Source: Caulobacter sp. BK020 (GTDB lineage Bacteria; Pseudomonadota; Alphaproteobacteria; Caulobacterales; Caulobacteraceae). Taken from it: a DNA stretch of 64,000 bases. The stretch is from NCBI RefSeq assembly GCF_004342605.1, contig NZ_SLZL01000013.1, positions 1 through 64,000 on the forward strand, in the 5' to 3' direction. Position 1 is the stretch's first letter, and each line of letters opens with the position of its first letter. The notes below the pieces were generated by a model. It ran no database searches and had not been told where the DNA came from. It was given only the letters and a program-made list of their open reading frames with translations. Below, piece by piece: positions 1 to 64,000 of this stretch. The position numbers were made by a program, and so were the translations under genes.

Positions 1-1
1 G

Positions 2-79
2 GCCACCGGCTTGCTCCTCAACGCCTTCCCACCAGAAGAATGCGCCAACTATCTCAGAAACTCAGGCTACGCCGCCTAA
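2..79 (+). mobile_element. IS630-family transposase, C-terminal end (cut by window edge)
   Basis: The frame is open from the window edge and gives 25 residues ending in LNAFPPEECANYLRNSGYAA before TAA. This Phe-Pro-Pro-Glu-Glu-Cys-Ala-Asn-Tyr ending is characteristic of IS630-family DDE transposases common in Caulobacterales. The catalytic residues lie outside the window, so it cannot be said whether the element is intact. The frame stops 11 bases before a dispersed repeat, so the right end of the element is probably between 80 and 92. Confidence 0.75.
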
Positions 80-90
80 TCTCAACAGGC

Positions 91-195
91 TCTAGAGCAA
101 ATCGCGCGATATAGGAATCGCACGATTTGCTCTAGCTCTTTGTTTTCGCATCGCTTTGCGGAAAGCCGGCATCCACTTTTCCGCGCGATGCTCTA
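91..195. repeat. Dispersed palindromic repeat, copy A
   Basis: About 105 bases made of two stem-loops. The first pairs CTAGAGCAAAT with ATTTGCTCTAG-type sequence; the second pairs GCATCGC with GCGATGC around a GGAAAGCCGG core. It matches 52531-52636 almost base for base, and its second half resembles 19387-19450. Its terminal CTAG supplies the stop codon of the adjacent minus-strand gene. Confidence 0.85.
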
Positions 196-1146
196 GGCCG
201 CCCGGTGGGTGGCGACGACCTTCTGCGGGCCTTCGCGGAAGCGCTTCTCGGCGACCACGATGCGCTCGCACAGGGCGTCCAGGTCGCTGAGCAGCGAATA
301 GGTGGCGTAGATCGGGATTTCCATCATCGCCACCTGGGCGCGGGGCATGAACTCGCAGTACTTCTTCCACGCCACATGGTTGTCGCGCGCGTTCATGGCC
401 CGCTGGCCCAGCGGGTTCCACAGGTTCAGGCCCATCAGCTCGTCCCGGCACTCCTTCATCACTGGCAGGGCGATGTAGAGGAACAGGAAGGTCGGGGTGG
501 CGGCGCGGGCGAACTGCGGCTGCACCTGCATGTGCCAGATGCGGAAGGCCTCGAAGAAGTTGGCCTTGCGGGTCGGGTCCGGCGGCAGCCACTGCAGGTC
601 CGGATTGATCAGCTCCTGGGCCGAGCCCGAGCGCTTGACCAGTTCGTCGGCCGAGCGGCCGTCGGCCATGGTCTTGTTCAGGGCGTTGATCGGGATCGCC
701 AGACGCTTGGCCACCTCGGTATAGGCCACCTGCCGGCCAGCCATCGGCGTCCATTGGCCAAAATTGGGGGCGTTGGGGGCCTGGGCCCGCTTCATCGCCG
801 CCGCCTGGTGCATCAGCTGCTGAGCCTCGCGGCTCTTGGCGGCCTGCTGGCGATCGAACTCTTCCTCGTGGACGGCCTGTTCCTCGGCCGTCATCCACCG
901 CGCCCGTCCGGGGCCGTAGGTGCGTTCGTTGCGATTGAGCAGGATGAAGTTGTGGGCCTCGCTGGGCCGGCGGCCGACGGCGATCAGGAAGGCCCGGAAG
1001 TCGCGCCATTCCGGCGCCAGGCCCGTGCCCCGGCTCATCAGCATGTTGCGATGCAGCGACGCCTCGTGGGTGTACTTGCGACACAGGGTCGGCAGCGTCA
1101 GGTCCTGAAGGTCGTGCGCAAACTCGGCGTCAGTAATCGTCGTCAA
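193..1146 (-). CDS. Conserved hypothetical protein (317 aa)
   Basis: The frame has strong GC-rich third positions throughout, so it is very likely a real gene. The product is soluble, with no signal peptide or clear membrane segment, and is rich in Trp, Arg and Met (for example PEWRDFRAFLIAVGRRPSEA). I do not recognise a family. The TAG stop at 193-195 lies on the CTAG that closes the neighbouring dispersed repeat, so the C-terminus may have been set or trimmed by arrival of the repeat. It is divergent from obgE and separated from it by about 210 bases. In related Caulobacter genomes I would expect ribosomal protein genes upstream of obgE; here this gene and an IS element occupy that place. 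Confidence 0.7.
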   Translation of the reverse strand: MTTITDAEFAHDLQDLTLPTLCRKYTHEASLHRNMLMSRGTGLAPEWRDFRAFLIAVGRRPSEAHNFILLNRNERTYGPGRARWMTAEEQAVHEEEFDRQQAAKSREAQQLMHQAAAMKRAQAPNAPNFGQWTPMAGRQVAYTEVAKRLAIPINALNKTMADGRSADELVKRSGSAQELINPDLQWLPPDPTRKANFFEAFRIWHMQVQPQFARAATPTFLFLYIALPVMKECRDELMGLNLWNPLGQRAMNARDNHVAWKKYCEFMPRAQVAMMEIPIYATYSLLSDLDALCERIVVAEKRFREGPQKVVATHRAA

Positions 1147-1216
1147 CGCCAGCCCTCCCCGCGCAAAGATCCCGCCTGCCTGGTCATAGGACCGAATGTC
1201 GCACGATCTGTTTTAA

Positions 1217-2422
<1,206 letters not shown>

Positions 2423-3556
2423 ATGAGTGTTTCGGGGGAAGCCCTCGCCAGGGCTCGGCGCGTCGTGTTCAAGGTCGGCTCCGCCCTGCTGGTCGACGCC
2501 GCCACCGGTGCGCCGGATCGCGCCTGGCTGACCGCCTTCTGCGCCGACGTCGCCCGGCTGCGGGCCCGGGGGCAGCAGGTGGTGGTCGTGTCTTCCGGCG
2601 CTGTGGCCCTGGGCCGTCGGCGCCTCGGCCTGACGGGACGCAAGTCCCTGACCCTGCCGGAGAAACAGGCCGCCGCGGCCGCCGGCCAGTCGGTGCTGAT
2701 GCGGGCCTGGGAGGAGGCGCTGGAGCCGCATGGCGTCGGCGCGGCCCAGATCCTGCTGACCCGAGACGACACCGAGGTCCGCCGCCGCTGGCTGAACGCC
2801 CGCGCCACGGCCGAGACCCTGATCGCCCTGAACGTCGTGCCCGTGGTCAACGAGAACGACACGGTGGTGACCGAGGAGATCCGCTACGGCGACAACGACC
2901 GCCTGGCGGCCCGCGTGGCCCAGATGGTCGGCGCCGATCTGCTGGTGCTGCTGTCCGACATCGACGGCCTCTACACCGCCGACCCGCGTCGTGATCCGTC
3001 GGCCACCCATATCGAGCGGGTGTCCGAGATCACCCCCGAGATCGCCGGCATGGCCGAGGGGGCCAACGCCTCGGCCGGGGTCGGCACCGGCGGCATGGCC
3101 ACCAAGATCGCCGCCGCCCGCATCGCCCGAGCCGCCGGCTGCGCCACCCTGATCACCCTGGGCTCGCGCCCCGCCCCGCTGCAGGCCATCGAGGACGGCG
3201 CGCCGGCCACGGTGATCGAGGCCGGCGCCTCGCCCGCCGCCGCCTACAAGGCCTGGATCGCCGGTTCGCTGGCGCCCCAGGGCTGGCTGACCGTCGACGC
3301 CGGCGCCGCCGCGGCGCTGGCCAGCGGCAAGAGCCTGCTCTGCGCCGGGGTCCGCGCCGTCGAGGGCCCGTTCGACAAGGGCGACGCCGTGCGGGTCCGC
3401 GACGAGACCGGCCGCGAGGTGGCCCGCGGCCTGGTCCGCTACGACAGCGCCGACGCCCACCGCATCGCCGGCCTGCGCTCCGACGCGATCGAGGCCGAAC
3501 TGGGCTTCACCGAAGGCCCGATGATCCACGCCGACGACCTGGCGGTGGGAGGCTAG
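2423..3556 (+). CDS. proB: Glutamate 5-kinase
   Basis: Catalyses the first step of proline synthesis, ATP-dependent phosphorylation of glutamate to gamma-glutamyl phosphate, in the cytosol. Visible landmarks are the amino-acid-kinase start [43 protein letters not shown]-type sequence (here [12 protein letters not shown]), [13 protein letters not shown] and [11 protein letters not shown]-terminal PUA domain spans about residues 280-365. The length of 377 aa is normal for the two-domain form. ATG directly follows the obgE stop. Its pathway partner proA is not adjacent: about 6.5 kb of other genes separate them. Confidence 0.96.
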
Positions 3557-3557
3557 G

Positions 3558-3968
3558 ATGCGGACTGCGCTGCTGTCCGTGCTGGCCGGCGCGACGCTGC
3601 TCTGCGGCTGCGCCGGCCTGACGCCGGCGGCCTGTCCGGCCGGCCAGAGCCCGGGCCGCACCGCCCAGCTGTTCTTCGGCCGCGACATCGGCGATCAGGT
3701 CGGCGTCTCGGACGCCGACTTCGCCCGCTTCGTCGACGAGGAACTGACGCCGCGCTTTCCCGACGGGCTGACGGTTCTCGACGCCGCCGGCCAGTGGCGC
3801 TCCAGCGCCGGGCCGATCGTCCGCGAGCCGTCGAAGGTGGTGGTCCTGGCCCTGCCCGGCCGCGCCGGCGGCGAAGACCGGCTGGAGGCCGTGCGGACCG
3901 CGTACAAGGCTCGCTTCTCCCAGGAGGCGGTGATGATCGTCACGCAGCCGGTCTGCCTGGGGTTCTAG
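3558..3968 (+). CDS. DUF3574-like putative lipoprotein
   Basis: A 136-residue exported protein. The N-terminus MRTALLSVLAGATLLCGC is a lipoprotein signal with the probable lipidated cysteine at residue 18. The mature part contains QLFFGRDIGD, VSDADFARFVDEELTPRFPDG-type sequence and LTVLDAAGQWR, the pattern I associate with DUF3574 proteins of unknown function. ATG lies one base after the proB stop, so it probably rides on the obgE-proB transcript even though no functional link to proline synthesis is evident. Assignment to DUF3574 is from memory of the motif. The lipoprotein prediction is read directly from the sequence. Confidence 0.8.
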   Translation: MRTALLSVLAGATLLCGCAGLTPAACPAGQSPGRTAQLFFGRDIGDQVGVSDADFARFVDEELTPRFPDGLTVLDAAGQWRSSAGPIVREPSKVVVLALPGRAGGEDRLEAVRTAYKARFSQEAVMIVTQPVCLGF

Positions 3969-4100
3969 GCCCTGTCCCAGGGCGATGGCGCCGGCTGCGA
4001 CGCGGTCGCCTTCAAGTCCCGCTGGGAGAACTTTTCCGCGAGCGCTCTTCTGTATACAACTGAAGGGTGTTAACCTCTTCCAACACAAGGGGAGGGCGAC

Positions 4101-5498
4101 ATGCTCGACAGACGCACGATGCTGGGCGCGGGTCTCGCCGCGACCGGAGTTTCCACGGGACTGGGCCTGACCACGGGCCGGGCGCTGGCCGCGCCTTACC
4201 GCACCCGGGCGGCCTGGCCGGCGTTCGTCGCCAGCCCGTCCTATCCGAAGTTCCTGGCCGCGGTGAAGGCGATGCGGGCCAACAAGGACGCCAGCGATCC
4301 CAACAGCTGGTACTATTGGGCCAATATCCACCAGAACTTCTGCCCGCACGGCCAGCCCTATTTCCTGACCTGGCACCGGGGCTACATCTATCGGTTCGAG
4401 CAGCAGGTGCGGGCGATCTCCGGCGACCCGGCCTTCAACCTTCCCTACTGGGACTATTTCGCCAATCCCAACCTGCCCAAGGAGTTCACCACGCCGGGCG
4501 ACGCCACCAACCCGCTGTGGACCCAGCGCAAGAACACCAACGTCGCCGCCGCCCTGGGCTATGGCTTCACCCAGCCGCAGTACGTCAACTTCCCGCGCAA
4601 CTGGCCCTCGCCGATGGAGCCGCAGATCGAGAGCGTGCCGCACAACCCGGTGCACAACATCATCGGCGGCTTCATGCCCACCCTGCAGTCGCCGCAGGAC
4701 CCGATCTTCTGGGTCCACCACGGCAATATCGACCGGCTGTGGTGCGCCTGGATCAGCGCCGGCGGCGGGCGGACCATGCCGGCGGCCGACAGCGCCTACT
4801 GGAACGGCGCCTTCGTCTATGGCGCCAGCCCCGGCATGGCCAAGATCCAGACGCGGGACACCACCAGCGTGCTCGGCTACGTCTACGACAATGAGCGCCT
4901 GCCCCGCCCCCCCGTCTTCCGGACCCCGGCCCGCCCGATGCTGCGCGCCGTGCCGATGAACGGCGAGAAGGCCCTGGACGGCGTGGTGTCGCTGGGCGAC
5001 AGCCAGGGCGCCCTGACCCTGGACGACCGCTCGTTCAGCGTCAGCGTGCCCCTGGGTCCGCAGGGCCGGCTGAAGGCCGGCGCCCTGGCCGCCGCCCCGC
5101 CGCGCGGCCCGACGCCGACCGAGCTCAACATCGTGCTCGACGAGGTGGCCCTGACCGAGGTCGGCAAGGACGGCGGCTATTTCTACAAGGTCTATGTCAA
5201 CCTGCCCGCCAACGGCGGCGCGCCGGAGGAGAAGCACCTGATCGGCACGGTCGGGGCGTTCGAGATCGCCGGGGCCCTGCACCATGCCGAGGGCGGCGAG
5301 CACGCCGGCCACGACATGGGAGCGGACGGCAAGGCCCGCCTGGTCCTGCCGGCCACCGACGTGCTGCGCGGCCTCTCGCCCGGCCAGCTGCGCCAGCTGG
5401 TGGTGTCGTTTGTCCGCGTCGACGGCGCCAACGCGCCCAAGGGCCCGGCGATCACCATCGGCGACTTCAGCGTCCAGGCGGCGACCCCGGCGCGGTGA
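4101..5498 (+). CDS. Tat-exported tyrosinase / polyphenol oxidase
   Basis: Type-3 copper oxidase predicted to oxidise mono- or diphenols outside the cytoplasm. The N-terminus MLDRRTMLGAGLAATG is a twin-arginine signal, with cleavage expected after the Ala run near residue 31. CuA ligands are H77, H83 and H92 (HQNFCPHGQ, TWHRGY). CuB ligands are H181, H185 and H206/H207 (VPHNPVHN, FWVHHGNIDRLW). Cys81 two residues before H83 could form the Cys-His thioether known from several polyphenol oxidases. The C-terminal 230 residues look like the beta-rich cap of plant-type polyphenol oxidases and include a His-rich stretch (ALHHAEGGEHAGHDM). The ATG is preceded by AGGGGAGG. It stands alone between the DUF3574 gene and a convergent mannosidase gene. 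Confidence 0.9.
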   Translation: MLDRRTMLGAGLAATGVSTGLGLTTGRALAAPYRTRAAWPAFVASPSYPKFLAAVKAMRANKDASDPNSWYYWANIHQNFCPHGQPYFLTWHRGYIYRFEQQVRAISGDPAFNLPYWDYFANPNLPKEFTTPGDATNPLWTQRKNTNVAAALGYGFTQPQYVNFPRNWPSPMEPQIESVPHNPVHNIIGGFMPTLQSPQDPIFWVHHGNIDRLWCAWISAGGGRTMPAADSAYWNGAFVYGASPGMAKIQTRDTTSVLGYVYDNERLPRPPVFRTPARPMLRAVPMNGEKALDGVVSLGDSQGALTLDDRSFSVSVPLGPQGRLKAGALAAAPPRGPTPTELNIVLDEVALTEVGKDGGYFYKVYVNLPANGGAPEEKHLIGTVGAFEIAGALHHAEGGEHAGHDMGADGKARLVLPATDVLRGLSPGQLRQLVVSFVRVDGANAPKGPAITIGDFSVQAATPAR

Positions 5499-5511
5499 GG
5501 ACGGCGACGGC

Positions 5512-7848
5512 CTATTTCCCATAGCCCGTCATGCTCATCGGCCGGTCCTTCGCCGCCGTCGCCCAGGTCTTGTTCGGGGTGGCGCTCATCGTGAAGACCA
5601 GCTCGCCGCCGGCCCGCAGCTCGGCGTCGCGGACGAAGCTGCGCGTCAGCGGCCGGCCGTTCAGGGCGATCGCCCCGACATAGGGCTTGTCGTCGGACAG
5701 CCCCACGGTCCGCACGGTGAAGCGTTTGCCGTTCGGCAGGTTGAGCACCGCCCGCTCCACGAACGGCCGGCCGATGACGTATTCGTTGGAGCCCGGCGCC
5801 ACCGGATAGAAGCCCAGGCTCGTGAACACCAGCCAGGCCGACATCTGGCCCAGGTCGTCATTGCCCGACAGGCCGTCCGGCGTGGGCTTGTACTGGCTTT
5901 TCACGATCTGGGTCAGCCGCGCCTGGGTGCGCCACGGGGCGCCGGCGTAGTCGTAGAGATAGGCCACGTGGTGGCTGGGCTCGTTGCCGTGGATGTACTG
6001 GCCGATCAGGCCGGCGATGTCCTCGGCGTGCGAGTAGTCGAGCTTGGAATTGTCGAAGTCGAACATGGCGTCCAGCTTCCGGACCGTGGCCGCGTCGCCG
6101 CCCATCAGCCCCACCAGCCCGCCCAGGTCCTGGGGCGCGAACCACGAATATTGCCAGGCGTTGCCCTCGGTGTAGTCGCTGCCGTAATTGATCGCCGTCG
6201 GGTCGAACGGCGTCCGGAACGTCCCGTCGCTCCTGCGGGCCCGCAGGAAGCCGGTCCTGGCGTCGAAGCTGTTCCTCCAGTTGCCGGCCCGCGTCTCGAA
6301 GGTGGCGGCGACGTCGCTGCGGCCCATGGCCTTGGCCATGCGGGCGATGGTCCAGTCGTCATAGGCGTATTCGACGGTCTTGGAGGCCGCCTCCGGCTCC
6401 TTGTCGATCGGCACATAGCCAAGGGCCATGTAGTCGCCCAGGCCTCCATAGGGGGCGTAGGTGGCGCTCCTGACCATGGCGTCCAGGGCGGCCTTTTCGT
6501 CGAAGCCGCGGATCCCCTTCAGCCAGGCGTCGGCGATCACCGGCACGGCGTGGTAGCCGATCATCGTCCAGGTCTCCTGGCCGTGGAACTGCCAGACCGG
6601 CAGGATCCCGTACGGGCTCTCCTGTTGCGAGGCGATCAGCGAATTGACCACGTCGCTGGTGCGCCGCTCCGGCTGGACCAGGGTCAGCAGCGGGTGCTCG
6701 GCGCGGAAGGTGTCCCACAGCGAGAAGGTCGAGTGGAAGGTGAAGGCCTTGCCGTCCGAGGTCCTGGCCGTGTGCACGGCGTTGTCCGGCCCGCGATAGC
6801 GGCCGTCGACGTCGCTGAATACGCTGGGGGCCAGCAGGGCGTGGTAGAGGGCGGTGTAGACATTGGTCCGCATTGCGGGCGGCGCGGCGATCTCGACCGC
6901 GCCCAGGGCCGTCTCCCAGTCGGCCTTGGTGCGGGCCCGCAGGCCGTCGAAGTCGAAGCCCTTCTCGTCGCTGTCCAGGTTGAGGATCGCATTGTCCTCG
7001 CTGACCGACGAGATGGCGACCTTGGCGACCAGCGGCCCGTCGATCGTCCCGAAGTCGAAGACCCCGACCAGGGCGCGGCCCTCCAGCTGGGCGCGGTCGC
7101 CCGGCGTGCGGCCCGGCTGGGCGAAGCCCTTGTAGGGAATGTCGGCTTCGGTGTTGTAGAGCGCCTTGCCGACCAGCGGCCGGCTGAAGCGGATCGCGAA
7201 ATAGAGCTGGCGGCCGGGCGCCCAGCCGCGGGTCTCGCGGAACCCGGTGATCGTGCCGTCGTCGGCGACGCGGATCCGCGACCAGCTGACCTTGCCCGGA
7301 TAGTTGTAGATCGAGGTGCGCAGGTCGAGCAGCACCTGGGCCCGCGCGCCCTTGGCGTAGCTGTAGCGGTGCAGGCCGGTGCGCAGGCCGGCCGTCAGCT
7401 CGGCCCGCACCTGGCTGTCGGTCAGGGTCACGGCGTAGTAGCCGGGCTGGGCGACCTCGCCGTCGTGGGTGAAGCGCGAGCGGTAGCCGGAGCCGGGCTT
7501 GTCGGCCTCCCCCGGCTCCAGCTTCGCCTCGCCCGAGACCGGGGCCAGCAGCACGTCGCCGAGGTCGGAATGGCCCGAGCCGGAGAAGTGGGTGTGCGAG
7601 AAGCCCAGGATCGTCGGGTCGCCATGGCGGTAGCCGGCGGCGCGGGAATAGCTCTGCTTGAACGGCAGGATGTCGGTGTCGGGGCTGAGCTGGACCATGC
7701 CGAACGGGGCCACGGCGCCGGGGAAGGTGTGGCCCTCGCCGCCCGTGCCGATGAACGGATCGACGGCCTGGTAGGGGGTCTTGTCCTGGGCCAAGGCCGG
7801 AGCCGCCGACAGCGCCGCGATCACGGCCAGCACCAGTCCAGGACGCAT
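5512..7848 (-). CDS. GH92 family alpha-mannosidase, secreted
   Basis: Predicted calcium-dependent exo-alpha-mannosidase of glycoside hydrolase family 92, 778 aa, the usual size. A signal peptide covers residues 1-21 (ends SAAPALA). Family signatures are GTGGEGHTFPGA and PFGMVQLSPDT near the N-terminus, then EGNAWQYSWF, GNEPSHHVAYLY and GNDDLGQMSAW. The last carries the Asp pair expected to act as general base and calcium ligand. It is convergent with the tyrosinase gene, 13 bases apart at their stops. Family 92 enzymes act on mannan or N-glycan mannose, which fits a bacterium feeding on plant or fungal debris. No susCD-type or transporter genes accompany it. Confidence 0.93.
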   Translation of the reverse strand: MRPGLVLAVIAALSAAPALAQDKTPYQAVDPFIGTGGEGHTFPGAVAPFGMVQLSPDTDILPFKQSYSRAAGYRHGDPTILGFSHTHFSGSGHSDLGDVLLAPVSGEAKLEPGEADKPGSGYRSRFTHDGEVAQPGYYAVTLTDSQVRAELTAGLRTGLHRYSYAKGARAQVLLDLRTSIYNYPGKVSWSRIRVADDGTITGFRETRGWAPGRQLYFAIRFSRPLVGKALYNTEADIPYKGFAQPGRTPGDRAQLEGRALVGVFDFGTIDGPLVAKVAISSVSEDNAILNLDSDEKGFDFDGLRARTKADWETALGAVEIAAPPAMRTNVYTALYHALLAPSVFSDVDGRYRGPDNAVHTARTSDGKAFTFHSTFSLWDTFRAEHPLLTLVQPERRTSDVVNSLIASQQESPYGILPVWQFHGQETWTMIGYHAVPVIADAWLKGIRGFDEKAALDAMVRSATYAPYGGLGDYMALGYVPIDKEPEAASKTVEYAYDDWTIARMAKAMGRSDVAATFETRAGNWRNSFDARTGFLRARRSDGTFRTPFDPTAINYGSDYTEGNAWQYSWFAPQDLGGLVGLMGGDAATVRKLDAMFDFDNSKLDYSHAEDIAGLIGQYIHGNEPSHHVAYLYDYAGAPWRTQARLTQIVKSQYKPTPDGLSGNDDLGQMSAWLVFTSLGFYPVAPGSNEYVIGRPFVERAVLNLPNGKRFTVRTVGLSDDKPYVGAIALNGRPLTRSFVRDAELRAGGELVFTMSATPNKTWATAAKDRPMSMTGYGK

Positions 7849-7908
7849 GGGATTCTCCTCCGCTTCGACGGCGACCCTAGCGGGGGAAGGCCGGCGGCGT
7901 CACCCGGT

Positions 7909-8040
7909 TTGACTTGCCCCCTACGGACCGCTGCGCGGTCGTCTTCCCCCAGAGGGGGAAGAGCGCTGTCGTAGGCGCCGTGCGAAGGCTCCGCCCCCTC
8001 GCCGCGACAGGCGGCGAAGCCGCCAGGTGGGGGCAAGTGG
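7909..8040. repeat. Intergenic inverted-repeat element
   Basis: Opens with GACTTGCCCCCTACGGACCG and closes with GGTGGGGGCAAGT, so the ends are inverted copies. Inside are smaller hairpins (ACCGCTGCGCGGT, CTTCCCCCAGAGGGGGAAG and GGCGGCGAAGCCGCC). This is the style of highly repeated non-coding elements of Caulobacterales genomes. It lies upstream of the GH92 gene and may simply be a passenger. Confidence 0.6.
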
Positions 8041-8857
8041 GCGCGATCTCACGCGATCTCTCGCTGAGCGTATGGAAAGGGTCGCGAAGCGCCGGACATC
8101 GTCCGGTGTGTTTGAGTATGTGTACCGTTTCGACGAAGCCCAGATCGCTCCGCGCGGTCGTTATCCGGAAGCGCGCGACGCCGAGCCCTGTTCGAGCCTC
8201 GCCGCCTTGAAGCCTCCGACGGGCGGGCCAGGTCAACGACACCCGGTCCCGGACCGCGAGCGCGTCACCGCCCGCCTGTTGCTAAGTCAGCCCTTGCATC
8301 ACGTCGTATCTGTGTTCCAGGCCCGACCGGCACCAGAGACGCAAGGTTTGGTCCTGTCCTTACGCACGCGGACAGCACCGCCGACAGAGCTTCCCGCTCG
8401 ATCGCCCCCCGCCGCCGCATCGGTCGCTGGCCATGCGCCCTTTCCCTGCGACGAGGTGAGGTCAGGATAATGGTGGTTTGAAGGGGTGAGGATGGATTGG
8501 GGTCGAGAAAGTTCAGGGCGTTGAAATCGCTGGGGTTCATTCTCGATACCCCAAGGATAAGCCCGCCACCGGGGGACACGCCCTTGCGGCGTGTCCCCGC
8601 GCGAGGAGGCGGGGACAGGATCGCAAGGCAAGGCCTCCGCGGGCCTGCCGAAGCTTCGGGGGTGCGTGCCTGTCCCCTAAGTCATCCGCGGCGCGTGATC
8701 GCTCGTCCTGAAGAGCGGGTCCAAGGCCGGACTCAGCGGATCAAGGAGGGGACACGCACTCACGGCCGCCACCCTGCAAACCCGCTAACGCCTTGCCGTG
8801 AGTGCGCGTCCCCGGTGCGAAATTTTCCGCCCCAGTCCCCATCCGCCCGCAGCGGCG
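8041..8857. other. Gene-poor stretch, no supported gene
   Basis: About 0.8 kb in which the open frames on both strands have no family resemblance and contradict each other. There are local repeats: GGGGACACGC-type and its complements recur near 8573, 8595, 8617, 8669 and 8752-8812. I see no tRNA, SRP RNA or tmRNA signature. It is best read as non-coding or decayed DNA. Confidence 0.5.
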
Positions 8858-9020
8858 AGGCCTCGCCTTAGACCCTTGATGGCGAGCCTGCTCTGGCGTC
8901 TGGCCGTGTCAAGGACCGGCCTCCGGCCGGCCGCGCCGCGGTCGCCCCGCGGGGCGATCCTTGACACGGCCAGACGCCAGAGCTCCGATCCACCAAGGGT
9001 TTAAGGTGAGGCTTCATCCG
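8858..9020. repeat. Large nested palindrome, MITE-like
   Basis: A perfect 26-base inverted repeat (8890-8915 with 8958-8983; arm begins GCTCTGGCGTCTGGCCGTGT) encloses a 42-base GC-rich loop. Outside it, GCCTCGCCTTAGACCCTTG and CAAGGGTTTAAGGTGAGGC form a second, imperfect inverted arm. The whole could fold as one cruciform or hairpin of about 160 bases. No gene is inside it. It lies about 100 bases before the lower-GC gene at 9112. Confidence 0.65.
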
Positions 9021-9111
9021 CCGGGGCGGATGGCGCCATGCACCTCACAAATGTCAGAACAAACTTCAGCTTAGGGTCGCCACACCGCGCTCAAGCGCTT
9101 ATCTGTTCAGT

Positions 9112-9945
9112 ATGACCTATCCGGACCTGCATAGCACGATCGCGATCTACCCTCTGAGATACACTGCGGCGGACCTCAAGGTCGTGCCTGAAGACGAAGC
9201 AGTATTCTTCTTAATGTGCGGACAATTACAGAACGATATAGTAATTCTGCTACGACAAGTGATCCAAGCTCGTATTGTCGATAGCGATATCGAGCCGCTT
9301 CGTCTCGCAGCAGCCACGGCCGGCATGATGAATATACGCATGCTGGCAGCAAGGATTTCGGAAGGTTGGAAGCTGATCAAGGACCGCTTCCAGATCATTT
9401 TCATGAAGACATATGGCGACACAATCGACCAGACAGCGAAGAACGATCTGGCTTGGCTCAAAACTTATTTCAGTAACTCCAACCTGGTACGCCAGGTGCG
9501 CGATAACGCAGTTGCGCACTTCGATCCCAAGATGGCGCTCGAAGGCTTTCGACGGCTAAAGGCAGAAGAGCCGATGATCGACCTGCATGCGAGAGAAGAG
9601 GGGAACACAATCTTCTTCTCCGCGGAATCCCTAATGCTGTCATCACTCCATCACATGGTCGGAACTGATGAGCCTCTTGAGGCTCTGAATCGCATTGGAG
9701 AAGAGGTTATCGACATCACACGGAAGCTGGGAAACGTTGTCCGCGCCTATCTGAAGGCGTTTTCGCAGCGACACTTGGCGCGCCACCTCGAAGGGTTGGG
9801 CGCGGAGAAGATTCTAATAGAGGGTCAACCAAAGCTATCGACATTCACGGCACCGATTTATCTCGCAGTTCCTAGGTCATCGGGGTTTGCTCGACGGCTA
9901 TTTTCAGGCACTTCTCCGAGCGCAATTAACTGGTTCTCCAAATAG
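9112..9945 (+). CDS. Hypothetical protein with HEPN-like motif
   Basis: A 277-residue, mostly helical soluble protein that I cannot assign to a family. Its base composition is clearly lower in GC than its neighbours and it uses A/T-ending codons freely, which suggests recent acquisition. The segment LVRQVRDNAVAHFDPK contains R130-x5-H136, which fits the R-x4-6-H motif of HEPN RNases and abortive-infection proteins. Its position after a helix and before a charged loop is also right. The motif is short, so this is a hint and not an assignment. There is no obvious antitoxin or nucleotidyltransferase partner next to it. The ATG at 9112 has no strong ribosome-binding site. Confidence 0.65.
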   Translation: MTYPDLHSTIAIYPLRYTAADLKVVPEDEAVFFLMCGQLQNDIVILLRQVIQARIVDSDIEPLRLAAATAGMMNIRMLAARISEGWKLIKDRFQIIFMKTYGDTIDQTAKNDLAWLKTYFSNSNLVRQVRDNAVAHFDPKMALEGFRRLKAEEPMIDLHAREEGNTIFFSAESLMLSSLHHMVGTDEPLEALNRIGEEVIDITRKLGNVVRAYLKAFSQRHLARHLEGLGAEKILIEGQPKLSTFTAPIYLAVPRSSGFARRLFSGTSPSAINWFSK

Positions 9946-10074
9946 CGCCCCTCCCCCAACAGCCCCGCTAACACCGCCCGCACCCTTTCCCCATTCCCCC
10001 GCCGCCCCAAAGCGCCTAGGTAAGCCTCACTCTGAGCATATCAGGGCGGACATATCCGGGATCGGATCAAGGCG

Positions 10075-11349
10075 ATGGACGACGCGGGCATGAGCTTGCA
10101 GGCGACGATGACGGCGATGGGACAGGCGGCTCGGCATGGGGCGTCGGCCCTGCGCGTGGCCACGCCAGCCCAGCGCACCGACGCCCTGCGCGCCATGGCC
10201 GCCGCGATCCGCGCCGACGCCGCCGTCATCCTGGCCGCCAACGCCCGTGACCTCGAGAAGGCCGGGGCCGGCGGCCTGACCGCGCCGATGGTCGAGCGGC
10301 TGATGCTCAATCCCGAGCGCCTGGAAGGCGTGGCCGCCGGGGTCGAGGCCGTGGCCGCCCTTCCCGACCCGCTGGGCGTCGAGACCGCCCGCTGGACCCG
10401 GCCCAACGGCCTGGACATCGCCCGGGTGCGCACCCCGATCGGGGTGATCGCCATGATCTTCGAGAGCCGCCCGAACGTGACGGCCGACGCCGCCGCCCTG
10501 TGCGTGCGCTCGGGCAATGCGGTGATCCTGCGCGGCGGGTCCGAATGCCTGCAGTCCAACCTGGCCATCCACGCCGCCATCGCCAAGGGGCTGAAGGCGG
10601 CCGGCATCTCGGCCGACGCGGTGCAGATCGTCAGGACGCCGGACCGCGACGCGGTGGGGGCGATCCTGGCGGGCCTGGACCGCACCATCGACCTGATCAT
10701 CCCGCGCGGCGGCAAGAACCTGGTGGCGCGGGTGCAGAAGGAGGCCCGGGTGGCGGTGCTGGGCCACCTGGAGGGCCTGAACCACGTCTTTGTGCATGAA
10801 GCGGCCGATCCGAAGAAGGCGGTCGAGATCGTGCTGAACGCCAAGATGCGCCGGGTGTCGGTGTGCGGCGCGGCTGAAACGCTTCTCATTGACCGCGCGG
10901 CGGCCTCGCGCCTGCTGCCGCCGATCGCCGACGCCCTGATCAAGGCCGGCTGCGAGCTGCGCGGCGACGGTCCCTCGCGGGCCATCGAGCCCACGATGAA
11001 GCCCGCCGTCGAGGCCGACTGGTCGACCGAATATCTGGCGCCGGTGATCTCGGTGGCCGTGGTCGACGGCGTGGAGGGCGCGGCCGCCCACATCGCCGCC
11101 TACGGCTCGGGCCACACCGACGCGATCCTGACGCAGGACGTGGCGGCGGCCGAGCGGTTCATCGCCCTGGTCGACAGCGCCATCGTGCTGGTCAACGCCT
11201 CGACCCAGTTCGCCGACGGCGGCGAGTTCGGCTTCGGGGCCGAGATCGGCATCGCCACCGACAAGCTACACGCCCGCGGCCCGGTCGGGGCCGAGCAACT
11301 GACGACGTTCAAATATGTGGTTCGCGGGACCGGCCAGACTCGTCCCTGA
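10075..11349 (+). CDS. proA: Gamma-glutamyl phosphate reductase
   Basis: Second enzyme of proline synthesis: NADPH-dependent reduction of gamma-glutamyl phosphate to glutamate 5-semialdehyde. The 424-residue product has the ALDH-superfamily landmarks PIGVIAMIFESRPNVTADAA, RGGSECLQSN, IIPRGGKNLV, the catalytic-cysteine segment RRVSVCGAAETLL and the end AEIGIATDKLHARGPVGAEQL. Start choice is between the ATG at 10075 and a second in-frame ATG at 10090; neither has a clear Shine-Dalgarno advantage. The 3' end overlaps nadD by 35 bases, so proA begins the downstream cluster of nadD, rsfS, rlmH and envelope genes. Confidence 0.95.
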   Translation: MDDAGMSLQATMTAMGQAARHGASALRVATPAQRTDALRAMAAAIRADAAVILAANARDLEKAGAGGLTAPMVERLMLNPERLEGVAAGVEAVAALPDPLGVETARWTRPNGLDIARVRTPIGVIAMIFESRPNVTADAAALCVRSGNAVILRGGSECLQSNLAIHAAIAKGLKAAGISADAVQIVRTPDRDAVGAILAGLDRTIDLIIPRGGKNLVARVQKEARVAVLGHLEGLNHVFVHEAADPKKAVEIVLNAKMRRVSVCGAAETLLIDRAAASRLLPPIADALIKAGCELRGDGPSRAIEPTMKPAVEADWSTEYLAPVISVAVVDGVEGAAAHIAAYGSGHTDAILTQDVAAAERFIALVDSAIVLVNASTQFADGGEFGFGAEIGIATDKLHARGPVGAEQLTTFKYVVRGTGQTRP

Positions 11350-11980
11350 GGCCGGCCGGCCCGCCGCGCAGAGGCTGGGGCTCCACCTGGAGCCCGGCAT
11401 GCGCGTGGGGCTGTTCGGCGGCAGCTTCAACCCGGCGCACGAGGGCCACGCCCACGTCGCCGAGACGGCCCTGCGACGCCTGGAGCTGGACAAGGTGGTC
11501 TGGCTGGTCTCGCCGCAGAACCCGCTGAAGTCGGCGCACGAGACCCGGCCCCTGGCCGAGCGGCTGGCCGGGGCCCGGCTCCAAGCCCGCGGGGGGGCCC
11601 GCGGATCGGGCATGATCGTCTCCGACGCCGAGACGCGGCTTTGCTCGCAATACACCATCGACACCCTGCGGGTGCTGCGGGCGCGCTATCCGGGCGTCAA
11701 GTTCGTCTGGATCATGGGGGCCGACAGCCTGGCCACCTTCCACCGCTGGCGCGGCTGGACCCAGATCATGCGCGAGGTCCCGGTGGCGGTGATCTCGCGG
11801 CCGTGGATCGCCCTGAAGGCCCGCACCTCGCCGGCCGCCCGCCGCTTCGCCTTCGCCCGCAAGCCGGCCAGCGCCGCCGCCACCCTGGCCGACGCCACCG
11901 CCCCGGCCTGGGTCTACCTGACCGGCCCGCTGAACTACGCCTCATCGACGGCCCTGCGGAAGCGGCAGGCGAAGGGGTAG
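11315..11980 (+). CDS. nadD: Nicotinate-nucleotide adenylyltransferase
   Basis: Transfers AMP from ATP to nicotinate mononucleotide in NAD synthesis. The nucleotidyltransferase signature GLFGGSFNPAHEGHAHVA and the C-terminal ASSTALRKR are both present, as is FVWIMGADSLATFHRW in the middle. The start at 11315 gives 221 aa and overlaps the end of proA. An alternative ATG at 11399 (MRVGLFGGSF) gives 193 aa and would begin right at the fold. I keep the longer form because alphaproteobacterial NadD proteins often carry a short Pro/Arg-rich N-terminal lead. Stop is TAG at 11978. Confidence 0.93.
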   Translation: MWFAGPARLVPEAGRPAAQRLGLHLEPGMRVGLFGGSFNPAHEGHAHVAETALRRLELDKVVWLVSPQNPLKSAHETRPLAERLAGARLQARGGARGSGMIVSDAETRLCSQYTIDTLRVLRARYPGVKFVWIMGADSLATFHRWRGWTQIMREVPVAVISRPWIALKARTSPAARRFAFARKPASAAATLADATAPAWVYLTGPLNYASSTALRKRQAKG

Positions 11981-12066
11981 GCCTTCTCCCGCAAGGAGAG
12001 GAGGATCTGGGCGCCCAAATCCCCCCGCGACGACGAACCCCCTCATCATTTGGAGTCTTCCGTGCT

Positions 12067-12534
12067 ATGGGAGGGTTTGCGCGAACCCACCAAGGAGCAT
12101 TTCCGCTGCGTAGCGACCCCGCGCCAAGTGCGCACGAGGGTACGGTTTCCACCGAAACCTCGACCAAGACAGAGTCCGAGCTGGACCTGAGTATCAAGGC
12201 CCTCGAGACCCTGATCCTGTCGCGTCTCGACGACGACAAGGCCCAGGACATCGTCCACATCGACCTGACGGACAAGAGCTCGGTCGCCGACAGCCTGATC
12301 GTGGCGTCCGGCCGGTCGCACCGTCACGTCGGCGCCCTGGCCGACCACATCATCCGGGCGCTCAAGGAGAGCGGCTTCGGCAAGGCGCGGGTCGAGGGCC
12401 TGCCGCATTGCGACTGGGTGCTGATCGACGCTGGCGACGTGGTGGTCCACCTGTTCCGCCCGGAAGTCCGCTCGTTCTACAACATCGAGAAGATCTGGGC
12501 CGTCGACGCGCCGCACCGGCTGGCGTCGAACTAA
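12067..12534 (+). CDS. rsfS: Ribosomal silencing factor RsfS
   Basis: RsfS binds uL14 on the large subunit and blocks subunit joining during starvation. The conserved domain runs from LDLSIKALETLILSRLDDDK through HIDLTDKSSVADSLIVASGR and GDVVVHLFRPEVRSFYNIEK. The start is uncertain. The ATG at 12067 yields 155 aa with about 40 poorly conserved residues before the domain. No closer ATG is in frame, though a rarer start could be used. The 86 bases after nadD contain a short CTTCTCCCGCAAGGAGAG repeat fragment, so nadD and rsfS may not be tightly coupled. rlmH follows 110 bases later after another repeat. Confidence 0.9.
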   Translation: MGGFARTHQGAFPLRSDPAPSAHEGTVSTETSTKTESELDLSIKALETLILSRLDDDKAQDIVHIDLTDKSSVADSLIVASGRSHRHVGALADHIIRALKESGFGKARVEGLPHCDWVLIDAGDVVVHLFRPEVRSFYNIEKIWAVDAPHRLASN

Positions 12535-12544
12535 GCGGGTCCGC

Positions 12545-12629
12545 CCTCGTCCTTCGACAAGCTCAGGATAAGGGCTACTTTGCCCACAGCGCCATTGGGA
12601 CCTCATCCGGAGCCTGTCGAAGGACGAGG
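12545..12629. repeat. Palindromic repeat between rsfS and rlmH
   Basis: Arms CCTCGTCCTTCGACAAGCTC (from 12545) and GAGCCTGTCGAAGGACGAGG (to 12629) are inverted copies with a 36-base spacer. This is the widespread alphaproteobacterial CTTCGACAAGCTCAGGAT type. It could form a strong hairpin within the operon transcript. Confidence 0.75.
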
Positions 12630-12644
12630 CCTCGACGCACGACC

Positions 12645-13109
12645 ATGAAGATCACCCTCCTCACCGTCGGAAGGCTCGGCCGCATGGCCGAGGCGCAGCT
12701 GGCCGTGGACTATGCGTCCCGGGCCACGGCGTTCGGCCGCGCCCTGGCCCTGGGGCCGGTCGAGATCGTCGAGGTCGAGGCCCGCAAGCCCGGCAAGGCC
12801 GCCGAGGCCGAAGTGCTGCGCCCGCACCTGGAGGGCGCCTATGTGATCGCCTGCGACGAGCACGGCAGGGTGCGGCCGTCGCGCGCCTTCGCCGAGCACC
12901 TGGGCCGGCTGCGCGACGACGGCCAGCGCCGGGTGGTGTTCCTGATCGGCGGAGCCGACGGACTGGATCCCGCGATCCTGGAAGCGGCCGACGAACGGCT
13001 GGCGTTCGGCCCCCAGACCTGGCCGCACGCCCTTGCACGAGCGATGTTGGCCGAGCAGGTCTACCGCGCCGTCACCATCCTGGCGGGCTCGCCGTACCAT
13101 CGCGATTGA
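12645..13109 (+). CDS. rlmH: 23S rRNA pseudouridine1915 N3-methyltransferase
   Basis: SPOUT-class methyltransferase acting on helix 69 of assembled 70S ribosomes. The ATG at 12645 gives 154 aa, the usual length. Visible marks are the start MKITLLTVGRL, the knot segment VVFLIGGADGLDP and the C-terminal HALARAMLAEQVYRAVTILA followed by GSPYHRD. The frame remains open upstream through the repeat, but that part has no family resemblance. It is placed after rsfS, as is common in alphaproteobacteria, and just before the EnvC-like gene. Confidence 0.94.
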   Translation: MKITLLTVGRLGRMAEAQLAVDYASRATAFGRALALGPVEIVEVEARKPGKAAEAEVLRPHLEGAYVIACDEHGRVRPSRAFAEHLGRLRDDGQRRVVFLIGGADGLDPAILEAADERLAFGPQTWPHALARAMLAEQVYRAVTILAGSPYHRD

Positions 13110-13174
13110 GCGATCCATTTTCCGGGCATGGGATTAGGTTGTCGCTGAAACCCAATCGGCGCATTGATCCTGGC

Positions 13175-14239
13175 ATGTCGCGCCGCGTCGTCCTGATCAC
13201 CGCCAGCCTCCTGGCCGCCCTGCTGGGCGCGGGCGGGCTCGTCGCGGCCCAGGGCGGCAAGCCGGTCAGCCAGCGGGCCAAGGACGAGCAGGCCGCCGCC
13301 GACACCCGGCGCGAGATCGCCGACCTGCGCGGCGAGCTGGACGCCCTGGGCCGCCAGCGGGTCGACGCCGGCGACGACGTGGCCGCCAAGCGCGCCCGGC
13401 TGGAGGCCCTGCACCAGCGGGAATCGGCCCTGGTGGCCGAGCTGGGCCGCGACCGCGGGCAGCTGGCCCGGCTGCTGTCGGCCCTGCAGCTCTTCCGCCG
13501 CGATCCGCCGCCGGCCCTGCTGGTCAGCCCGGGCGACGCCCGCGACGCGGTGCGGGCCGCGATCCTGATCCGCGCCATGACCCCGGAGCTGCAGGCCCGG
13601 GCCGACGGCTACGCCCGCCAGGCCCGCGCCGTCTCGGCCCTGCGCCGCGAGGCCGCCGCCGCCTCCGAGCAGCTGTTCACCGCCGAAAGCCTGGTCGCCG
13701 ACCGTCAGGGCGATCTGGAGCGGATGATCGTCGAGAAGACCCAGCTGGAACGCGCCTATGCGCAGGAAGCGCTGACCGGCGACGACCAGGGCACGCTGGG
13801 CGCCCTGACCGACGGCCTGGCGCCCCGGCCGGCGACCGGGCCGCTGGTCCTGGCCTCGCCCGTCCCCGGGCCGCTGGCGCGCCGGTTCGGCCAGGCCATG
13901 CCGGCCGGGGGCCGCGCCGCCGGCCTGACGATCCGAACGGAAAAGGGCCACGCCGTGGCCAGTCCCGCCGCCGGAGTGGTCGAATACGCCGGACCGCTGA
14001 ACGGCTGGGGGACGGTCTTGATCCTGCGCGCCCGAGGCGCCTACGCTGGGGGCGCCTACCATCTGGTGCTGGCCGGCCTGGACCAGGTTTCGGTCGGACC
14101 CGGACAATCTGTCGCACCCGGCGCGACGGTTGGCCGGATGGCGGACCATGGCGCCTCGGAGCCAGAACTCTATTTCGAGGTGCGGGAAGACGGCGTTCCG
14201 GCCGACCCGGAGCGCTGGCTGAAACAGGGATCGCGGTGA
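13175..14239 (+). CDS. EnvC/LdpF-like LytM-domain division factor
   Basis: Periplasmic protein with a signal peptide ([20 protein letters not shown]), a long coiled coil (about residues 30-215 from this start, rich in Ala/Arg/Glu) and a C-terminal LytM/M23 domain. Active LytM enzymes need HxxxD and HxH. Here the matching places read [15 protein letters not shown] and [11 protein letters not shown], so the zinc site is lost. That is the EnvC-type pattern: a non-catalytic activator of N-acetylmuramoyl-L-alanine amidase at the septum. In Caulobacter the EnvC-like protein is called LdpF, and this is probably its ortholog. The ATG at 13175 is preferred over the TTG at 13106. Its end overlaps the GTG of ctpA by four bases. 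Confidence 0.88.
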
Positions 14240-15744
14240 ACGGCTTTTTCAGCGATGATGGCCGTCAAATGAACAAGGGTCCGCTGCAGTCAGGCGGAAC
14301 GACGAGTTTTCAACGCGGCGCGACGGCGCCGTCAGGGAGCCATTTCGGCCACATGCGCAAGTACCTGCTCATCGGTGTTTCGGCCTTCGTCCTCGGTGCG
14401 GGGACCATGGCCTATGTCAGCCCCATCGCCCAGGCGACCAGCGCGAGCAAGGGCCAGACCTACAAGATGCTGGAGCTGTTCGGCGACGTCCTGCAGACGG
14501 TCGACAACCAGTACGTCTCGGAGGTCGACAACAAGAAGCTGATCGAGGCGGCGCTGGACGGCATGCTGACCAGCCTGGACCCGCATTCCGGCTACCTGTC
14601 GCCCGACAGCTTCGAGGACATGCAGGACACCACCCGCGGCGAGTACGGCGGCCTGGGCATCGAGGTGACCAGCGAGGACGGCGTGGTCAAGGTGATCTCG
14701 CCGATCGACGGCACCCCGGCCATGCGGGCCGGCATCCAGGCTGGCGACTACATCACCGCCGTCAACGGCCAGTCGGTGCTGGGCCTGACCGTCAACGAGG
14801 CGGTCAAGCAGATGCGCGGCGCGGCCGGCGAGGCCGTCACCCTGACCATCGCCCGCGAGAAGACCGACCCGTTCGACGTCAAGCTGGTGCGCGAGGTGAT
14901 CAAGCCCAAGGCCACGATCGCCCGCATGGAAGGCGACTACGGCTATGTCCGCCTGCCCGGCTTCAACGAGAAGGCCACCGACGCCCTGACCGCGTCGATC
15001 AACGACCTGAAGGCCAAGAACCCCCACATGAAGGGGCTGATCTTCGACCTGCGCAACAATCCCGGCGGTCTGCTCGACCAGGCCGTGGGCGTTTCGGACG
15101 TGTTCCTGGACGGCGGCGAGGTGGTCAGCCAGCGCGGCCGCGACCCGCGCGACATCCAGCGCTACAACGCCAAGCCCGGCGACCTGCTGAACGGCCTGCC
15201 GGTGGTGGTGCTGATCAACCAGGGCTCGGCCTCGGCGGCGGAAATCGTCGCCGGCGCGCTGCAGGACCGCCACCGCGCCCAGCTGGTGGGCATCACCAGC
15301 TTCGGCAAGGGCTCGGTGCAGACGGTGATCCCGCTGCGCGGCGGGGCCGACGGCGCCCTGAAGCTGACCACGGCCCGCTACTTCACCCCGTCGGGCCGCT
15401 CGATCCAGAAGACCGGCATCGAGCCCGACCTGGAAGTGGCCCAGACCAAGGAGCAGGCCCAGGACATCGCCAACCGTGTGTGGTTCAGCGAGGCCAGCTT
15501 CAAGAACGCCCTGAACGCCGACGAGGGCAAGAGCCGCCAGGGCGTCCATACCCCGGCCGAAGCCCCGCCGCCCGGCTTCGACGACAAGAAGGGCGACTTC
15601 CAGCTGGAGCGGGCCATCGCCGTGCTGAAGGCCGGCTCGGTCGAGGCCGTGCCCAAGCTGCCCAAGCCCACCGCCAAGATCGCCGAAGTCACCGCCAAGG
15701 CCGCCGCCGCGGCCGGCAAGGCGCCGGTGGTCGAGAAGAAGTAG
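14236..15744 (+). CDS. ctpA: Carboxy-terminal processing protease, S41 family
   Basis: Periplasmic or membrane-anchored serine protease with a Ser/Lys dyad that trims or degrades envelope proteins. In order there is an N-terminal lead, a membrane/signal segment ([17 protein letters not shown]), the S41 N-terminal region, a PDZ domain ([20 protein letters not shown]) and the catalytic core with [14 protein letters not shown] and the Lys-containing [12 protein letters not shown]. An Ala/Lys/Pro tail closes the protein. Start options are GTG 14236 (four-base overlap with the upstream gene), ATG 14269 and ATG 14353, which begins right at the signal segment. I keep the coupled GTG but the start is unsettled. 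In gammaproteobacteria Ctp proteases control peptidoglycan hydrolases, so pairing with an EnvC-like factor makes sense. Confidence 0.93.
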
Positions 15745-15750
15745 GACCCT

Positions 15751-15915
15751 CTCCCTTCTCCCCTTGCGGGAGAAGGTGGCCTGCGAAGCAGGTCGGATGA
15801 GGGTTTTCCAGACTGATCCGCCGCGTCCAGCCTGACCGCTGGGTGCGGCGGTTTCGTTCTTCGACCCCTCACCCGTCGTCCTCCGGACGACCCTCTCCCG
15901 CAAGGGGAGAGGGAA
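15751..15915. repeat. Inverted-repeat intergenic element
   Basis: CTCCCCTTGCGGGAGAAGG near 15760 and CCTCTCCCGCAAGGGGAGAG ending near 15911 are mutually inverted and each is itself a hairpin. This is the common alphaproteobacterial element. It may attenuate or terminate transcription after ctpA. Confidence 0.7.
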
Positions 15916-15979
15916 TTCGAACCATTCCGCCGCACCCCCATTAACCATATATTCGGCGCTTGCCCGTAAGGCTCGGACC

Positions 15980-17161
15980 ATGGCCGTGACCTTCTCCCGC
16001 AAGCCCGCCTATGGCGCCGACGCGCCCGCGTCCCGGCGCGAGGACGGCGACCTGCGCGCCAGGATCCTGGCCGCGGCGGCCAATCCCTATATCGGCGCCA
16101 GCGCGGCGGCCTTCCTGTTCCTGCTGAGCCTGGCCCTGCTGGTGCTGGTCACCGGCGACCCCAACAAGGGCTCGCCCCTGGTGCGGGTGGCCCTGGACCA
16201 GGTGGGCGCCACCAAGAACGTCCCGCCCGGTTGGCGCGAGGCTCTGACCGGCGAGAGCGAGCAGGAGGCCCCGCTGCTGCCGGGAGCCCTGGACCTGTCG
16301 AACCTGCCGTTCCTCAGCCACCCTCCGGCCGACGACGCCGAGGCCGGGGCGATCGCCGCTCCGCCGCCTCCCGCCTCGGCCGACGGCCCGCTGCCGCCCG
16401 CCCCGATCGCCGGGCTCTACGCCCCCGGCCCCGGCGGCGGTTCGCTGCCGGTGATCGCCCCCGACGGCCGCACGGCCGCCGACGCCTACGCCCGTCCGTT
16501 CACCGCCGACGGCCGCCCCAAGGTGGCCCTGGTGATCGGCGGCCTGGGCCTCAACCCCCAGACCACCCGCGCGGCCATCGAGACCCTGCCGCCCGAGATC
16601 ACCCTGTCGTTCGCGCCCTATTCCGAGGGCCTGCAGGGCTGGATCGACCTGGCCCGCAGCCATGGCCACGAGGTGCTGCTGGAAGCGCCGATGGAGCCGG
16701 TCGACTATCCCGCCAACGATCCGGGCCCCTACACCCTGATCGCCGCCAACCGCCCCGAGGACACCGTGCGCAAGCTGGAATGGCTGATGTCGCGGGCCAC
16801 CGGCTATTACGGCCTGACCAACTATCTGGGCTCGCGGTTCGTCACCAGCGACACGGCCATGACCACCTTCACCCTGGCCCTGAAGGCCCGGGGGCTGGCC
16901 TTCATCGACGACGGCCAGGCGTCCCTGCGCGGCGGGCCGATCCCCCGCGCCTCCGCCGACCGGATCATCGACGACGAGCTGGCGGCCGGGGCGATCGACG
17001 GCCAGCTGAAAATGCTGGAGGCTGGCGCCGCCGGCCGCGGCCAGGCCCTGGGCTCGGGCTTCGCCTATCCGGTGACCATCAACCAGGTGCGGCTGTGGGC
17101 CGCCGGCCTGTCCGGGAGGGGCTTGCAACTGGCCCCCGCCTCGGCCATGGCCAAGCGATGA
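15980..17161 (+). CDS. Divergent polysaccharide deacetylase, YibQ family
   Basis: A 393-residue protein with one membrane segment (about residues 41-59, AAFLFLLSLALLVLV), a long Pro/Ala-rich linker and a C-terminal divergent polysaccharide-deacetylase fold. Family marks are VALVIGGLGLNPQTTRAAI, LPPEITLSFAPYSEGL, EVLLEAPMEP and LAFIDDGQAS. In many proteobacteria this gene sits in the same cluster as envC and ctpA, exactly as here, which points to a role in envelope maintenance. The substrate is not known. Its stop overlaps the rppH start as ATGA. A TTAACCAT half-site lies 39 bases upstream. Confidence 0.85.
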   Translation: MAVTFSRKPAYGADAPASRREDGDLRARILAAAANPYIGASAAAFLFLLSLALLVLVTGDPNKGSPLVRVALDQVGATKNVPPGWREALTGESEQEAPLLPGALDLSNLPFLSHPPADDAEAGAIAAPPPPASADGPLPPAPIAGLYAPGPGGGSLPVIAPDGRTAADAYARPFTADGRPKVALVIGGLGLNPQTTRAAIETLPPEITLSFAPYSEGLQGWIDLARSHGHEVLLEAPMEPVDYPANDPGPYTLIAANRPEDTVRKLEWLMSRATGYYGLTNYLGSRFVTSDTAMTTFTLALKARGLAFIDDGQASLRGGPIPRASADRIIDDELAAGAIDGQLKMLEAGAAGRGQALGSGFAYPVTINQVRLWAAGLSGRGLQLAPASAMAKR

Positions 17162-17646
17162 GCGCCAGCGACTCCTATCCCGATCACCGCCCCAATGTCG
17201 GCGTCGTCCTGTTCCACCCGGACGGCCGCGTCTGGCTGGGCAAGCGCCACAACCAGCCGCCGCCGCATAACTGGCAATTTCCGCAGGGCGGGGTCGACGA
17301 CGGCGAGGACCTGCTGGCCGCGGCCCGCCGCGAGCTGGCCGAGGAGACCGGCGTCACCTCGATCGAGTATCTGGGTCGCACCGAGAACTGGCTGATCTAC
17401 GACTTCCCCGCCGATTTCGCCTCGTCGAAAAAAGCCCGCGGATTCAAGGGGCAGAAGCAGGTGTGGTTCGCCTTTCGCTTCCTGGGCGAGGAGTCCGAGA
17501 TCGACCTGGAGGCCGACGCCCATGTCGAGTTCGACGCCTGGAAATGGGGCGCTCTCGACGAAACGCCCGAACTGATCGTACCTTTCAAGCGCGCGGTGTA
17601 CGAACAGGTCGTCGCCGCGTTCGGTGGGTTCGCGCGCGGCGGCTGA
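17158..17646 (+). CDS. rppH: RNA pyrophosphohydrolase
   Basis: Nudix hydrolase that removes pyrophosphate from 5' triphosphate mRNA and so opens the way to RNase E decay. The Nudix box reads GGVDDGEDLLAAARRELAEE followed by TGV. The start YPDHRPNVGVVLF and the segments NWQFPQGG and WLIYDFPADFA are typical of RppH rather than other Nudix families. It is 162 aa, usual for the family. The ATG at 17158 overlaps the preceding stop (ATGA), so the gene is translationally coupled to the YibQ-type gene. Confidence 0.95.
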   Translation: MSASDSYPDHRPNVGVVLFHPDGRVWLGKRHNQPPPHNWQFPQGGVDDGEDLLAAARRELAEETGVTSIEYLGRTENWLIYDFPADFASSKKARGFKGQKQVWFAFRFLGEESEIDLEADAHVEFDAWKWGALDETPELIVPFKRAVYEQVVAAFGGFARGG

Positions 17647-17673
17647 AGTCTCGCCGCGCTCCAGGGGGGCGGA

Positions 17674-19320
17674 ATGGCGGAAACGATCCTGCTGATCCAC
17701 GGTTACGGTTGCGCCGGGGACGTCTGGGATTCCGTGGCCGAGCGGCTGCGGGCCGAAGGCTACCGCGTCGTGGCCCCGACCATCCGTTCGGCCGTGCGGA
17801 CGGTCGACGGCCCCCGCGCGGGCCTGGCCGGCCTGACCCTGGCCGACTATGTCGCCGAGATGAGCGCCCTGGCCCAGTCCCTGGCCAAGGAAGACGGCCG
17901 CAAGCCGATCGTCTTCGGCCACTCCATGGGCGGACTGATCGCCCAGAAGATCGCCGAGGCCGGCCATGCCGATCGCCTGGTGCTGTTCGCGCCCGCCTCG
18001 CCGGCCGACGCGCGCGGCAAGCCCAAGCTCTCGCCGGTCTTCACCTTCCTGAACCTGGCCCTCCAGTCCAAGCCCGAGACCCGGGCCGGCAAGATGTGGA
18101 AGACGGGCTTCAAGTTCGGCGTCATGAACGCCGTGCCGGCCGCGCGGCACGACGCGCTGTACGCGGCCATGGTCCACGACAGCGGCCAGGTGCTGGCCGA
18201 CCTCGCCTGGCCGCACAAGGATCCGAACAGGACCGCCCATGTCGACGCCGCCAGGGTGACCGTCCCGGTCCTGGTCCTGGCCGGCGCTCTCGACCGCACC
18301 ACGCCGCTCGAGGACGTGCGGCGCGTCGGTCGGAAATACCCGGTCGCCGACCTCAAGATCTACCCCAGCAACGCCCACTACCTGATAGACGAGCCAAACA
18401 CGATGAGCATTCTCGACGACGTGATCGCCTGGCTGACGGGCAAGAAGAAAGCCGCTTCGGCCGCGACCCCGGCTCCGGCTCCGGCGCCCGAACCCGCGAA
18501 GGCGGTGGAATCCGCTCCGGCGCCGGCGCCCGCCCCGGCTCCTGTCCCGGTCGCCTCCGAGCCGGCCCCGGCCGCCAAGCCCGCCGCTTCGAAGACGCCC
18601 GCCGCCAAGGCTCCGGCGAAACCGAAGGCCGAACCCAAGCCCGCGGCCGCCAAGTCCAAGGCGGAGGCGAAGCCGGCCGTCGCGCCAAAGGCGAAACCCA
18701 AGGCCGAGGCCAAGCCCGCCGCCGCCAAGGCGCCGGCCGAGGCCGCCGCTCCGAAGGCCGCGCCGGCTCCGAAGGTCGCCAAGGCCGCTCCGGCCGCCAA
18801 GCCCGCCGCGGCCCCGAAGGCGGCCGCGAAGCCGAAGACCGAGGCCAAGCCCGCAGCCGGCAAGGCGCCGCCCAAGGCTGCTCCGGCGCCCAAGGTCGCC
18901 AAGGCTGCTCCGGCCTCCAAGCCCGCCGCCAAGCCGAAAGCCGAGGCCGAGCCCGCCAAGGCCGCCGCCGCGCCGAAAACGGCCAAGGCCAAGCCGGCCG
19001 CCAAACCCGCACCGGTCGAGAAGACCCCCGCCGAGGCGGCGACGCCCAAGGCCTCGCCCGCCTCAAAGGTCACCCGAGCGGCCAAGGCGACACCGGCGAA
19101 GGCCGCCGCCAAGGCGGATGCCGAAGCCAAGCCCGCCAAGGCTCCCGCCACGCCGAAAACGGCCAAGGCCAAGCCGGCCGCCGCCGCCGCGAAACCCGCC
19201 GCTGAGCCGAAGGCCAAGGCCGCGCCCGCCGTCAAGGCTCCCGCGTCCGAAAAACCAGCCAAGGCGGTTGCGACGAAGTCGACCGCCAAATCTTCGCCAT
19301 CTGCGAAGAAGAGCGTGTAG
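17674..19320 (+). CDS. Alpha/beta hydrolase with long Ala/Lys/Pro-rich tail
   Basis: Residues 1-255 form an alpha/beta hydrolase with nucleophile elbow GHSMGG (S84), acid D207 in GALDRTT and H235 in SNAHYLID, so the catalytic triad is complete. There is no signal peptide. Residues 257-548 are almost only Ala, Lys and Pro with some Glu, organised as repeating AAKPA/KAAPA/PKAEAK units. The tail resembles histone H1-like and AAKP tails that bind nucleic acids, polyanions or cell wall polymers. The substrate is unknown. The tail DNA is repetitive and prone to length change. A similar but shorter composition occurs at the N-terminus of AtpD in this window. The hydrolase call is firm; the role of the tail is open. 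Confidence 0.85.
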   Translation: MAETILLIHGYGCAGDVWDSVAERLRAEGYRVVAPTIRSAVRTVDGPRAGLAGLTLADYVAEMSALAQSLAKEDGRKPIVFGHSMGGLIAQKIAEAGHADRLVLFAPASPADARGKPKLSPVFTFLNLALQSKPETRAGKMWKTGFKFGVMNAVPAARHDALYAAMVHDSGQVLADLAWPHKDPNRTAHVDAARVTVPVLVLAGALDRTTPLEDVRRVGRKYPVADLKIYPSNAHYLIDEPNTMSILDDVIAWLTGKKKAASAATPAPAPAPEPAKAVESAPAPAPAPAPVPVASEPAPAAKPAASKTPAAKAPAKPKAEPKPAAAKSKAEAKPAVAPKAKPKAEAKPAAAKAPAEAAAPKAAPAPKVAKAAPAAKPAAAPKAAAKPKTEAKPAAGKAPPKAAPAPKVAKAAPASKPAAKPKAEAEPAKAAAAPKTAKAKPAAKPAPVEKTPAEAATPKASPASKVTRAAKATPAKAAAKADAEAKPAKAPATPKTAKAKPAAAAAKPAAEPKAKAAPAVKAPASEKPAKAVATKSTAKSSPSAKKSV

Positions 19321-19386
19321 GCTGAAAGCTCGGCGCTCTGGCCGATCCTGGAGCCCCGACCTGACCTTCGTCAGGCCGCGGCTCCA

Positions 19387-19450
19387 GATATTTGTTTTGA
19401 CGCATTTTCCGACGACGAACCGGTGTCCGCTTCGTCGGAAAATGCTCTAG
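19387..19450. repeat. Dispersed palindromic repeat, copy C
   Basis: TTTGTTTTGACGCATTTTCC, then CCGGTGTCC, then CGTCGGAAAATGCTCTAG form a hairpin with GCATTTTCCGACGA pairing with TCGTCGGAAAATGC. It shares the TTTGTTTT ... GCAT ... GG-GTCC-CTT ... ATGCTCTAG framework with the second halves of 91-195 and 52531-52636. Confidence 0.75.
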
Positions 19451-19463
19451 CGGCGAGGCGCGC

Positions 19464-20213
19464 GTGGCGAGTCCGGTGATCATGGTGCACGGCGCCTTCT
19501 GCGGCGGCTGGACGTTCGACGCGTTCCGCCGTCCGTTCGAGGCCGCCGGCCACCTCGTCCAGACCCCGAACCTGCTGGGGCATGGCGACGGCGCTCTGGT
19601 GGCCGGCCGGTCGATGCACGACTACGCCAAGCAGATCGCCGCCCTGTGCCGGGCTTGCGACGAGCCGCCGGTGCTGATCGGTCACTCGATGGGCGGGCTG
19701 GTGGCCCAGATGGCCGCGAGCCGCGCGCCGATCTCGCGGCTGATCCTGCTGGCCCCCTCCCCGCCCTGGGGCATTTCCGGCGCCACGATCGAGGAGGCCG
19801 TCTCGGCGGTCAGCCTCTACGCCCTAGGGCCCTACTGGCTGCAGGCGGTCGAACCCGACTACGGCGTGGTGCGCCGCTACAGCCTGGACCGCCTGCCCCG
19901 CGACCGGCGCAAGGCGCTGTACGGCCGCATGGTCGCCGAGAGCGGCCGGGCGCTTTGGGAGACGCTGAACTGGTTCATGGACCCGTTCATGACCACCAAT
20001 GTCGGGCCGGTGGGCGTGCCGACCCTGGCGATCGCCGGCGGTCGGGACGTGATCCACCCGCCGGCCACCGTCCGCCAGACCGCCGCGCGGCTGGGCGGAT
20101 CGTGCGAGGTCTTCCCGTCGATGAGCCATTGGCTGCCCGGCGAGCCCGGCTGGGAACAGGTGGCCGAAACCTGCCTGGACTTCATCGCCGACGAGAGCCG
20201 CGCCGCGGCCTGA
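19464..20213 (+). CDS. Alpha/beta fold hydrolase
   Basis: A 249-residue cytosolic hydrolase with oxyanion-hole motif VHGAFCGGW near the N-terminus, nucleophile elbow GHSMGG, acid in AGGRDVIHP and His in SMSHWLPGEPGW. All three catalytic residues are present. It is only distantly similar to the hydrolase domain encoded just upstream and lacks the Ala/Lys/Pro tail. The start is GTG at 19464, 14 bases after the copy C repeat. Substrate and pathway cannot be inferred from the sequence; neighbours give no metabolic context. Confidence 0.88.
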   Translation: MASPVIMVHGAFCGGWTFDAFRRPFEAAGHLVQTPNLLGHGDGALVAGRSMHDYAKQIAALCRACDEPPVLIGHSMGGLVAQMAASRAPISRLILLAPSPPWGISGATIEEAVSAVSLYALGPYWLQAVEPDYGVVRRYSLDRLPRDRRKALYGRMVAESGRALWETLNWFMDPFMTTNVGPVGVPTLAIAGGRDVIHPPATVRQTAARLGGSCEVFPSMSHWLPGEPGWEQVAETCLDFIADESRAAA

Positions 20214-20240
20214 GCCCACGGCGTCGCCACTTTAGCAGCC

Positions 20241-20308
20241 CTGTCAAATAAGGCCCTTTCACGGCCGATCTTCGGCCCAGGCGGGGCAAGTGCGCTCGTA
20301 TTTGACAG
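20241..20308. promoter_or_regulatory. Spaced inverted repeat upstream of opgH
   Basis: CTGTCAAATA at 20241-20250 and TATTTGACAG at 20299-20308 are perfect inverted copies 48 bases apart, about 115 bases before the opgH ATG. The second copy contains a TTGACA -35-like hexamer. It could be a pair of operator sites or a large RNA stem in the leader. Confidence 0.4.
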
Positions 20309-20420
20309 TATTCGACCGCGTTTTGCTCACAAATTTAGCGTTGATACACTAATGTCACCGAGCACCTGAACTTGCGGAACCTTGAGGCGCGGGACGAGTT
20401 TCCGCGCGGAAGAGGTTTTC

Positions 20421-22406
20421 ATGCACGCCTATACGCATCCGCTACAACGACGCGAGTCGGAGCGCCGTTCCTTCGGGGACTCGGACCAGATTCCAGACGC
20501 CGCCACGCCGCCGCCGGCGCCCCTGGCCATGCCCGACCAGCCGCTGCACCGCGCCGCCGAGCCGCGTCGTTTCACGCCGGAACCGGGCCTGGGACGGCGG
20601 AGAGCAGCCCTGGCGGCGTTCTGCGCCCTGGCGACCGGCCTGGCGGTGTTCGCGGTGACGGCGGCCATGGCCCGCGACGGGCTGGACCCGCTGGAGGTCG
20701 TGCATGTGAGCCTGATCCTGGTGCTGTTCGGCTGGATGGCCTTCTCGTTCGCGGCAAACCTGGGCGGCCTGTGGCTGTCGCGACGGGCCGACGCCTGGGA
20801 GCGGGCCATGGCCCGGGCCCCGCTGCCGGCCCTGACCACCCGCACCGCCCTGCTGGCCCCGATCTATCACGAGGACGTCGGGCCGTTCTTCGCCCGGCTG
20901 GCCACCATGCGGGCCGGGCTTCACGCCCTGGGCCTGACGCCGGTGTTCGACCTCGTCGTGCTCAGCGACAGCCGCCGGCCCGAGGTGGTCGCCGATGAGC
21001 AGCGGCGCTTCGCCGCCTTCCGGCGCGGCGGCGTCGGTCCCCGGGCCTATTACCGCCATCGCCCCGAGAACACCGACCGCAAGGCCGGCAATGTCGCTGA
21101 ATGGGTGCGCCGCCACGGCGGGGCCTATGACCACATGGTGGTGCTGGACGCCGACAGCCTGATGGACGGCCTGACCCTGTGGCGGCTGGTGGCGGCCATG
21201 GAGGCCGACCCGTCGCTGGGCCTGATCCAGACCGCCCCGACCATCGTCGGGCGCCGCACGGTGTTCGGCCGGCTGGAGCAGTTCGCCAACAATCTCTACG
21301 GCCCGCTGGCCGCCTGGGGCGTGGCCTGGTGGAGCGGGGCCGAGGGCAACTATTGGGGCCACAACGCCATCGTGCGGGTGGCGGCGTTCGCCCAGGCTGG
21401 CGGCCTGCCGCACCTGAAGGGCAAGAAGCCGTTCGGCGGCCACATCCTGAGCCACGACTTCGTCGAGGCCGCGTTCCTGCGCCGGGCCGGCTGGGGCGTG
21501 CGCCTGGCCCCGGCCCTGGGCGGCAGCTTCGAGGAGAGTCCGCCGACCCTGATCGACCACCTGATCCGTGACCGCCGCTGGTGCCAGGGCAACCTGCAGC
21601 ATCTGGGCGTGGTGAGCGCCGCGGGCCTGCATCCGGTCAGCCGGCTGCATCTGGCGCGCGGCGTGCTGAGCTACGCCCTGGCCCCGCTGTGGATCGCCCT
21701 GGTGGTGACCGGCGCCCTGCTCTCGGCCCCCGACGCGGCGACCGGCGAGGCCGGCGGCTACCCCCTGGCCGGGGCGGCCGTCCTGGCCGTCAGCCTGGGC
21801 TTCGTGCTGCTGCCCAAGCTGATGTCCTACGCGATGATGCTGTCCGAGGGGCGGGCCCAGCGGTTCGGCGGCGCCTGGCGGGCCTTGGCCAGCGTCGGGC
21901 TGGAGACCGTGGCCTCGACCCTGACCGCCCCGATCATCATGGCGGCCCACACCCGCGCCCTGCTGTCGGTGGCCCTGGGCCGCGACGCCGGCTGGTCGGC
22001 CCAGCAGCGCGACGAGGGCCGGCTGAGCGGTCGCGCGGCCCTGGCTTTCCACTGGCCCGAGATGGTGATCGGCCTTTCCCTGGCCGCGCTCGGCCCGGCG
22101 ATGGGCGCGGGCCTGTCGCCGTGGCTGGCGGTGGCCGCCGCCAGCCTGGTCGCCGCGCCCTTCATCGTCTGGTGGACCGCCAGCATCGCCCGCGGCGTGC
22201 GCCTGAGGGACGCGGGCCTGCTGCTGACGCCGGGCGAGCGCGCGACGTCGCCGGTTCAGGTCGAGGGCGTGAACAGCTTCAGGCCCAGTATGCCCGAGAC
22301 GATCAGCGCCAGGCAGACCAGCCGCCCGGCCGTGGCCGGCTCCTTGAACAGCAGGATGCCGACGATGGCCGTGCCCACGGCCCCGACGCCGGTCCAGACC
22401 GCATAG
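20421..22406 (+). CDS. opgH: Glucans biosynthesis glucosyltransferase OpgH/MdoH
   Basis: Inner-membrane GT2 enzyme that polymerises UDP-glucose into the backbone of osmoregulated periplasmic glucans. In Caulobacter it is reported to be essential and to affect cell shape. Several membrane helices flank a cytosolic GT2 domain with LLAPIYHEDV, FDLVVLSDSR, VLDADSLMDG, GHILSHDFVEAAFLRR and RDRRWCQGNLQH, which cover the DD, TED-like and QxxRW motifs. The ATG at 20421 (MHAYTHPLQRR) is preferred over the TTG at 20382 because GAAGAGG precedes it. The last 50 residues are encoded antisense to sugE and look like read-through beyond the natural end LLLTPGERATSP. Confidence 0.93.
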   Translation: MHAYTHPLQRRESERRSFGDSDQIPDAATPPPAPLAMPDQPLHRAAEPRRFTPEPGLGRRRAALAAFCALATGLAVFAVTAAMARDGLDPLEVVHVSLILVLFGWMAFSFAANLGGLWLSRRADAWERAMARAPLPALTTRTALLAPIYHEDVGPFFARLATMRAGLHALGLTPVFDLVVLSDSRRPEVVADEQRRFAAFRRGGVGPRAYYRHRPENTDRKAGNVAEWVRRHGGAYDHMVVLDADSLMDGLTLWRLVAAMEADPSLGLIQTAPTIVGRRTVFGRLEQFANNLYGPLAAWGVAWWSGAEGNYWGHNAIVRVAAFAQAGGLPHLKGKKPFGGHILSHDFVEAAFLRRAGWGVRLAPALGGSFEESPPTLIDHLIRDRRWCQGNLQHLGVVSAAGLHPVSRLHLARGVLSYALAPLWIALVVTGALLSAPDAATGEAGGYPLAGAAVLAVSLGFVLLPKLMSYAMMLSEGRAQRFGGAWRALASVGLETVASTLTAPIIMAAHTRALLSVALGRDAGWSAQQRDEGRLSGRAALAFHWPEMVIGLSLAALGPAMGAGLSPWLAVAAASLVAAPFIVWWTASIARGVRLRDAGLLLTPGERATSPVQVEGVNSFRPSMPETISARQTSRPAVAGSLNSRMPTMAVPTAPTPVQTA

Positions 22407-22579
22407 GCCGCGCCCAGCGGCAGGGACCTCACCGCCCAGCCCAGCAGGCCCATCGAAGCCACGAGGCTGACCGCGGTCAGCACCGTGGGGATCGGCCGCG
22501 TGAAGCCCTGCGTGAACTTCAGGCCCACGGCCCAGCCGATCTCGAACAGACCGGCGACGAAAAGGATAATCCAGGCCAC
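22256..22579 (-). CDS. sugE: SugE/Gdx-type guanidinium exporter (SMR family)
   Basis: Small multidrug resistance protein with four membrane helices, 107 aa. Sequence such as WIILFVAGLFEIGWAVGLK, including the essential Glu of helix 1, AVWTGVGAVGTAIVG and ALIVSGILGLKL matches the SugE/Gdx branch, which exports guanidinium ion rather than quaternary ammonium drugs. The start is taken as GTG at 22579 (read VAWIILF). The longer open frame would translate into the riboswitch. The guanidine-II RNA directly upstream supports the guanidinium role. The gene is convergent with opgH and overlaps its last 151 bases. Confidence 0.93.
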   Translation of the reverse strand: MAWIILFVAGLFEIGWAVGLKFTQGFTRPIPTVLTAVSLVASMGLLGWAVRSLPLGAAYAVWTGVGAVGTAIVGILLFKEPATAGRLVCLALIVSGILGLKLFTPST

Positions 22580-22604
22580 GACGGGCTCCCATTGCCCCCG
22601 AAGG

Positions 22605-22663
22605 GGTGAGCGGGGTCGTCCCCGGGACAGCAAAAAAGGCGCAGGGTCGTCCCCGCGCCTTTT
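22605..22663 (-). promoter_or_regulatory. Guanidine-II (mini-ykkC) riboswitch
   Basis: On the minus strand two hairpins follow each other, each capped by the loop ACGA. P1 is AAGGCGCGGGGACGACCCTG closed by CGCCTT. P2 is CCGGGGACGACCCCGC. Paired ACGR tetraloops are the hallmark of the mini-ykkC class that senses guanidine. The second hairpin lies just before a GGGGG ribosome-binding sequence that can itself pair (CCCCTTCGGGG). Translation of sugE starts about 30 bases further on. This class is commonly found in front of sugE-type exporters in proteobacteria. Confidence 0.93.
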
Positions 22664-22711
22664 CTAGATAGGACCACCGGACCGGGCGGCAAGCCCCGAC
22701 CGGGCCACCGC

Positions 22712-23422
22712 CTAGCGGCTGGTGGTGCTGTACAGGATCTGGGCCTGCTCGTAGTTCTTGCCGATCGAGGTGTCGTCCAGCTTCTTCAGGCGCATATAGA
22801 CCAGGCCGGCGTGGCCGTCGGCCCAGGCGTCGTCCCACGACACCGTCAAGCGCTTGACGTCGCTGACCGTCAGGTCGTTGCGGATCAGGCGCAGCTGCGG
22901 CTTGTTCTCCCAGGTCGCCCAGTCGTGCAGGGCGTTGGCCAGGGCCTGGGCCTGGGCGTCGCCCTGGGCGTACTGGATGGTGATGGTGCAGACGTTCTTG
23001 TTGCTGCCGGGGTTGTCGACGGCGATCAGATACGGCTTGCCGATGTCCAGAACCCACTGCTCTTTCTTCTTCTTCATGCCCGCCGCCTTGGTCAGCGCCG
23101 CATAGTCGCCGCCGACGACACCCGGCTTGCAGACCTTGTCCAGCACGCCCAGCAGCTGCAGCGCGACCGGGTCGGTGGTCGGCGGGCCGCGGGTCGGGGC
23201 GACGTATTCCGGGGCCTGGCCGGCAGGCGGCGCGGCCACGGCGGGCGTCGCCGTCATGGTGTCGGACGGGGTGGCCGGCGTGGCGGGGGTCTGGGCCGCC
23301 GGATCGGCGGCGGGCGCGGTGGCGGGAGCCGTAGCGGTCGGAGCAGTCGGAGCGGTTTGCTCCTGGGCGACGGCGGTCGAAACCGCGCCGAGAGCGATCA
23401 GGCTGGCAAGCGCAAGGCGCAT
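22712..23422 (-). CDS. Secreted hypothetical protein with Ala/Pro/Thr linker
   Basis: Signal peptide MRLALASLIALGAVSTAVAQ, then a low-complexity Ala/Pro/Thr linker (about residues 21-75) and a C-terminal domain of about 160 residues beginning LQLLGVLDKVCKPGV and containing two cysteines that could pair. The overall plan (xxDKVCKPG ... TKAAGMKKKKEQW ... VCTITIQYAQG) resembles the next gene upstream, which has VFKSVCLSAGTNAG and FCQVGYYDG at matching places, so the two are probably distant paralogs. The frame is open to 23446 but the ATG at 23422 begins a clean signal peptide. Function unknown. Confidence 0.75.
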   Translation of the reverse strand: MRLALASLIALGAVSTAVAQEQTAPTAPTATAPATAPAADPAAQTPATPATPSDTMTATPAVAAPPAGQAPEYVAPTRGPPTTDPVALQLLGVLDKVCKPGVVGGDYAALTKAAGMKKKKEQWVLDIGKPYLIAVDNPGSNKNVCTITIQYAQGDAQAQALANALHDWATWENKPQLRLIRNDLTVSDVKRLTVSWDDAWADGHAGLVYMRLKKLDDTSIGKNYEQAQILYSTTSR

Positions 23423-23559
23423 GGTCGAGTTATCCCCGTTAGGCAAGAGGTCGGCATTAAAACCGACAAGCGGTCCCTCGCAACCCTTATGGTGGCCGAT
23501 TAAGGCGGAGAAGCGGTCACAGGTGTAATTTTTTCACCGGAGATATGCGGCGTGGCGCC

Positions 23560-24084
23560 TCAGGGCTTGTCAGTAGTCAGGTAAAAGTTTGGCGCATCCG
23601 GAAAATTGGCCACCACCACGCGCATCTTCAGCCCCGGATAGGCGGGCGAAACATAGGTCCCCTGCTGGATCAGCACCGCGTTCTCGCCCGTCTTGACGAA
23701 GCCGGAGCCGACGGCGAGGCCGGCATGGATCATGATGTCGTGCAGCTTCTTGGAGAAGGCGGCCGGATCGGTGACGACTTCCTGGCCGTCGTAATAGCCG
23801 ACCTGACAGAAGCCTTCGGTCGGCGCCTGGGCGAGGTAGAACCGGGCCGTGGTCGGCGACACCCAGACCTTGGTCGCCGGCCCCTGCCCCGCCGCCTTGA
23901 TCGTGGCCGGCGCCGGCTTCCAGCCCAGCTTGGCGGCGGCGACGCCGACGGCCCCGGCGTTGGTCCCGGCCGACAGGCAGACCGACTTGAAGACGTCGAC
24001 CACCTGCTGGCGGTAGGTCGGGGCGGCGTCGGCCGAGCCGGCCGCGAGCAGCGCCGCCGTGGTCAATAGGATCGCAGCCCGCAT
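23560..24084 (-). CDS. Secreted hypothetical protein, paralog-like
   Basis: 174 aa with signal peptide MRAAILLTTAALLAAGSADA. The mature part has two cysteines (VFKSVCLSAG and GFCQVGYYDG), as in its neighbour at 22712. Both genes face the same way with 137 bases between them, and the later part (DIMIHAGLAVGSGFVKTGEN) is well formed. I do not recognise the family with confidence. It is likely periplasmic. Confidence 0.75.
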   Translation of the reverse strand: MRAAILLTTAALLAAGSADAAPTYRQQVVDVFKSVCLSAGTNAGAVGVAAAKLGWKPAPATIKAAGQGPATKVWVSPTTARFYLAQAPTEGFCQVGYYDGQEVVTDPAAFSKKLHDIMIHAGLAVGSGFVKTGENAVLIQQGTYVSPAYPGLKMRVVVANFPDAPNFYLTTDKP

Positions 24085-26310
<2,226 letters not shown>

Positions 26311-26427
26311 TCAAGCCCGCGTGACCCCAGGGCGACGCGCCTGGCGCGCCCGTTCCGGCTGACCCCTGCCCCCGACCGGCGGAGCCGTTCGCAAGGTCGG
26401 GTCGGCGGCCGGGCGCCAGACGCAGAA

Positions 26428-26455
26428 CGGCCCGGACGCTTGCACGCCCGGGCCG
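26428..26455 (-). terminator. Possible terminator after atpC
   Basis: CGGCCCGGACG and CGCCCGGGCCG can form an 11-base stem with one mismatch, 31 bases beyond the atpC stop. No T-run follows on the minus strand, so it is a weak candidate. It may equally end the chemoreceptor transcript. Confidence 0.35.
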
Positions 26456-26485
26456 CAATGTTCGCCGCGAAGGGCCCAGAAACCC

Positions 26486-26746
26486 TTAGACCGCCTCGAC
26501 GGCGTGCTCGGCCAGGATCGTCAAGCCGTCCGGCCCGACATCGGCGAAGCCGCCCTGGATGTCGAACAGGCGCACGGTCGAACCGTCGCGGACCGTGACC
26601 CGGCCTTCGCGCAGGGTGGTCATGAACGGGGCGTGGTTCGGCAGGACGCCGAAGTCGCCTTCCGTGCCCGGCGCGTCGACCTGGTCGACCTCGGCCGAGA
26701 ACAGTTCGCGCTCGGGCGCGACGAGGGAGAAGTGCAGCTTAGCCAT
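26486..26746 (-). CDS. atpC: ATP synthase F1 subunit epsilon
   Basis: Central-stalk subunit that links rotation to catalysis and can inhibit ATP hydrolysis. The 86-residue product starts MAKLHFSLVAPERELFSAEV and includes TEGDFGVLPNHAPFMTTLREG. It has only the N-terminal beta-sandwich. The C-terminal helical hairpin of longer forms (about 130 aa) is absent, which is usual in many alphaproteobacteria, where zeta or other factors regulate the enzyme. The ATG overlaps the preceding small gene's TGA as TGATG. Confidence 0.95.
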   Translation of the reverse strand: MAKLHFSLVAPERELFSAEVDQVDAPGTEGDFGVLPNHAPFMTTLREGRVTVRDGSTVRLFDIQGGFADVGPDGLTILAEHAVEAV

Positions 26747-26993
26747 CAGTCATGAGTCTCCACGGCGCCCAGGGCCGCTTCGATGTCTTCGTCGGTCTGG
26801 ATCTCGGTCCCGCAGAACGGGCAGAAGCGGATGGTGGCCAGGACCGTACCCGTCTCGCCATCCTCTTCCCGGTGACCCAGGTTGAGCAGGATCAGGCCGC
26901 TGTCATGCTCGATGAGCGAGGCCTCGGGGTCCGAAGACACCGCCTCCTCCAGCTCCTCGCAGCAGAAGCCGACCTGATCCTCGTAGTCGGTCA

Positions 26994-26994
<1 letters not shown>
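26746..26994 (-). CDS. Small four-cysteine (zinc-ribbon-like) protein inside the atp operon
   Basis: An acidic 82-residue protein with Cys11-Cys12 near the N-terminus and FCPFCGTEIQ (C58, C61), which together could bind a zinc ion as in rubredoxin-type ribbons. Its ATG overlaps the atpD stop (ATGA) and its stop overlaps the atpC ATG (TGATG), so it is translated as part of the operon between beta and epsilon. I know of no F1 subunit with this sequence. An accessory role in assembly or regulation of the synthase is an inference from position only. Codon use is like that of its neighbours, which argues against recent arrival. Confidence 0.85.
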
Positions 26995-29555
<2,561 letters not shown>

Positions 29556-29558
29556 CTA

Positions 29559-30188
29559 TCAGACCTTCCTAAACAACCACCAGGTGCTGTCGTCCATCAC
29601 GGTCGCTCTTCTCCAGAAGAACCCGTAATCGACCAACTGCAGATCTGGAAACATATCCATGTAGAGCGAGCCAAAATCGTTCTTGAACAGAAGATCTTGT
29701 TCGCCACGGTAGGTAATCGCTTCAGCCTTCGGCGAAAAATACTCGGAGCAGAAGACGTACTTGGCGGCCACGCGGTGCACTTCGCGCATCGTCGCCTCCA
29801 GCTGGCTGGGATCGACGTGGATCAGGACGCCGGCCGTGAAGGCCATGTCCACCGCGCCGTCGGCCAGCGGGATGCTGTGACCGAAACCCTCGAACAGCCG
29901 CTCGGCCGGCAGGACGCCGCCCTCGACCAGCTGCTTGCGGGCCGAAGCATTGGGCTCGATGGCCCACTGCTCCATGTCCGACAGGGCCTGGATGCCCAGC
30001 AGGTTGAGGCCGACATTGGGCCCCACCTCCAGGACGCTCCGCGGCATGTCGCCGGCCATGCGCCGAAGAACCTCGCCCCAAACCCGTACGCGGCCGCGAA
30101 CGGCCTCGGCGCTGGCGCCGCTACGTTGCGTGTAGCGGTCGCCGAATTCGCCGGACCATGCGTCCAAGGATTTGGGGTGGCCAGCCAT
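29559..30188 (-). CDS. SAM-dependent methyltransferase, pseudaminic-acid-associated type
   Basis: A 209-residue class I methyltransferase. Motif I is [15 protein letters not shown], and [37 protein letters not shown] and [10 protein letters not shown] follow. This pattern (EFGDRYTxR start, GVLIHV, EYxxPxxxxxxYRG) is that of methylases found in pseudaminic acid or flagellin-glycosylation loci. It lies between atpA (8 bases after its stop) and atpG (7 bases before its start) on the same strand, so it must be co-transcribed with the ATP synthase. Its GC content and codon choice look lower than those of the atp genes, which suggests later insertion. No other sugar genes are nearby. Confidence 0.9.
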
Positions 30189-30196
30189 CGATGACC

Positions 30197-31768
<1,572 letters not shown>

Positions 31769-31776
31769 TTATACGC

Positions 31777-32367
31777 TTAGGCGCGCTTCAGGGCGAATTT
31801 CAGGGAATCGAGCTTCGAACGGAGCGAAGCGTCGAACAGGCGGGAGCCGACGCGCACCTTGATGCCGCCCAGGATGGACGGATCGACGCGGGTCGAGATT
31901 TCGGGGGTCTTGCCGACGGCGGCGGCCACGGCGGCCGAAACGCCCTTCAGCTGGGCGGGGGTCAGGGCCTTGGCGGTGACCACCTCGGCGGTGACGACGC
32001 CGCGGTGCTGGGCCGACAGCTCGACGAAGGCGCCGATGGCGCCCAGCAGGTCGCCGGCCCGGCCGTTGCTGGCCACCAGGCCCAGGAACTTGGCGGTCAG
32101 CAGCTGGAACTGGGCCTTGGCGGCCACGGCGGTCAGGCCCTTGGCCTTGTCCTCGGCCGAGAAGGCCGGGCTGTCGATCAGGCGGCGCAGGTCGGCGCTC
32201 TGCGCCACCATCGCGCGCAACGCCTTCAGGTCGGCCTCGACCTGGACCAGCTGGTTGCTCTCGATCGTCAGTTCGAACAGGGACTGCGCATAGCGCTGAC
32301 CCGCATCCGTCGCCTTGGTTTCGTCCGCCACTTGTTCCGCCCGGTGCGTTGCAATCGCCGCGGACAA
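31777..32367 (-). CDS. atpH: ATP synthase F1 subunit delta
   Basis: Peripheral-stalk subunit that caps F1 and holds it to Fo. It is 196 aa, with the typical [16 protein letters not shown] start and the end [20 protein letters not shown] followed by [10 protein letters not shown]. It is the first gene of the F1 operon; the genes for Fo (a, b, c) are not here, as usual in alphaproteobacteria where Fo is encoded elsewhere. The promoter should be in 32368-32541. Confidence 0.95.
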
Positions 32368-32541
32368 GAAGATTAATCCTCATCCCGGCTTAAAGGCTTG
32401 AGCGCGCTCTAGAAAAGCGCATGGACGGCCGGCGCTGACGCGCTGCCCTGTCCGAAGCCGCGCGCCTGATAACACGCAGCCTTCGCAGTCGCAACCAAGG
32501 CCGATGCGTAAGGGGCGGCGGCGTTTCGGAAAAGCGGTCCG

Positions 32542-32778
32542 CTAGCCTTGCGTGACCCTGCGGAACACCGCCGCGGCCGTAGCGACCAGATTTCCGTCCT
32601 CGGTACGGGCCTCGGCCTGGGCGAAGACCAGGCTGCGGGTCGAGCGCTCGATCCACGCCCTGTGGGTGGAGACCGCTTCGGCGGCCGCGTAATCGACGAT
32701 CATCGAGGCCGGTTGGGCGTCGGGTCCGGCGACCCGGCGCAGGGCGTCTTCCAGCAGGGCGGCGGTCGAGGCGGTCAT
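32542..32778 (-). CDS. Small hotdog/thioesterase-like protein
   Basis: 78 aa. The second half, RSLVFAQAEARTEDGNLVAT followed by AAAVFRRV, reads like the last strands of a PaaI-type hotdog thioesterase, but at this length the protein would lack the helix and first strands. It may be a shortened relative or a small independent protein. It is divergent from nothing and lies between the atp operon promoter and the terminator at 32812. The start at 32778 is the only ATG giving the whole frame. Confidence 0.55.
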   Translation of the reverse strand: MTASTAALLEDALRRVAGPDAQPASMIVDYAAAEAVSTHRAWIERSTRSLVFAQAEARTEDGNLVATAAAVFRRVTQG

Positions 32779-32811
32779 GGACGATCCCTTGATCGGAGCC
32801 TGTCCGAAGAA

Positions 32812-32840
32812 AAAGGGCGGCGGAACCGGCCCGCCGCCCC
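32812..32840 (-). terminator. Rho-independent terminator
   Basis: GGGCGGCGG (32815-32823) pairs with CCGCCGCCC (32831-32839) around AACCGGC. On the minus strand the stem is followed by CTTTTTC. It lies 75 bases after the stop of the 32915-33250 gene, so it should end that transcript. Confidence 0.75.
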
Positions 32841-32914
32841 ATCAGGCGAATGCTCGAGGAAACAGCCGGACGGGGCGGGAGGGCCCCAAGGCGTCCGGGT
32901 ACTAAAAGGCCGGA

Positions 32915-33250
32915 TTACTTCTCGGCCGTCTGCACGCCGGCCTTGGCCGACGCGTTGCAGCGGGTCAGGTCGTCGGCGTCCAGCGACTTGGTCTCGCCGC
33001 CGAAGGCCGCCACCCGGCCGACTTCCTTGGCCAGGGCCTTGCACGAGACGGCGGTCAGGGCCCGCGACGGGGCGGCGGTCGAGACGCATTCGGCGCCTTC
33101 GCAAACGAAGACGGCGCCGCCGGCCACGACCTTGGTCTTGACGGCCAGCGGGTTTTCCAGGGCGACGGCGATGCGGCCGTCGGCGAAGGCCGAGCCGGCG
33201 AACAGGCAGGTCGTCAGGGCGGCGGCGGCCGCCAGGGATTGGAGCTTCAT
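32915..33250 (-). CDS. Secreted small protein, CC_3452-like
   Basis: 111 aa with signal peptide MKLQSLAAAAALTTCLFAGS. The mature protein has FVCEGAECVSTAAPSRALTA and a second cysteine pair (VSCKALAK, LTRCNASAK), consistent with two disulfides in the periplasm. The pattern VCEG-x-CV ... ACRALA ... CNA is that of the CC_3452 family, named after a Caulobacter crescentus gene; this link is from memory. Function unknown. The frame is open to 33349 but the ATG at 33250 starts a good signal peptide and is preceded by GAGGGCTC. Confidence 0.8.
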   Translation of the reverse strand: MKLQSLAAAAALTTCLFAGSAFADGRIAVALENPLAVKTKVVAGGAVFVCEGAECVSTAAPSRALTAVSCKALAKEVGRVAAFGGETKSLDADDLTRCNASAKAGVQTAEK

Positions 33251-33456
33251 CAGAGAGCCCTCCAGCGTGTACAGGGAGTTGGATCGAATGATCGGCGATA
33301 AGCTGTACTGGTCGTTCCGAACCGGGGATGTCGGCGCCGGTATCCCCACCGGGGCGCCGGATCAGAACTAAGCACTGCTTAGATATCAGTGTTCAGAAAT
33401 TGCGCAAGCGGATTTTATTTCGCATGAGCATTTTTTAATGAAACGGACGGTTTGGG

Positions 33457-33882
33457 CTACTGGCCCAGGATCGAGTCCAAACGGCCCTTGGCCGCGGTCG
33501 GGGCCTCCCGCTCCTGGATCATCCCCTCCAGGCGAGCATATCGGCCGTCCTTGCCGGCCTTGCGGCGGATCTCGTCCGCGTTGATCACCACGGTCCGGCT
33601 TTCGCGCTCCATGACCTTGCCCATGATCGCGGCGAACACCGCGCCGGCCACGGCGGCCGCCATCGGCCCGACGGCGTCCAGCCAGGTCTCGCCGAAGATG
33701 GCGTGCAGGCGGCCGATCAGCAGTTCGCGATTGGGTTGCTGGTCGATCAGGTCGATGAAGAAGCGCTCGCCGCCCTCAATGCCGGCGACCAGGGCCAGGG
33801 CGATGGCCACGCCCAGCCAGCGCGGCTTGGCGTAGAGGCCAAGCACGGCTCCCAGCACAGCGCAGGCGGCCATCATGATCAT
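33457..33882 (-). CDS. Hypothetical membrane protein (141 aa)
   Basis: N-terminal helices MIMMAACAVLGAVLGLYAKP and LGVAIALALVAGIEGGERFF, then a third hydrophobic stretch AVGPMAAAVAGAVFAAIMGK, and a charged cytosolic tail ending GRLDSILGQ. I do not recognise it. The longer open frame to 34026 adds residues without hydrophobic or conserved character and would enter the lemA upstream region. It is divergent from lemA. Confidence 0.7.
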   Translation of the reverse strand: MIMMAACAVLGAVLGLYAKPRWLGVAIALALVAGIEGGERFFIDLIDQQPNRELLIGRLHAIFGETWLDAVGPMAAAVAGAVFAAIMGKVMERESRTVVINADEIRRKAGKDGRYARLEGMIQEREAPTAAKGRLDSILGQ

Positions 33883-34143
33883 GGATGCGATGCTGCCAGG
33901 CTTGGGTGAGCGCGGGGTTAAGGCGGACTGGCGACCGATTGTCACAAGAGGGTCCGATTGACCGCCGAGCGCGGCGCGCGCTGACGTTTCGAGGATGACA
34001 AACGCGCGCATTGCGCGAGAATGCACGCGCAGGTCGTCATCGCGTTTGCATCGGCGCGAAGCTGGCCCTTAGTGTGCGTCCAACGACCGCCAAGAGCGAC
34101 ACACAGCGCTACGTCCGGATCCAACCAGGCCCGAAGGGACTTC

Positions 34144-34788
34144 ATGCGGATGCTCAGAACCCTCACCCGTCTCGCCCCCGTCATCGCCGTGAGCCTGTTG
34201 CTGGCCGGCTGCGGGATCAACACCATCCCCACCCAGGACGAGGCGACCAAGACCGCCTGGGCCGAGGTGCAGAACCAGTACCAGCGCCGCGCCGACCTGA
34301 TCCCCAACCTAGTGGCGACGGTGAAAGGCTACGCAGCCCAGGAGAAGGGCGTGCTGACCGCCGTCACCGAGGCGCGAGCCAGCGCCACCCAGGTCAAGGT
34401 CGACGCCTCGACCATCACCGACCCCGCCCAGTTCCAGCAGTACGCCGCCGCCCAGGACAAGCTTTCGGGCGTGCTGGGCCGGCTGATGATGATCCAGGAA
34501 AGCTATCCGGAGCTGAAGTCGAACCAGAACTTCCTGGCCCTGCAGAGCCAGCTGGAGGGCACCGAGAACCGCATCTCGATCGCCCGGCGCGACTACAACA
34601 ACACCGCCCAGGTCTACAACACCACCCTGCGGACCTTCCCCAGCATCATCTGGGCCAAGACCCTGTACGGCTCCCAGAAGCCGGCCCAGCTGTTCCAGGC
34701 CACGGCCAACGCCCAGTCGGCGCCGAACGTCAGCTTCGACGCGCCCGCGGCCCCGGCCGTGAACACCCAGCCCAGCCCGGCGAACTGA
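34144..34788 (+). CDS. lemA: LemA family lipoprotein
   Basis: 214 aa. Residues 1-21 (RLAPVIAVSLLLAGCGIN) are a lipoprotein signal with a lipobox cysteine. The LemA helical domain follows with NQYQRRADLIPNLVATVKGY, VTEARASATQ, YPELKSNQNFLALQSQLEGT and IARRDYNNTAQVYNT, the standard family pattern. The function of LemA is not settled. It is regularly found before TPM-domain genes, as here, implying an envelope-associated partnership. The ATG at 34144 is right for the signal peptide. The frame upstream has no counterpart. Confidence 0.93.
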   Translation: MRMLRTLTRLAPVIAVSLLLAGCGINTIPTQDEATKTAWAEVQNQYQRRADLIPNLVATVKGYAAQEKGVLTAVTEARASATQVKVDASTITDPAQFQQYAAAQDKLSGVLGRLMMIQESYPELKSNQNFLALQSQLEGTENRISIARRDYNNTAQVYNTTLRTFPSIIWAKTLYGSQKPAQLFQATANAQSAPNVSFDAPAAPAVNTQPSPAN

Positions 34789-34803
34789 GGTGCTCTTTTC
34801 TTT

Positions 34804-34908
34804 CCGCTCATCCCGGCGAAGGCCGGGACCCAAGCTGAAGGTCCGGTCGAAGCTCGGCGCTTGGACGGCCCGCTCGGCTTGGGTCCCGGCCTTCGCCGGG
34901 ATGAGCGG
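34804..34908. repeat. Palindromic repeat forming a long hairpin over the TPM gene start
   Basis: A perfect 32-base inverted repeat: arm 34804-34835 starts CCGCTCATCCCGGCGAAGGC and arm 34877-34908 is its complement, with a 41-base spacer. It is of the widespread alphaproteobacterial type. The ATG used by the following gene (34901) lies inside the second arm. Confidence 0.9.
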
Positions 34909-35683
34909 ACTGTTGATGGCGTTGGCGCTGGCCTTCAGCGCCCCCGCCCTGGCCGCCGGCCCGACCTTCCCCGCCCTGACCGGACGGGTGGTCGACGGCG
35001 CCAACATCCTGTCGCCGGCGGTCGAGGCGGAGCTGACCACCAAGCTGGAAAGCCTGGAGAAGACCACCGGCCGCCAGCTGGTGGTGGCCACCGTGCCCAG
35101 CCTGCAGGGCTATGAGATCGAGGACTACGGCTACCAGCTGGGCCGCACCTGGGGCATCGGCCAGAAGGGGACCAACACCGGCGCCCTGCTGATCGTCGCC
35201 CCGACCGAGCGCCGGGTGCGCATCGAGGTCGGCTACGGCCTGGAGCCGATCCTGACCGACGCCCTGTCCAGCGTCATCATCCAGACCGCCATCCTGCCGA
35301 AGTTCAAGGCCGGCGACCTGGAGGGCGGGGTCGTGGCGGGAACCGACGCGGTCATCGCCCAGCTGGCCCTGCCCGACGAGGAAGCCAAGGCCAAGGCGGC
35401 CCAGGCCTTCAAGGTCTCGCAGCAGGCCGAGCGGAGTTCCGGCGCCTCGCCGATCCTGGCCCTGCTGATCCTGTTCGTCGTCATCGTGGTGCTGAGCCAG
35501 GTGTTCGGCCGTCGAGGCCGACGGAGCGGCGGCCTGGGCTCGGCCCTGCCGTGGATCATCCTGAACGGCATGCTCAGCGGCGGCCGGGGCGGAGGCGGCG
35601 GCTGGAGCGACGGGGGCGGAGGCGGCGGGTTCTCCGGCGGCGGCGGCTCGTTCGGCGGCGGCGGATCTTCGGGGAGCTGGTGA
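34901..35683 (+). CDS. TPM-domain membrane protein, YgcG-like
   Basis: The ATG at 34901 opens the signal peptide MSGLLMALALAFSAPALAAG. The TPM domain follows (LTGRVVDGANILSP ... RQLVVATVPSLQG ... YGYQLGRTWGIG), then a membrane helix (ILALLILFVVIVVLSQVF) and a Gly/Ser-rich C-terminus (GGGGFSGGGGSFGGGG), all typical of YgcG/Psb32-like proteins. A GTG at 34790 would add 37 residues, but these are translated from the hairpin repeat (SRRRPGP ... AWVPAFAG) and are probably not used, or have been captured. It lies in an operon with lemA and a second TPM gene. Confidence 0.88.
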   Translation: MSGLLMALALAFSAPALAAGPTFPALTGRVVDGANILSPAVEAELTTKLESLEKTTGRQLVVATVPSLQGYEIEDYGYQLGRTWGIGQKGTNTGALLIVAPTERRVRIEVGYGLEPILTDALSSVIIQTAILPKFKAGDLEGGVVAGTDAVIAQLALPDEEAKAKAAQAFKVSQQAERSSGASPILALLILFVVIVVLSQVFGRRGRRSGGLGSALPWIILNGMLSGGRGGGGGWSDGGGGGGFSGGGGSFGGGGSSGSW

Positions 35684-36378
35684 TGAAGACCCTTTCGCAA
35701 GCCGACCAGAACCGCATCGCCCTGGCCGTGGCCGAGGCCGAGAAGACCACCGCCGGCGAGATCTACTGCGTGCTGGCCCCCGAGGTCGGCGACGACCGCG
35801 CGGTTCCGCTGATCTGGGCGACCAGCGCCGCCCTGCTGCTGCCGGCCCTGGCCCTGCTGGCCGGCTTCCGGCCCGAGATGCTGAGCCGGCTGTTCGGCGG
35901 CTGGAGCATCGGCCACGCCGCCGCCCAGGACGTGGCCATCTTGTCGGCCCTGCTGACCTATGTCGGCCTGCAGGCTGCGATCTTCGCCGTCGTCGCCGCC
36001 CTGGTCTCGATCCCGGCCGTGCGCCGCGCCCTGATCCCGCCCGCCGTCAAGAAGGCCCGGGTGCGCCAGGCGGCGCTGGACTATTTCATGACCAAGGACC
36101 TGCACCTGACCCGCGAGCGCACCGGGGTGCTGATCTTCGCCGCCCTGGCCGAGCACCGCGTCGAGGTGATCGCCGACGACGGCGTCCACGCCGCCGCGCC
36201 GAGCGGGGTCTGGGACGAGGTGGTGGCCGATCTGGTCGCCGGCCTCAAGCGCGGCGCGATCGCCGACGGTTTCGTGGCGGCCATCGCCAGGGCCGGCGCG
36301 ATCCTCGCCGCCCACGCGCCGCCCCGGCCGGACGACCGCAACGAACTGCCGGACGGGCTGACGGTGCTGCCAAGATAG
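35683..36378 (+). CDS. Second TPM-domain membrane protein
   Basis: 231 aa, start ATG overlapping the previous stop as TGATG. An N-terminal portion (SQADQNRIALAVAEAEKTTA followed by GEIYCVLAPEVGD) is followed by two hydrophobic segments (LIWATSAALLLPALALLAGF, and LLTYVGLQAAIFAVVAALVS) and the conserved ALDYFMTKDLHLTRERTGVL region ending in a TPM-like domain. It is the usual short partner in lemA-TPM-TPM operons. The biochemical role is not known. ATGA/TGATG spacing indicates translational coupling. Confidence 0.85.
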   Translation: MKTLSQADQNRIALAVAEAEKTTAGEIYCVLAPEVGDDRAVPLIWATSAALLLPALALLAGFRPEMLSRLFGGWSIGHAAAQDVAILSALLTYVGLQAAIFAVVAALVSIPAVRRALIPPAVKKARVRQAALDYFMTKDLHLTRERTGVLIFAALAEHRVEVIADDGVHAAAPSGVWDEVVADLVAGLKRGAIADGFVAAIARAGAILAAHAPPRPDDRNELPDGLTVLPR

Positions 36379-36455
36379 AGAGCCCTCCGCGATAGGGAGG
36401 AAAGGTGCGTTCAGCGCCCTCGCGCGTTCTGGGCGTGACGCTTCAGGAGGCTCTC

Positions 36456-36875
36456 ATGACCGACCAGGACGACTTCACCGCCTTCCTCGACCAGCGCCGA
36501 CGCGTCGCCCAGGCCTATGTCAACGGCGACGCCGGACCGCTGGGCGAGATCGCCGCCCAGGCCAACCCGGCCACCTTCTTCCCGCCCAGCCGCGGGCGCG
36601 AGCAGGGGGCCGGGCATGTCACCGCCGTCAACGCCCGCGGCGCCAGGAGCATGGCGGCTGGCGAGACCACGCTGGAGATCCTGCACAGCCAGGCCAGCGG
36701 CGACCTGGCCTATTGGACCGGCCTGCAGCACGCCACCGTGCGCTTCGCCGACCGCGACGCGCCGGCCGAGATGCACCTGCGGGTGACCGAGATCTTCCGG
36801 CGGGAGGACGGCGACTGGAAGATGATCCATCGCCACGCCGACTTCCTGGCCGAGGCGGGGTCCGCGCCCAAATAG
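36456..36875 (+). CDS. NTF2-like / SnoaL-type protein
   Basis: 139 aa with no signal peptide. The start MTDQDDFTAFLDQRRRVAQA and the end VTEIFRREDGDWKMIHRHAD match DUF4440/SnoaL-like proteins of the NTF2 fold, where small ligands are bound in a conical pocket. CAGGAGG lies eight bases before the ATG. The specific substrate is not inferable. It stands alone after the TPM operon, 77 bases further on. Confidence 0.82.
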   Translation: MTDQDDFTAFLDQRRRVAQAYVNGDAGPLGEIAAQANPATFFPPSRGREQGAGHVTAVNARGARSMAAGETTLEILHSQASGDLAYWTGLQHATVRFADRDAPAEMHLRVTEIFRREDGDWKMIHRHADFLAEAGSAPK

Positions 36876-36886
36876 AGCCTCTTCTT

Positions 36887-37006
36887 CCGCTCATCCCGGC
36901 GAAAGCCGGGACCCAAGGGGCCTATCAGGACGCGCGCTGAGAACGGCATGGCCGCGAACGCTCTGGTCGACTCGGCTTGGGTCCCGACTTTCGTCGGGAT
37001 GAGCGG
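36887..37006. repeat. Second copy of the CATCCCGGCGAA repeat family
   Basis: Left arm CCGCTCATCCCGGCGAAAGC (36887 on) and right arm ending TCGTCGGGATGAGCGG (37006) are inverted with few mismatches, 58-base spacer. It belongs to the same family as 34804-34908. It lies between an NTF2-like gene and the TonB receptor, convergent genes. Confidence 0.85.
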
Positions 37007-37053
37007 ATGGGTGGGGCGAACCCAAGCGCCTCACCACCCCGCCCCCCCCTGAC

Positions 37054-39441
37054 CTAGAACGACTTGCGGATCGTCAGGCCGGCGGTGCGCGGCTGGCCGA
37101 TCGAATAGCCCAGCCGGGCCCGGCCGCCGCGCTCGCGGTCGAACGACAGCAGGGCGTTCTCGTCGGACACGTTGTTGACGTAGGCGATGATGTCCAGGCC
37201 GTTGTCCATCTGCACTCCGGCGCTGAGGTTGATGATGTCGTAGCTGGGCAGTTGCAGGTTCAGCACCGTGGCGTCGGCGCCCGAGGCCCCTCCGAACGGC
37301 AGGCCGGAGACGAAGGAGCGCGGATTGTTCTCCTGGTCGCTGGCCTGGGTGTAGCGGTTGCCCACGTGCTGGAACGAGGCGGTGACATAGCCGTCCATCG
37401 TCTCGGTCAGGGTCCGGGTATAGGTGGCGCTGATCGAGATCTGGAACTTGGGCACCGACGGCAGGCGGTTGCCTTCGCGGATGCCGCCGATCACCGCGCC
37501 CGCGCCGTCGCGGACCGTGGAGTCGAACTCGGCCTGCAGCAGGCTGCCCGAAACGCTGAGGTCGAAGCCGGGCGCCAGGCGGGCCGACAGTTCGCCCTCG
37601 ATCCCCTTGGTGTGGGCCTTGGGCACGTTGAACACCACGCGCGACGAGCACGAGCCGGCGTCCAGCGTGGTCTGCAGGTTCTTGATGTCGGTGTAGAAGA
37701 CCGCGCCGTTGAACGTGACGCCGCCCATCCGGGTCTTCACCCCGCCCTCGTAGTTCCACAGCGTCTCGTCGTCATAGGACTGGAAGCCGCCGAAGATCGC
37801 CGCGTCGGCCGGGGTGCACAGCGGCAGGTTCAGCGGGTCGTTGACCCCGCCCAGCCGGAAACCCTTGGACGCCTGGGCGTTGAAGGTCAGGGCCGGGCTG
37901 GCCTTGTAGCTGAGCAGCAGGCGGGGGGTGAAGCCGTCGGACGAGGTCTTGTCGACCTGGTCGTCGCCGTTGGCGAACAGGCCGCCCGAGGTGAAGCGGC
38001 GGTTCTCGCTGAAGTCGTAATAGCGGCCGCCGGCGGTGATGGTCAGCTTCTGGATCTCGTAGCTGGCCTCGCCGAACACCGCCTTCTGCTTGATCTTGTA
38101 GGGCAGCGAGGCGTTGTAGGGCGAGTTGGCGGGAAAGCCGTTGGCCACCGCGGCCGACGTCCCGGCCCCCAGGGTGGCGTCGGTATAGGCGTCGTAGCCG
38201 GGGGTCGGCAAACGCTGGTTATAGACCCGATCGACCTTCGAATAGAACGCCCCGACCAGCCATTGGAACGGGCCGTCGCCGTCGGAGCCGAGGCGCGCCT
38301 CCTGCGTGAACTGCTCCAGGTCGGTGGTGTCGACCAGCTTGGACGGCAAGGTGACCGCCGCCGCCGGGAAGCCCAGGTCCACCGACACGCTGCCGGTCAG
38401 GGCGCTGGCGTCGCGGTTCACGGCGATCTTGCGGTCGATATAGCTGGTCACCGAGGTGAGCTTCAGGCCGTTGAAGCCGAACGAGGCGGTCAGGTCGCCC
38501 AGGAAGGTCTTGTCGCCGAAGCTCTCGTCCAGCAGCAGGTACTGCTCGCGCTCGCCCAGGGTGATCGCCGGACGGGTGGTGGTGAACGGGTTGGCGAACA
38601 GGTTGAACGCTTCCTGGCGATTGAAGCCGCCGGCGTGGATCTTCTGGTAGACGAGGCGCGGGGTGATGGTGATGTCCTCGGTCGGCTTGAACAGCAGCGA
38701 CACCCGGCCGCCGCGGCGATAGCCGTCGTTGACGTTCTTCTTGCGCGCGCCGCCCTCGCCCAGGGCGTCGACGAAGCCGCCATATTCGGTGTCGTAGCCC
38801 ACCACCCGCAGGGCGGCCTTGTCCGATAGCGGCAGGTTGACGGCGCCCTTCACATAGCCGCCGACGTCGCCGCCCTTCAGGGTGTTGAAATTGGCCTCGA
38901 CCGTGCCCTCGTAGGCGCCAAGCTTCGGCTGGTTGGTGATGTAGCGGATCGTGCCGCCCACCGAGCCCGAGCCGAACAGCGTGCCCTGCGGCCCACGCAG
39001 GGTCTCGACGCGGTTCAGGTCGAACAGGTCGATGTCGGGGGTGAACAGCGACAGCGAGATCACCGACTCGTCGAGATAGACCCCGACCTGCTCCTTGACC
39101 CCCGGCTGGTCGCGGACCACTTGGCCGGCCGAGACGCCGCGCACCGACACCTGGCTCTGGCCGGGGCCGAGGTTCTGGATCGTCAGGCCGGCGACGTTGC
39201 GCGACAGGTCCTCCAGGGTCACCGCCCCGGACTTCTGGATGTCGGCCTGGCTCTGGGCGTTGATCGAGAACGGCACGTCCAGGATGGTCGCGTCGCGCTT
39301 GGTGGCGGTGACGATGATCTCCTCGACCACGTCCGCCCGGTCCTGGGCGGAGGCGACCGTCGGCGGGACGACCAGCGCCGCCAGCGCGGTGGCGGCCAGC
39401 AGCGCGTGTCGCACGCCCCGGCGATGGGTCTCAAGACGCAT
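37054..39441 (-). CDS. TonB-dependent receptor
   Basis: Outer-membrane energised importer, 795 aa. After a signal peptide (ALLAATALAALVVPPTVASA) comes a TonB-box-like VEEIIVTATKRDATILDVPF, the plug domain (GAVTLEDLSRNVAGLTIQNL and VETLRGPQGTLFGSGSVGG) and a 22-strand barrel ending LGYSIGQPRTAGLTIRKSF, with the expected terminal Phe. The start at 39441 is preferred; the frame extends to 39627 but lacks a signal. The ligand is unknown. Caulobacter genomes carry many such receptors for glycans and metal chelates. A LacI-type operator-like palindrome lies 220 bases upstream. Confidence 0.93.
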   Translation of the reverse strand: MRLETHRRGVRHALLAATALAALVVPPTVASAQDRADVVEEIIVTATKRDATILDVPFSINAQSQADIQKSGAVTLEDLSRNVAGLTIQNLGPGQSQVSVRGVSAGQVVRDQPGVKEQVGVYLDESVISLSLFTPDIDLFDLNRVETLRGPQGTLFGSGSVGGTIRYITNQPKLGAYEGTVEANFNTLKGGDVGGYVKGAVNLPLSDKAALRVVGYDTEYGGFVDALGEGGARKKNVNDGYRRGGRVSLLFKPTEDITITPRLVYQKIHAGGFNRQEAFNLFANPFTTTRPAITLGEREQYLLLDESFGDKTFLGDLTASFGFNGLKLTSVTSYIDRKIAVNRDASALTGSVSVDLGFPAAAVTLPSKLVDTTDLEQFTQEARLGSDGDGPFQWLVGAFYSKVDRVYNQRLPTPGYDAYTDATLGAGTSAAVANGFPANSPYNASLPYKIKQKAVFGEASYEIQKLTITAGGRYYDFSENRRFTSGGLFANGDDQVDKTSSDGFTPRLLLSYKASPALTFNAQASKGFRLGGVNDPLNLPLCTPADAAIFGGFQSYDDETLWNYEGGVKTRMGGVTFNGAVFYTDIKNLQTTLDAGSCSSRVVFNVPKAHTKGIEGELSARLAPGFDLSVSGSLLQAEFDSTVRDGAGAVIGGIREGNRLPSVPKFQISISATYTRTLTETMDGYVTASFQHVGNRYTQASDQENNPRSFVSGLPFGGASGADATVLNLQLPSYDIINLSAGVQMDNGLDIIAYVNNVSDENALLSFDRERGGRARLGYSIGQPRTAGLTIRKSF

Positions 39442-39791
39442 GAGTTCCTCCCGTTCCACGATCCTGGTGGTTCTTGGATTTTCAATTCTGACCACAACCT
39501 GAGCGTTCTTGGCCGAATCATCGAAAGTCAACACCGAAGGAAACCGGAACTTCGAAACGCCGGATATTTCAGGCGGAGCGTGAGATCGGCGCAACAATGC
39601 CGGAGTGGTCTTTCCAAGGTCGCTCATCCATGGTCAAGCTTTGGGTCTTTGCCTCGAACTGTTAGCGCTACCGTGTGCAGACCGGCTTTTCGGCGGGATC
39701 GCTGCTTTACGTTCGCGTGACCTTTCGCGGACGGAAATCCCGGTCTAGGGTGGCCGCCAATTCAAACTAACGTTTAAAGGGGAGAGCGCCC
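39442..39791. other. Divergent promoter region (TonB receptor / thiolase)
   Basis: 350 bases between the two divergent starts. It contains the palindrome at 39660 and, read on the minus strand, TTGACTTTCGATGATTCGGC about 100 bases before the receptor start, a possible promoter. AGGGGAGA is the ribosome-binding site of the thiolase. No gene is seen inside. Confidence 0.5.
39660..39673. promoter_or_regulatory. LacI-type operator-like palindrome
   Basis: TGTTAGCGCTACCG has the central GCGC palindrome and flanking TA/AT pairs of sugar-responsive LacI-family operators. It lies about 220 bases upstream of the TonB receptor and 118 bases upstream of the thiolase. Only one site is seen and two positions do not pair, so it remains a candidate. 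Confidence 0.4.
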
Positions 39792-40979
39792 ATGCGCGAA
39801 GCGGTCATCGTCTCTTACGCCCGGACCGGCCTGGCCAAGTCCAACCGCGGCGGGTTCAACAACACCCATGGCGCGGCCATGGCCGGCCACGCCATCCAGC
39901 ACGCGGTCAGCCGGGCGCGCCTGGAGGGCGCCGAGGTCGAGGACGTGGTCCTGGGCTGCGGCGGTCCCGAAGGCGCCACCGGCATGAACGTCGCCCGCAA
40001 CGCCGCCATCTGGGCCGGCCTGCCGGTCACCACCTCGGGCCAGACCGTCAACCGTTTCTGCTCCTCGGGCCTGCAGGCCATCGCCACGGCCGCCAACTAT
40101 GTCCGCAACGACGGCGCGCCGGTCGCGGTCGGCGGCGGCGTGGAGTCGATCTCGCTGGTGCAGGGCGGCGGTCACATGAACCGCTTCCACATCACCGAAG
40201 ACAAGCTGATGAAGGAGAAGCCGGCCCTGTGGATGGCGATGATCGACACCGCCGACATCGTCGCCAAGCGCTACAACGTCAGCCGCGAATACCAGGACGA
40301 ATATTCGCTGCGCAGCCAGCAGCGGATCGCCGCCGCCCAGGCCGCCGGCCTGTTCGACGACGAGATCGTGCCGATGGCCACCAAGATGAAGGTGGTCAAC
40401 AAGGAGACCAAGGAAGAGAGCCTGGTCGACTACGTGGTCACCAAGGACGAATGCAATCGTCCGGAGACCACCCTGGAGGGCCTGGCCAGCCTCAAGCCGG
40501 TGATGGGCGAGGGCAATTTCGTCACGGCCGGCAACGCCAGCCAGCTGTCGGACGGCGCCGCCGCCGTGGTGGTGATGGAGGCCAAGGAGGCCGCCCGCCG
40601 CAACCTCGAACCGCTAGGTCTGTTCAAGGGCTTCGCCATCGCCGGCTGCGAACCCGACGAGATGGGCATCGGTCCGGTCTTCGCCGTGCCGCGCCTGCTG
40701 GAACGCCACGGCCTGAAGGTCGACGACATCGACCTGTGGGAGCTGAACGAGGCCTTCGCCAGCCAGTGCCTCTACAGCCGCGACCGCCTGGGCATCGATC
40801 CGGAGAAGTACAACGTCAACGGCGGCTCGATCGCCATCGGCCACCCGTTCGGCATGACCGGAGCGCGCTGCGCCGGCCACCTGCTGCTGGAAGGCAAGCG
40901 CCGCAAGGCCAAGCTGGGCGTGGTGACCATGTGCATCGGCGGCGGCATGGGCGCGGCCGGGCTGTTCGAGATCTTCTAG
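39792..40979 (+). CDS. Acetyl-CoA acyltransferase (thiolase)
   Basis: 395 aa. Condenses two acyl-CoA molecules or cleaves a 3-ketoacyl-CoA. Catalytic residues are present: the nucleophile Cys in [12 protein letters not shown], the His in [16 protein letters not shown] and the second Cys in [15 protein letters not shown]. The segment [10 protein letters not shown] is also typical. The preceding region has AGGGGAGA as ribosome-binding site. Whether it is degradative (FadA-like) or biosynthetic (AtoB/PhaA-like) is not decidable from motifs. It has no adjacent beta-oxidation genes. Confidence 0.93.
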
Positions 40980-40985
40980 ACTTTA

Positions 40986-41011
40986 GGGGACAGGCGCATG
41001 CGCCTGTCCCC
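40986..41011. terminator. Bidirectional stem between thiolase and purH
   Basis: GGGGACAGGCGCATGCGCCT plus GTCCCC is a perfect 26-base palindrome lying between the convergent stops (40979 and 41041). The flanking T/A runs are short (CTTTA before), so it is probably a modest terminator in both directions. Confidence 0.5.
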
Positions 41012-41038
41012 GTCGGCGTCGGCGTCGGATGGCCGGTC

Positions 41039-42646
41039 CTAGTGGCGGAACACCCGCACGCCGGTGAAGGCCATGGCCAGGCCCTGCCGGTCGGCGGCCT
41101 CGATCACCTCGGAGTCCCGCATCGAGCCGCCCGGCTGGATGATCGCCGTCGCCCCGGCCTCGGCCGCCTGGATCAGGCCGTCGGCGAACGGGAAGAAGGC
41201 CTCCGAGGCGCAGGCGCAGCCCTTCAGGTCCAGGCCGAAGTCGGCGGCCCGCAGCGCCGCGATCCGGGCGCTGTCCTTGCGGTTCATCTGGCCGGCCCCG
41301 ACGCCCAGGGTCTGGCCGGCGCGGGCGTAGACGATGGCGTTGGACTTGACGTGCTTGCCGACCGTGAAGGCGAAGAGCATATCGCGCACCTCCTCGTCCG
41401 TGGGCTGACGTTTCGTGACGATCTTCAGGTCCGAGGCCTTGATCCGGGCGTCGTCGCGCGACTGGACCAGGAAGCCGCCGGCCACCGACTTGAACGTGTC
41501 GCCGGTCGACAGGGCGTCGGGCAGGCCGCCGGTCACCAGCAGGCGCAGGTTCTTCTTGGCCGCGAACACCGCGACCGCGTCGTCGTCGGCCTCCGGCGCG
41601 ATCACCACCTCGGTGAAGATCTCGACCATCGCCTCGGCCGCCTCGCGGGTCAGGCGCGAGTTCACGGCGACAATGCCGCCGAAGGCCGAGGTCGGATCGC
41701 AGGCCAGGGCGCGCTCATAGGCCTGGCGCTGCGACGCGCCGACGGCCACGCCGCAGGGATTGGCGTGCTTGATGATCGCCACGGCCGGGCCTTGGGCCGG
41801 ATCGAACTCGGCGATCAACTCGAACGCCGCGTCGGTGTCGTTGATGTTGTTGTAGCTGAGCGCCTTGCCCTGCAGCTGGGTGGCGGTGGCCACGCCCGGG
41901 CGCGGGTTGGGGAAGGTGTAGAAGGCCGCCTTCTGGTGCGGGTTCTCGCCATAGCGCATGGTCTGGCGCAGCTCGCCGGCGATCGACTTGCGGGCCGGGA
42001 AGTCCTGGCCCAGCGGGCCCTCTTTCAAGGTTTGGGCGAACCAGGCGGAGATCGCCGCATCATAGGCCGCCGTGCGGGCGTAGGCCCGGGCCGCCAGGAT
42101 CTGGCGGAGTTGCAACGAAGTCGCGCCGCCGGCCTTCAGCGCCTCCAGCACCTCGGCCAGGTCCGAAGGATCGGTGCAGACGGCGACATAGCCGTGGTTC
42201 TTGGCCGCCGAGCGGATCATGGCCGGGCCGCCGATGTCGATGTTCTCGACGCATTCGGCGTAATCGCCGCCCTTGGCCACCGTGGCCTCGAACGGATAGA
42301 GATTCACGTACAGGATATCGATGCCGCCGATGCCGTGGTCGGCCATGGCCCTGGCGTGCTCGGGGGCGTCGCGCACGCCCAGCAGGCCGCCGTGCACGAT
42401 CGGGTGCAGGGTCTTGACCCGGCCGTCCATCATCTCCGGAAAGCCCGTCAACTCCGAGACGTCCTTGACCGGAAGACCCGCCGCGGCGATCGCCGCCTTG
42501 GTGCCGCCGGTGGAGACCAGCTCGACGCCGGCCGCGTGCAGGACCTGGGCGGCCTCGACCAGGCCGGTCTTGTCGGACACCGACAGCAGGGCCCGTTTGG
42601 GAGCGACCAGATCGGGGGCGGACGGATAGTCGGGGGCGGCGGGCAC
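41039..42646 (-). CDS. purH: Bifunctional AICAR transformylase / IMP cyclohydrolase
   Basis: Last two steps of de novo purine synthesis. The N-terminal IMP cyclohydrolase/MGS-like domain (about 1-200) begins with [20 protein letters not shown] and includes [20 protein letters not shown]. The C-terminal transformylase follows with [14 protein letters not shown]-type sequence (here [14 protein letters not shown]), [22 protein letters not shown] and [20 protein letters not shown]. The start is GTG at 42646, preceded by GAGGAG; 535 aa is standard. The upstream leader is a ZTP riboswitch. The product therefore acts on the intermediate (ZMP) whose accumulation the leader senses. Confidence 0.95.
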
Positions 42647-42679
42647 GGCGGACTCCTCGGGTCTGTTGACGACGGAATG

Positions 42680-42753
42680 GAGCCCAGGCGCGCGGCGGTT
42701 GAGGTCCGCGCTCCCCGATGGTTGCCCATCACTAGCGCCAGTCACGCGGACGG
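42680..42753 (-). promoter_or_regulatory. ZTP (pfl motif) riboswitch
   Basis: Read on the minus strand the leader contains GTCCGCGTGACTGGCG, then GATGGGCAACCATC (hairpin), CGGGGAGCGCGGAC, and after ACCTCAACC the closing CGCGCGCCTGGGC. GTCCGC pairs with GCGGAC to form P1. The conserved GTGACTGGCG, CGGGGAGCG and CCTGGGC segments are those of the ZTP/ZMP-sensing pfl RNA. The RNA ends 34 bases before the GTG of purH, a gene this class commonly controls in proteobacteria. Confidence 0.9.
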
Positions 42754-42884
42754 CGCGGAAAATACGGAGGCCGGCGGGGGAGTCAATGCAGGTCTTGGAC
42801 CCGTCGGACCCGGCCTGATCGCCCACCGATCGGCCCAAGAGGGCGGGCGCGCTGACCGTAAAGGCCAGTGCGCCGACCTTGTCT

Positions 42885-44690
42885 TCAGAGGATGAAATCG
42901 CTGGCGACCAGGGTCGGACCGTAGACGATCAGGGTAGCGTCGGCGATATGGTCGAGATTGTTGTCGAGCTGGACGTAGTAGTAGTTCGCGCCCGTCGGGT
43001 GCGAGACCAGCAATTCTCCCGCCACGCCATGGAATTGGCTCACCAGGGTGAAGGCCGTGTCGCCATTGGCCGCCTTGCCGTCCGCGTCGATGGCGCTGAA
43101 GTCCAGCTTGTCGATCCCGGACTCGAAGGCGTTGATGGTTTCGTACTTGCCGACCGGCAGGTCGGTCCTCGCCAGGAACTGGAAGATGTCCTTGCCGCCC
43201 CCGCCGTCCATCGTGTCGACGCCGGCGCCGCCGATCAGGATGTCGTTGCCGCTGCCGCCCAGCAGACGGTCATTGCCGTCGCCGCCGCTGATGAAGTCGT
43301 TGCCGCCCATGCCGTCGATGCGGTCGTCGCCGGCCTCGCCATAGAAGGTGTTGGCCTGGGCCCCGCTGTCGGACAGGTTGTCGTTGCCGGCCCCGGCATA
43401 GACGGTGCTGGCGCTTTTGGTCACCAGCGTGTCGGAGCCGCTGCCCAGCTTCCAGACCTCGATCGAGCTGACCGTGTCGATGAAGCCGTCGCCGGTGTTG
43501 ACCACGCCAGTCGCCTCGTTGCCGACGATCGCGGTGGTGATGTCCGACCAGTCGCCCGTGTCCCGGCCCAGGCCGCCGTCGAGCAGGTCATTGCCCGCGC
43601 CGCCGTGCAGGATGTCGTCCCCGGCCTTGCCGTACAGGAAGTCGTTGCCGATCCCGCCGTCCAGCACATTGGCGAAATCGTCGCCTGAAAGCTTGTCGGC
43701 GCCCGACCCGCCGGTCAGGTTCTCGATATTGATGAAGGTCATCGACCCCAGGGCGGTGGTCTGGGCGGTCGTCACGCCCAGGTCGACCACCATGGCGCTG
43801 GTCAGGCCCTTGAACGAGACCGTGTCGACGCCCGCGCCGCCGTCCAGCAGATAGGCGCCGTTGGCGGCCATCAGGATGTCGTTGCCTGCCTCGCCATGCA
43901 GGATGTCGGTCTTGGACGCGCTCGTCAGGGTGTCGGCGCCCGCCCCGCCGGACACGATGGCGTGGACCGGCGTCACGGGCGCTACCGGCGCCGCCAGCGC
44001 GGCTTCGACGCTGTTGGCGAGCGCGACGCTGGACGAGGGCTGCGGGAGGACCGTATCGCTGATCGTCTTGATCGACAGACCCTTGAAGTCCGCCGCGAAG
44101 GTCTCGGGAGAGGACTCCCGGTAGACCCCTTCCTTGAAATAGGCCCCGACCAGGTCGTTGAAGCCCAGGGCGCCATGGAAATCGACCAGTTGGACGCCGT
44201 CGCGCAAGACCACCAGATGACCCTGTCCGAACGGATCGAACTTGATCTGGATCTTGAAGTCGTACCACTGGCCGCGGACGACGTCGGCGCTGTCGGTGTA
44301 GTGCCGGACATAGCGGGTGTTGGCTTCCGTCGAGATCGCCGCGGCGGAATCGCGGGTGACGATGCGCATCTTGTCGCCGACCATCTCCAGCGCGAACGCC
44401 GGGCTGTGGCCCGCTTCGCCCGGGTCGAAGGTCGACTGCAGCTGAACCAGCGTCATCCAGTCGGCGGTGTTCTTCGCGCCCGGTTCGATCATGACGCTGA
44501 AGCTGATCTCGTAGGTCTGCCCGGCCTGCATCTTGGCGGCGCTGGCGATCTCCGACCGCTCCTTGGTCAGGCCGTCGCCGGCCAGATTGTCGCCCGCCCG
44601 CACTTCGAACCGCGAGACGCCGTCGGCGACCCGATAGTTCCAGCCGTTGCCGACGTTCTGTATGTAATAGACTTGGTTTTCCGAACTCAT
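42885..44690 (-). CDS. RTX-type polysaccharide lyase, type I secreted
   Basis: 601 aa. Residues 1-205 form a jelly-roll lyase domain of the heparin-lyase-like Pfam family ([20 protein letters not shown] ... WMTLVQLQS ... [18 protein letters not shown]), with no signal peptide. Residues 245-530 carry calcium-binding RTX nonapeptides ([42 protein letters not shown]). The C-terminus is TLVASDFIL, a type I secretion ending shared with the RTX protein at 52643. Substrate could be alginate, a glucuronan or another acidic polymer. No type I transporter genes lie in the window. The start at 44690 (MSSENQ) is chosen over 44726. Confidence 0.88.
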
Positions 44691-45233
44691 GGACCTTGCT
44701 CCCCGACCCGTGGGGAAAATGGCCAAGCGCCCTATATTCGACTTTAAAAAACTCGGATAAAAGAATCCTAATGAGATAACATCGAGACATCTTGCGACCC
44801 GAGCTCCACTTTTCGGGCGGTTTATTAAATTAAATTCGGGTAAACGGAAGGCGTTCTGAATCAGTTACACTATGTAGTGTCGCCGTGCTGACGACAACTT
44901 TGCTCTAATGTGTATAAATACGGAAAATCTTACGCCGCAAGATCGGAGATGTTCGAAGGCTCCGGACATGTTAACGATTGTCGAGATCTCGATCGGGCCT
45001 TTGTCGATGCGTCGCTTCGGCGCAGCTTGGCGCACTGCGACACTTGCTAAGCTTGGCCATTGAAGACGATCCGCCCGCGGACGCTCGGCCCCGCGTGGCG
45101 AAACGACGCGCTGCGCCTTCGCGAAGATTTGGCGCAGAAAATTGCGTGCGGGTTTCGGATTGGGGCACGCCCGAACGTCGCCAGGCGAAACAGGGGCCGC
45201 CATCACCATGTCGAACGGCGGCTAGGAAGCCTT
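44691..45233. other. Long AT-rich intergenic region
   Basis: 540 bases upstream of the RTX lyase and downstream of an unrelated kinase gene. 44735-44850 and 44890-44945 are AT-rich for this genome (for example TTTATTAAATTAAATTCGGG). A perfect palindrome lies at 44867-44880. No credible gene was found on either strand. Confidence 0.45.
44867..44880. promoter_or_regulatory. 14-base palindrome upstream of RTX lyase
   Basis: ACACTATGTAGTGT, arms ACACTA and TAGTGT with a two-base spacer, 177 bases before the RTX lyase start. It could be an operator for a dimeric regulator. No regulator gene is adjacent. Confidence 0.35.
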
Positions 45234-46961
45234 CTAGGCCAGCCTGACGGGAAGCACGGCGCGCACGCCTTCCACGTCGAAGGTCAGCTTGGGCTGGCCG
45301 CCGAGATCGGCCGACAGGCCGCGATCCAGCAGCCGGGTGCCGAAGCCCTTGCGGTCGGGAGGGGCCACCGGCGGACCGTCGCGCTCGGCCCAGGTCAGGA
45401 CCGCCCCGTCGTCGCCGGCGTGGTCCCAGGCGATGGCCACCTTGCCCGCCGGAGTCGACAGCGCCCCGTACTTGGCGGCGTTGGTGGCCAGTTCGTGCAC
45501 GGCCAGGGCCAGGGAAAGCGCGGTGCTGGCGCCGACCCGCAGGCTGGGTCCGGCGATGCTGACGCGTCCCGGCTCGCGTTCGTCGACGAACGGGGCGACG
45601 CCCTGGCGCACGATGTCGTCCAGCGCCGCGCCCTCCCAGCTTTCACGGGTCAGCACGTCGTGGGCGGCGGACATGGCCAGGAGCCGCTCGATCAGCCGCT
45701 CGCGCACCCTCACCGGCGCCTCATCGGCCCGCAAGGTCTGGCGGACGATCGACTGGATCGAGGCCAGGGTGTTCTTGACCCGATGGTTCAGCTCGTTGAT
45801 CAGCAGGCGCTGGCGGGCTTCGGCCGCCTTGGTCTCGGTCATGTCCATGGCCATGCCGATATAGCCCTGGAACTGACCCCGGGCGTCGATCTGCGGCCGG
45901 GCGTTGGCCACCATCCAGCGATAGGTTCCGTCGCCGCACCGGAACCGGGCCTCGAAGCTCCAGGGCCGGGGTCCCTCGGGCGCGCCGCGCGCCGCCGCGC
46001 GCTTGGCCCCAACCGCGGCGACATCGTCCGGGTGGATCATGCCGATCCAGGCGTCGCCCAGCAGGTCCTGGGCGTCCAGCCCGGCGAACTCGGCGAAGGC
46101 CTCGTTGGCGAAGGTGATCCCGCCCTCGGCCGAGGTCATCCAGACCGGGGCTGGCGCCGAGTCGGCCATGGCCCGGAATCGGGCCTCGCCCTCGCGCAGC
46201 CGCTCCTCGGCCCGCTTGCGCTCGGTGATGTCGGTATGCACGCCGATCCATTCGCGGATCGAGCCGTCGGCTTCCAGGACGGCGACCGCGCGGACCGCGA
46301 AATCGCGCCAGGCGCCGTCGTGGCGACGCACCCGGTGCTCGAAGGTGTAGGGCCCGCCCCGGGCGACGGCGGCCTTCCACGCCTGGAGGGTCGGTTCGAC
46401 GTCGTCGGGGTGCACCGCCTCGGCCCAGCCGAAGCCGTGATACCGCTCCGGTGTCTGGCCGGTCAGGGCGGACCAGCCGGGTTGCTCGCCGACCATCCGG
46501 CCGGAGGCGTCGTTGGTCCACAAAATACCGTCCACCGCGCCGATGGCGGCCCGGAACCGCGCCTCGCTGGCGGCCAGCCGATCATGGACCTCGACGCGGT
46601 CGGTGACGTCGCGGATAAAGCCCAGAAAGACCGTCGCGTTCCCCTCCCCGAAAGCGGCCAGCGACACCTCGATCGGAACCTCGACGCCGTCCTTGCGCAC
46701 CGCCATCAGCTGGGACTTCTGGCGCTCGACGGGCGGTTCGGGCGAGGCCAGGCGCCGGGCCAGGATCTGGCGATAGGCGGCCTGGTGGCGCAGCGGCGCC
46801 AGCACCTCGATCAGGCCTCGCCCCAAGACCTCCTCGCGCGGCCAGCCGAAAGCCGCCTCGGCCCGGGCGCTCCAGTCGAGGAGCGCGCCCCGCGGGTCCA
46901 TGACCACCACGGGGTCGATCGCGGTTCTGAGGATGGGCTGCAGGGCGGCGAGATTCGACAT
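45234..46961 (-). CDS. Multi-PAS HWE-family histidine kinase
   Basis: 575 aa cytosolic sensor kinase. Three PAS domains in tandem (about 5-125, 130-255 and 265-385) end in the TERKRAEERLREGEARFRAM type of linker. The HWE kinase core has the phospho-acceptor His in LLINELNHRVKNTLASIQSI, the N box VHELATNAAKYGALS and WAERDGPPV, giving the family's H-W-E residues. It has no membrane segment, and no response regulator or LuxR/PhyR gene is adjacent. It is oriented with the heparinase-like gene, 110 bases downstream of it, and could be part of its operon or an insert. Confidence 0.92.
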   Translation of the reverse strand: MSNLAALQPILRTAIDPVVVMDPRGALLDWSARAEAAFGWPREEVLGRGLIEVLAPLRHQAAYRQILARRLASPEPPVERQKSQLMAVRKDGVEVPIEVSLAAFGEGNATVFLGFIRDVTDRVEVHDRLAASEARFRAAIGAVDGILWTNDASGRMVGEQPGWSALTGQTPERYHGFGWAEAVHPDDVEPTLQAWKAAVARGGPYTFEHRVRRHDGAWRDFAVRAVAVLEADGSIREWIGVHTDITERKRAEERLREGEARFRAMADSAPAPVWMTSAEGGITFANEAFAEFAGLDAQDLLGDAWIGMIHPDDVAAVGAKRAAARGAPEGPRPWSFEARFRCGDGTYRWMVANARPQIDARGQFQGYIGMAMDMTETKAAEARQRLLINELNHRVKNTLASIQSIVRQTLRADEAPVRVRERLIERLLAMSAAHDVLTRESWEGAALDDIVRQGVAPFVDEREPGRVSIAGPSLRVGASTALSLALAVHELATNAAKYGALSTPAGKVAIAWDHAGDDGAVLTWAERDGPPVAPPDRKGFGTRLLDRGLSADLGGQPKLTFDVEGVRAVLPVRLA

Positions 46962-47071
46962 CTGCCCCTCCCCGGCCGACGCGGTCGAAAACAGCTACAG
47001 GACGAGCCGGGGACTGTGAATTCCACCGCCCGACGCGGGCGTGGGACCTAATGTCGCAGGCCGGCGCGATC

Positions 47072-48835
47072 CTAGTGGTCGGCCGCCCGGGCCAGTTTCC
47101 AGCGGATCTTGGCGCCCTTCTCCGGGCGGACCTGGCTCTTGAGCACGATGGCCCCGGCCCGCCGCGGGTGGCCGTGATCGAAATGGGCCGAAGCGGCGAT
47201 GTGGACGTCGACGGCGTCGTTGCGCAGCCACCAGCCCACATTGGACGGCCCCTTGATCAGCACGCTCTTGCCGTCGCGGGCCAGCGAGGCGCGGGCGTCG
47301 GGATGCAGGTGGAAGGTGACCGAGAACGGCAGGTAGCGGCGCGGGCCGTCGGGGTTGGCCGAGCCGACGGGCAGAAGACTGTCCTCGCCGCGCAGCTCGT
47401 CGGCCTTGATGTCGAGATAGAGGCGCCGGGCGTGGGTCAGGCCCAGGCGCCGCCAGCCGTCGTGGATGACGTCCAGCCAGACGCCGACCTCGGCGTCATG
47501 GCGCTTGACCTCCACCTCGGTCGCGCCGTCGATCAACCAGGGGCCCAGGGCCTCGGCCCGCCAGCCCGACAGCGGCCGCCCGGCCGAGCCATCGCCGACC
47601 GACACGGTCGAGGCGGCGTCGGACAGACGGAAGGCGTTGGCCCCGGTCGCCTCGGGACTCCAGCCGCAGCTGGTGATCAGCCGGTCCTTGCCGAACACGA
47701 TCTCGACGGCGGCCGGCTGGGCGCAGGCGGCGACGCTGAGCGCCCCGACCGCCGGCGGGCCGGCGTCGGCCATCACCTGGAGGCTGCCGCCCTGCATCTT
47801 CTGATAGCCGACGTGAGGCGCGGCCTGAGGCGGGCGCGGTCCGTGGTCGTCGTGGGCCAGGGCGGCCGCGATCCGCCGCGGCTCGACCGCTTCCCCGCCC
47901 TGGAACGCCGCCAGGCAGCCGTCGGCCAGGGTGAAGAACCGCACCGACGAGCTGAGGCGGTCGATGGCCCGCCCCAGGCCCTCGGGCGCGGGACGGCCGC
48001 GCTGGCCCAGGGCGTCGTCGAGGGTCAGCAGATCGAACAGCAACTCCAGCCCCGCCTGCGGCGAGCGACTGGCGTGGCCGCCGTCGGGCAGGACCGTGGC
48101 GTCCAGCAGGGCGGCCACCCGCTTCAGCCCCTGGACCATCAGCCGGTCGCTGACCTTGCCGGTCAGGGCGCAGCCGGCGATGGCCACGACCACGGCGCGT
48201 TCCAGCTTGCGGTCAGGGGCGTCGGAGGCCTTGAGCAGCTGGCGGGCGCCGCGGGCGATGTCCAGCGCCATGGCCGCGATCTCGGCGTCCGACGCCCCCG
48301 GCGACAGGGCGCGGGCGGCGCAGGCCAGATGGAACGTGCGGCGTTCCAGGCGCTCGCCGCTCCACGAAAACACGTTCCAGGTTCCGAACACTCGCCGCCA
48401 GTCCTGCAGCAGGCGCAGCGCCAGACGGGCCGAGCCGGGGCCCGCCGCCAGCAGGTGCGGCAGCCAGTCGAAGCCATGCAGGGCGGCGGCGAACTGGCGG
48501 GTCGGGCTGGGCTGGTCGAACGGATCGCCCGTCTCGCCCAGCCGCAGGACCCCGCCGTCCAGCACCATCAGGCCGTCCAGAAGCTGGCGGCCGCGCTCGG
48601 GATCGACCGGGCGCGGGTCGTGCGGGTGGGCGGCTAGGCCGACCGGACGAGGCCGGCTGATCGCGGCCCGATGCGGCGGCGAGCCGAACCATTCCCGCTC
48701 GACATTGCCCTTGATCGCCGCGCCCAGCGCCTTGAGGAACACGCCCTTGGTGCGCTTGCCGCGGCCACGGGCCTTGGAGCCGCCGGCCAGGGCGGAGGAC
48801 TTGCGGGCGGAACCTGTCTCGGGAGCCCCCTCCAT
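47072..48835 (-). CDS. Heparinase II/III family protein
   Basis: 587 aa. The N-terminal helical toroid (PTRQFAAALHGFDWLPHLLA ... GTWNVFSWSGERLERRTFHL) and the C-terminal beta-sandwich (MQGGSLQVMADAG ... VGVWLDVIHDGWRRLGLTHA) match the alphaproteobacterial heparinase II/III-like group that is found beside rsmB, rpe and purH. Its substrate in non-pathogens is not known. There is no signal peptide, so the protein is probably cytosolic or handled unconventionally. The start at 48835 is nine bases after the rpe stop, so the two are co-transcribed. Confidence 0.9.
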   Translation of the reverse strand: MEGAPETGSARKSSALAGGSKARGRGKRTKGVFLKALGAAIKGNVEREWFGSPPHRAAISRPRPVGLAAHPHDPRPVDPERGRQLLDGLMVLDGGVLRLGETGDPFDQPSPTRQFAAALHGFDWLPHLLAAGPGSARLALRLLQDWRRVFGTWNVFSWSGERLERRTFHLACAARALSPGASDAEIAAMALDIARGARQLLKASDAPDRKLERAVVVAIAGCALTGKVSDRLMVQGLKRVAALLDATVLPDGGHASRSPQAGLELLFDLLTLDDALGQRGRPAPEGLGRAIDRLSSSVRFFTLADGCLAAFQGGEAVEPRRIAAALAHDDHGPRPPQAAPHVGYQKMQGGSLQVMADAGPPAVGALSVAACAQPAAVEIVFGKDRLITSCGWSPEATGANAFRLSDAASTVSVGDGSAGRPLSGWRAEALGPWLIDGATEVEVKRHDAEVGVWLDVIHDGWRRLGLTHARRLYLDIKADELRGEDSLLPVGSANPDGPRRYLPFSVTFHLHPDARASLARDGKSVLIKGPSNVGWWLRNDAVDVHIAASAHFDHGHPRRAGAIVLKSQVRPEKGAKIRWKLARAADH

Positions 48836-48844
48836 GCCGCCGGA

Positions 48845-49510
48845 TCAGCCCCCCTTCAGGGCGCGAATATTGTCGGCATAGGCGGCGGGCCCGCCCTTGA
48901 ACACCGCCGAGCCGGCGACCAGGGCCGTGGCTCCCGCCGCCACGCACTGCGGGGCCGTGACCGGGGTGACTCCGCCGTCGACCTCGATGATGATGTCGGC
49001 GCCCGCCTTGTCGACCATCCGCCGCAGGGCCTCGACCTTGCGCAGCTGGCCGGGGATGAAGCTCTGACCGCCGAAGCCGGGGTTCACCGACATCACCAGC
49101 AAAAGGTCGACGTCCTCGAGGATCCATTCGACATGGTCGATCGAGGTCGAAGGGTTGAACACCACCCCGGCCTTGGCCCCCAGCTCGCGGATGCGCTTGA
49201 GCGAACGATGCAGGTGGGGACCGGCTTCCGGGTGGATGCTGATCAGGTCGGCGCCGGCGGCGCGAAACGCCTCCAGATAGGGATCGGCCGGGCTGATCAT
49301 CAGGTGGACGTCGAACGGGATCCTGGCGTGCGGCCGGATGGCTTTGACGATGTCGGGACCCAGCGTGATGTTGGGCACGAAATGGCCGTCCATCACGTCG
49401 ACATGCACCCAGTCGGCGCCCGCCGCCTCGATGGCGGCGATCTCCTCGCCCAGCCTGGCGAAGTCGGAGGCGAGAATGGAGGGGGCGATCAGCGGCGCGG
49501 TCATGCCCAT
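48845..49510 (-). CDS. rpe: Ribulose-phosphate 3-epimerase
   Basis: TIM-barrel enzyme interconverting ribulose 5-phosphate and xylulose 5-phosphate in the pentose phosphate pathway. Marks are APSILASDFARLGEEIAAIE, WVHVDVMDGHFVPNITLGPD, HLMISPADPYLEAF, VMSVNPGFGGQSFI and EVDGGVTPVTAPQCVAAGAT, which include the metal-binding His and Asp residues. It is 221 aa. The gene lies in the conserved block with the heparinase-like protein and rsmB. Confidence 0.95.
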   Translation of the reverse strand: MGMTAPLIAPSILASDFARLGEEIAAIEAAGADWVHVDVMDGHFVPNITLGPDIVKAIRPHARIPFDVHLMISPADPYLEAFRAAGADLISIHPEAGPHLHRSLKRIRELGAKAGVVFNPSTSIDHVEWILEDVDLLLVMSVNPGFGGQSFIPGQLRKVEALRRMVDKAGADIIIEVDGGVTPVTAPQCVAAGATALVAGSAVFKGGPAAYADNIRALKGG

Positions 49511-49718
49511 GGCTTAGCGGGCTAAGGCTCGCGCGACAAGCGAGCCCGATGTCAGCATGTTCGCCGGCGCCCTGCGCGCGCTCGAGACGACGAAAGCTGT
49601 CATCGGTTCAACCGCCGCCAATCGCCCAAGGCCGCGCTTCGCCAGCCGTACGAAGCTGCACAAGCAGGCAGCTTCGCGCCGCAATCTTTCGCATCAAGCT
49701 TAACCGAGCATCGAAGCG

Positions 49719-50930
49719 ATGCAGGGCCTTGTAATGGCTGAGCAAAGCTGTTTGATCAGCCAAAAGCTGATCGCGGCCAACGCCGCAACCCTGAACGGGG
49801 GTGTTCGCTTGCGAACCAACCTGAACGATTCCGCAGCTTGCACCATTGCGGCGGCCGCCGCGGACAGGGTGATCGTCAACCTGCAATTTCTTCGCGGAAT
49901 AGCCGCGCTCTTCGTCGTCGCGGACCATCTTCTGGAACGGTTGGTCAAGCGCGGAGCCTATCCGGCCGAGTATCGCGATCTGGCGTGGTCTCTGGGAACC
50001 GTAGGCGTGGAAGTCTTCTTCGCGATCAGCGGGTTCATCATGGTCTACACCATGGCCGACGCCTTCGGCCGGCGTGGCGCGTCCATCGGCTTTCTGATCC
50101 GCCGCTACCTGCGAATCGCTCCTCTCTACTATCTGACGACGGTTGCCGCGATCTTGATGACGGCGATCGTCAAGCACGTATCCCCTCAGGGACTCGACCT
50201 CGCGAAAAGCCTCGCGTTCATCCCTTACCGAAACGCCGAAGGTCTGTTGCAGCCTGTCTACGCCCTGGGCTGGACGCTGAATTACGAGATGTTCTTCTAT
50301 GTCGTGTTCGCGATCGCGATGCTTCTACCTTTGCGACTGGGCCTTGCGGCGGTGCTGATCATCTTGAGCAGCCTTGTGGTCGCACCTCTGGCGGGTTGGA
50401 ATATTTCGTCTGCACCAAGTCAGGTGCAAGACATCTTGGAATTTCTAACCCGGCCGATAATTCTTTACTTTACGCTGGGGATCCTGGTGGCGATCGCCTA
50501 TCGCCGCGTTGGGCGGCGGGGCGTCGCCCTGCCCGACGCGGTCATTTGCCTCGGAGTCTTTTTGCTTCTGCTGGCCTCGGCGTTGTGGCGTTGGCCTCAC
50601 GGGCTCTCCATCGGTGCAGCCATAGTGCTTACGACCCTGGTGGGCGCTCTGAAGCCCTCCCCGATGTTCAACGCTCTGGCGCGCACCATCGGCGACGCCT
50701 CCTACAGCGTATACCTGACCCACAGTTTCCTGCTGGGAGGGCTGGCGTCCGCCTTCGCTCGCCTCCCGATGCGGGGGTCAGCCTGGTTGATCGCCTATTG
50801 CGCCCTGGCTTGCGTCGTTTGCCTGACCGTCGGATGGCTGACCTGGCGCCATGTGGAAACGCCCCTGTCCAGGATCCTGCGGAAAAAGGCGCGACCCGGC
50901 GTGATCCTTGCCCAGGGTCGTCCGGCCTAG
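49719..50930 (+). CDS. Acyltransferase 3 family membrane protein (OafA/YrhL-like)
   Basis: 403 aa with about ten membrane helices. The family start LQFLRGIAALFVVADHLLER, IRRYLRIAPLYYL and VGVEVFFAISGFIMVYTM are recognisable. These enzymes transfer acetyl or other acyl groups to sugars of surface polysaccharide or to lipids. An N-terminal tail of about 50 residues precedes the first helix. Orientation is opposite to rpe and rsmB and GC content is lower than theirs, so the gene looks inserted into that block. The start at 49719 is the longest; 49734 is an alternative. Confidence 0.9.
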   Translation: MQGLVMAEQSCLISQKLIAANAATLNGGVRLRTNLNDSAACTIAAAAADRVIVNLQFLRGIAALFVVADHLLERLVKRGAYPAEYRDLAWSLGTVGVEVFFAISGFIMVYTMADAFGRRGASIGFLIRRYLRIAPLYYLTTVAAILMTAIVKHVSPQGLDLAKSLAFIPYRNAEGLLQPVYALGWTLNYEMFFYVVFAIAMLLPLRLGLAAVLIILSSLVVAPLAGWNISSAPSQVQDILEFLTRPIILYFTLGILVAIAYRRVGRRGVALPDAVICLGVFLLLLASALWRWPHGLSIGAAIVLTTLVGALKPSPMFNALARTIGDASYSVYLTHSFLLGGLASAFARLPMRGSAWLIAYCALACVVCLTVGWLTWRHVETPLSRILRKKARPGVILAQGRPA

Positions 50931-50983
50931 AGCGAGCGACGAAGCCAAGGCCGCCGCCCCTGCTTCGCGGACGTCAATTTCGG

Positions 50984-52264
50984 CTAGTTTTTCACGAACC
51001 GCGCCGCGAAGAAGCCGTCCAGCCCGCCTTCGCGGTGGTGGGGCAGGATCCGCAGGGTTCCGCGCGGCGTCAGGCTGGCGGCCGGGGCGCCGCCCTCCTC
51101 CGAAGCGATCGGGTCCAGGGCGATGTCGGGACGACGGGCCAGGAAGGCCTCGACCTGGGCCTCGCCCTCTTCCGGCTCGAGGGAGCACACGCAATAGACC
51201 AGGCGACCGCCGGGCTTCAGCCGGCCCGCGGCGCTGTCGAGCAGGCGGCTCTGGACCGCGGCCAGGCTGGCCACGTCGCCGGGGCGCGCGGCCCACAGCA
51301 CGTCCGGATGGCGGCGGAAGGTGCCGGTGGCCGAGCACGGGGCGTCCAGCAGCACGGCGTCGAAGCCGCGGGCGTCGTCCCAGGCGCCGGCGTCGGCGGC
51401 GACCACCTCGGCGGTCAGGTTCAGGCGAGCCAGATTCTCGGTGACGCGCTGCAAGCGGGCGGCCGAGCGGTCGACGGCGACGGTGGTCGCGCCAGCCGCG
51501 GCCAGTTGCAGGGTCTTGCCGCCGGGCGCGGCGCACAGGTCCAGGGCGGTCTGGCCGGGCTGGACGTTCAGCAGACGGGCGGGGATGGCGGCGGCGGCGT
51601 CCTGCACCCACCAGGTCCCGTCGTCGAACGCGGGCCAGGTCGAGACGTCGCCCCGGCGCGCGGTGCGCAGCGTGCCGCCCGGCAGGATCTGGCCCTCCAG
51701 CGCGACCGCCAGGGCGACCGCGTCGGCGCCAGGCTTCAGCGACAGGTCGGTGGCTGGCTCGAAGTCGATCTGGGCGGCGACGGCGTCGGCGGTCTCCTTG
51801 CCCCAGGCGCCAGCCCAGCGGGCGTACAGCCAGGGCGGCGCCAGGTGCTCTGGCTCGGCCGGGGGCGGGCCGTCGCGCAGCAGGCCGCGCAGCACGGCGT
51901 TGACCAGGCCCTTGAACGGCCGGCTGGCCTTGTTGGCGCCGGCCAGCTCGACGCTGGTGGCCACGGCGGCGAAGGCGGGGACCTCCAGAAAGAAGGCCTG
52001 GGTCGCGCCCAGCCGCAGCAGGTTGCGCACCCGGGGCGGCGGCTCCTTGGCCAGCTTGCCGGCCAGGGTGCGGTCGATGGGCCCAAGATGGCGCAGGGTG
52101 GCCATGGCCAGGGCGCGCGCGAAGGCCCGCTCCCGTGGTTCCAGAAAGCGGAAGGCGTTGGCCGAGGCGGCCTCATCGAGGCCGCCGCGCCGCGACAGGG
52201 CCGCGTCGATGAGGGCGAGAGCGCCTTCCCGCGCGGGGAGGCCGTCGTTGAGTTCCTGAGTCAC
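50984..52264 (-). CDS. rsmB: 16S rRNA (cytosine967-C5)-methyltransferase
   Basis: Two-domain enzyme of 426 aa: an N-terminal NusB-like region (ALALIDAALSRRGG ... RERAFARALAMATLRHLGPI) and a C-terminal Rossmann methyltransferase with the SAM motif ALDLCAAPGGKTLQLAA, LLDAPCSATGTFRRHPDVLW (first catalytic Cys) and YCVCSLEPEEGE (second Cys). The start is GTG at 52264 (read VTQELNDGLP). The upstream open frame has no family resemblance. It is divergent from the DUF1674-like gene, with 69 bases between starts. Confidence 0.93.
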   Translation of the reverse strand: MTQELNDGLPAREGALALIDAALSRRGGLDEAASANAFRFLEPRERAFARALAMATLRHLGPIDRTLAGKLAKEPPPRVRNLLRLGATQAFFLEVPAFAAVATSVELAGANKASRPFKGLVNAVLRGLLRDGPPPAEPEHLAPPWLYARWAGAWGKETADAVAAQIDFEPATDLSLKPGADAVALAVALEGQILPGGTLRTARRGDVSTWPAFDDGTWWVQDAAAAIPARLLNVQPGQTALDLCAAPGGKTLQLAAAGATTVAVDRSAARLQRVTENLARLNLTAEVVAADAGAWDDARGFDAVLLDAPCSATGTFRRHPDVLWAARPGDVASLAAVQSRLLDSAAGRLKPGGRLVYCVCSLEPEEGEAQVEAFLARRPDIALDPIASEEGGAPAASLTPRGTLRILPHHREGGLDGFFAARFVKN

Positions 52265-52333
52265 TCGCCCGCCGTGCCCAAACGCGACGGCGAGCGCAAG
52301 CTTTTTGGCGCCGACGGTGCTAGGAAGACGGTC

Positions 52334-52534
52334 ATGTCCGAGACCGACCTGCCGCCCGGCGCGGCGCCCGACAAGCCGCTCACCCCCGCCGCCCGCCGCG
52401 CCCTGGAAGAGGCCGCCGCCCGCCGCGCGGCCGAACAGGCCGCCGCCCTCCCCACCGAGGAAGGCGGCCGCGACGGCCCCGAGCCGACGCGGTTCGGCGA
52501 CTGGGAGCGCAAGGGCGTGGCGGTCGATTTCTAG
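52334..52534 (+). CDS. DUF1674 / SdhAF4-like small protein
   Basis: 66 aa; too short for long-ORF listings. It has a charged Ala-rich first half and the C-terminal signature GRDGPEPTRFGDWERKGVAV followed by DF, which is diagnostic for DUF1674, the bacterial counterpart of succinate dehydrogenase assembly factor 4. SdhAF4 proteins help flavinylated SdhA join SdhB. The TAG stop is formed where copy B of the dispersed repeat begins (TTTCTAGAGC). The ATG at 52334 lies in the shared promoter region with rsmB. Confidence 0.88.
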   Translation: MSETDLPPGAAPDKPLTPAARRALEEAAARRAAEQAAALPTEEGGRDGPEPTRFGDWERKGVAVDF

Positions 52535-52636
52535 AGCAAATCGCGCGACAAGGGAATCGCACAATTTGCTCTAGAATTTTGTTTTCACATCGCTTTTTCG
52601 GAAAGCTGGCGTCCACTTTCCCGGGCGATGCTCTAG
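52531..52636. repeat. Dispersed palindromic repeat, copy B
   Basis: Same two-hairpin element as 91-195: it begins CTAGAGCAAATCGCGCGA, has TTTGCTCTAGAATTTTGTTT in the middle and ends GGGCGATGCTCTAG. About nine in ten bases agree with copy A. It fills the gap between the DUF1674-like gene and the RTX-GH12 gene and supplies the stop of the former. Confidence 0.9.
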
Positions 52637-52642
52637 GCTTGG

Positions 52643-55414
52643 CTACAGGATGAAATCGCTGTGGACCAGCGACGTGGCGTTGGCCAACAGGATCGAGAAG
52701 TCCGCATGGCCGTCGCCGTTGACGTCAGCCTGGACCGTCAGCCCCCCGGCGGTGGCGTCGTAGCGAACCTCGCCCGCCACATGGTGGAAGGCGCTCTGGC
52801 CGATGAAGGCGAAGGGATCGTCGAGGCCGCCGGGCACGGGGTCGATGGCCGACAGGTCGATGCGATCGCCCTGGGCGTGCGAGAAGTCGAGGATCCTGTC
52901 GACATCGCCGGCGTTGAAGGCGCCGAACACGAACAGGTCCCCGCCCGCACCGCCCTTCAGCACGTCGAAGCCCGCGCCCCCGGCCAGGGTGTCGGCGCCG
53001 CTTCCGCCCGTCAGGCTGTTGTTGAAGGCCGAACCGTTCAACCGGACCCCGGCCGTGGCGGCCGCGGCGTCGACATCCTCGAAGCCCGCCACATAGGCCG
53101 AACCGCCGCTGATCTGGCTGGTCGAGAAGTTGCCCAGGTTCACGGTGGCGGCGGTGTTGAGGACCAGGGTGTCGCGCCCGGCGCCGCCGTCGATGACGGT
53201 GTCGGCGGCGTCGTAGACGATGCGGTCGTCGCCCGCCTCGCCGCGCACCTGGTCGACGCCCGCGCCGCCGTCCAGGACGTCGCCGCCCAGGCCGCCCTTG
53301 AGGACGTCGGAGCCCGCTCCGCCCATCAAGGTGTCGGCGCCGCCGCCGCCCGTCAGGCTGTTGTTGAACTGTGAGCCGGTGACGGTGATCCCGGCCGTCG
53401 CATCCGTGGCGTCGACACTTTCGAACCCTGTGACATAGGCCGAACCGCCGCTGACCTGGCTGGACGAGAAGTTCTCCAGATGCACCGTGGCGGCCGCCTT
53501 CAGGACCAGGGTGTCGCTACCGGCCCCGCCGTCGATGACGGTGTCGGCGGAGTCGTAGACGATGCGGTCGTCGCCCGCCTCGCCGCGCTGCTGGTCCGAA
53601 CCGATCCCACCATCAAGGAAATCGGCCCCGCCCCCGCCCTTGAGACTATCCGCGCCGCCGCCGCCGACCAGGGTGTCGGCATAGGCGCCGCCCGTCAGCC
53701 TGTTGTCCAAGGTCGAGCCGTTCAGGACAACGGCGCCGCTGGCGGCCGAGGCGTCGACGTCCTCGAAATCGGTGACCACGGCGGCCCCGCCAGCGACCTG
53801 GTTGACCGAGTCGCCCAGATTGACCGTCGCGCTGGCCTTCAGGACCAGGGTGTCGTGGCCCGCGCCGCCTGAGATGGAGACGGCCGTCCGGTCATAGGTG
53901 AGGGTGTCGTCGCCGGACAGGTCGAGCGCTTTAGGCGGCGTGGCGACCTTGTCGACGCTGGCCATGATCGTCGTGGTGGTCGTGCCCGAGCCCTCGACGT
54001 GCATGACCTTGGTCGAGCCGTCGAGGTTCCGGGCCCGGACGTCGAGGTCCAGGTTGTTGACGGTCAGCGACCCGGCGCCCGAGACAACCTCCGCCCCCAG
54101 CTCGACCGAGGCGACATAATCGGCCGACGAGACCAGCTTCAGCCCTTCGAGCGTCTTGAGGATCCCGGCGATGTCGATCTGGCCCTTGGGCGTGTCCTGG
54201 TCGAGGACCACGGCGGTGTAGGTCCAGTCGCCGGTGGTGTTGGCGTAGATCTTGCCGGTGACCGAGCCGTTGGAATAGGTCCCGACCTGCTGGCCGGAGG
54301 GGGCGAAGTCGCCCTTGTGCACCCAGACCATCACCTCGCTGGTGACGGTGTCGGCGCCGCCGTTGGGCGTGTCGGTCAGCCAGATGTCGAAGGCGACGTT
54401 GAAGCCGCCGGTGTTGCCCTTGTAGCTGACGTCGTAGTCGGCCGTCAGTTGCCCCAGCGTGCTGACCTGGACGGGGAAAACCCCGGCGATGTCGCTGACC
54501 TTGTGGCCGCCGCTCATCGGGGCCGGGCCGAAGATCACCTCGGGATAGGCGCGGATGGTCGGATAGGGTTCGGTGACCACCGGGAACGACCAGTTGAAGG
54601 TGGTCTTGGAGGTCATGTCCGAGGCGCTGTAGGCGCTGTCGATCGTATAGTTCTGATTGTAGACGAGAGCGCCGGGGTTCCAGACGTTGTTCAGAACGTA
54701 CCAGCCGTTGGCCGTCCAGGCCGCCCCGGGACCCGTCAGCTGGGCGTAGCCGGCCGGAATGGCGGCGGGATCGGCCTTCAGGCCGAAGTCGTAGGCGGTC
54801 AGGCTGGACAGGGCGGTGTCGCGGATCACCAGGCTCTCGCCGTTGGCGAAGCTAAGCTTGACGTCGGCGCCGCTCTGGGTGGCCAGGGTCTTGAGCTGGG
54901 CGAAGCTGGTGACGCCGTAGCCGGTCAGCTGGATGACGTCGCTGCCCGGCTTGAAGTTCAGGATAGCGTCGGAGCCGTTGCCGGCGGCCACCTTGAAAAG
55001 GTCCCCGCCCGCGCCGCCGACCAGGACGTCATCACCGCCCAGGCCGTTCAGCGTCGCGCCGACGGTCCCCGCCACGATGATGTTGTTGAGGGCGTTGCCG
55101 GTCCCGGCGGTCGAACCGGCCGAGTTCAGCAGAAGGTTCTCGACATTGGCCGCCAGCGTCACCGGACCCCAGAACCGGGCGTCGACGGTGTCGATCCCTT
55201 CGCCGGCCTTCTCGACCACGACCGAAGTGTTGTCCCACAGATAGTAGGTGTCGTCGCCCGCGCCGCCGATCAGCGTATCGCCGCCCGAGCCGTGGAACAC
55301 GTCGTTCTTGCTCGATCCGAGCTGGGTTTCCTTGGCCGTGCTGTTGGCCACCCAGTTGCTGGGCGAGCCCGAGAGCAACAGCTCGGGCCCCTTGGCGGTG
55401 ATATACTTGGACAT
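52643..55414 (-). CDS. RTX protein with GH12 endoglucanase domain
   Basis: 923 aa without a signal peptide. The plan is: RTX nonapeptides at about 40-60 and 120-150, a GH12 domain at about 236-461 with nucleophile Glu360 in SEVMVWVHKG and acid/base Glu442 in VELGAEVVSG, then three near-identical modules of about 113 residues with RTX nonapeptides (about 500-845), and a C-terminal type I secretion ending LVHSDFIL. GH12 enzymes cut cellulose, xyloglucan or beta-1,3-1,4-glucan. The ending matches the RTX lyase at 42885, suggesting the same exporter. GC-skewed tandem repeats make the gene liable to length change. Confidence 0.9.
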   Translation of the reverse strand: MSKYITAKGPELLLSGSPSNWVANSTAKETQLGSSKNDVFHGSGGDTLIGGAGDDTYYLWDNTSVVVEKAGEGIDTVDARFWGPVTLAANVENLLLNSAGSTAGTGNALNNIIVAGTVGATLNGLGGDDVLVGGAGGDLFKVAAGNGSDAILNFKPGSDVIQLTGYGVTSFAQLKTLATQSGADVKLSFANGESLVIRDTALSSLTAYDFGLKADPAAIPAGYAQLTGPGAAWTANGWYVLNNVWNPGALVYNQNYTIDSAYSASDMTSKTTFNWSFPVVTEPYPTIRAYPEVIFGPAPMSGGHKVSDIAGVFPVQVSTLGQLTADYDVSYKGNTGGFNVAFDIWLTDTPNGGADTVTSEVMVWVHKGDFAPSGQQVGTYSNGSVTGKIYANTTGDWTYTAVVLDQDTPKGQIDIAGILKTLEGLKLVSSADYVASVELGAEVVSGAGSLTVNNLDLDVRARNLDGSTKVMHVEGSGTTTTTIMASVDKVATPPKALDLSGDDTLTYDRTAVSISGGAGHDTLVLKASATVNLGDSVNQVAGGAAVVTDFEDVDASAASGAVVLNGSTLDNRLTGGAYADTLVGGGGADSLKGGGGADFLDGGIGSDQQRGEAGDDRIVYDSADTVIDGGAGSDTLVLKAAATVHLENFSSSQVSGGSAYVTGFESVDATDATAGITVTGSQFNNSLTGGGGADTLMGGAGSDVLKGGLGGDVLDGGAGVDQVRGEAGDDRIVYDAADTVIDGGAGRDTLVLNTAATVNLGNFSTSQISGGSAYVAGFEDVDAAAATAGVRLNGSAFNNSLTGGSGADTLAGGAGFDVLKGGAGGDLFVFGAFNAGDVDRILDFSHAQGDRIDLSAIDPVPGGLDDPFAFIGQSAFHHVAGEVRYDATAGGLTVQADVNGDGHADFSILLANATSLVHSDFIL
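52940..53950 (-). repeat. Three tandem modules of about 340 bases in the RTX-GH12 gene
   Basis: GACCAGGGTGTCG recurs at about 53164, 53509 and 53848, so the period is 339-345 bases. Each module encodes DTLVLKAxATVxL, an FExVDA-type segment, xLTGGxxADTLxGG and the RTX nonapeptides. Modules 2 and 3 are the most alike, indicating recent duplication. Confidence 0.75.
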
Positions 55415-55826
55415 TGTACCCCTCCGAACGAGGGAGGGTCTAAGCGTCGCACGCTGAACGATGAGTAGAACTTCGTGATTAATCTAAGATTACGATAGTA
55501 TAATGGATTGTTAAATCCACAACCTTACCGAAAGCTCCGCCAAGATTTCGCCTCACGCAGTGGTCCAATTCCAACATTTACGGCACACCACGAGATATAC
55601 TGAGGAAATAGCGAATTCCGAAAAGTATAGGCGAGCATCCAACGATGCTCAGGGCGAACGAAGATCAAAAGCACAGCAGAGCGGCCAAAGAGTCGCCGAT
55701 GTTCGGGCGTCATGAATCGCTCTCGGCCGAGGCCGGCGCGCGCCCTCGCTGCTTGCCCAGGGAACGGCGACGGCGCGCCGTTTTGTCGCGCCGTTCGGGA
55801 CGGTCGATCGTGCGGCGAGCGCGGCC
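55415..55826. other. Intergenic region upstream of the RTX-GH12 gene
   Basis: 410 bases. 55460-55640 is AT-rich with GATTAATCTAAGATTACGAT and a GGATT-GTTA-AATCC palindrome at 55505-55518, features of a regulated promoter. The remaining part towards pyrF is GC-rich and has no supported gene; a 62-residue frame at 55525-55713 is probably spurious. Confidence 0.4.
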
Positions 55827-56516
55827 TCAGGCCTCGGCCATCTCGGCCACCACCTTCAGCGCCGCCTCGCGCGGGTCGTTGGCCGCCGTGATCGGACGGC
55901 CGCAGACCAGGTGGCTGGCGCCGGCCTTCAGGGCGTCGGCCGGGGTGGCGGCGCGAGCCTGGTCGTTCTTGGCCGACCAGTACGGGCGCACGCCCGGCGT
56001 CACCACCAGGAAGTCCGGACCGGCGATCTCGCGGGCCAGGGCGGCCTCGTGGGGGGACGAGACGATGCCGTCGACGCCGCAGTCCACCGCCTGGCGGATC
56101 CGCCGCGCCACCAGGTCGCGGGCGCTGAACGCATAGCCAAGTTCGATCAGGTCGGCGTCGTTCAGGCTGGTCAGCACGGTGACGGCCAGGATCTTCAGGT
56201 CCGAGCCGCCCTTGGCCTTGACCGCCGATTGCATCACCTGCGGCTCGGCGTGGACCGTCAGCAGGTCGCAGCCGGCTCCGGCCAGCACCCGGGCCGAACG
56301 TTCGACGGTCGCGCCGATGTCGTGCAGCTTCCAGTCCAGGAAGATCGACTTGCCCTCGCCCTTCAGGTCGCGGGCCAGGGCCATGCCGTCGGTGGCCAAC
56401 AGCTCCAGCCCGATCTTGTAGAACGACACCGCGTCGCCGAGCCTGTCGACCATGGCCCGGGCTTCGGCGACACTGGGCAGGTCGAGCGGCAGGATCAGGC
56501 GCGGATCGGCGGTCAT
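55827..56516 (-). CDS. pyrF: Orotidine 5'-phosphate decarboxylase
   Basis: Last step of UMP synthesis. 229 aa with TIM-barrel motifs LILPLDLPSVAEARAMVDRL, the catalytic array FLDWKLHDIGATV (Asp-x-Lys-x-x-Asp), TVLTSLNDADL, SSPHEAALAREI and VVTPGVRP, plus SHLVCGRPIT near the end. The start at 56516 (MTADPRLIL) is used; an upstream ATG would add nine residues. The gene is monocistronic here, with marC divergent. Confidence 0.95.
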   Translation of the reverse strand: MTADPRLILPLDLPSVAEARAMVDRLGDAVSFYKIGLELLATDGMALARDLKGEGKSIFLDWKLHDIGATVERSARVLAGAGCDLLTVHAEPQVMQSAVKAKGGSDLKILAVTVLTSLNDADLIELGYAFSARDLVARRIRQAVDCGVDGIVSSPHEAALAREIAGPDFLVVTPGVRPYWSAKNDQARAATPADALKAGASHLVCGRPITAANDPREAALKVVAEMAEA

Positions 56517-56601
56517 GGGCGTTCCCCGGGGTGTGGCGCGCACGTCCGCATCACCCTAAGAAGGGTGCGGATCCGCGCGAATTGAAAGCTAAGCACCCCG
56601 A

Positions 56602-57297
56602 ATGAGCCAGGCCGAGCTCGCCGTCAACTTCTTCGTCGCCCTGTTCGCCCTGATCGACCCGATCGGCAACGTGCCGCTGTTCGCCGCCGCCACCCTGGGC
56701 GCGGCCGCCGCCGGCCGACGGATGGTGGCGGTCTATATCGGCCTGTTCGTCGCGGCCTTCCTGATCTTCTTCTATTTCACCGGCGTGTCGCTGCTGGAGT
56801 TCTTCGGCATCTCGATGCCGGCCTTCCGCATCGCCGGCGGCATCATCCTGTTCATCCTGGGCCTGGACATGGTGCGCGACGACTTCACCACCATGTTCGC
56901 CGACGCGGCCGAGGGCGTTGAGGGCCAGTCGGCCCGGGTCTACGCCAGGCAGCGGTTCGAGCGGCTGATCGTTCCGTTCGCCATGCCGCTGCTGATCGGG
57001 CCGGGCGCGATCTCGACGGTGATCATCTACGCCAGCGAGGCCAAAAGCTTCGGCTTGGCGGGCATGGCCATCGGCTGCGGAGTGATCGCGGCCGTGGCGC
57101 TGGTGCTGGTGGCCACCTTCTGGGCCTCGCCGATCATCAGCCGGGTGCTGGGCCGGATCGGCATGAGCATCGTGGTGCGGGTGCTGGGCCTGATCCTCTG
57201 CGCCCTGGCGGTGCAGTTCGTGCTGATCGGCGTGGGCGACGCGACGCGCGGCCTGATCCGGGCCGACGCCAAGGCGCCGTACACGGAGCATCGGTAG
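56602..57297 (+). CDS. MarC family integral membrane protein
   Basis: 231 aa with six membrane segments. NFFVALFALIDPIGNVPLFA at the N-terminus and RIAGGIILFILGLDMV are typical of the MarC/UPF0056 family. Despite the name, a role in multiple antibiotic resistance has not been supported; transport is suspected. It is divergent from pyrF and convergent with the short-chain dehydrogenase gene, six bases apart at their stops. Confidence 0.9.
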   Translation: MSQAELAVNFFVALFALIDPIGNVPLFAAATLGAAAAGRRMVAVYIGLFVAAFLIFFYFTGVSLLEFFGISMPAFRIAGGIILFILGLDMVRDDFTTMFADAAEGVEGQSARVYARQRFERLIVPFAMPLLIGPGAISTVIIYASEAKSFGLAGMAIGCGVIAAVALVLVATFWASPIISRVLGRIGMSIVVRVLGLILCALAVQFVLIGVGDATRGLIRADAKAPYTEHR

Positions 57298-57303
57298 GGC
57301 CGA

Positions 57304-58104
57304 TCAAACCTTTCTGAACCGCGACCCCTGGCTGGCCATCAGCGCCAGGGCCCAGTCGTCGGGAATCAGCTTGGCCAGCACGGCGATGGCCTTGTTGGGC
57401 GAGCCCGGCACGCAGATCGCACGGTTGGCCTCGGCGGCCTCGTAGCCCGCCGCGGCCACCTCGTCGGCGCCCAGCCACAGCCAGGCCGGCAAGCTCTGGC
57501 TGACCTGGGCCCGGGTGCCGTTGACGTCGTGGAATTCCGAATAGGTGAAGCCCGGGCACAGGGCCGAGACGTGGACCCCGGCGTCTTGCGTCTCCAGGTG
57601 CAGGCTCTGGGAGAACTTCACCAGGAAGCTCTTGGTCGCCGCATAGAGGGTATGGCCGGCCGCGCCCGGCGCCAGGCCGGCCAGCGAGGCGACGTTGACG
57701 ATCCGGCCGAAGCCGCGCTCGATCATGCCCGGCAGCACCTTGTGCGTCAGGCCGCAGACCGAAACCAGCAGCACCTGCAGGAAGGCGGCCTGGTCGGTCC
57801 ACTGGGTCTGGGCGTAGGCGCCCGGCAGGCCATAGCCGGCGTTGTTGACCAAGGCGTCGACCACCCGGCCCTCGGCCTCGATGGCGGCCAGCACCTGGTC
57901 GACGGCCCCGACCTCCCCCAGGTCGGCGGCGATCGGATAGGCCTCGACCCCGAACCGCAGGCGGATCTCGGCGGCCAGGGACTCCAGCCGGTCCAGCCGG
58001 CGCGCGGTCAGGGCCACGTCATAGCCGTGGCTGGCGTAGATGCGGGCGAAGGCGGCCCCGATGCCGGCGGAGGCGCCGGTGATCAGGGCGAGGCGGCGGG
58101 CCAT
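57304..58104 (-). CDS. Short-chain dehydrogenase/reductase
   Basis: 266 aa. The cofactor-binding segment is ITGASAGIGAAFARIYA (TGxxxGIG), followed by DALVNNAGYGLPG, the catalytic Ser in VNVASLAG, and the Tyr-x-x-x-Lys as LYAATKSFL. It belongs to the classical DltE/SDR subgroup with a Trp/Asp-rich C-terminus (IPDDWALALMASQGSRFRKV). The substrate cannot be deduced. The frame is open to 58152, but the ATG at 58104 starts directly with the fold (MARRLALITG). Confidence 0.92.
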   Translation of the reverse strand: MARRLALITGASAGIGAAFARIYASHGYDVALTARRLDRLESLAAEIRLRFGVEAYPIAADLGEVGAVDQVLAAIEAEGRVVDALVNNAGYGLPGAYAQTQWTDQAAFLQVLLVSVCGLTHKVLPGMIERGFGRIVNVASLAGLAPGAAGHTLYAATKSFLVKFSQSLHLETQDAGVHVSALCPGFTYSEFHDVNGTRAQVSQSLPAWLWLGADEVAAAGYEAAEANRAICVPGSPNKAIAVLAKLIPDDWALALMASQGSRFRKV

Positions 58105-58265
58105 GCGGCGTGTGTCCAGAGCAACGCGGTTCAACGTCACCAGACCAAGCACGACCGTCGATTTGGTTCAAGCGCGCCCGGGACCAGCCCCCGTCCTGAG
58201 CCTGGAAAGGAGGGAGGGGGCGCTCGGGCTCAAGCGCCCCCTCGGCGGCGCCGGAGCGCCGCGGG

Positions 58266-58301
58266 GCCCGTCCTTCGGGCTGGGGGACCGGAAGGACGGG
58301 C
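58266..58301. terminator. GC-rich stem downstream of the flavodoxin gene
   Basis: GCCCGTCCTTC pairs with GAAGGACGGGC around a 14-base loop. It lies 10 bases past the stop of the flavodoxin gene on the minus strand. No T-run follows, so intrinsic termination is uncertain. Confidence 0.4.
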
Positions 58302-58311
58302 GGACCTCTCG

Positions 58312-58917
58312 TTAGGCGGCTTCGCTGAGCGCCGGTTGGGCGCCGCGCGTCCAACGGACGGCGGCCTCGGCGATGCGCACGCCGAACAGGCGGGCGGTCT
58401 CGCGATCGCCGGCCGGCGGGGTGATCTCCGGCGAGGCATTGTCCGACTGGGCGGCCAGGCCGATGAACGAGCCGACGCGGTTTAGCGTGTCGGGGCCGCG
58501 CTCGGCGGCCGTGACTCCGGGAGGGGCCAGGCCCAGGTTCACCCAGTTCATGCCGTGCTGGGCGGCCAGGATGGTCAGGCTTTCCAGCGCATGGCCCTTG
58601 TCGCCCGCGAAGCTGTGGGAGTTGGTGAAGCCGGCGGCCAGCTTGTCTTTCCAGGCGCCGGTGAAGAACACCCCGGCGGTAGCGTCGGCGAACACTTTGA
58701 ACACGCCAGAGACGTCGCCCATGTAGGTCGGCGCGCCGAACACCACGGCGTCGGCCGCGGTGATTTCCTCGATGATCGGCGCGAAGTCCTGCGCCGCGTT
58801 GTCGATCTTCAGCACCACCGGGGTCTGGCCGGCGTCGCGGACGCCTTCGGCGATCTTGTCGGCCAGGACGGCGGTGTGGCCGTAGCCCGAGTGGTAAACG
58901 ATGGCGACCTTGGTCAT
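58312..58917 (-). CDS. WrbA-like flavodoxin family protein
   Basis: 201 aa FMN-binding quinone reductase or electron carrier. The FMN phosphate loop is YHSGYGHTAVLADKI, followed by VVFGAPTYMGDVSGVFKVFA and SHSFAGDKG, which are family features. It probably reduces quinones with two electrons and protects against redox stress. The Rrf2-type regulator gene directly upstream on the same strand suggests redox-dependent control. The start at 58917 is the first good one (MTKVAIVYHSG). Confidence 0.9.
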   Translation of the reverse strand: MTKVAIVYHSGYGHTAVLADKIAEGVRDAGQTPVVLKIDNAAQDFAPIIEEITAADAVVFGAPTYMGDVSGVFKVFADATAGVFFTGAWKDKLAAGFTNSHSFAGDKGHALESLTILAAQHGMNWVNLGLAPPGVTAAERGPDTLNRVGSFIGLAAQSDNASPEITPPAGDRETARLFGVRIAEAAVRWTRGAQPALSEAA

Positions 58918-59017
58918 TGTCGTGAGCCCTGGAATGGTTGCGGCTTCGCAACTGAAACCGTGTCGATTACGTATGTGCGGCCATGGCGTTTTCCAGGGCA
59001 TCAGCAACCGACGTTGG

Positions 59018-59032
59018 TGCAGTTATTCTGCA
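59018..59032. promoter_or_regulatory. Inverted repeat in the flavodoxin/Rrf2 interval
   Basis: TGCAGTTATTCTGCA has 5-base arms and a 5-base centre, about 100 bases before the flavodoxin start and within 30 bases after the end of the Rrf2 gene. Rrf2 regulators bind comparable short palindromes. Evidence is positional only. Confidence 0.4.
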
Positions 59033-59059
59033 AGCCGATTTAGCGGCGATGACTCCGCC

Positions 59060-59497
59060 CTACGCCGCCGCCTCGACGGTCGCGCTGTTCAGGAGGTCGG
59101 CGACCGAGATCTGCGACAGACGGTCGGCGACGGCCGTGTCGGCGGCGATCATCGCCCCGCGCACGGCGTCGGGGATCTTCTCGCCGACCGGGCAGCCCTT
59201 GACGCCCTTGGGGGCGACGCCGAGGTGGGCGCAGCCGTTCACGGCCCGCAGCACGACATCCAGGGTGATGGCCTCAGGCGCCTTCAACAGCCAGGCCCCG
59301 CCATTGGCCCCGGCCCGCGCGCCGATCAGCCCCGCCTTGCCCAGCATGGCCGTCACGCGACGCACCACAACCGGGTTGGTCGGGACCGAGGCGGCCAGCT
59401 CGGCGCTGGCCACGGCGCGGTCCGCCGAGAACGCCTTCTTGTGCGCCAGATAGGCCAAGGCGTGCGCGGCGACGGGGAATTTCTGACTGTCGGACAT
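59060..59497 (-). CDS. Rrf2 family transcriptional regulator
   Basis: 145 aa. The winged helix begins FPVAAHALAYLAHKKAFSAD and includes SAELAASVPTNPVVVRRVTA and LIGARAGANGGAWLLKAPEA. Two cysteines (NGCAHLGVAPKG and VKGCPVGEK) are placed where Rrf2 proteins sense redox or bind a cluster, but the three-Cys Fe-S pattern is incomplete. It is probably a repressor of the flavodoxin gene that follows. The start at 59497 gives the normal length; the very long antisense frame over kup is not coding. Confidence 0.9.
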   Translation of the reverse strand: MSDSQKFPVAAHALAYLAHKKAFSADRAVASAELAASVPTNPVVVRRVTAMLGKAGLIGARAGANGGAWLLKAPEAITLDVVLRAVNGCAHLGVAPKGVKGCPVGEKIPDAVRGAMIAADTAVADRLSQISVADLLNSATVEAAA

Positions 59498-59668
59498 TTT
59501 TCTATGACAGGACCCTAAGGGCGTCGCTCGCGCGTTCAACCAAAAACTATCGTCGTCGTCGGGCGTCAGGTCGCGATTGAACCCGAGCGGGATTGGGTGT
59601 ATCGCGCCCCGCTTGATCGATATGGGGCTCCGCGCCGCGTTTTGCGAGGGCGACCCCGGAGGGATTGA

Positions 59669-61639
59669 ATGGCTTCCGAAGCCTCTGGCGCGCCCGCTTC
59701 CGACAGCGCCGCCCCCAACGCCGCCCTGTGCGATGTCCCTCCGCAAGCCGGCCATGACCTGAAAGGGCACAGCTTCCTGGCGCTGGCGCTCGGCGCCGTG
59801 GGCGTGGTGTTCGGCGACATCGGGACCAGCCCGCTCTACGCCATGCGCGAGGCGCTCGCCCATTCGCGCAGCACCACCGCCACCGAGCACGCCGTGCTGG
59901 GCGTCGTGTCGCTGGTGTTGTGGACCCTGACCCTGTTCGTCACGATCAAGTACGTGATCTTCTTCATGCGGGCCGACAACAAGGGCGAGGGCGGCACCCT
60001 GGCCCTGATGGCCCTGGCCCAGAAGGCGCTGGGCAAGGTCGGCAACAAGCGCTCGACCGCTGTGTTCTTCCTGGGCGTGATCGGCGCGGCCCTGTTCTAC
60101 GGCGACGGCATCATCACCCCGGCCATTTCGGTGCTGTCGGCGGTGGAGGGCATGAAGGACGCGCCGCACGTCGGCCACGCCCTGTCGTCCTACGTGCTGC
60201 CGATCTCGGCGGGGATTCTGGTGGCCCTGTTCCTGGTCCAGGCCAAGGGCACCCACCGGATGGCCGCCCTGTTCGGACCGGTGATGGCCGCCTGGTTCCT
60301 GATCCTGGGCGCCCTGGGCCTGTTCCACCTGGTCGACGACCTGTCGATCCTGCGCGCCTTCAATCCCTGGTACGGCCTGCGCTTCCTGCTTGAGAACGGC
60401 TTTCTGGGCTTCGTGATCCTGGGCAGCGTGTTCCTGGCGGTGACCGGGGCCGAGGCCCTGTACGCCGACATGGGCCACTTCGGCAAAAGCCCGATCCGCG
60501 CGGCCTGGCTGTACCTGGCCTTCCCCTGCCTGGCCCTGAACTATCTGGGCCAGGGCTCGCTGGTGCTGGACCACCCCGCCTCGCGGCACAATCCGTTCTG
60601 GGACATGGTCCCGACCTTCGCCTACTGGCCGGTGCTGCTGATGGCCACGGTGGCCACGGTGATCGCCAGCCAGGCGGTGATCACCGGCGCCTTCTCGATG
60701 ACCCAGCAGGCGGTGCAGTTGGGCCTGTTGCCGCGCCTGGACATCAAGCGCACCTCCGAGACCCAGGCCGGCCAGATCTACGTACCGTCGGTCAACACCT
60801 TCCTGCTGGTCGGCGTGCTGATCCTGCTGGTGATGTTCCAGAGCTCGCACAAGCTGGCCTCGGCCTATGGCATCGCCGTGACCGGCGCGATGTTCGTCGA
60901 CACCCTGCTGGCCTATGTGGTGCTGCGCCTGGTGTGGAAGTGGAGCCTCTGGCAGACCGCCGCCCTGCTGATCCCGCTGGCGATGATCGACATGGTGTTC
61001 ATCGCCTCGAACATGCTGAAGATCCCGGACGGCGCCTGGCTGCCGCTGGCCTTCGGGGCGGTGCTGGTGCTGATCATGTGGACCTGGACGCGCGGCGCCC
61101 AGATCCTGACCGACAAGACCCGCCGCGACAGCGTGCCCCTGGTTGACCTGATGGAGATCCTGCGGGCCCGCGCGCCCCACCGCGCGCCCGGCACGGCGAT
61201 CTTCCTGACTTCCGATCCGGACATGACCCCGGTCGCCCTGATGCACAACCTCAAGCACAACAAGGTGCTGCACGAGCGCAACGTGATCCTGACCGTCCGC
61301 ACGGCCGAGACGCCCCGCGTCGCCGACGAGGACCGCGTCCGCACCCAGGCGATCAACGCCGACTTCAAGAAGGTCGAGATCTATTACGGCTTCATGGAAA
61401 GCCCGAACGTGCCCAAGGCCCTGGCCATCCTGCGCAAGCAGCAGGGGCTGAAGTTCGACATCATGGCCACCAGCTTCTTCCTGGGCCGCCGGTCGATTGT
61501 GCCGTCGGCCAACAGCGGCATGCCGCTGTGGCAGGACCGGATCTTCATCTTCCTGATGAAGAACGCCACCAACCCGACCGACTTCTTCAAGATCCCGCCC
61601 GGCCGGGTCGTCGAGCTGGGCGCGCAGGTGACGGTCTAG
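59669..61639 (+). CDS. kup: Potassium transporter Kup
   Basis: 656 aa with 12 predicted membrane helices. LALGAVGVVFGDIGTSPLYA is the family signature, followed by DNKGEGGTLALMAL, FYGDGIITPAISVLSAVEG and AVTGAEALYADMGHFGK. The C-terminal cytosolic domain (RVPGTAIFLTSDPDMTP-like, here HRAPGTAIFLTSDPDMTPVA) is complete. It takes up K+ with protons, and serves in low-pH or osmotic conditions. The ATG is at 59669. The next small membrane gene starts one base after its stop. Confidence 0.95.
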   Translation: MASEASGAPASDSAAPNAALCDVPPQAGHDLKGHSFLALALGAVGVVFGDIGTSPLYAMREALAHSRSTTATEHAVLGVVSLVLWTLTLFVTIKYVIFFMRADNKGEGGTLALMALAQKALGKVGNKRSTAVFFLGVIGAALFYGDGIITPAISVLSAVEGMKDAPHVGHALSSYVLPISAGILVALFLVQAKGTHRMAALFGPVMAAWFLILGALGLFHLVDDLSILRAFNPWYGLRFLLENGFLGFVILGSVFLAVTGAEALYADMGHFGKSPIRAAWLYLAFPCLALNYLGQGSLVLDHPASRHNPFWDMVPTFAYWPVLLMATVATVIASQAVITGAFSMTQQAVQLGLLPRLDIKRTSETQAGQIYVPSVNTFLLVGVLILLVMFQSSHKLASAYGIAVTGAMFVDTLLAYVVLRLVWKWSLWQTAALLIPLAMIDMVFIASNMLKIPDGAWLPLAFGAVLVLIMWTWTRGAQILTDKTRRDSVPLVDLMEILRARAPHRAPGTAIFLTSDPDMTPVALMHNLKHNKVLHERNVILTVRTAETPRVADEDRVRTQAINADFKKVEIYYGFMESPNVPKALAILRKQQGLKFDIMATSFFLGRRSIVPSANSGMPLWQDRIFIFLMKNATNPTDFFKIPPGRVVELGAQVTV

Positions 61640-61640
61640 G

Positions 61641-62000
61641 ATGAACATCCTCGGCGTCATCGGCGACGTGCTGTGGCTGCTGGCCCTGTCGATCATGGGC
61701 GGGGCCTCGCGCATGGCCTGGGGCAAGGTCAAGGACGTGCTGGTGCCGATGCTGTGGTCGCCGTCGGGCAAGACCCTGTGGCGGGCGCCCCGCGCCGTGG
61801 CCCTGGCCTCGGTTCCCACCCTCGCCTTCCTGCTCAGCCTTTGGCTGCTGGTCGAAAGCCGCCGTCCGGCCGAGCTGAACGTCGCGATCATCCTGCTGTG
61901 CGTGCGCGCCATCGTGGCGGCGATCTTCGCGGTGGTCCACCTGACCCAGGTGCGCCGGGCCCTCAACCAGCTGGCCGCCGAAGGCCAGATCAGGCTCTGA
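61641..62000 (+). CDS. Hypothetical membrane protein (119 aa)
   Basis: One base after the kup stop, on the same strand. Three hydrophobic segments (IGDVLWLLALSIMGGASRMA, ALASVPTLAFLLSLWLLVES and VAIILLCVRAIVAAIFAVVH). No family is recognised. It could be a small accessory of Kup or only a passenger of the same transcript. Codon choice is typical of the genome, so it is likely to be real. Confidence 0.75.
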   Translation: MNILGVIGDVLWLLALSIMGGASRMAWGKVKDVLVPMLWSPSGKTLWRAPRAVALASVPTLAFLLSLWLLVESRRPAELNVAIILLCVRAIVAAIFAVVHLTQVRRALNQLAAEGQIRL

Positions 62001-62091
62001 CATCAGAACTTCGCAGGGCGCCGTTTCAATAGCGACGAAACCGCGCTAAACGCGCCCCCGACTTTGTGTTTCCTTCGGAAGGACCCCGCTC

Positions 62092-63321
62092 ATGGCCGCC
62101 AAGCCCGTGAAGAAGGTCGTGCTCGCCTATTCGGGCGGCCTCGACACCTCGATCATCCTCAAGTGGCTGCAGACCGAATACGGGGCGGAGGTCGTCACCT
62201 TCACCGCCGACCTGGGCCAGGGCGAGGAGATCGAGCCGGCGCGCGCCAAGGCCCTGGCCGCCGGCGTCAAGCCGGAGAACATCTTCATCGAGGACGTGCG
62301 CGAGGAGTTCGTGCGCGACTTCGTGTTCCCGATGTTCCGGGCCAACACGGTCTATGAGGGCCAGTACCTGCTGGGCACCTCGATCGCCCGCCCGCTGATC
62401 GCCAAGAAGCAGATCGAGATCGCCCGCAAGACCGGCGCCGACGCCGTCAGCCACGGCGCGACCGGCAAGGGCAACGACCAGGTCCGCTTCGAGCTGGGCT
62501 ATTACGGCCTGGAGCCCGACATCCACGTGATCGCCCCGTGGCGCGAGTGGGACTTCAAGTCCCGCGAGGCCCTGCTGGACTTCGCCGAGAAGCACCAGAT
62601 CCAGATCGCCAAGGACAAGCGCGGCGAGGCCCCGTTCAGCGTCGACGCCAACCTGCTGCACTCGAGCTCGGAAGGTAAGGTCCTGGAGGACCCGGCCGTC
62701 GAGGCCCCCGAGTTCGTCCACATGCGCACGATCGCGCCGGAAGACGCGCCGGACAAGCCGACCGCCATCACCATCGACTTCGAAAAGGGCGATCCCGTCG
62801 CCATCGACGGCGTGGCCATGAGCCCGGCCACCCTGCTGACCAAGCTCAACGAGCTGGGCCGCGACAACGGGATCGGTCGCCTGGACCTGGTCGAGAACCG
62901 CTTCGTCGGCATGAAGTCGCGCGGCGTCTACGAGACCCCCGGCGGCACGATCCTGCTGGCCGCCCACCGCGGCGTCGAGTCGATCACGCTCGACCGCGGC
63001 GCGATGCACCTGAAGGACGAGCTGATGCCGAAATATGCGTCGCTGGTCTACAACGGCTTCTGGTTCTCGCCCGAGCGCGAGATGCTGCAGGCCGCCATCG
63101 ACTACAGCCAGCAGAAGGTCAGCGGCCAGGTGCGCGTCAAGCTCTACAAGGGCAACGTCACCGTCATCGGCCGCACCAGCCCCTACAGCCTCTACGACCA
63201 GGACCTGGTCACCTTCGAGGAGGGTAAGGTCGCCTACGACCACCGCGACGCCGGCGGCTTCATCAAGCTCAACGCCCTGCGCCTGCGCGTCCTGGCCAAG
63301 CGCGACAAGCGCGAAGGCTAG
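62092..63321 (+). CDS. argG: Argininosuccinate synthase
   Basis: ATP-dependent ligation of citrulline and aspartate, seventh step of arginine synthesis. The PP-loop is [17 protein letters not shown]. Other marks are [39 protein letters not shown] and [20 protein letters not shown]. 409 aa, with the C-terminus [18 protein letters not shown]. It stands 90 bases from the small membrane gene, and the terminator follows at 63345. Confidence 0.96.
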
Positions 63322-63344
63322 GGCTGACGGCCCATCGAGACGAC

Positions 63345-63375
63345 AAAGCCCCGCCGGCGACGGCGGGGCTTTTTA
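63345..63375 (+). terminator. Rho-independent terminator of argG
   Basis: AGCCCCGCCG and CGGCGGGGCT form a 10-base GC stem with the loop GCGA, followed by TTTTTA. The T-run lies on the plus strand, as expected for argG. Confidence 0.92.
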
Positions 63376-63455
63376 TTGGCCCGTGACGCTGGCGGAGGCA
63401 GCCGCCGCCGAGAGCAGGGGTGGCTTGAACGCGCTCGCCGGGCTAACACCCCGGC

Positions 63456-63785
63456 ATGGCGCGAACCAAGCAAAGTCCTGAACTCGAGATCGAAGTCGAT
63501 GGCGAGCCCTTCCTCTGGCGGCTCCATCGCCAGCCCGGCTGGTCCAGCGACGCCCCGGTGCTGCACGGGATGGCCATCGCCGTGCGTCACGCGGAGGGGC
63601 AGCGCGAGGCGGTGATCGAGTTCCCGCCCGGCCCGCACCCCCGGTACGGCGCGCCGCTCCTGAAGGCCTCGCAGATCGCCCCCGCGTTGGTGGCCAGGGC
63701 CATCGCATCGGCCATCGCGGCCGGATGGGACCCTCTGTCCCGCGGCAAGACCGTCGCCATCGTCGTGGATGCGACCGGAGCCTGA
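63456..63785 (+). CDS. Conserved small hypothetical protein (109 aa)
   Basis: Soluble, with a Trp-rich first part (EVDGEPFLWRLHRQPGWSSD) and a second part ending VAIVVDATGA. The frame is GC-rich at third positions throughout and lacks any signal peptide. No family recognised. The ATG is 80 bases after the argG terminator. It may have its own promoter. Confidence 0.7.
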   Translation: MARTKQSPELEIEVDGEPFLWRLHRQPGWSSDAPVLHGMAIAVRHAEGQREAVIEFPPGPHPRYGAPLLKASQIAPALVARAIASAIAAGWDPLSRGKTVAIVVDATGA

Positions 63786-63819
63786 CCTGGCCCCAAAAGA
63801 GGGCCTTAGCCCTCGTCCG

Positions 63820-64000
63820 TCACTTGACGTCGCCAGGCCGGTAGCTTCGCTCGACATGGCCGGCCAGTTGGTCCGGGTAGAAATAGACCATCCGCAGGTC
63901 GCCCTTGGCGTAGCGCTGGGCCTGGTCGGCGAAGTGCGGGGACTCGGGATCGCCGCTTTCGCCGCCGGCCGATACGGCTAGCGCCTTCACCCGCGATCCG
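63820..64000 (-). CDS. Penicillin acylase family protein, C-terminal end (cut by window edge)
   Basis: The last 59 residues are visible: they include SAGGESGDPESPHFADQAQR and the end VERSYRPGDVK. The pattern SGxPxSPHFADQxxxY followed by a Tyr-Arg-Pro end is that of the C-terminus of Ntn-hydrolase acylases (penicillin or quorum-quenching acylases). The catalytic Ser and the rest of the protein lie beyond the right edge, so specificity and start are not determined. Confidence 0.75.
   Translation of the reverse strand, partial: GSRVKALAVSAGGESGDPESPHFADQAQRYAKGDLRMVYFYPDQLAGHVERSYRPGDVK

Follow-up and report, generated by a model that had tools for sequence, protein, structure and literature searches.

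A Guanidine-II riboswitch directly upstream of sugE in Caulobacter sp. BK020, with a predicted pairing of its second hairpin to the start codon

Analysis of a stretch of 64,000 nucleotides from Caulobacter sp. BK020 (in the following referred to as the window) revealed, on the minus strand directly in front of sugE, an RNA that very probably is a Guanidine-II riboswitch and controls a SugE/Gdx guanidinium exporter as an ON switch at the level of translation. Membership in the RNA family, the identity of the gene, its synteny with the RNA, a conserved start codon and predicted mutually exclusive folds, the latter with a shuffle control, were established in this analysis. A riboswitch of this class at this position had already been proposed in the initial annotation on the basis of two hairpins with ACGA loops preceding the SugE start, and both hairpins are indeed present in the stretch between sugE and the end of the upstream gene at 22712. 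The first, P1 (22658-22639, minus strand GCGCGGGG-ACGA-CCCTGCGC), carries its loop at 22650-22647, and the second, P2 (22624-22611, minus strand CGGGG-ACGA-CCCCG), at 22619-22616, the two being separated by a linker of 14 nt that holds a T6 run (22637-22632).

A search of the window with cmscan against all of Rfam 15 assigned both hairpins to RF01068 (Guanidine-II, mini-ykkC; 22658-22611, minus strand) over the full model (1-48), with 48.4 bits, the gathering cut-off being 32 bits, and an E-value of 1.6e-6 for the 64-kb window or 2e-8 for a stretch of 801 bases. The covariance-model search that had been suggested as a check thus gave a score well above threshold, and the proposal of a Guanidine-II riboswitch directly before sugE was confirmed by this score together with the SugE profile described below. 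In the available passages of PMC5486947, the class is defined by two GC-rich hairpins with ACGR tetraloops; the RNA in the window has two such hairpins, both loops reading ACGA, and its 3' boundary in RF01068 lies 31 nt from the GTG of sugE (named by NCBIfam), i.e., near the ribosome site of a guanidine exporter gene, as is typical of the class, which accompanies genes for guanidine exporters or enzymes. Throughout the genome (5.13 Mb), this copy was the only Guanidine-II match, and a Guanidine-I match was not found. The arrangement, shared with the class including the 14-nt linker and the location directly before a sugE-type ribosome site, and shared likewise with the E. coli sugE (gdx) leader, where a Guanidine-II RNA also precedes the gene, is standard and well described, so the general picture is unchanged. 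What our analysis contributes is a confirmed guanidinium sensor ahead of the single SMR exporter detected in the genome and a detailed, testable pairing model. None of this is novel, save perhaps for two habits of the genus, namely the gating of the start codon and a P1 hairpin that, together with its U-tract, resembles a terminator of the upstream gene. Among the titles, beginnings of abstracts and passages retrieved for guanidine riboswitch or mini-ykkC together with Caulobacter, nothing indicated a dedicated study of the RNA in this genus.

The gene behind the RNA (22579-22256, minus strand; GTG start, 107 aa) was identified as sugE, encoding an SMR exporter of the gdx type, by NCBIfam, Pfam and a relative of known structure in the PDB. 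Its product reached 137 bits with the SugE equivalog NF008512 (PRK11431, SugE) against a cut-off of 126 and 95.9 bits with the SMR family PF00893, for which it was the only match in the genome, and named relatives at 79-93% identity came mainly from Caulobacter. The best solved relative was 6wk5, which we take to be Gdx-Clo, with 110.9 bits and an alignment spanning query residues 1-101 (counted from Ala2), while EmrE was much further away (42.8 bits). We infer that the protein exports guanidinium as SugE/Gdx proteins do.

With respect to the start codon, the longest frame opens at TTG 22633 within the P1-P2 linker, so that the longer frame runs into the RNA, as had been stated in the initial annotation. 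This TTG is the sole upstream alternative start, and by eye no purine-rich Shine-Dalgarno (SD) sequence precedes it. Since the SugE and SMR profile matches both begin at residue 1 of the frame from GTG 22579, and since the start codon occupies this position throughout the 32 genus leaders (GTG in 17, ATG in 14 and TTG in one), we consider GTG 22579 the homologous start, which upholds the start codon chosen there. The SD sequence GGGAG (22590-22586, minus strand) is located 6 nt before it. Annotation of a wrong N-terminus at TTG 22633 is possible, but the expectation in the initial annotation that gene callers would make this error is too strong. The same annotation had regarded sensor and exporter as a complete sense-and-export unit, and this stands insofar as each is the sole member of its family found in the genome; the word complete, however, is weakened by a protein resembling urea or guanidine carboxylases encoded elsewhere, owing to which guanidinium may elicit responses besides export. 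This protein (G000:C16:23051-26692, on another contig) was assigned to the urea carboxylase family with 1823.7 bits against a cut-off of 1303.85 and is possibly a guanidine carboxylase. The genome-wide search detected no Guanidine-II match near its gene.

Comparison with related genomes revealed that the RNA and sugE are regularly found together. In a sample of 149 genomes at the level of the Caulobacteraceae, a Guanidine-II match was detected in 23, with 21 of them above the cut-off, and sugE was located downstream in all 23 cases (21 scored by script, L016 and L017 by eye). At the level of the taxonomic class, 39 of 385 genomes had a match; from these, 29 loci beyond that of the window were fetched, and script-based matching recognised an SMR-like start at 16 of them but not at the remaining 13, which are followed by other genes. 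In a sample of 61 genomes of the genus, 49 encoded a SugE relative. We fetched 30 of these sugE loci, ten of which belonged to genomes already counted at the family level, and RF01068 scored over threshold at 18 of the 20 further ones. As for the two below threshold, L044 kept both ACGA hairpins with a longer linker (by eye), and L031, whose SugE is 87% identical, kept the stems with both ACGA loops changed, which makes it a candidate for a leader naturally blind to guanidine. The set of 32 genus leaders used here consists of the 14 family-level matches from the same genus and the 18 further loci, with L031 and L044 left out, and its loci are related rather than independent. Though L031 seems to be a decayed or non-binding copy, it is extremely improbable that the RNA in the genome studied here is such a relic as well, since the window copy retains both ACGA loops, the stems, the SD sequence, the start codon and an intact SugE frame.

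Upstream of P1, we identified a putative -10 element (TATCTA, 22670-22665, minus strand) by its recurrence in the genus, where this box or one of a few variants is located 14-16 nt upstream of the P1 loop in 28 of the 32 leaders. A putative -35 element (TTGCCG, 22692-22687, minus strand) precedes it, and inspection by eye shows a TTGC-like element upstream of the -10 box in many relatives; scanning for a plain sigma-70 consensus gave no hit here. Transcription probably starts with the first base of P1 (about 22658). A start inside P2 had been named beforehand as a finding that would speak against the riboswitch, and the likely promoter upstream of P1 places it elsewhere. Between the stop codon of the upstream gene and the -10 box, many genus leaders also display an inverted repeat (by eye; in the window at 22659-22710, minus strand), which occupies the spacer in some of them and surrounds the -35 element in others. 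Hairpins in this region had a mean z of -1.6 over the 32 loci when compared with mononucleotide shuffles, the value for the window being -0.3. The repeat is a candidate for a hairpin at the 3' end of the upstream gene or for an operator.

For the Guanidine-II class, the available parts of PMC5486947, PMC7544219 and the review PMC12186494 propose a stem-loop overlapping both P2 and the ribosome site, which cannot coexist with the folded riboswitch. A comparable pairing of the P2 strand with the ribosome site is predicted for the window, where the minimum-energy fold contains an OFF helix (22625-22571, minus strand) that excludes P2. In this predicted helix, CCGGG (22625-22621) pairs with CCUGG (22575-22571) in codons 2-3, ACGAC (22619-22615) with GUCGU (22582-22578) at the start codon, and CCC (22614-22612) with GGG of the SD sequence (22590-22588). 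A stretch of the window extending from shortly upstream of P2 to codon 6 reached -25.4 kcal/mol in the OFF fold versus -22.4 kcal/mol with P2 forced. Among the 32 genus leaders, the forced OFF fold was more stable than the forced ON fold in 27, the exceptions being L012 and L025, in which it is not favoured, and L011, L013 and L051, which cannot form the tested pairs. As a control, the downstream sequence was replaced by 150 shuffles per locus, the loci again being related and not independent. The energy gained by breaking P2 amounted to a mean of -5.2 kcal/mol in the observed sequences versus -0.9 kcal/mol in the shuffled ones, and the difference between free and P2-forced energy was below the shuffle mean in 29 of the 32 leaders and within the lowest 5% in 19. 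The disruption of P2 in the window itself was matched by 12 of 150 shuffles (8%) and is not significant alone.

Based on these folds, whose energy model includes neither loop-loop contacts nor the ligand, the predicted lock would chiefly concern the start codon and, to a lesser degree, the SD sequence. Forcing P2 opened the start region (-3 to +3) in 29 of the 32 leaders and closed it in no leader, a comparison made without shuffle control, and the unpaired fraction of this region increased from a mean of 0.38 to 0.75 (0.18 to 0.74 in the window). The unpaired fraction of the SD sequence (-12 to -7) rose by more than 0.05 in 16 leaders and fell by more than 0.05 in eight, with a mean of 0.22 in the free and 0.27 in the P2-forced state; for the window, it decreased from 0.36 to 0.30. 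These SD values count against the translational switch described below. The trinucleotide GUC is found immediately 5' of the start codon in 29 of the 32 leaders. Folding of the whole leader at the 23 family loci likewise gave no separation of ON and OFF states by SD accessibility (up in 11, down in ten and equal in two; 0.17 to 0.18 in the window). A simple SD-sequestering hairpin directly 3' of P2 was rejected as a conserved platform, since it performed no better than re-paired shuffles, with 113 of 168 paired cells compared to 110.7 (sd 3.3) and 1462 of 5000 shuffles reaching the observed value, and thus displayed no covariation overall. One column of this hairpin displayed a C-G/U-A exchange, for which the Fisher p of 0.0075 refers to a column chosen post hoc and is uncorrected for kinship.

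According to the proposed mechanism, P2 would open in the absence of guanidinium, and its strands would pair with the start region, codons 2-3 and part of the SD sequence, so that the ribosome site would be hidden by the three pairings given above. Binding of guanidinium, which we infer, would stabilise P1 and P2 via a contact between their loops and break the OFF helix, and the loss of this helix would free chiefly the start codon, the SD sequence remaining paired in part according to the predicted ON fold. In this respect, the leader in the window resembles the published translational ON switch. As stated in the accessible text of PMC13064478, a 20-bp deletion over P2 led to constitutive expression of gdx in E. 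coli, which is expected if the P2 strand is the strand that pairs with the ribosome site. A difference concerns the controlled element: accounts of the class, as far as their available passages go, name the SD sequence or the ribosome binding site, and exposure of the SD sequence upon guanidinium binding is the mechanism given for the E. coli gdx leader in PMC13064478, whereas the predicted OFF helix of the window gates the start codon and codons 2-3 more than the SD sequence.

Control might alternatively be exerted mainly on transcription, with Rho-dependent termination of the untranslated leader being relieved by guanidinium. For the guanidine-II leader of E. coli sugE, the passages available from PMC7815308 report a Rho-dependent 3' end 76 nt downstream of the transcription start and a sugE lacZ fusion whose expression more than doubled when rho was mutated. 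This 3' end was demonstrated in E. coli; the leader in the window measures only about 79 nt from P1 to the GTG. A Rho effect may moreover add to translational control rather than replace it, and we regard control mainly at the level of transcription as possible, though rather unlikely.

Unlike the Guanidine-II class, P1 in the window is flanked by an A4 run on its 5' side and by U6 (22637-22632, minus strand) directly on its 3' side, and the hairpin with its U-tract resembles an intrinsic terminator. This seems to be common in the genus, as a T run of at least 4 just 3' of P1 was found in 26 and a GC-rich stem of 11-16 bp, including the preceding bases, in 30 of the 32 leaders; of the class-level loci, few had these features by eye, e.g., L057, L060 and L083. 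The upstream gene (22712-23446) ends about 50 nt before P1, and a match to STnc40 on the P1 hairpin and U-run remained below threshold (24.7 bits, cut-off 45). P1 and the U-tract could hence be regarded chiefly as the intrinsic terminator of that gene and the resemblance to Guanidine-II as a by-product. We consider this very unlikely, since both ACGA loops, P2 and the position before sugE are conserved, RF01068 is matched with the score given above, and a plain terminator scan reported no site at P1 and the U-tract. The roles of P1 as terminator and as part of an aptamer are compatible in any case. Titles and beginnings of abstracts retrieved for mini-ykkC and terminator included none about P1 as a terminator.

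Tentatively, P1 could therefore play a dual role next to the riboswitch function preferred here. It might form the first half of the aptamer in a transcript of its own beginning at the first base of P1; in read-through transcripts, its stem, lengthened by the A-tract, and the U-run might form a terminator that insulates sugE. The ACGAC of the P2 loop, being antisense to GUCGU, might at the same time gate the start codon directly. If this holds, an element of 100 nt would combine a sensor and a terminator with a promoter boundary and a lock on the start codon, and the double use of P1 and a ligand-binding loop that pairs with the start codon would be small, neat points on compact leader design.

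Apart from the leader, two further observations were made in the window. On the strand opposite to sugE, a frame for the glucan glucosyltransferase MdoH (20382-22406, plus strand) overlaps the 3' end of sugE by 151 nt (22256-22406). The antisense MdoH tail AVAGSLN..TA recurs at several genus loci (e.g., L004, L005, L025-L027, L030 and L034), with overlaps of 151-154 nt. Besides Guanidine-II, a single Rfam family scored above threshold in the window, with one match to a ZMP/ZTP riboswitch (42675-42755, minus strand; 59.3 bits, cut-off 39), which overlaps the start of a mechanically called frame (41039-42838, minus strand). By eye, this frame looks like the purine enzyme PurH, and its true start probably lies downstream of the ZMP/ZTP RNA.
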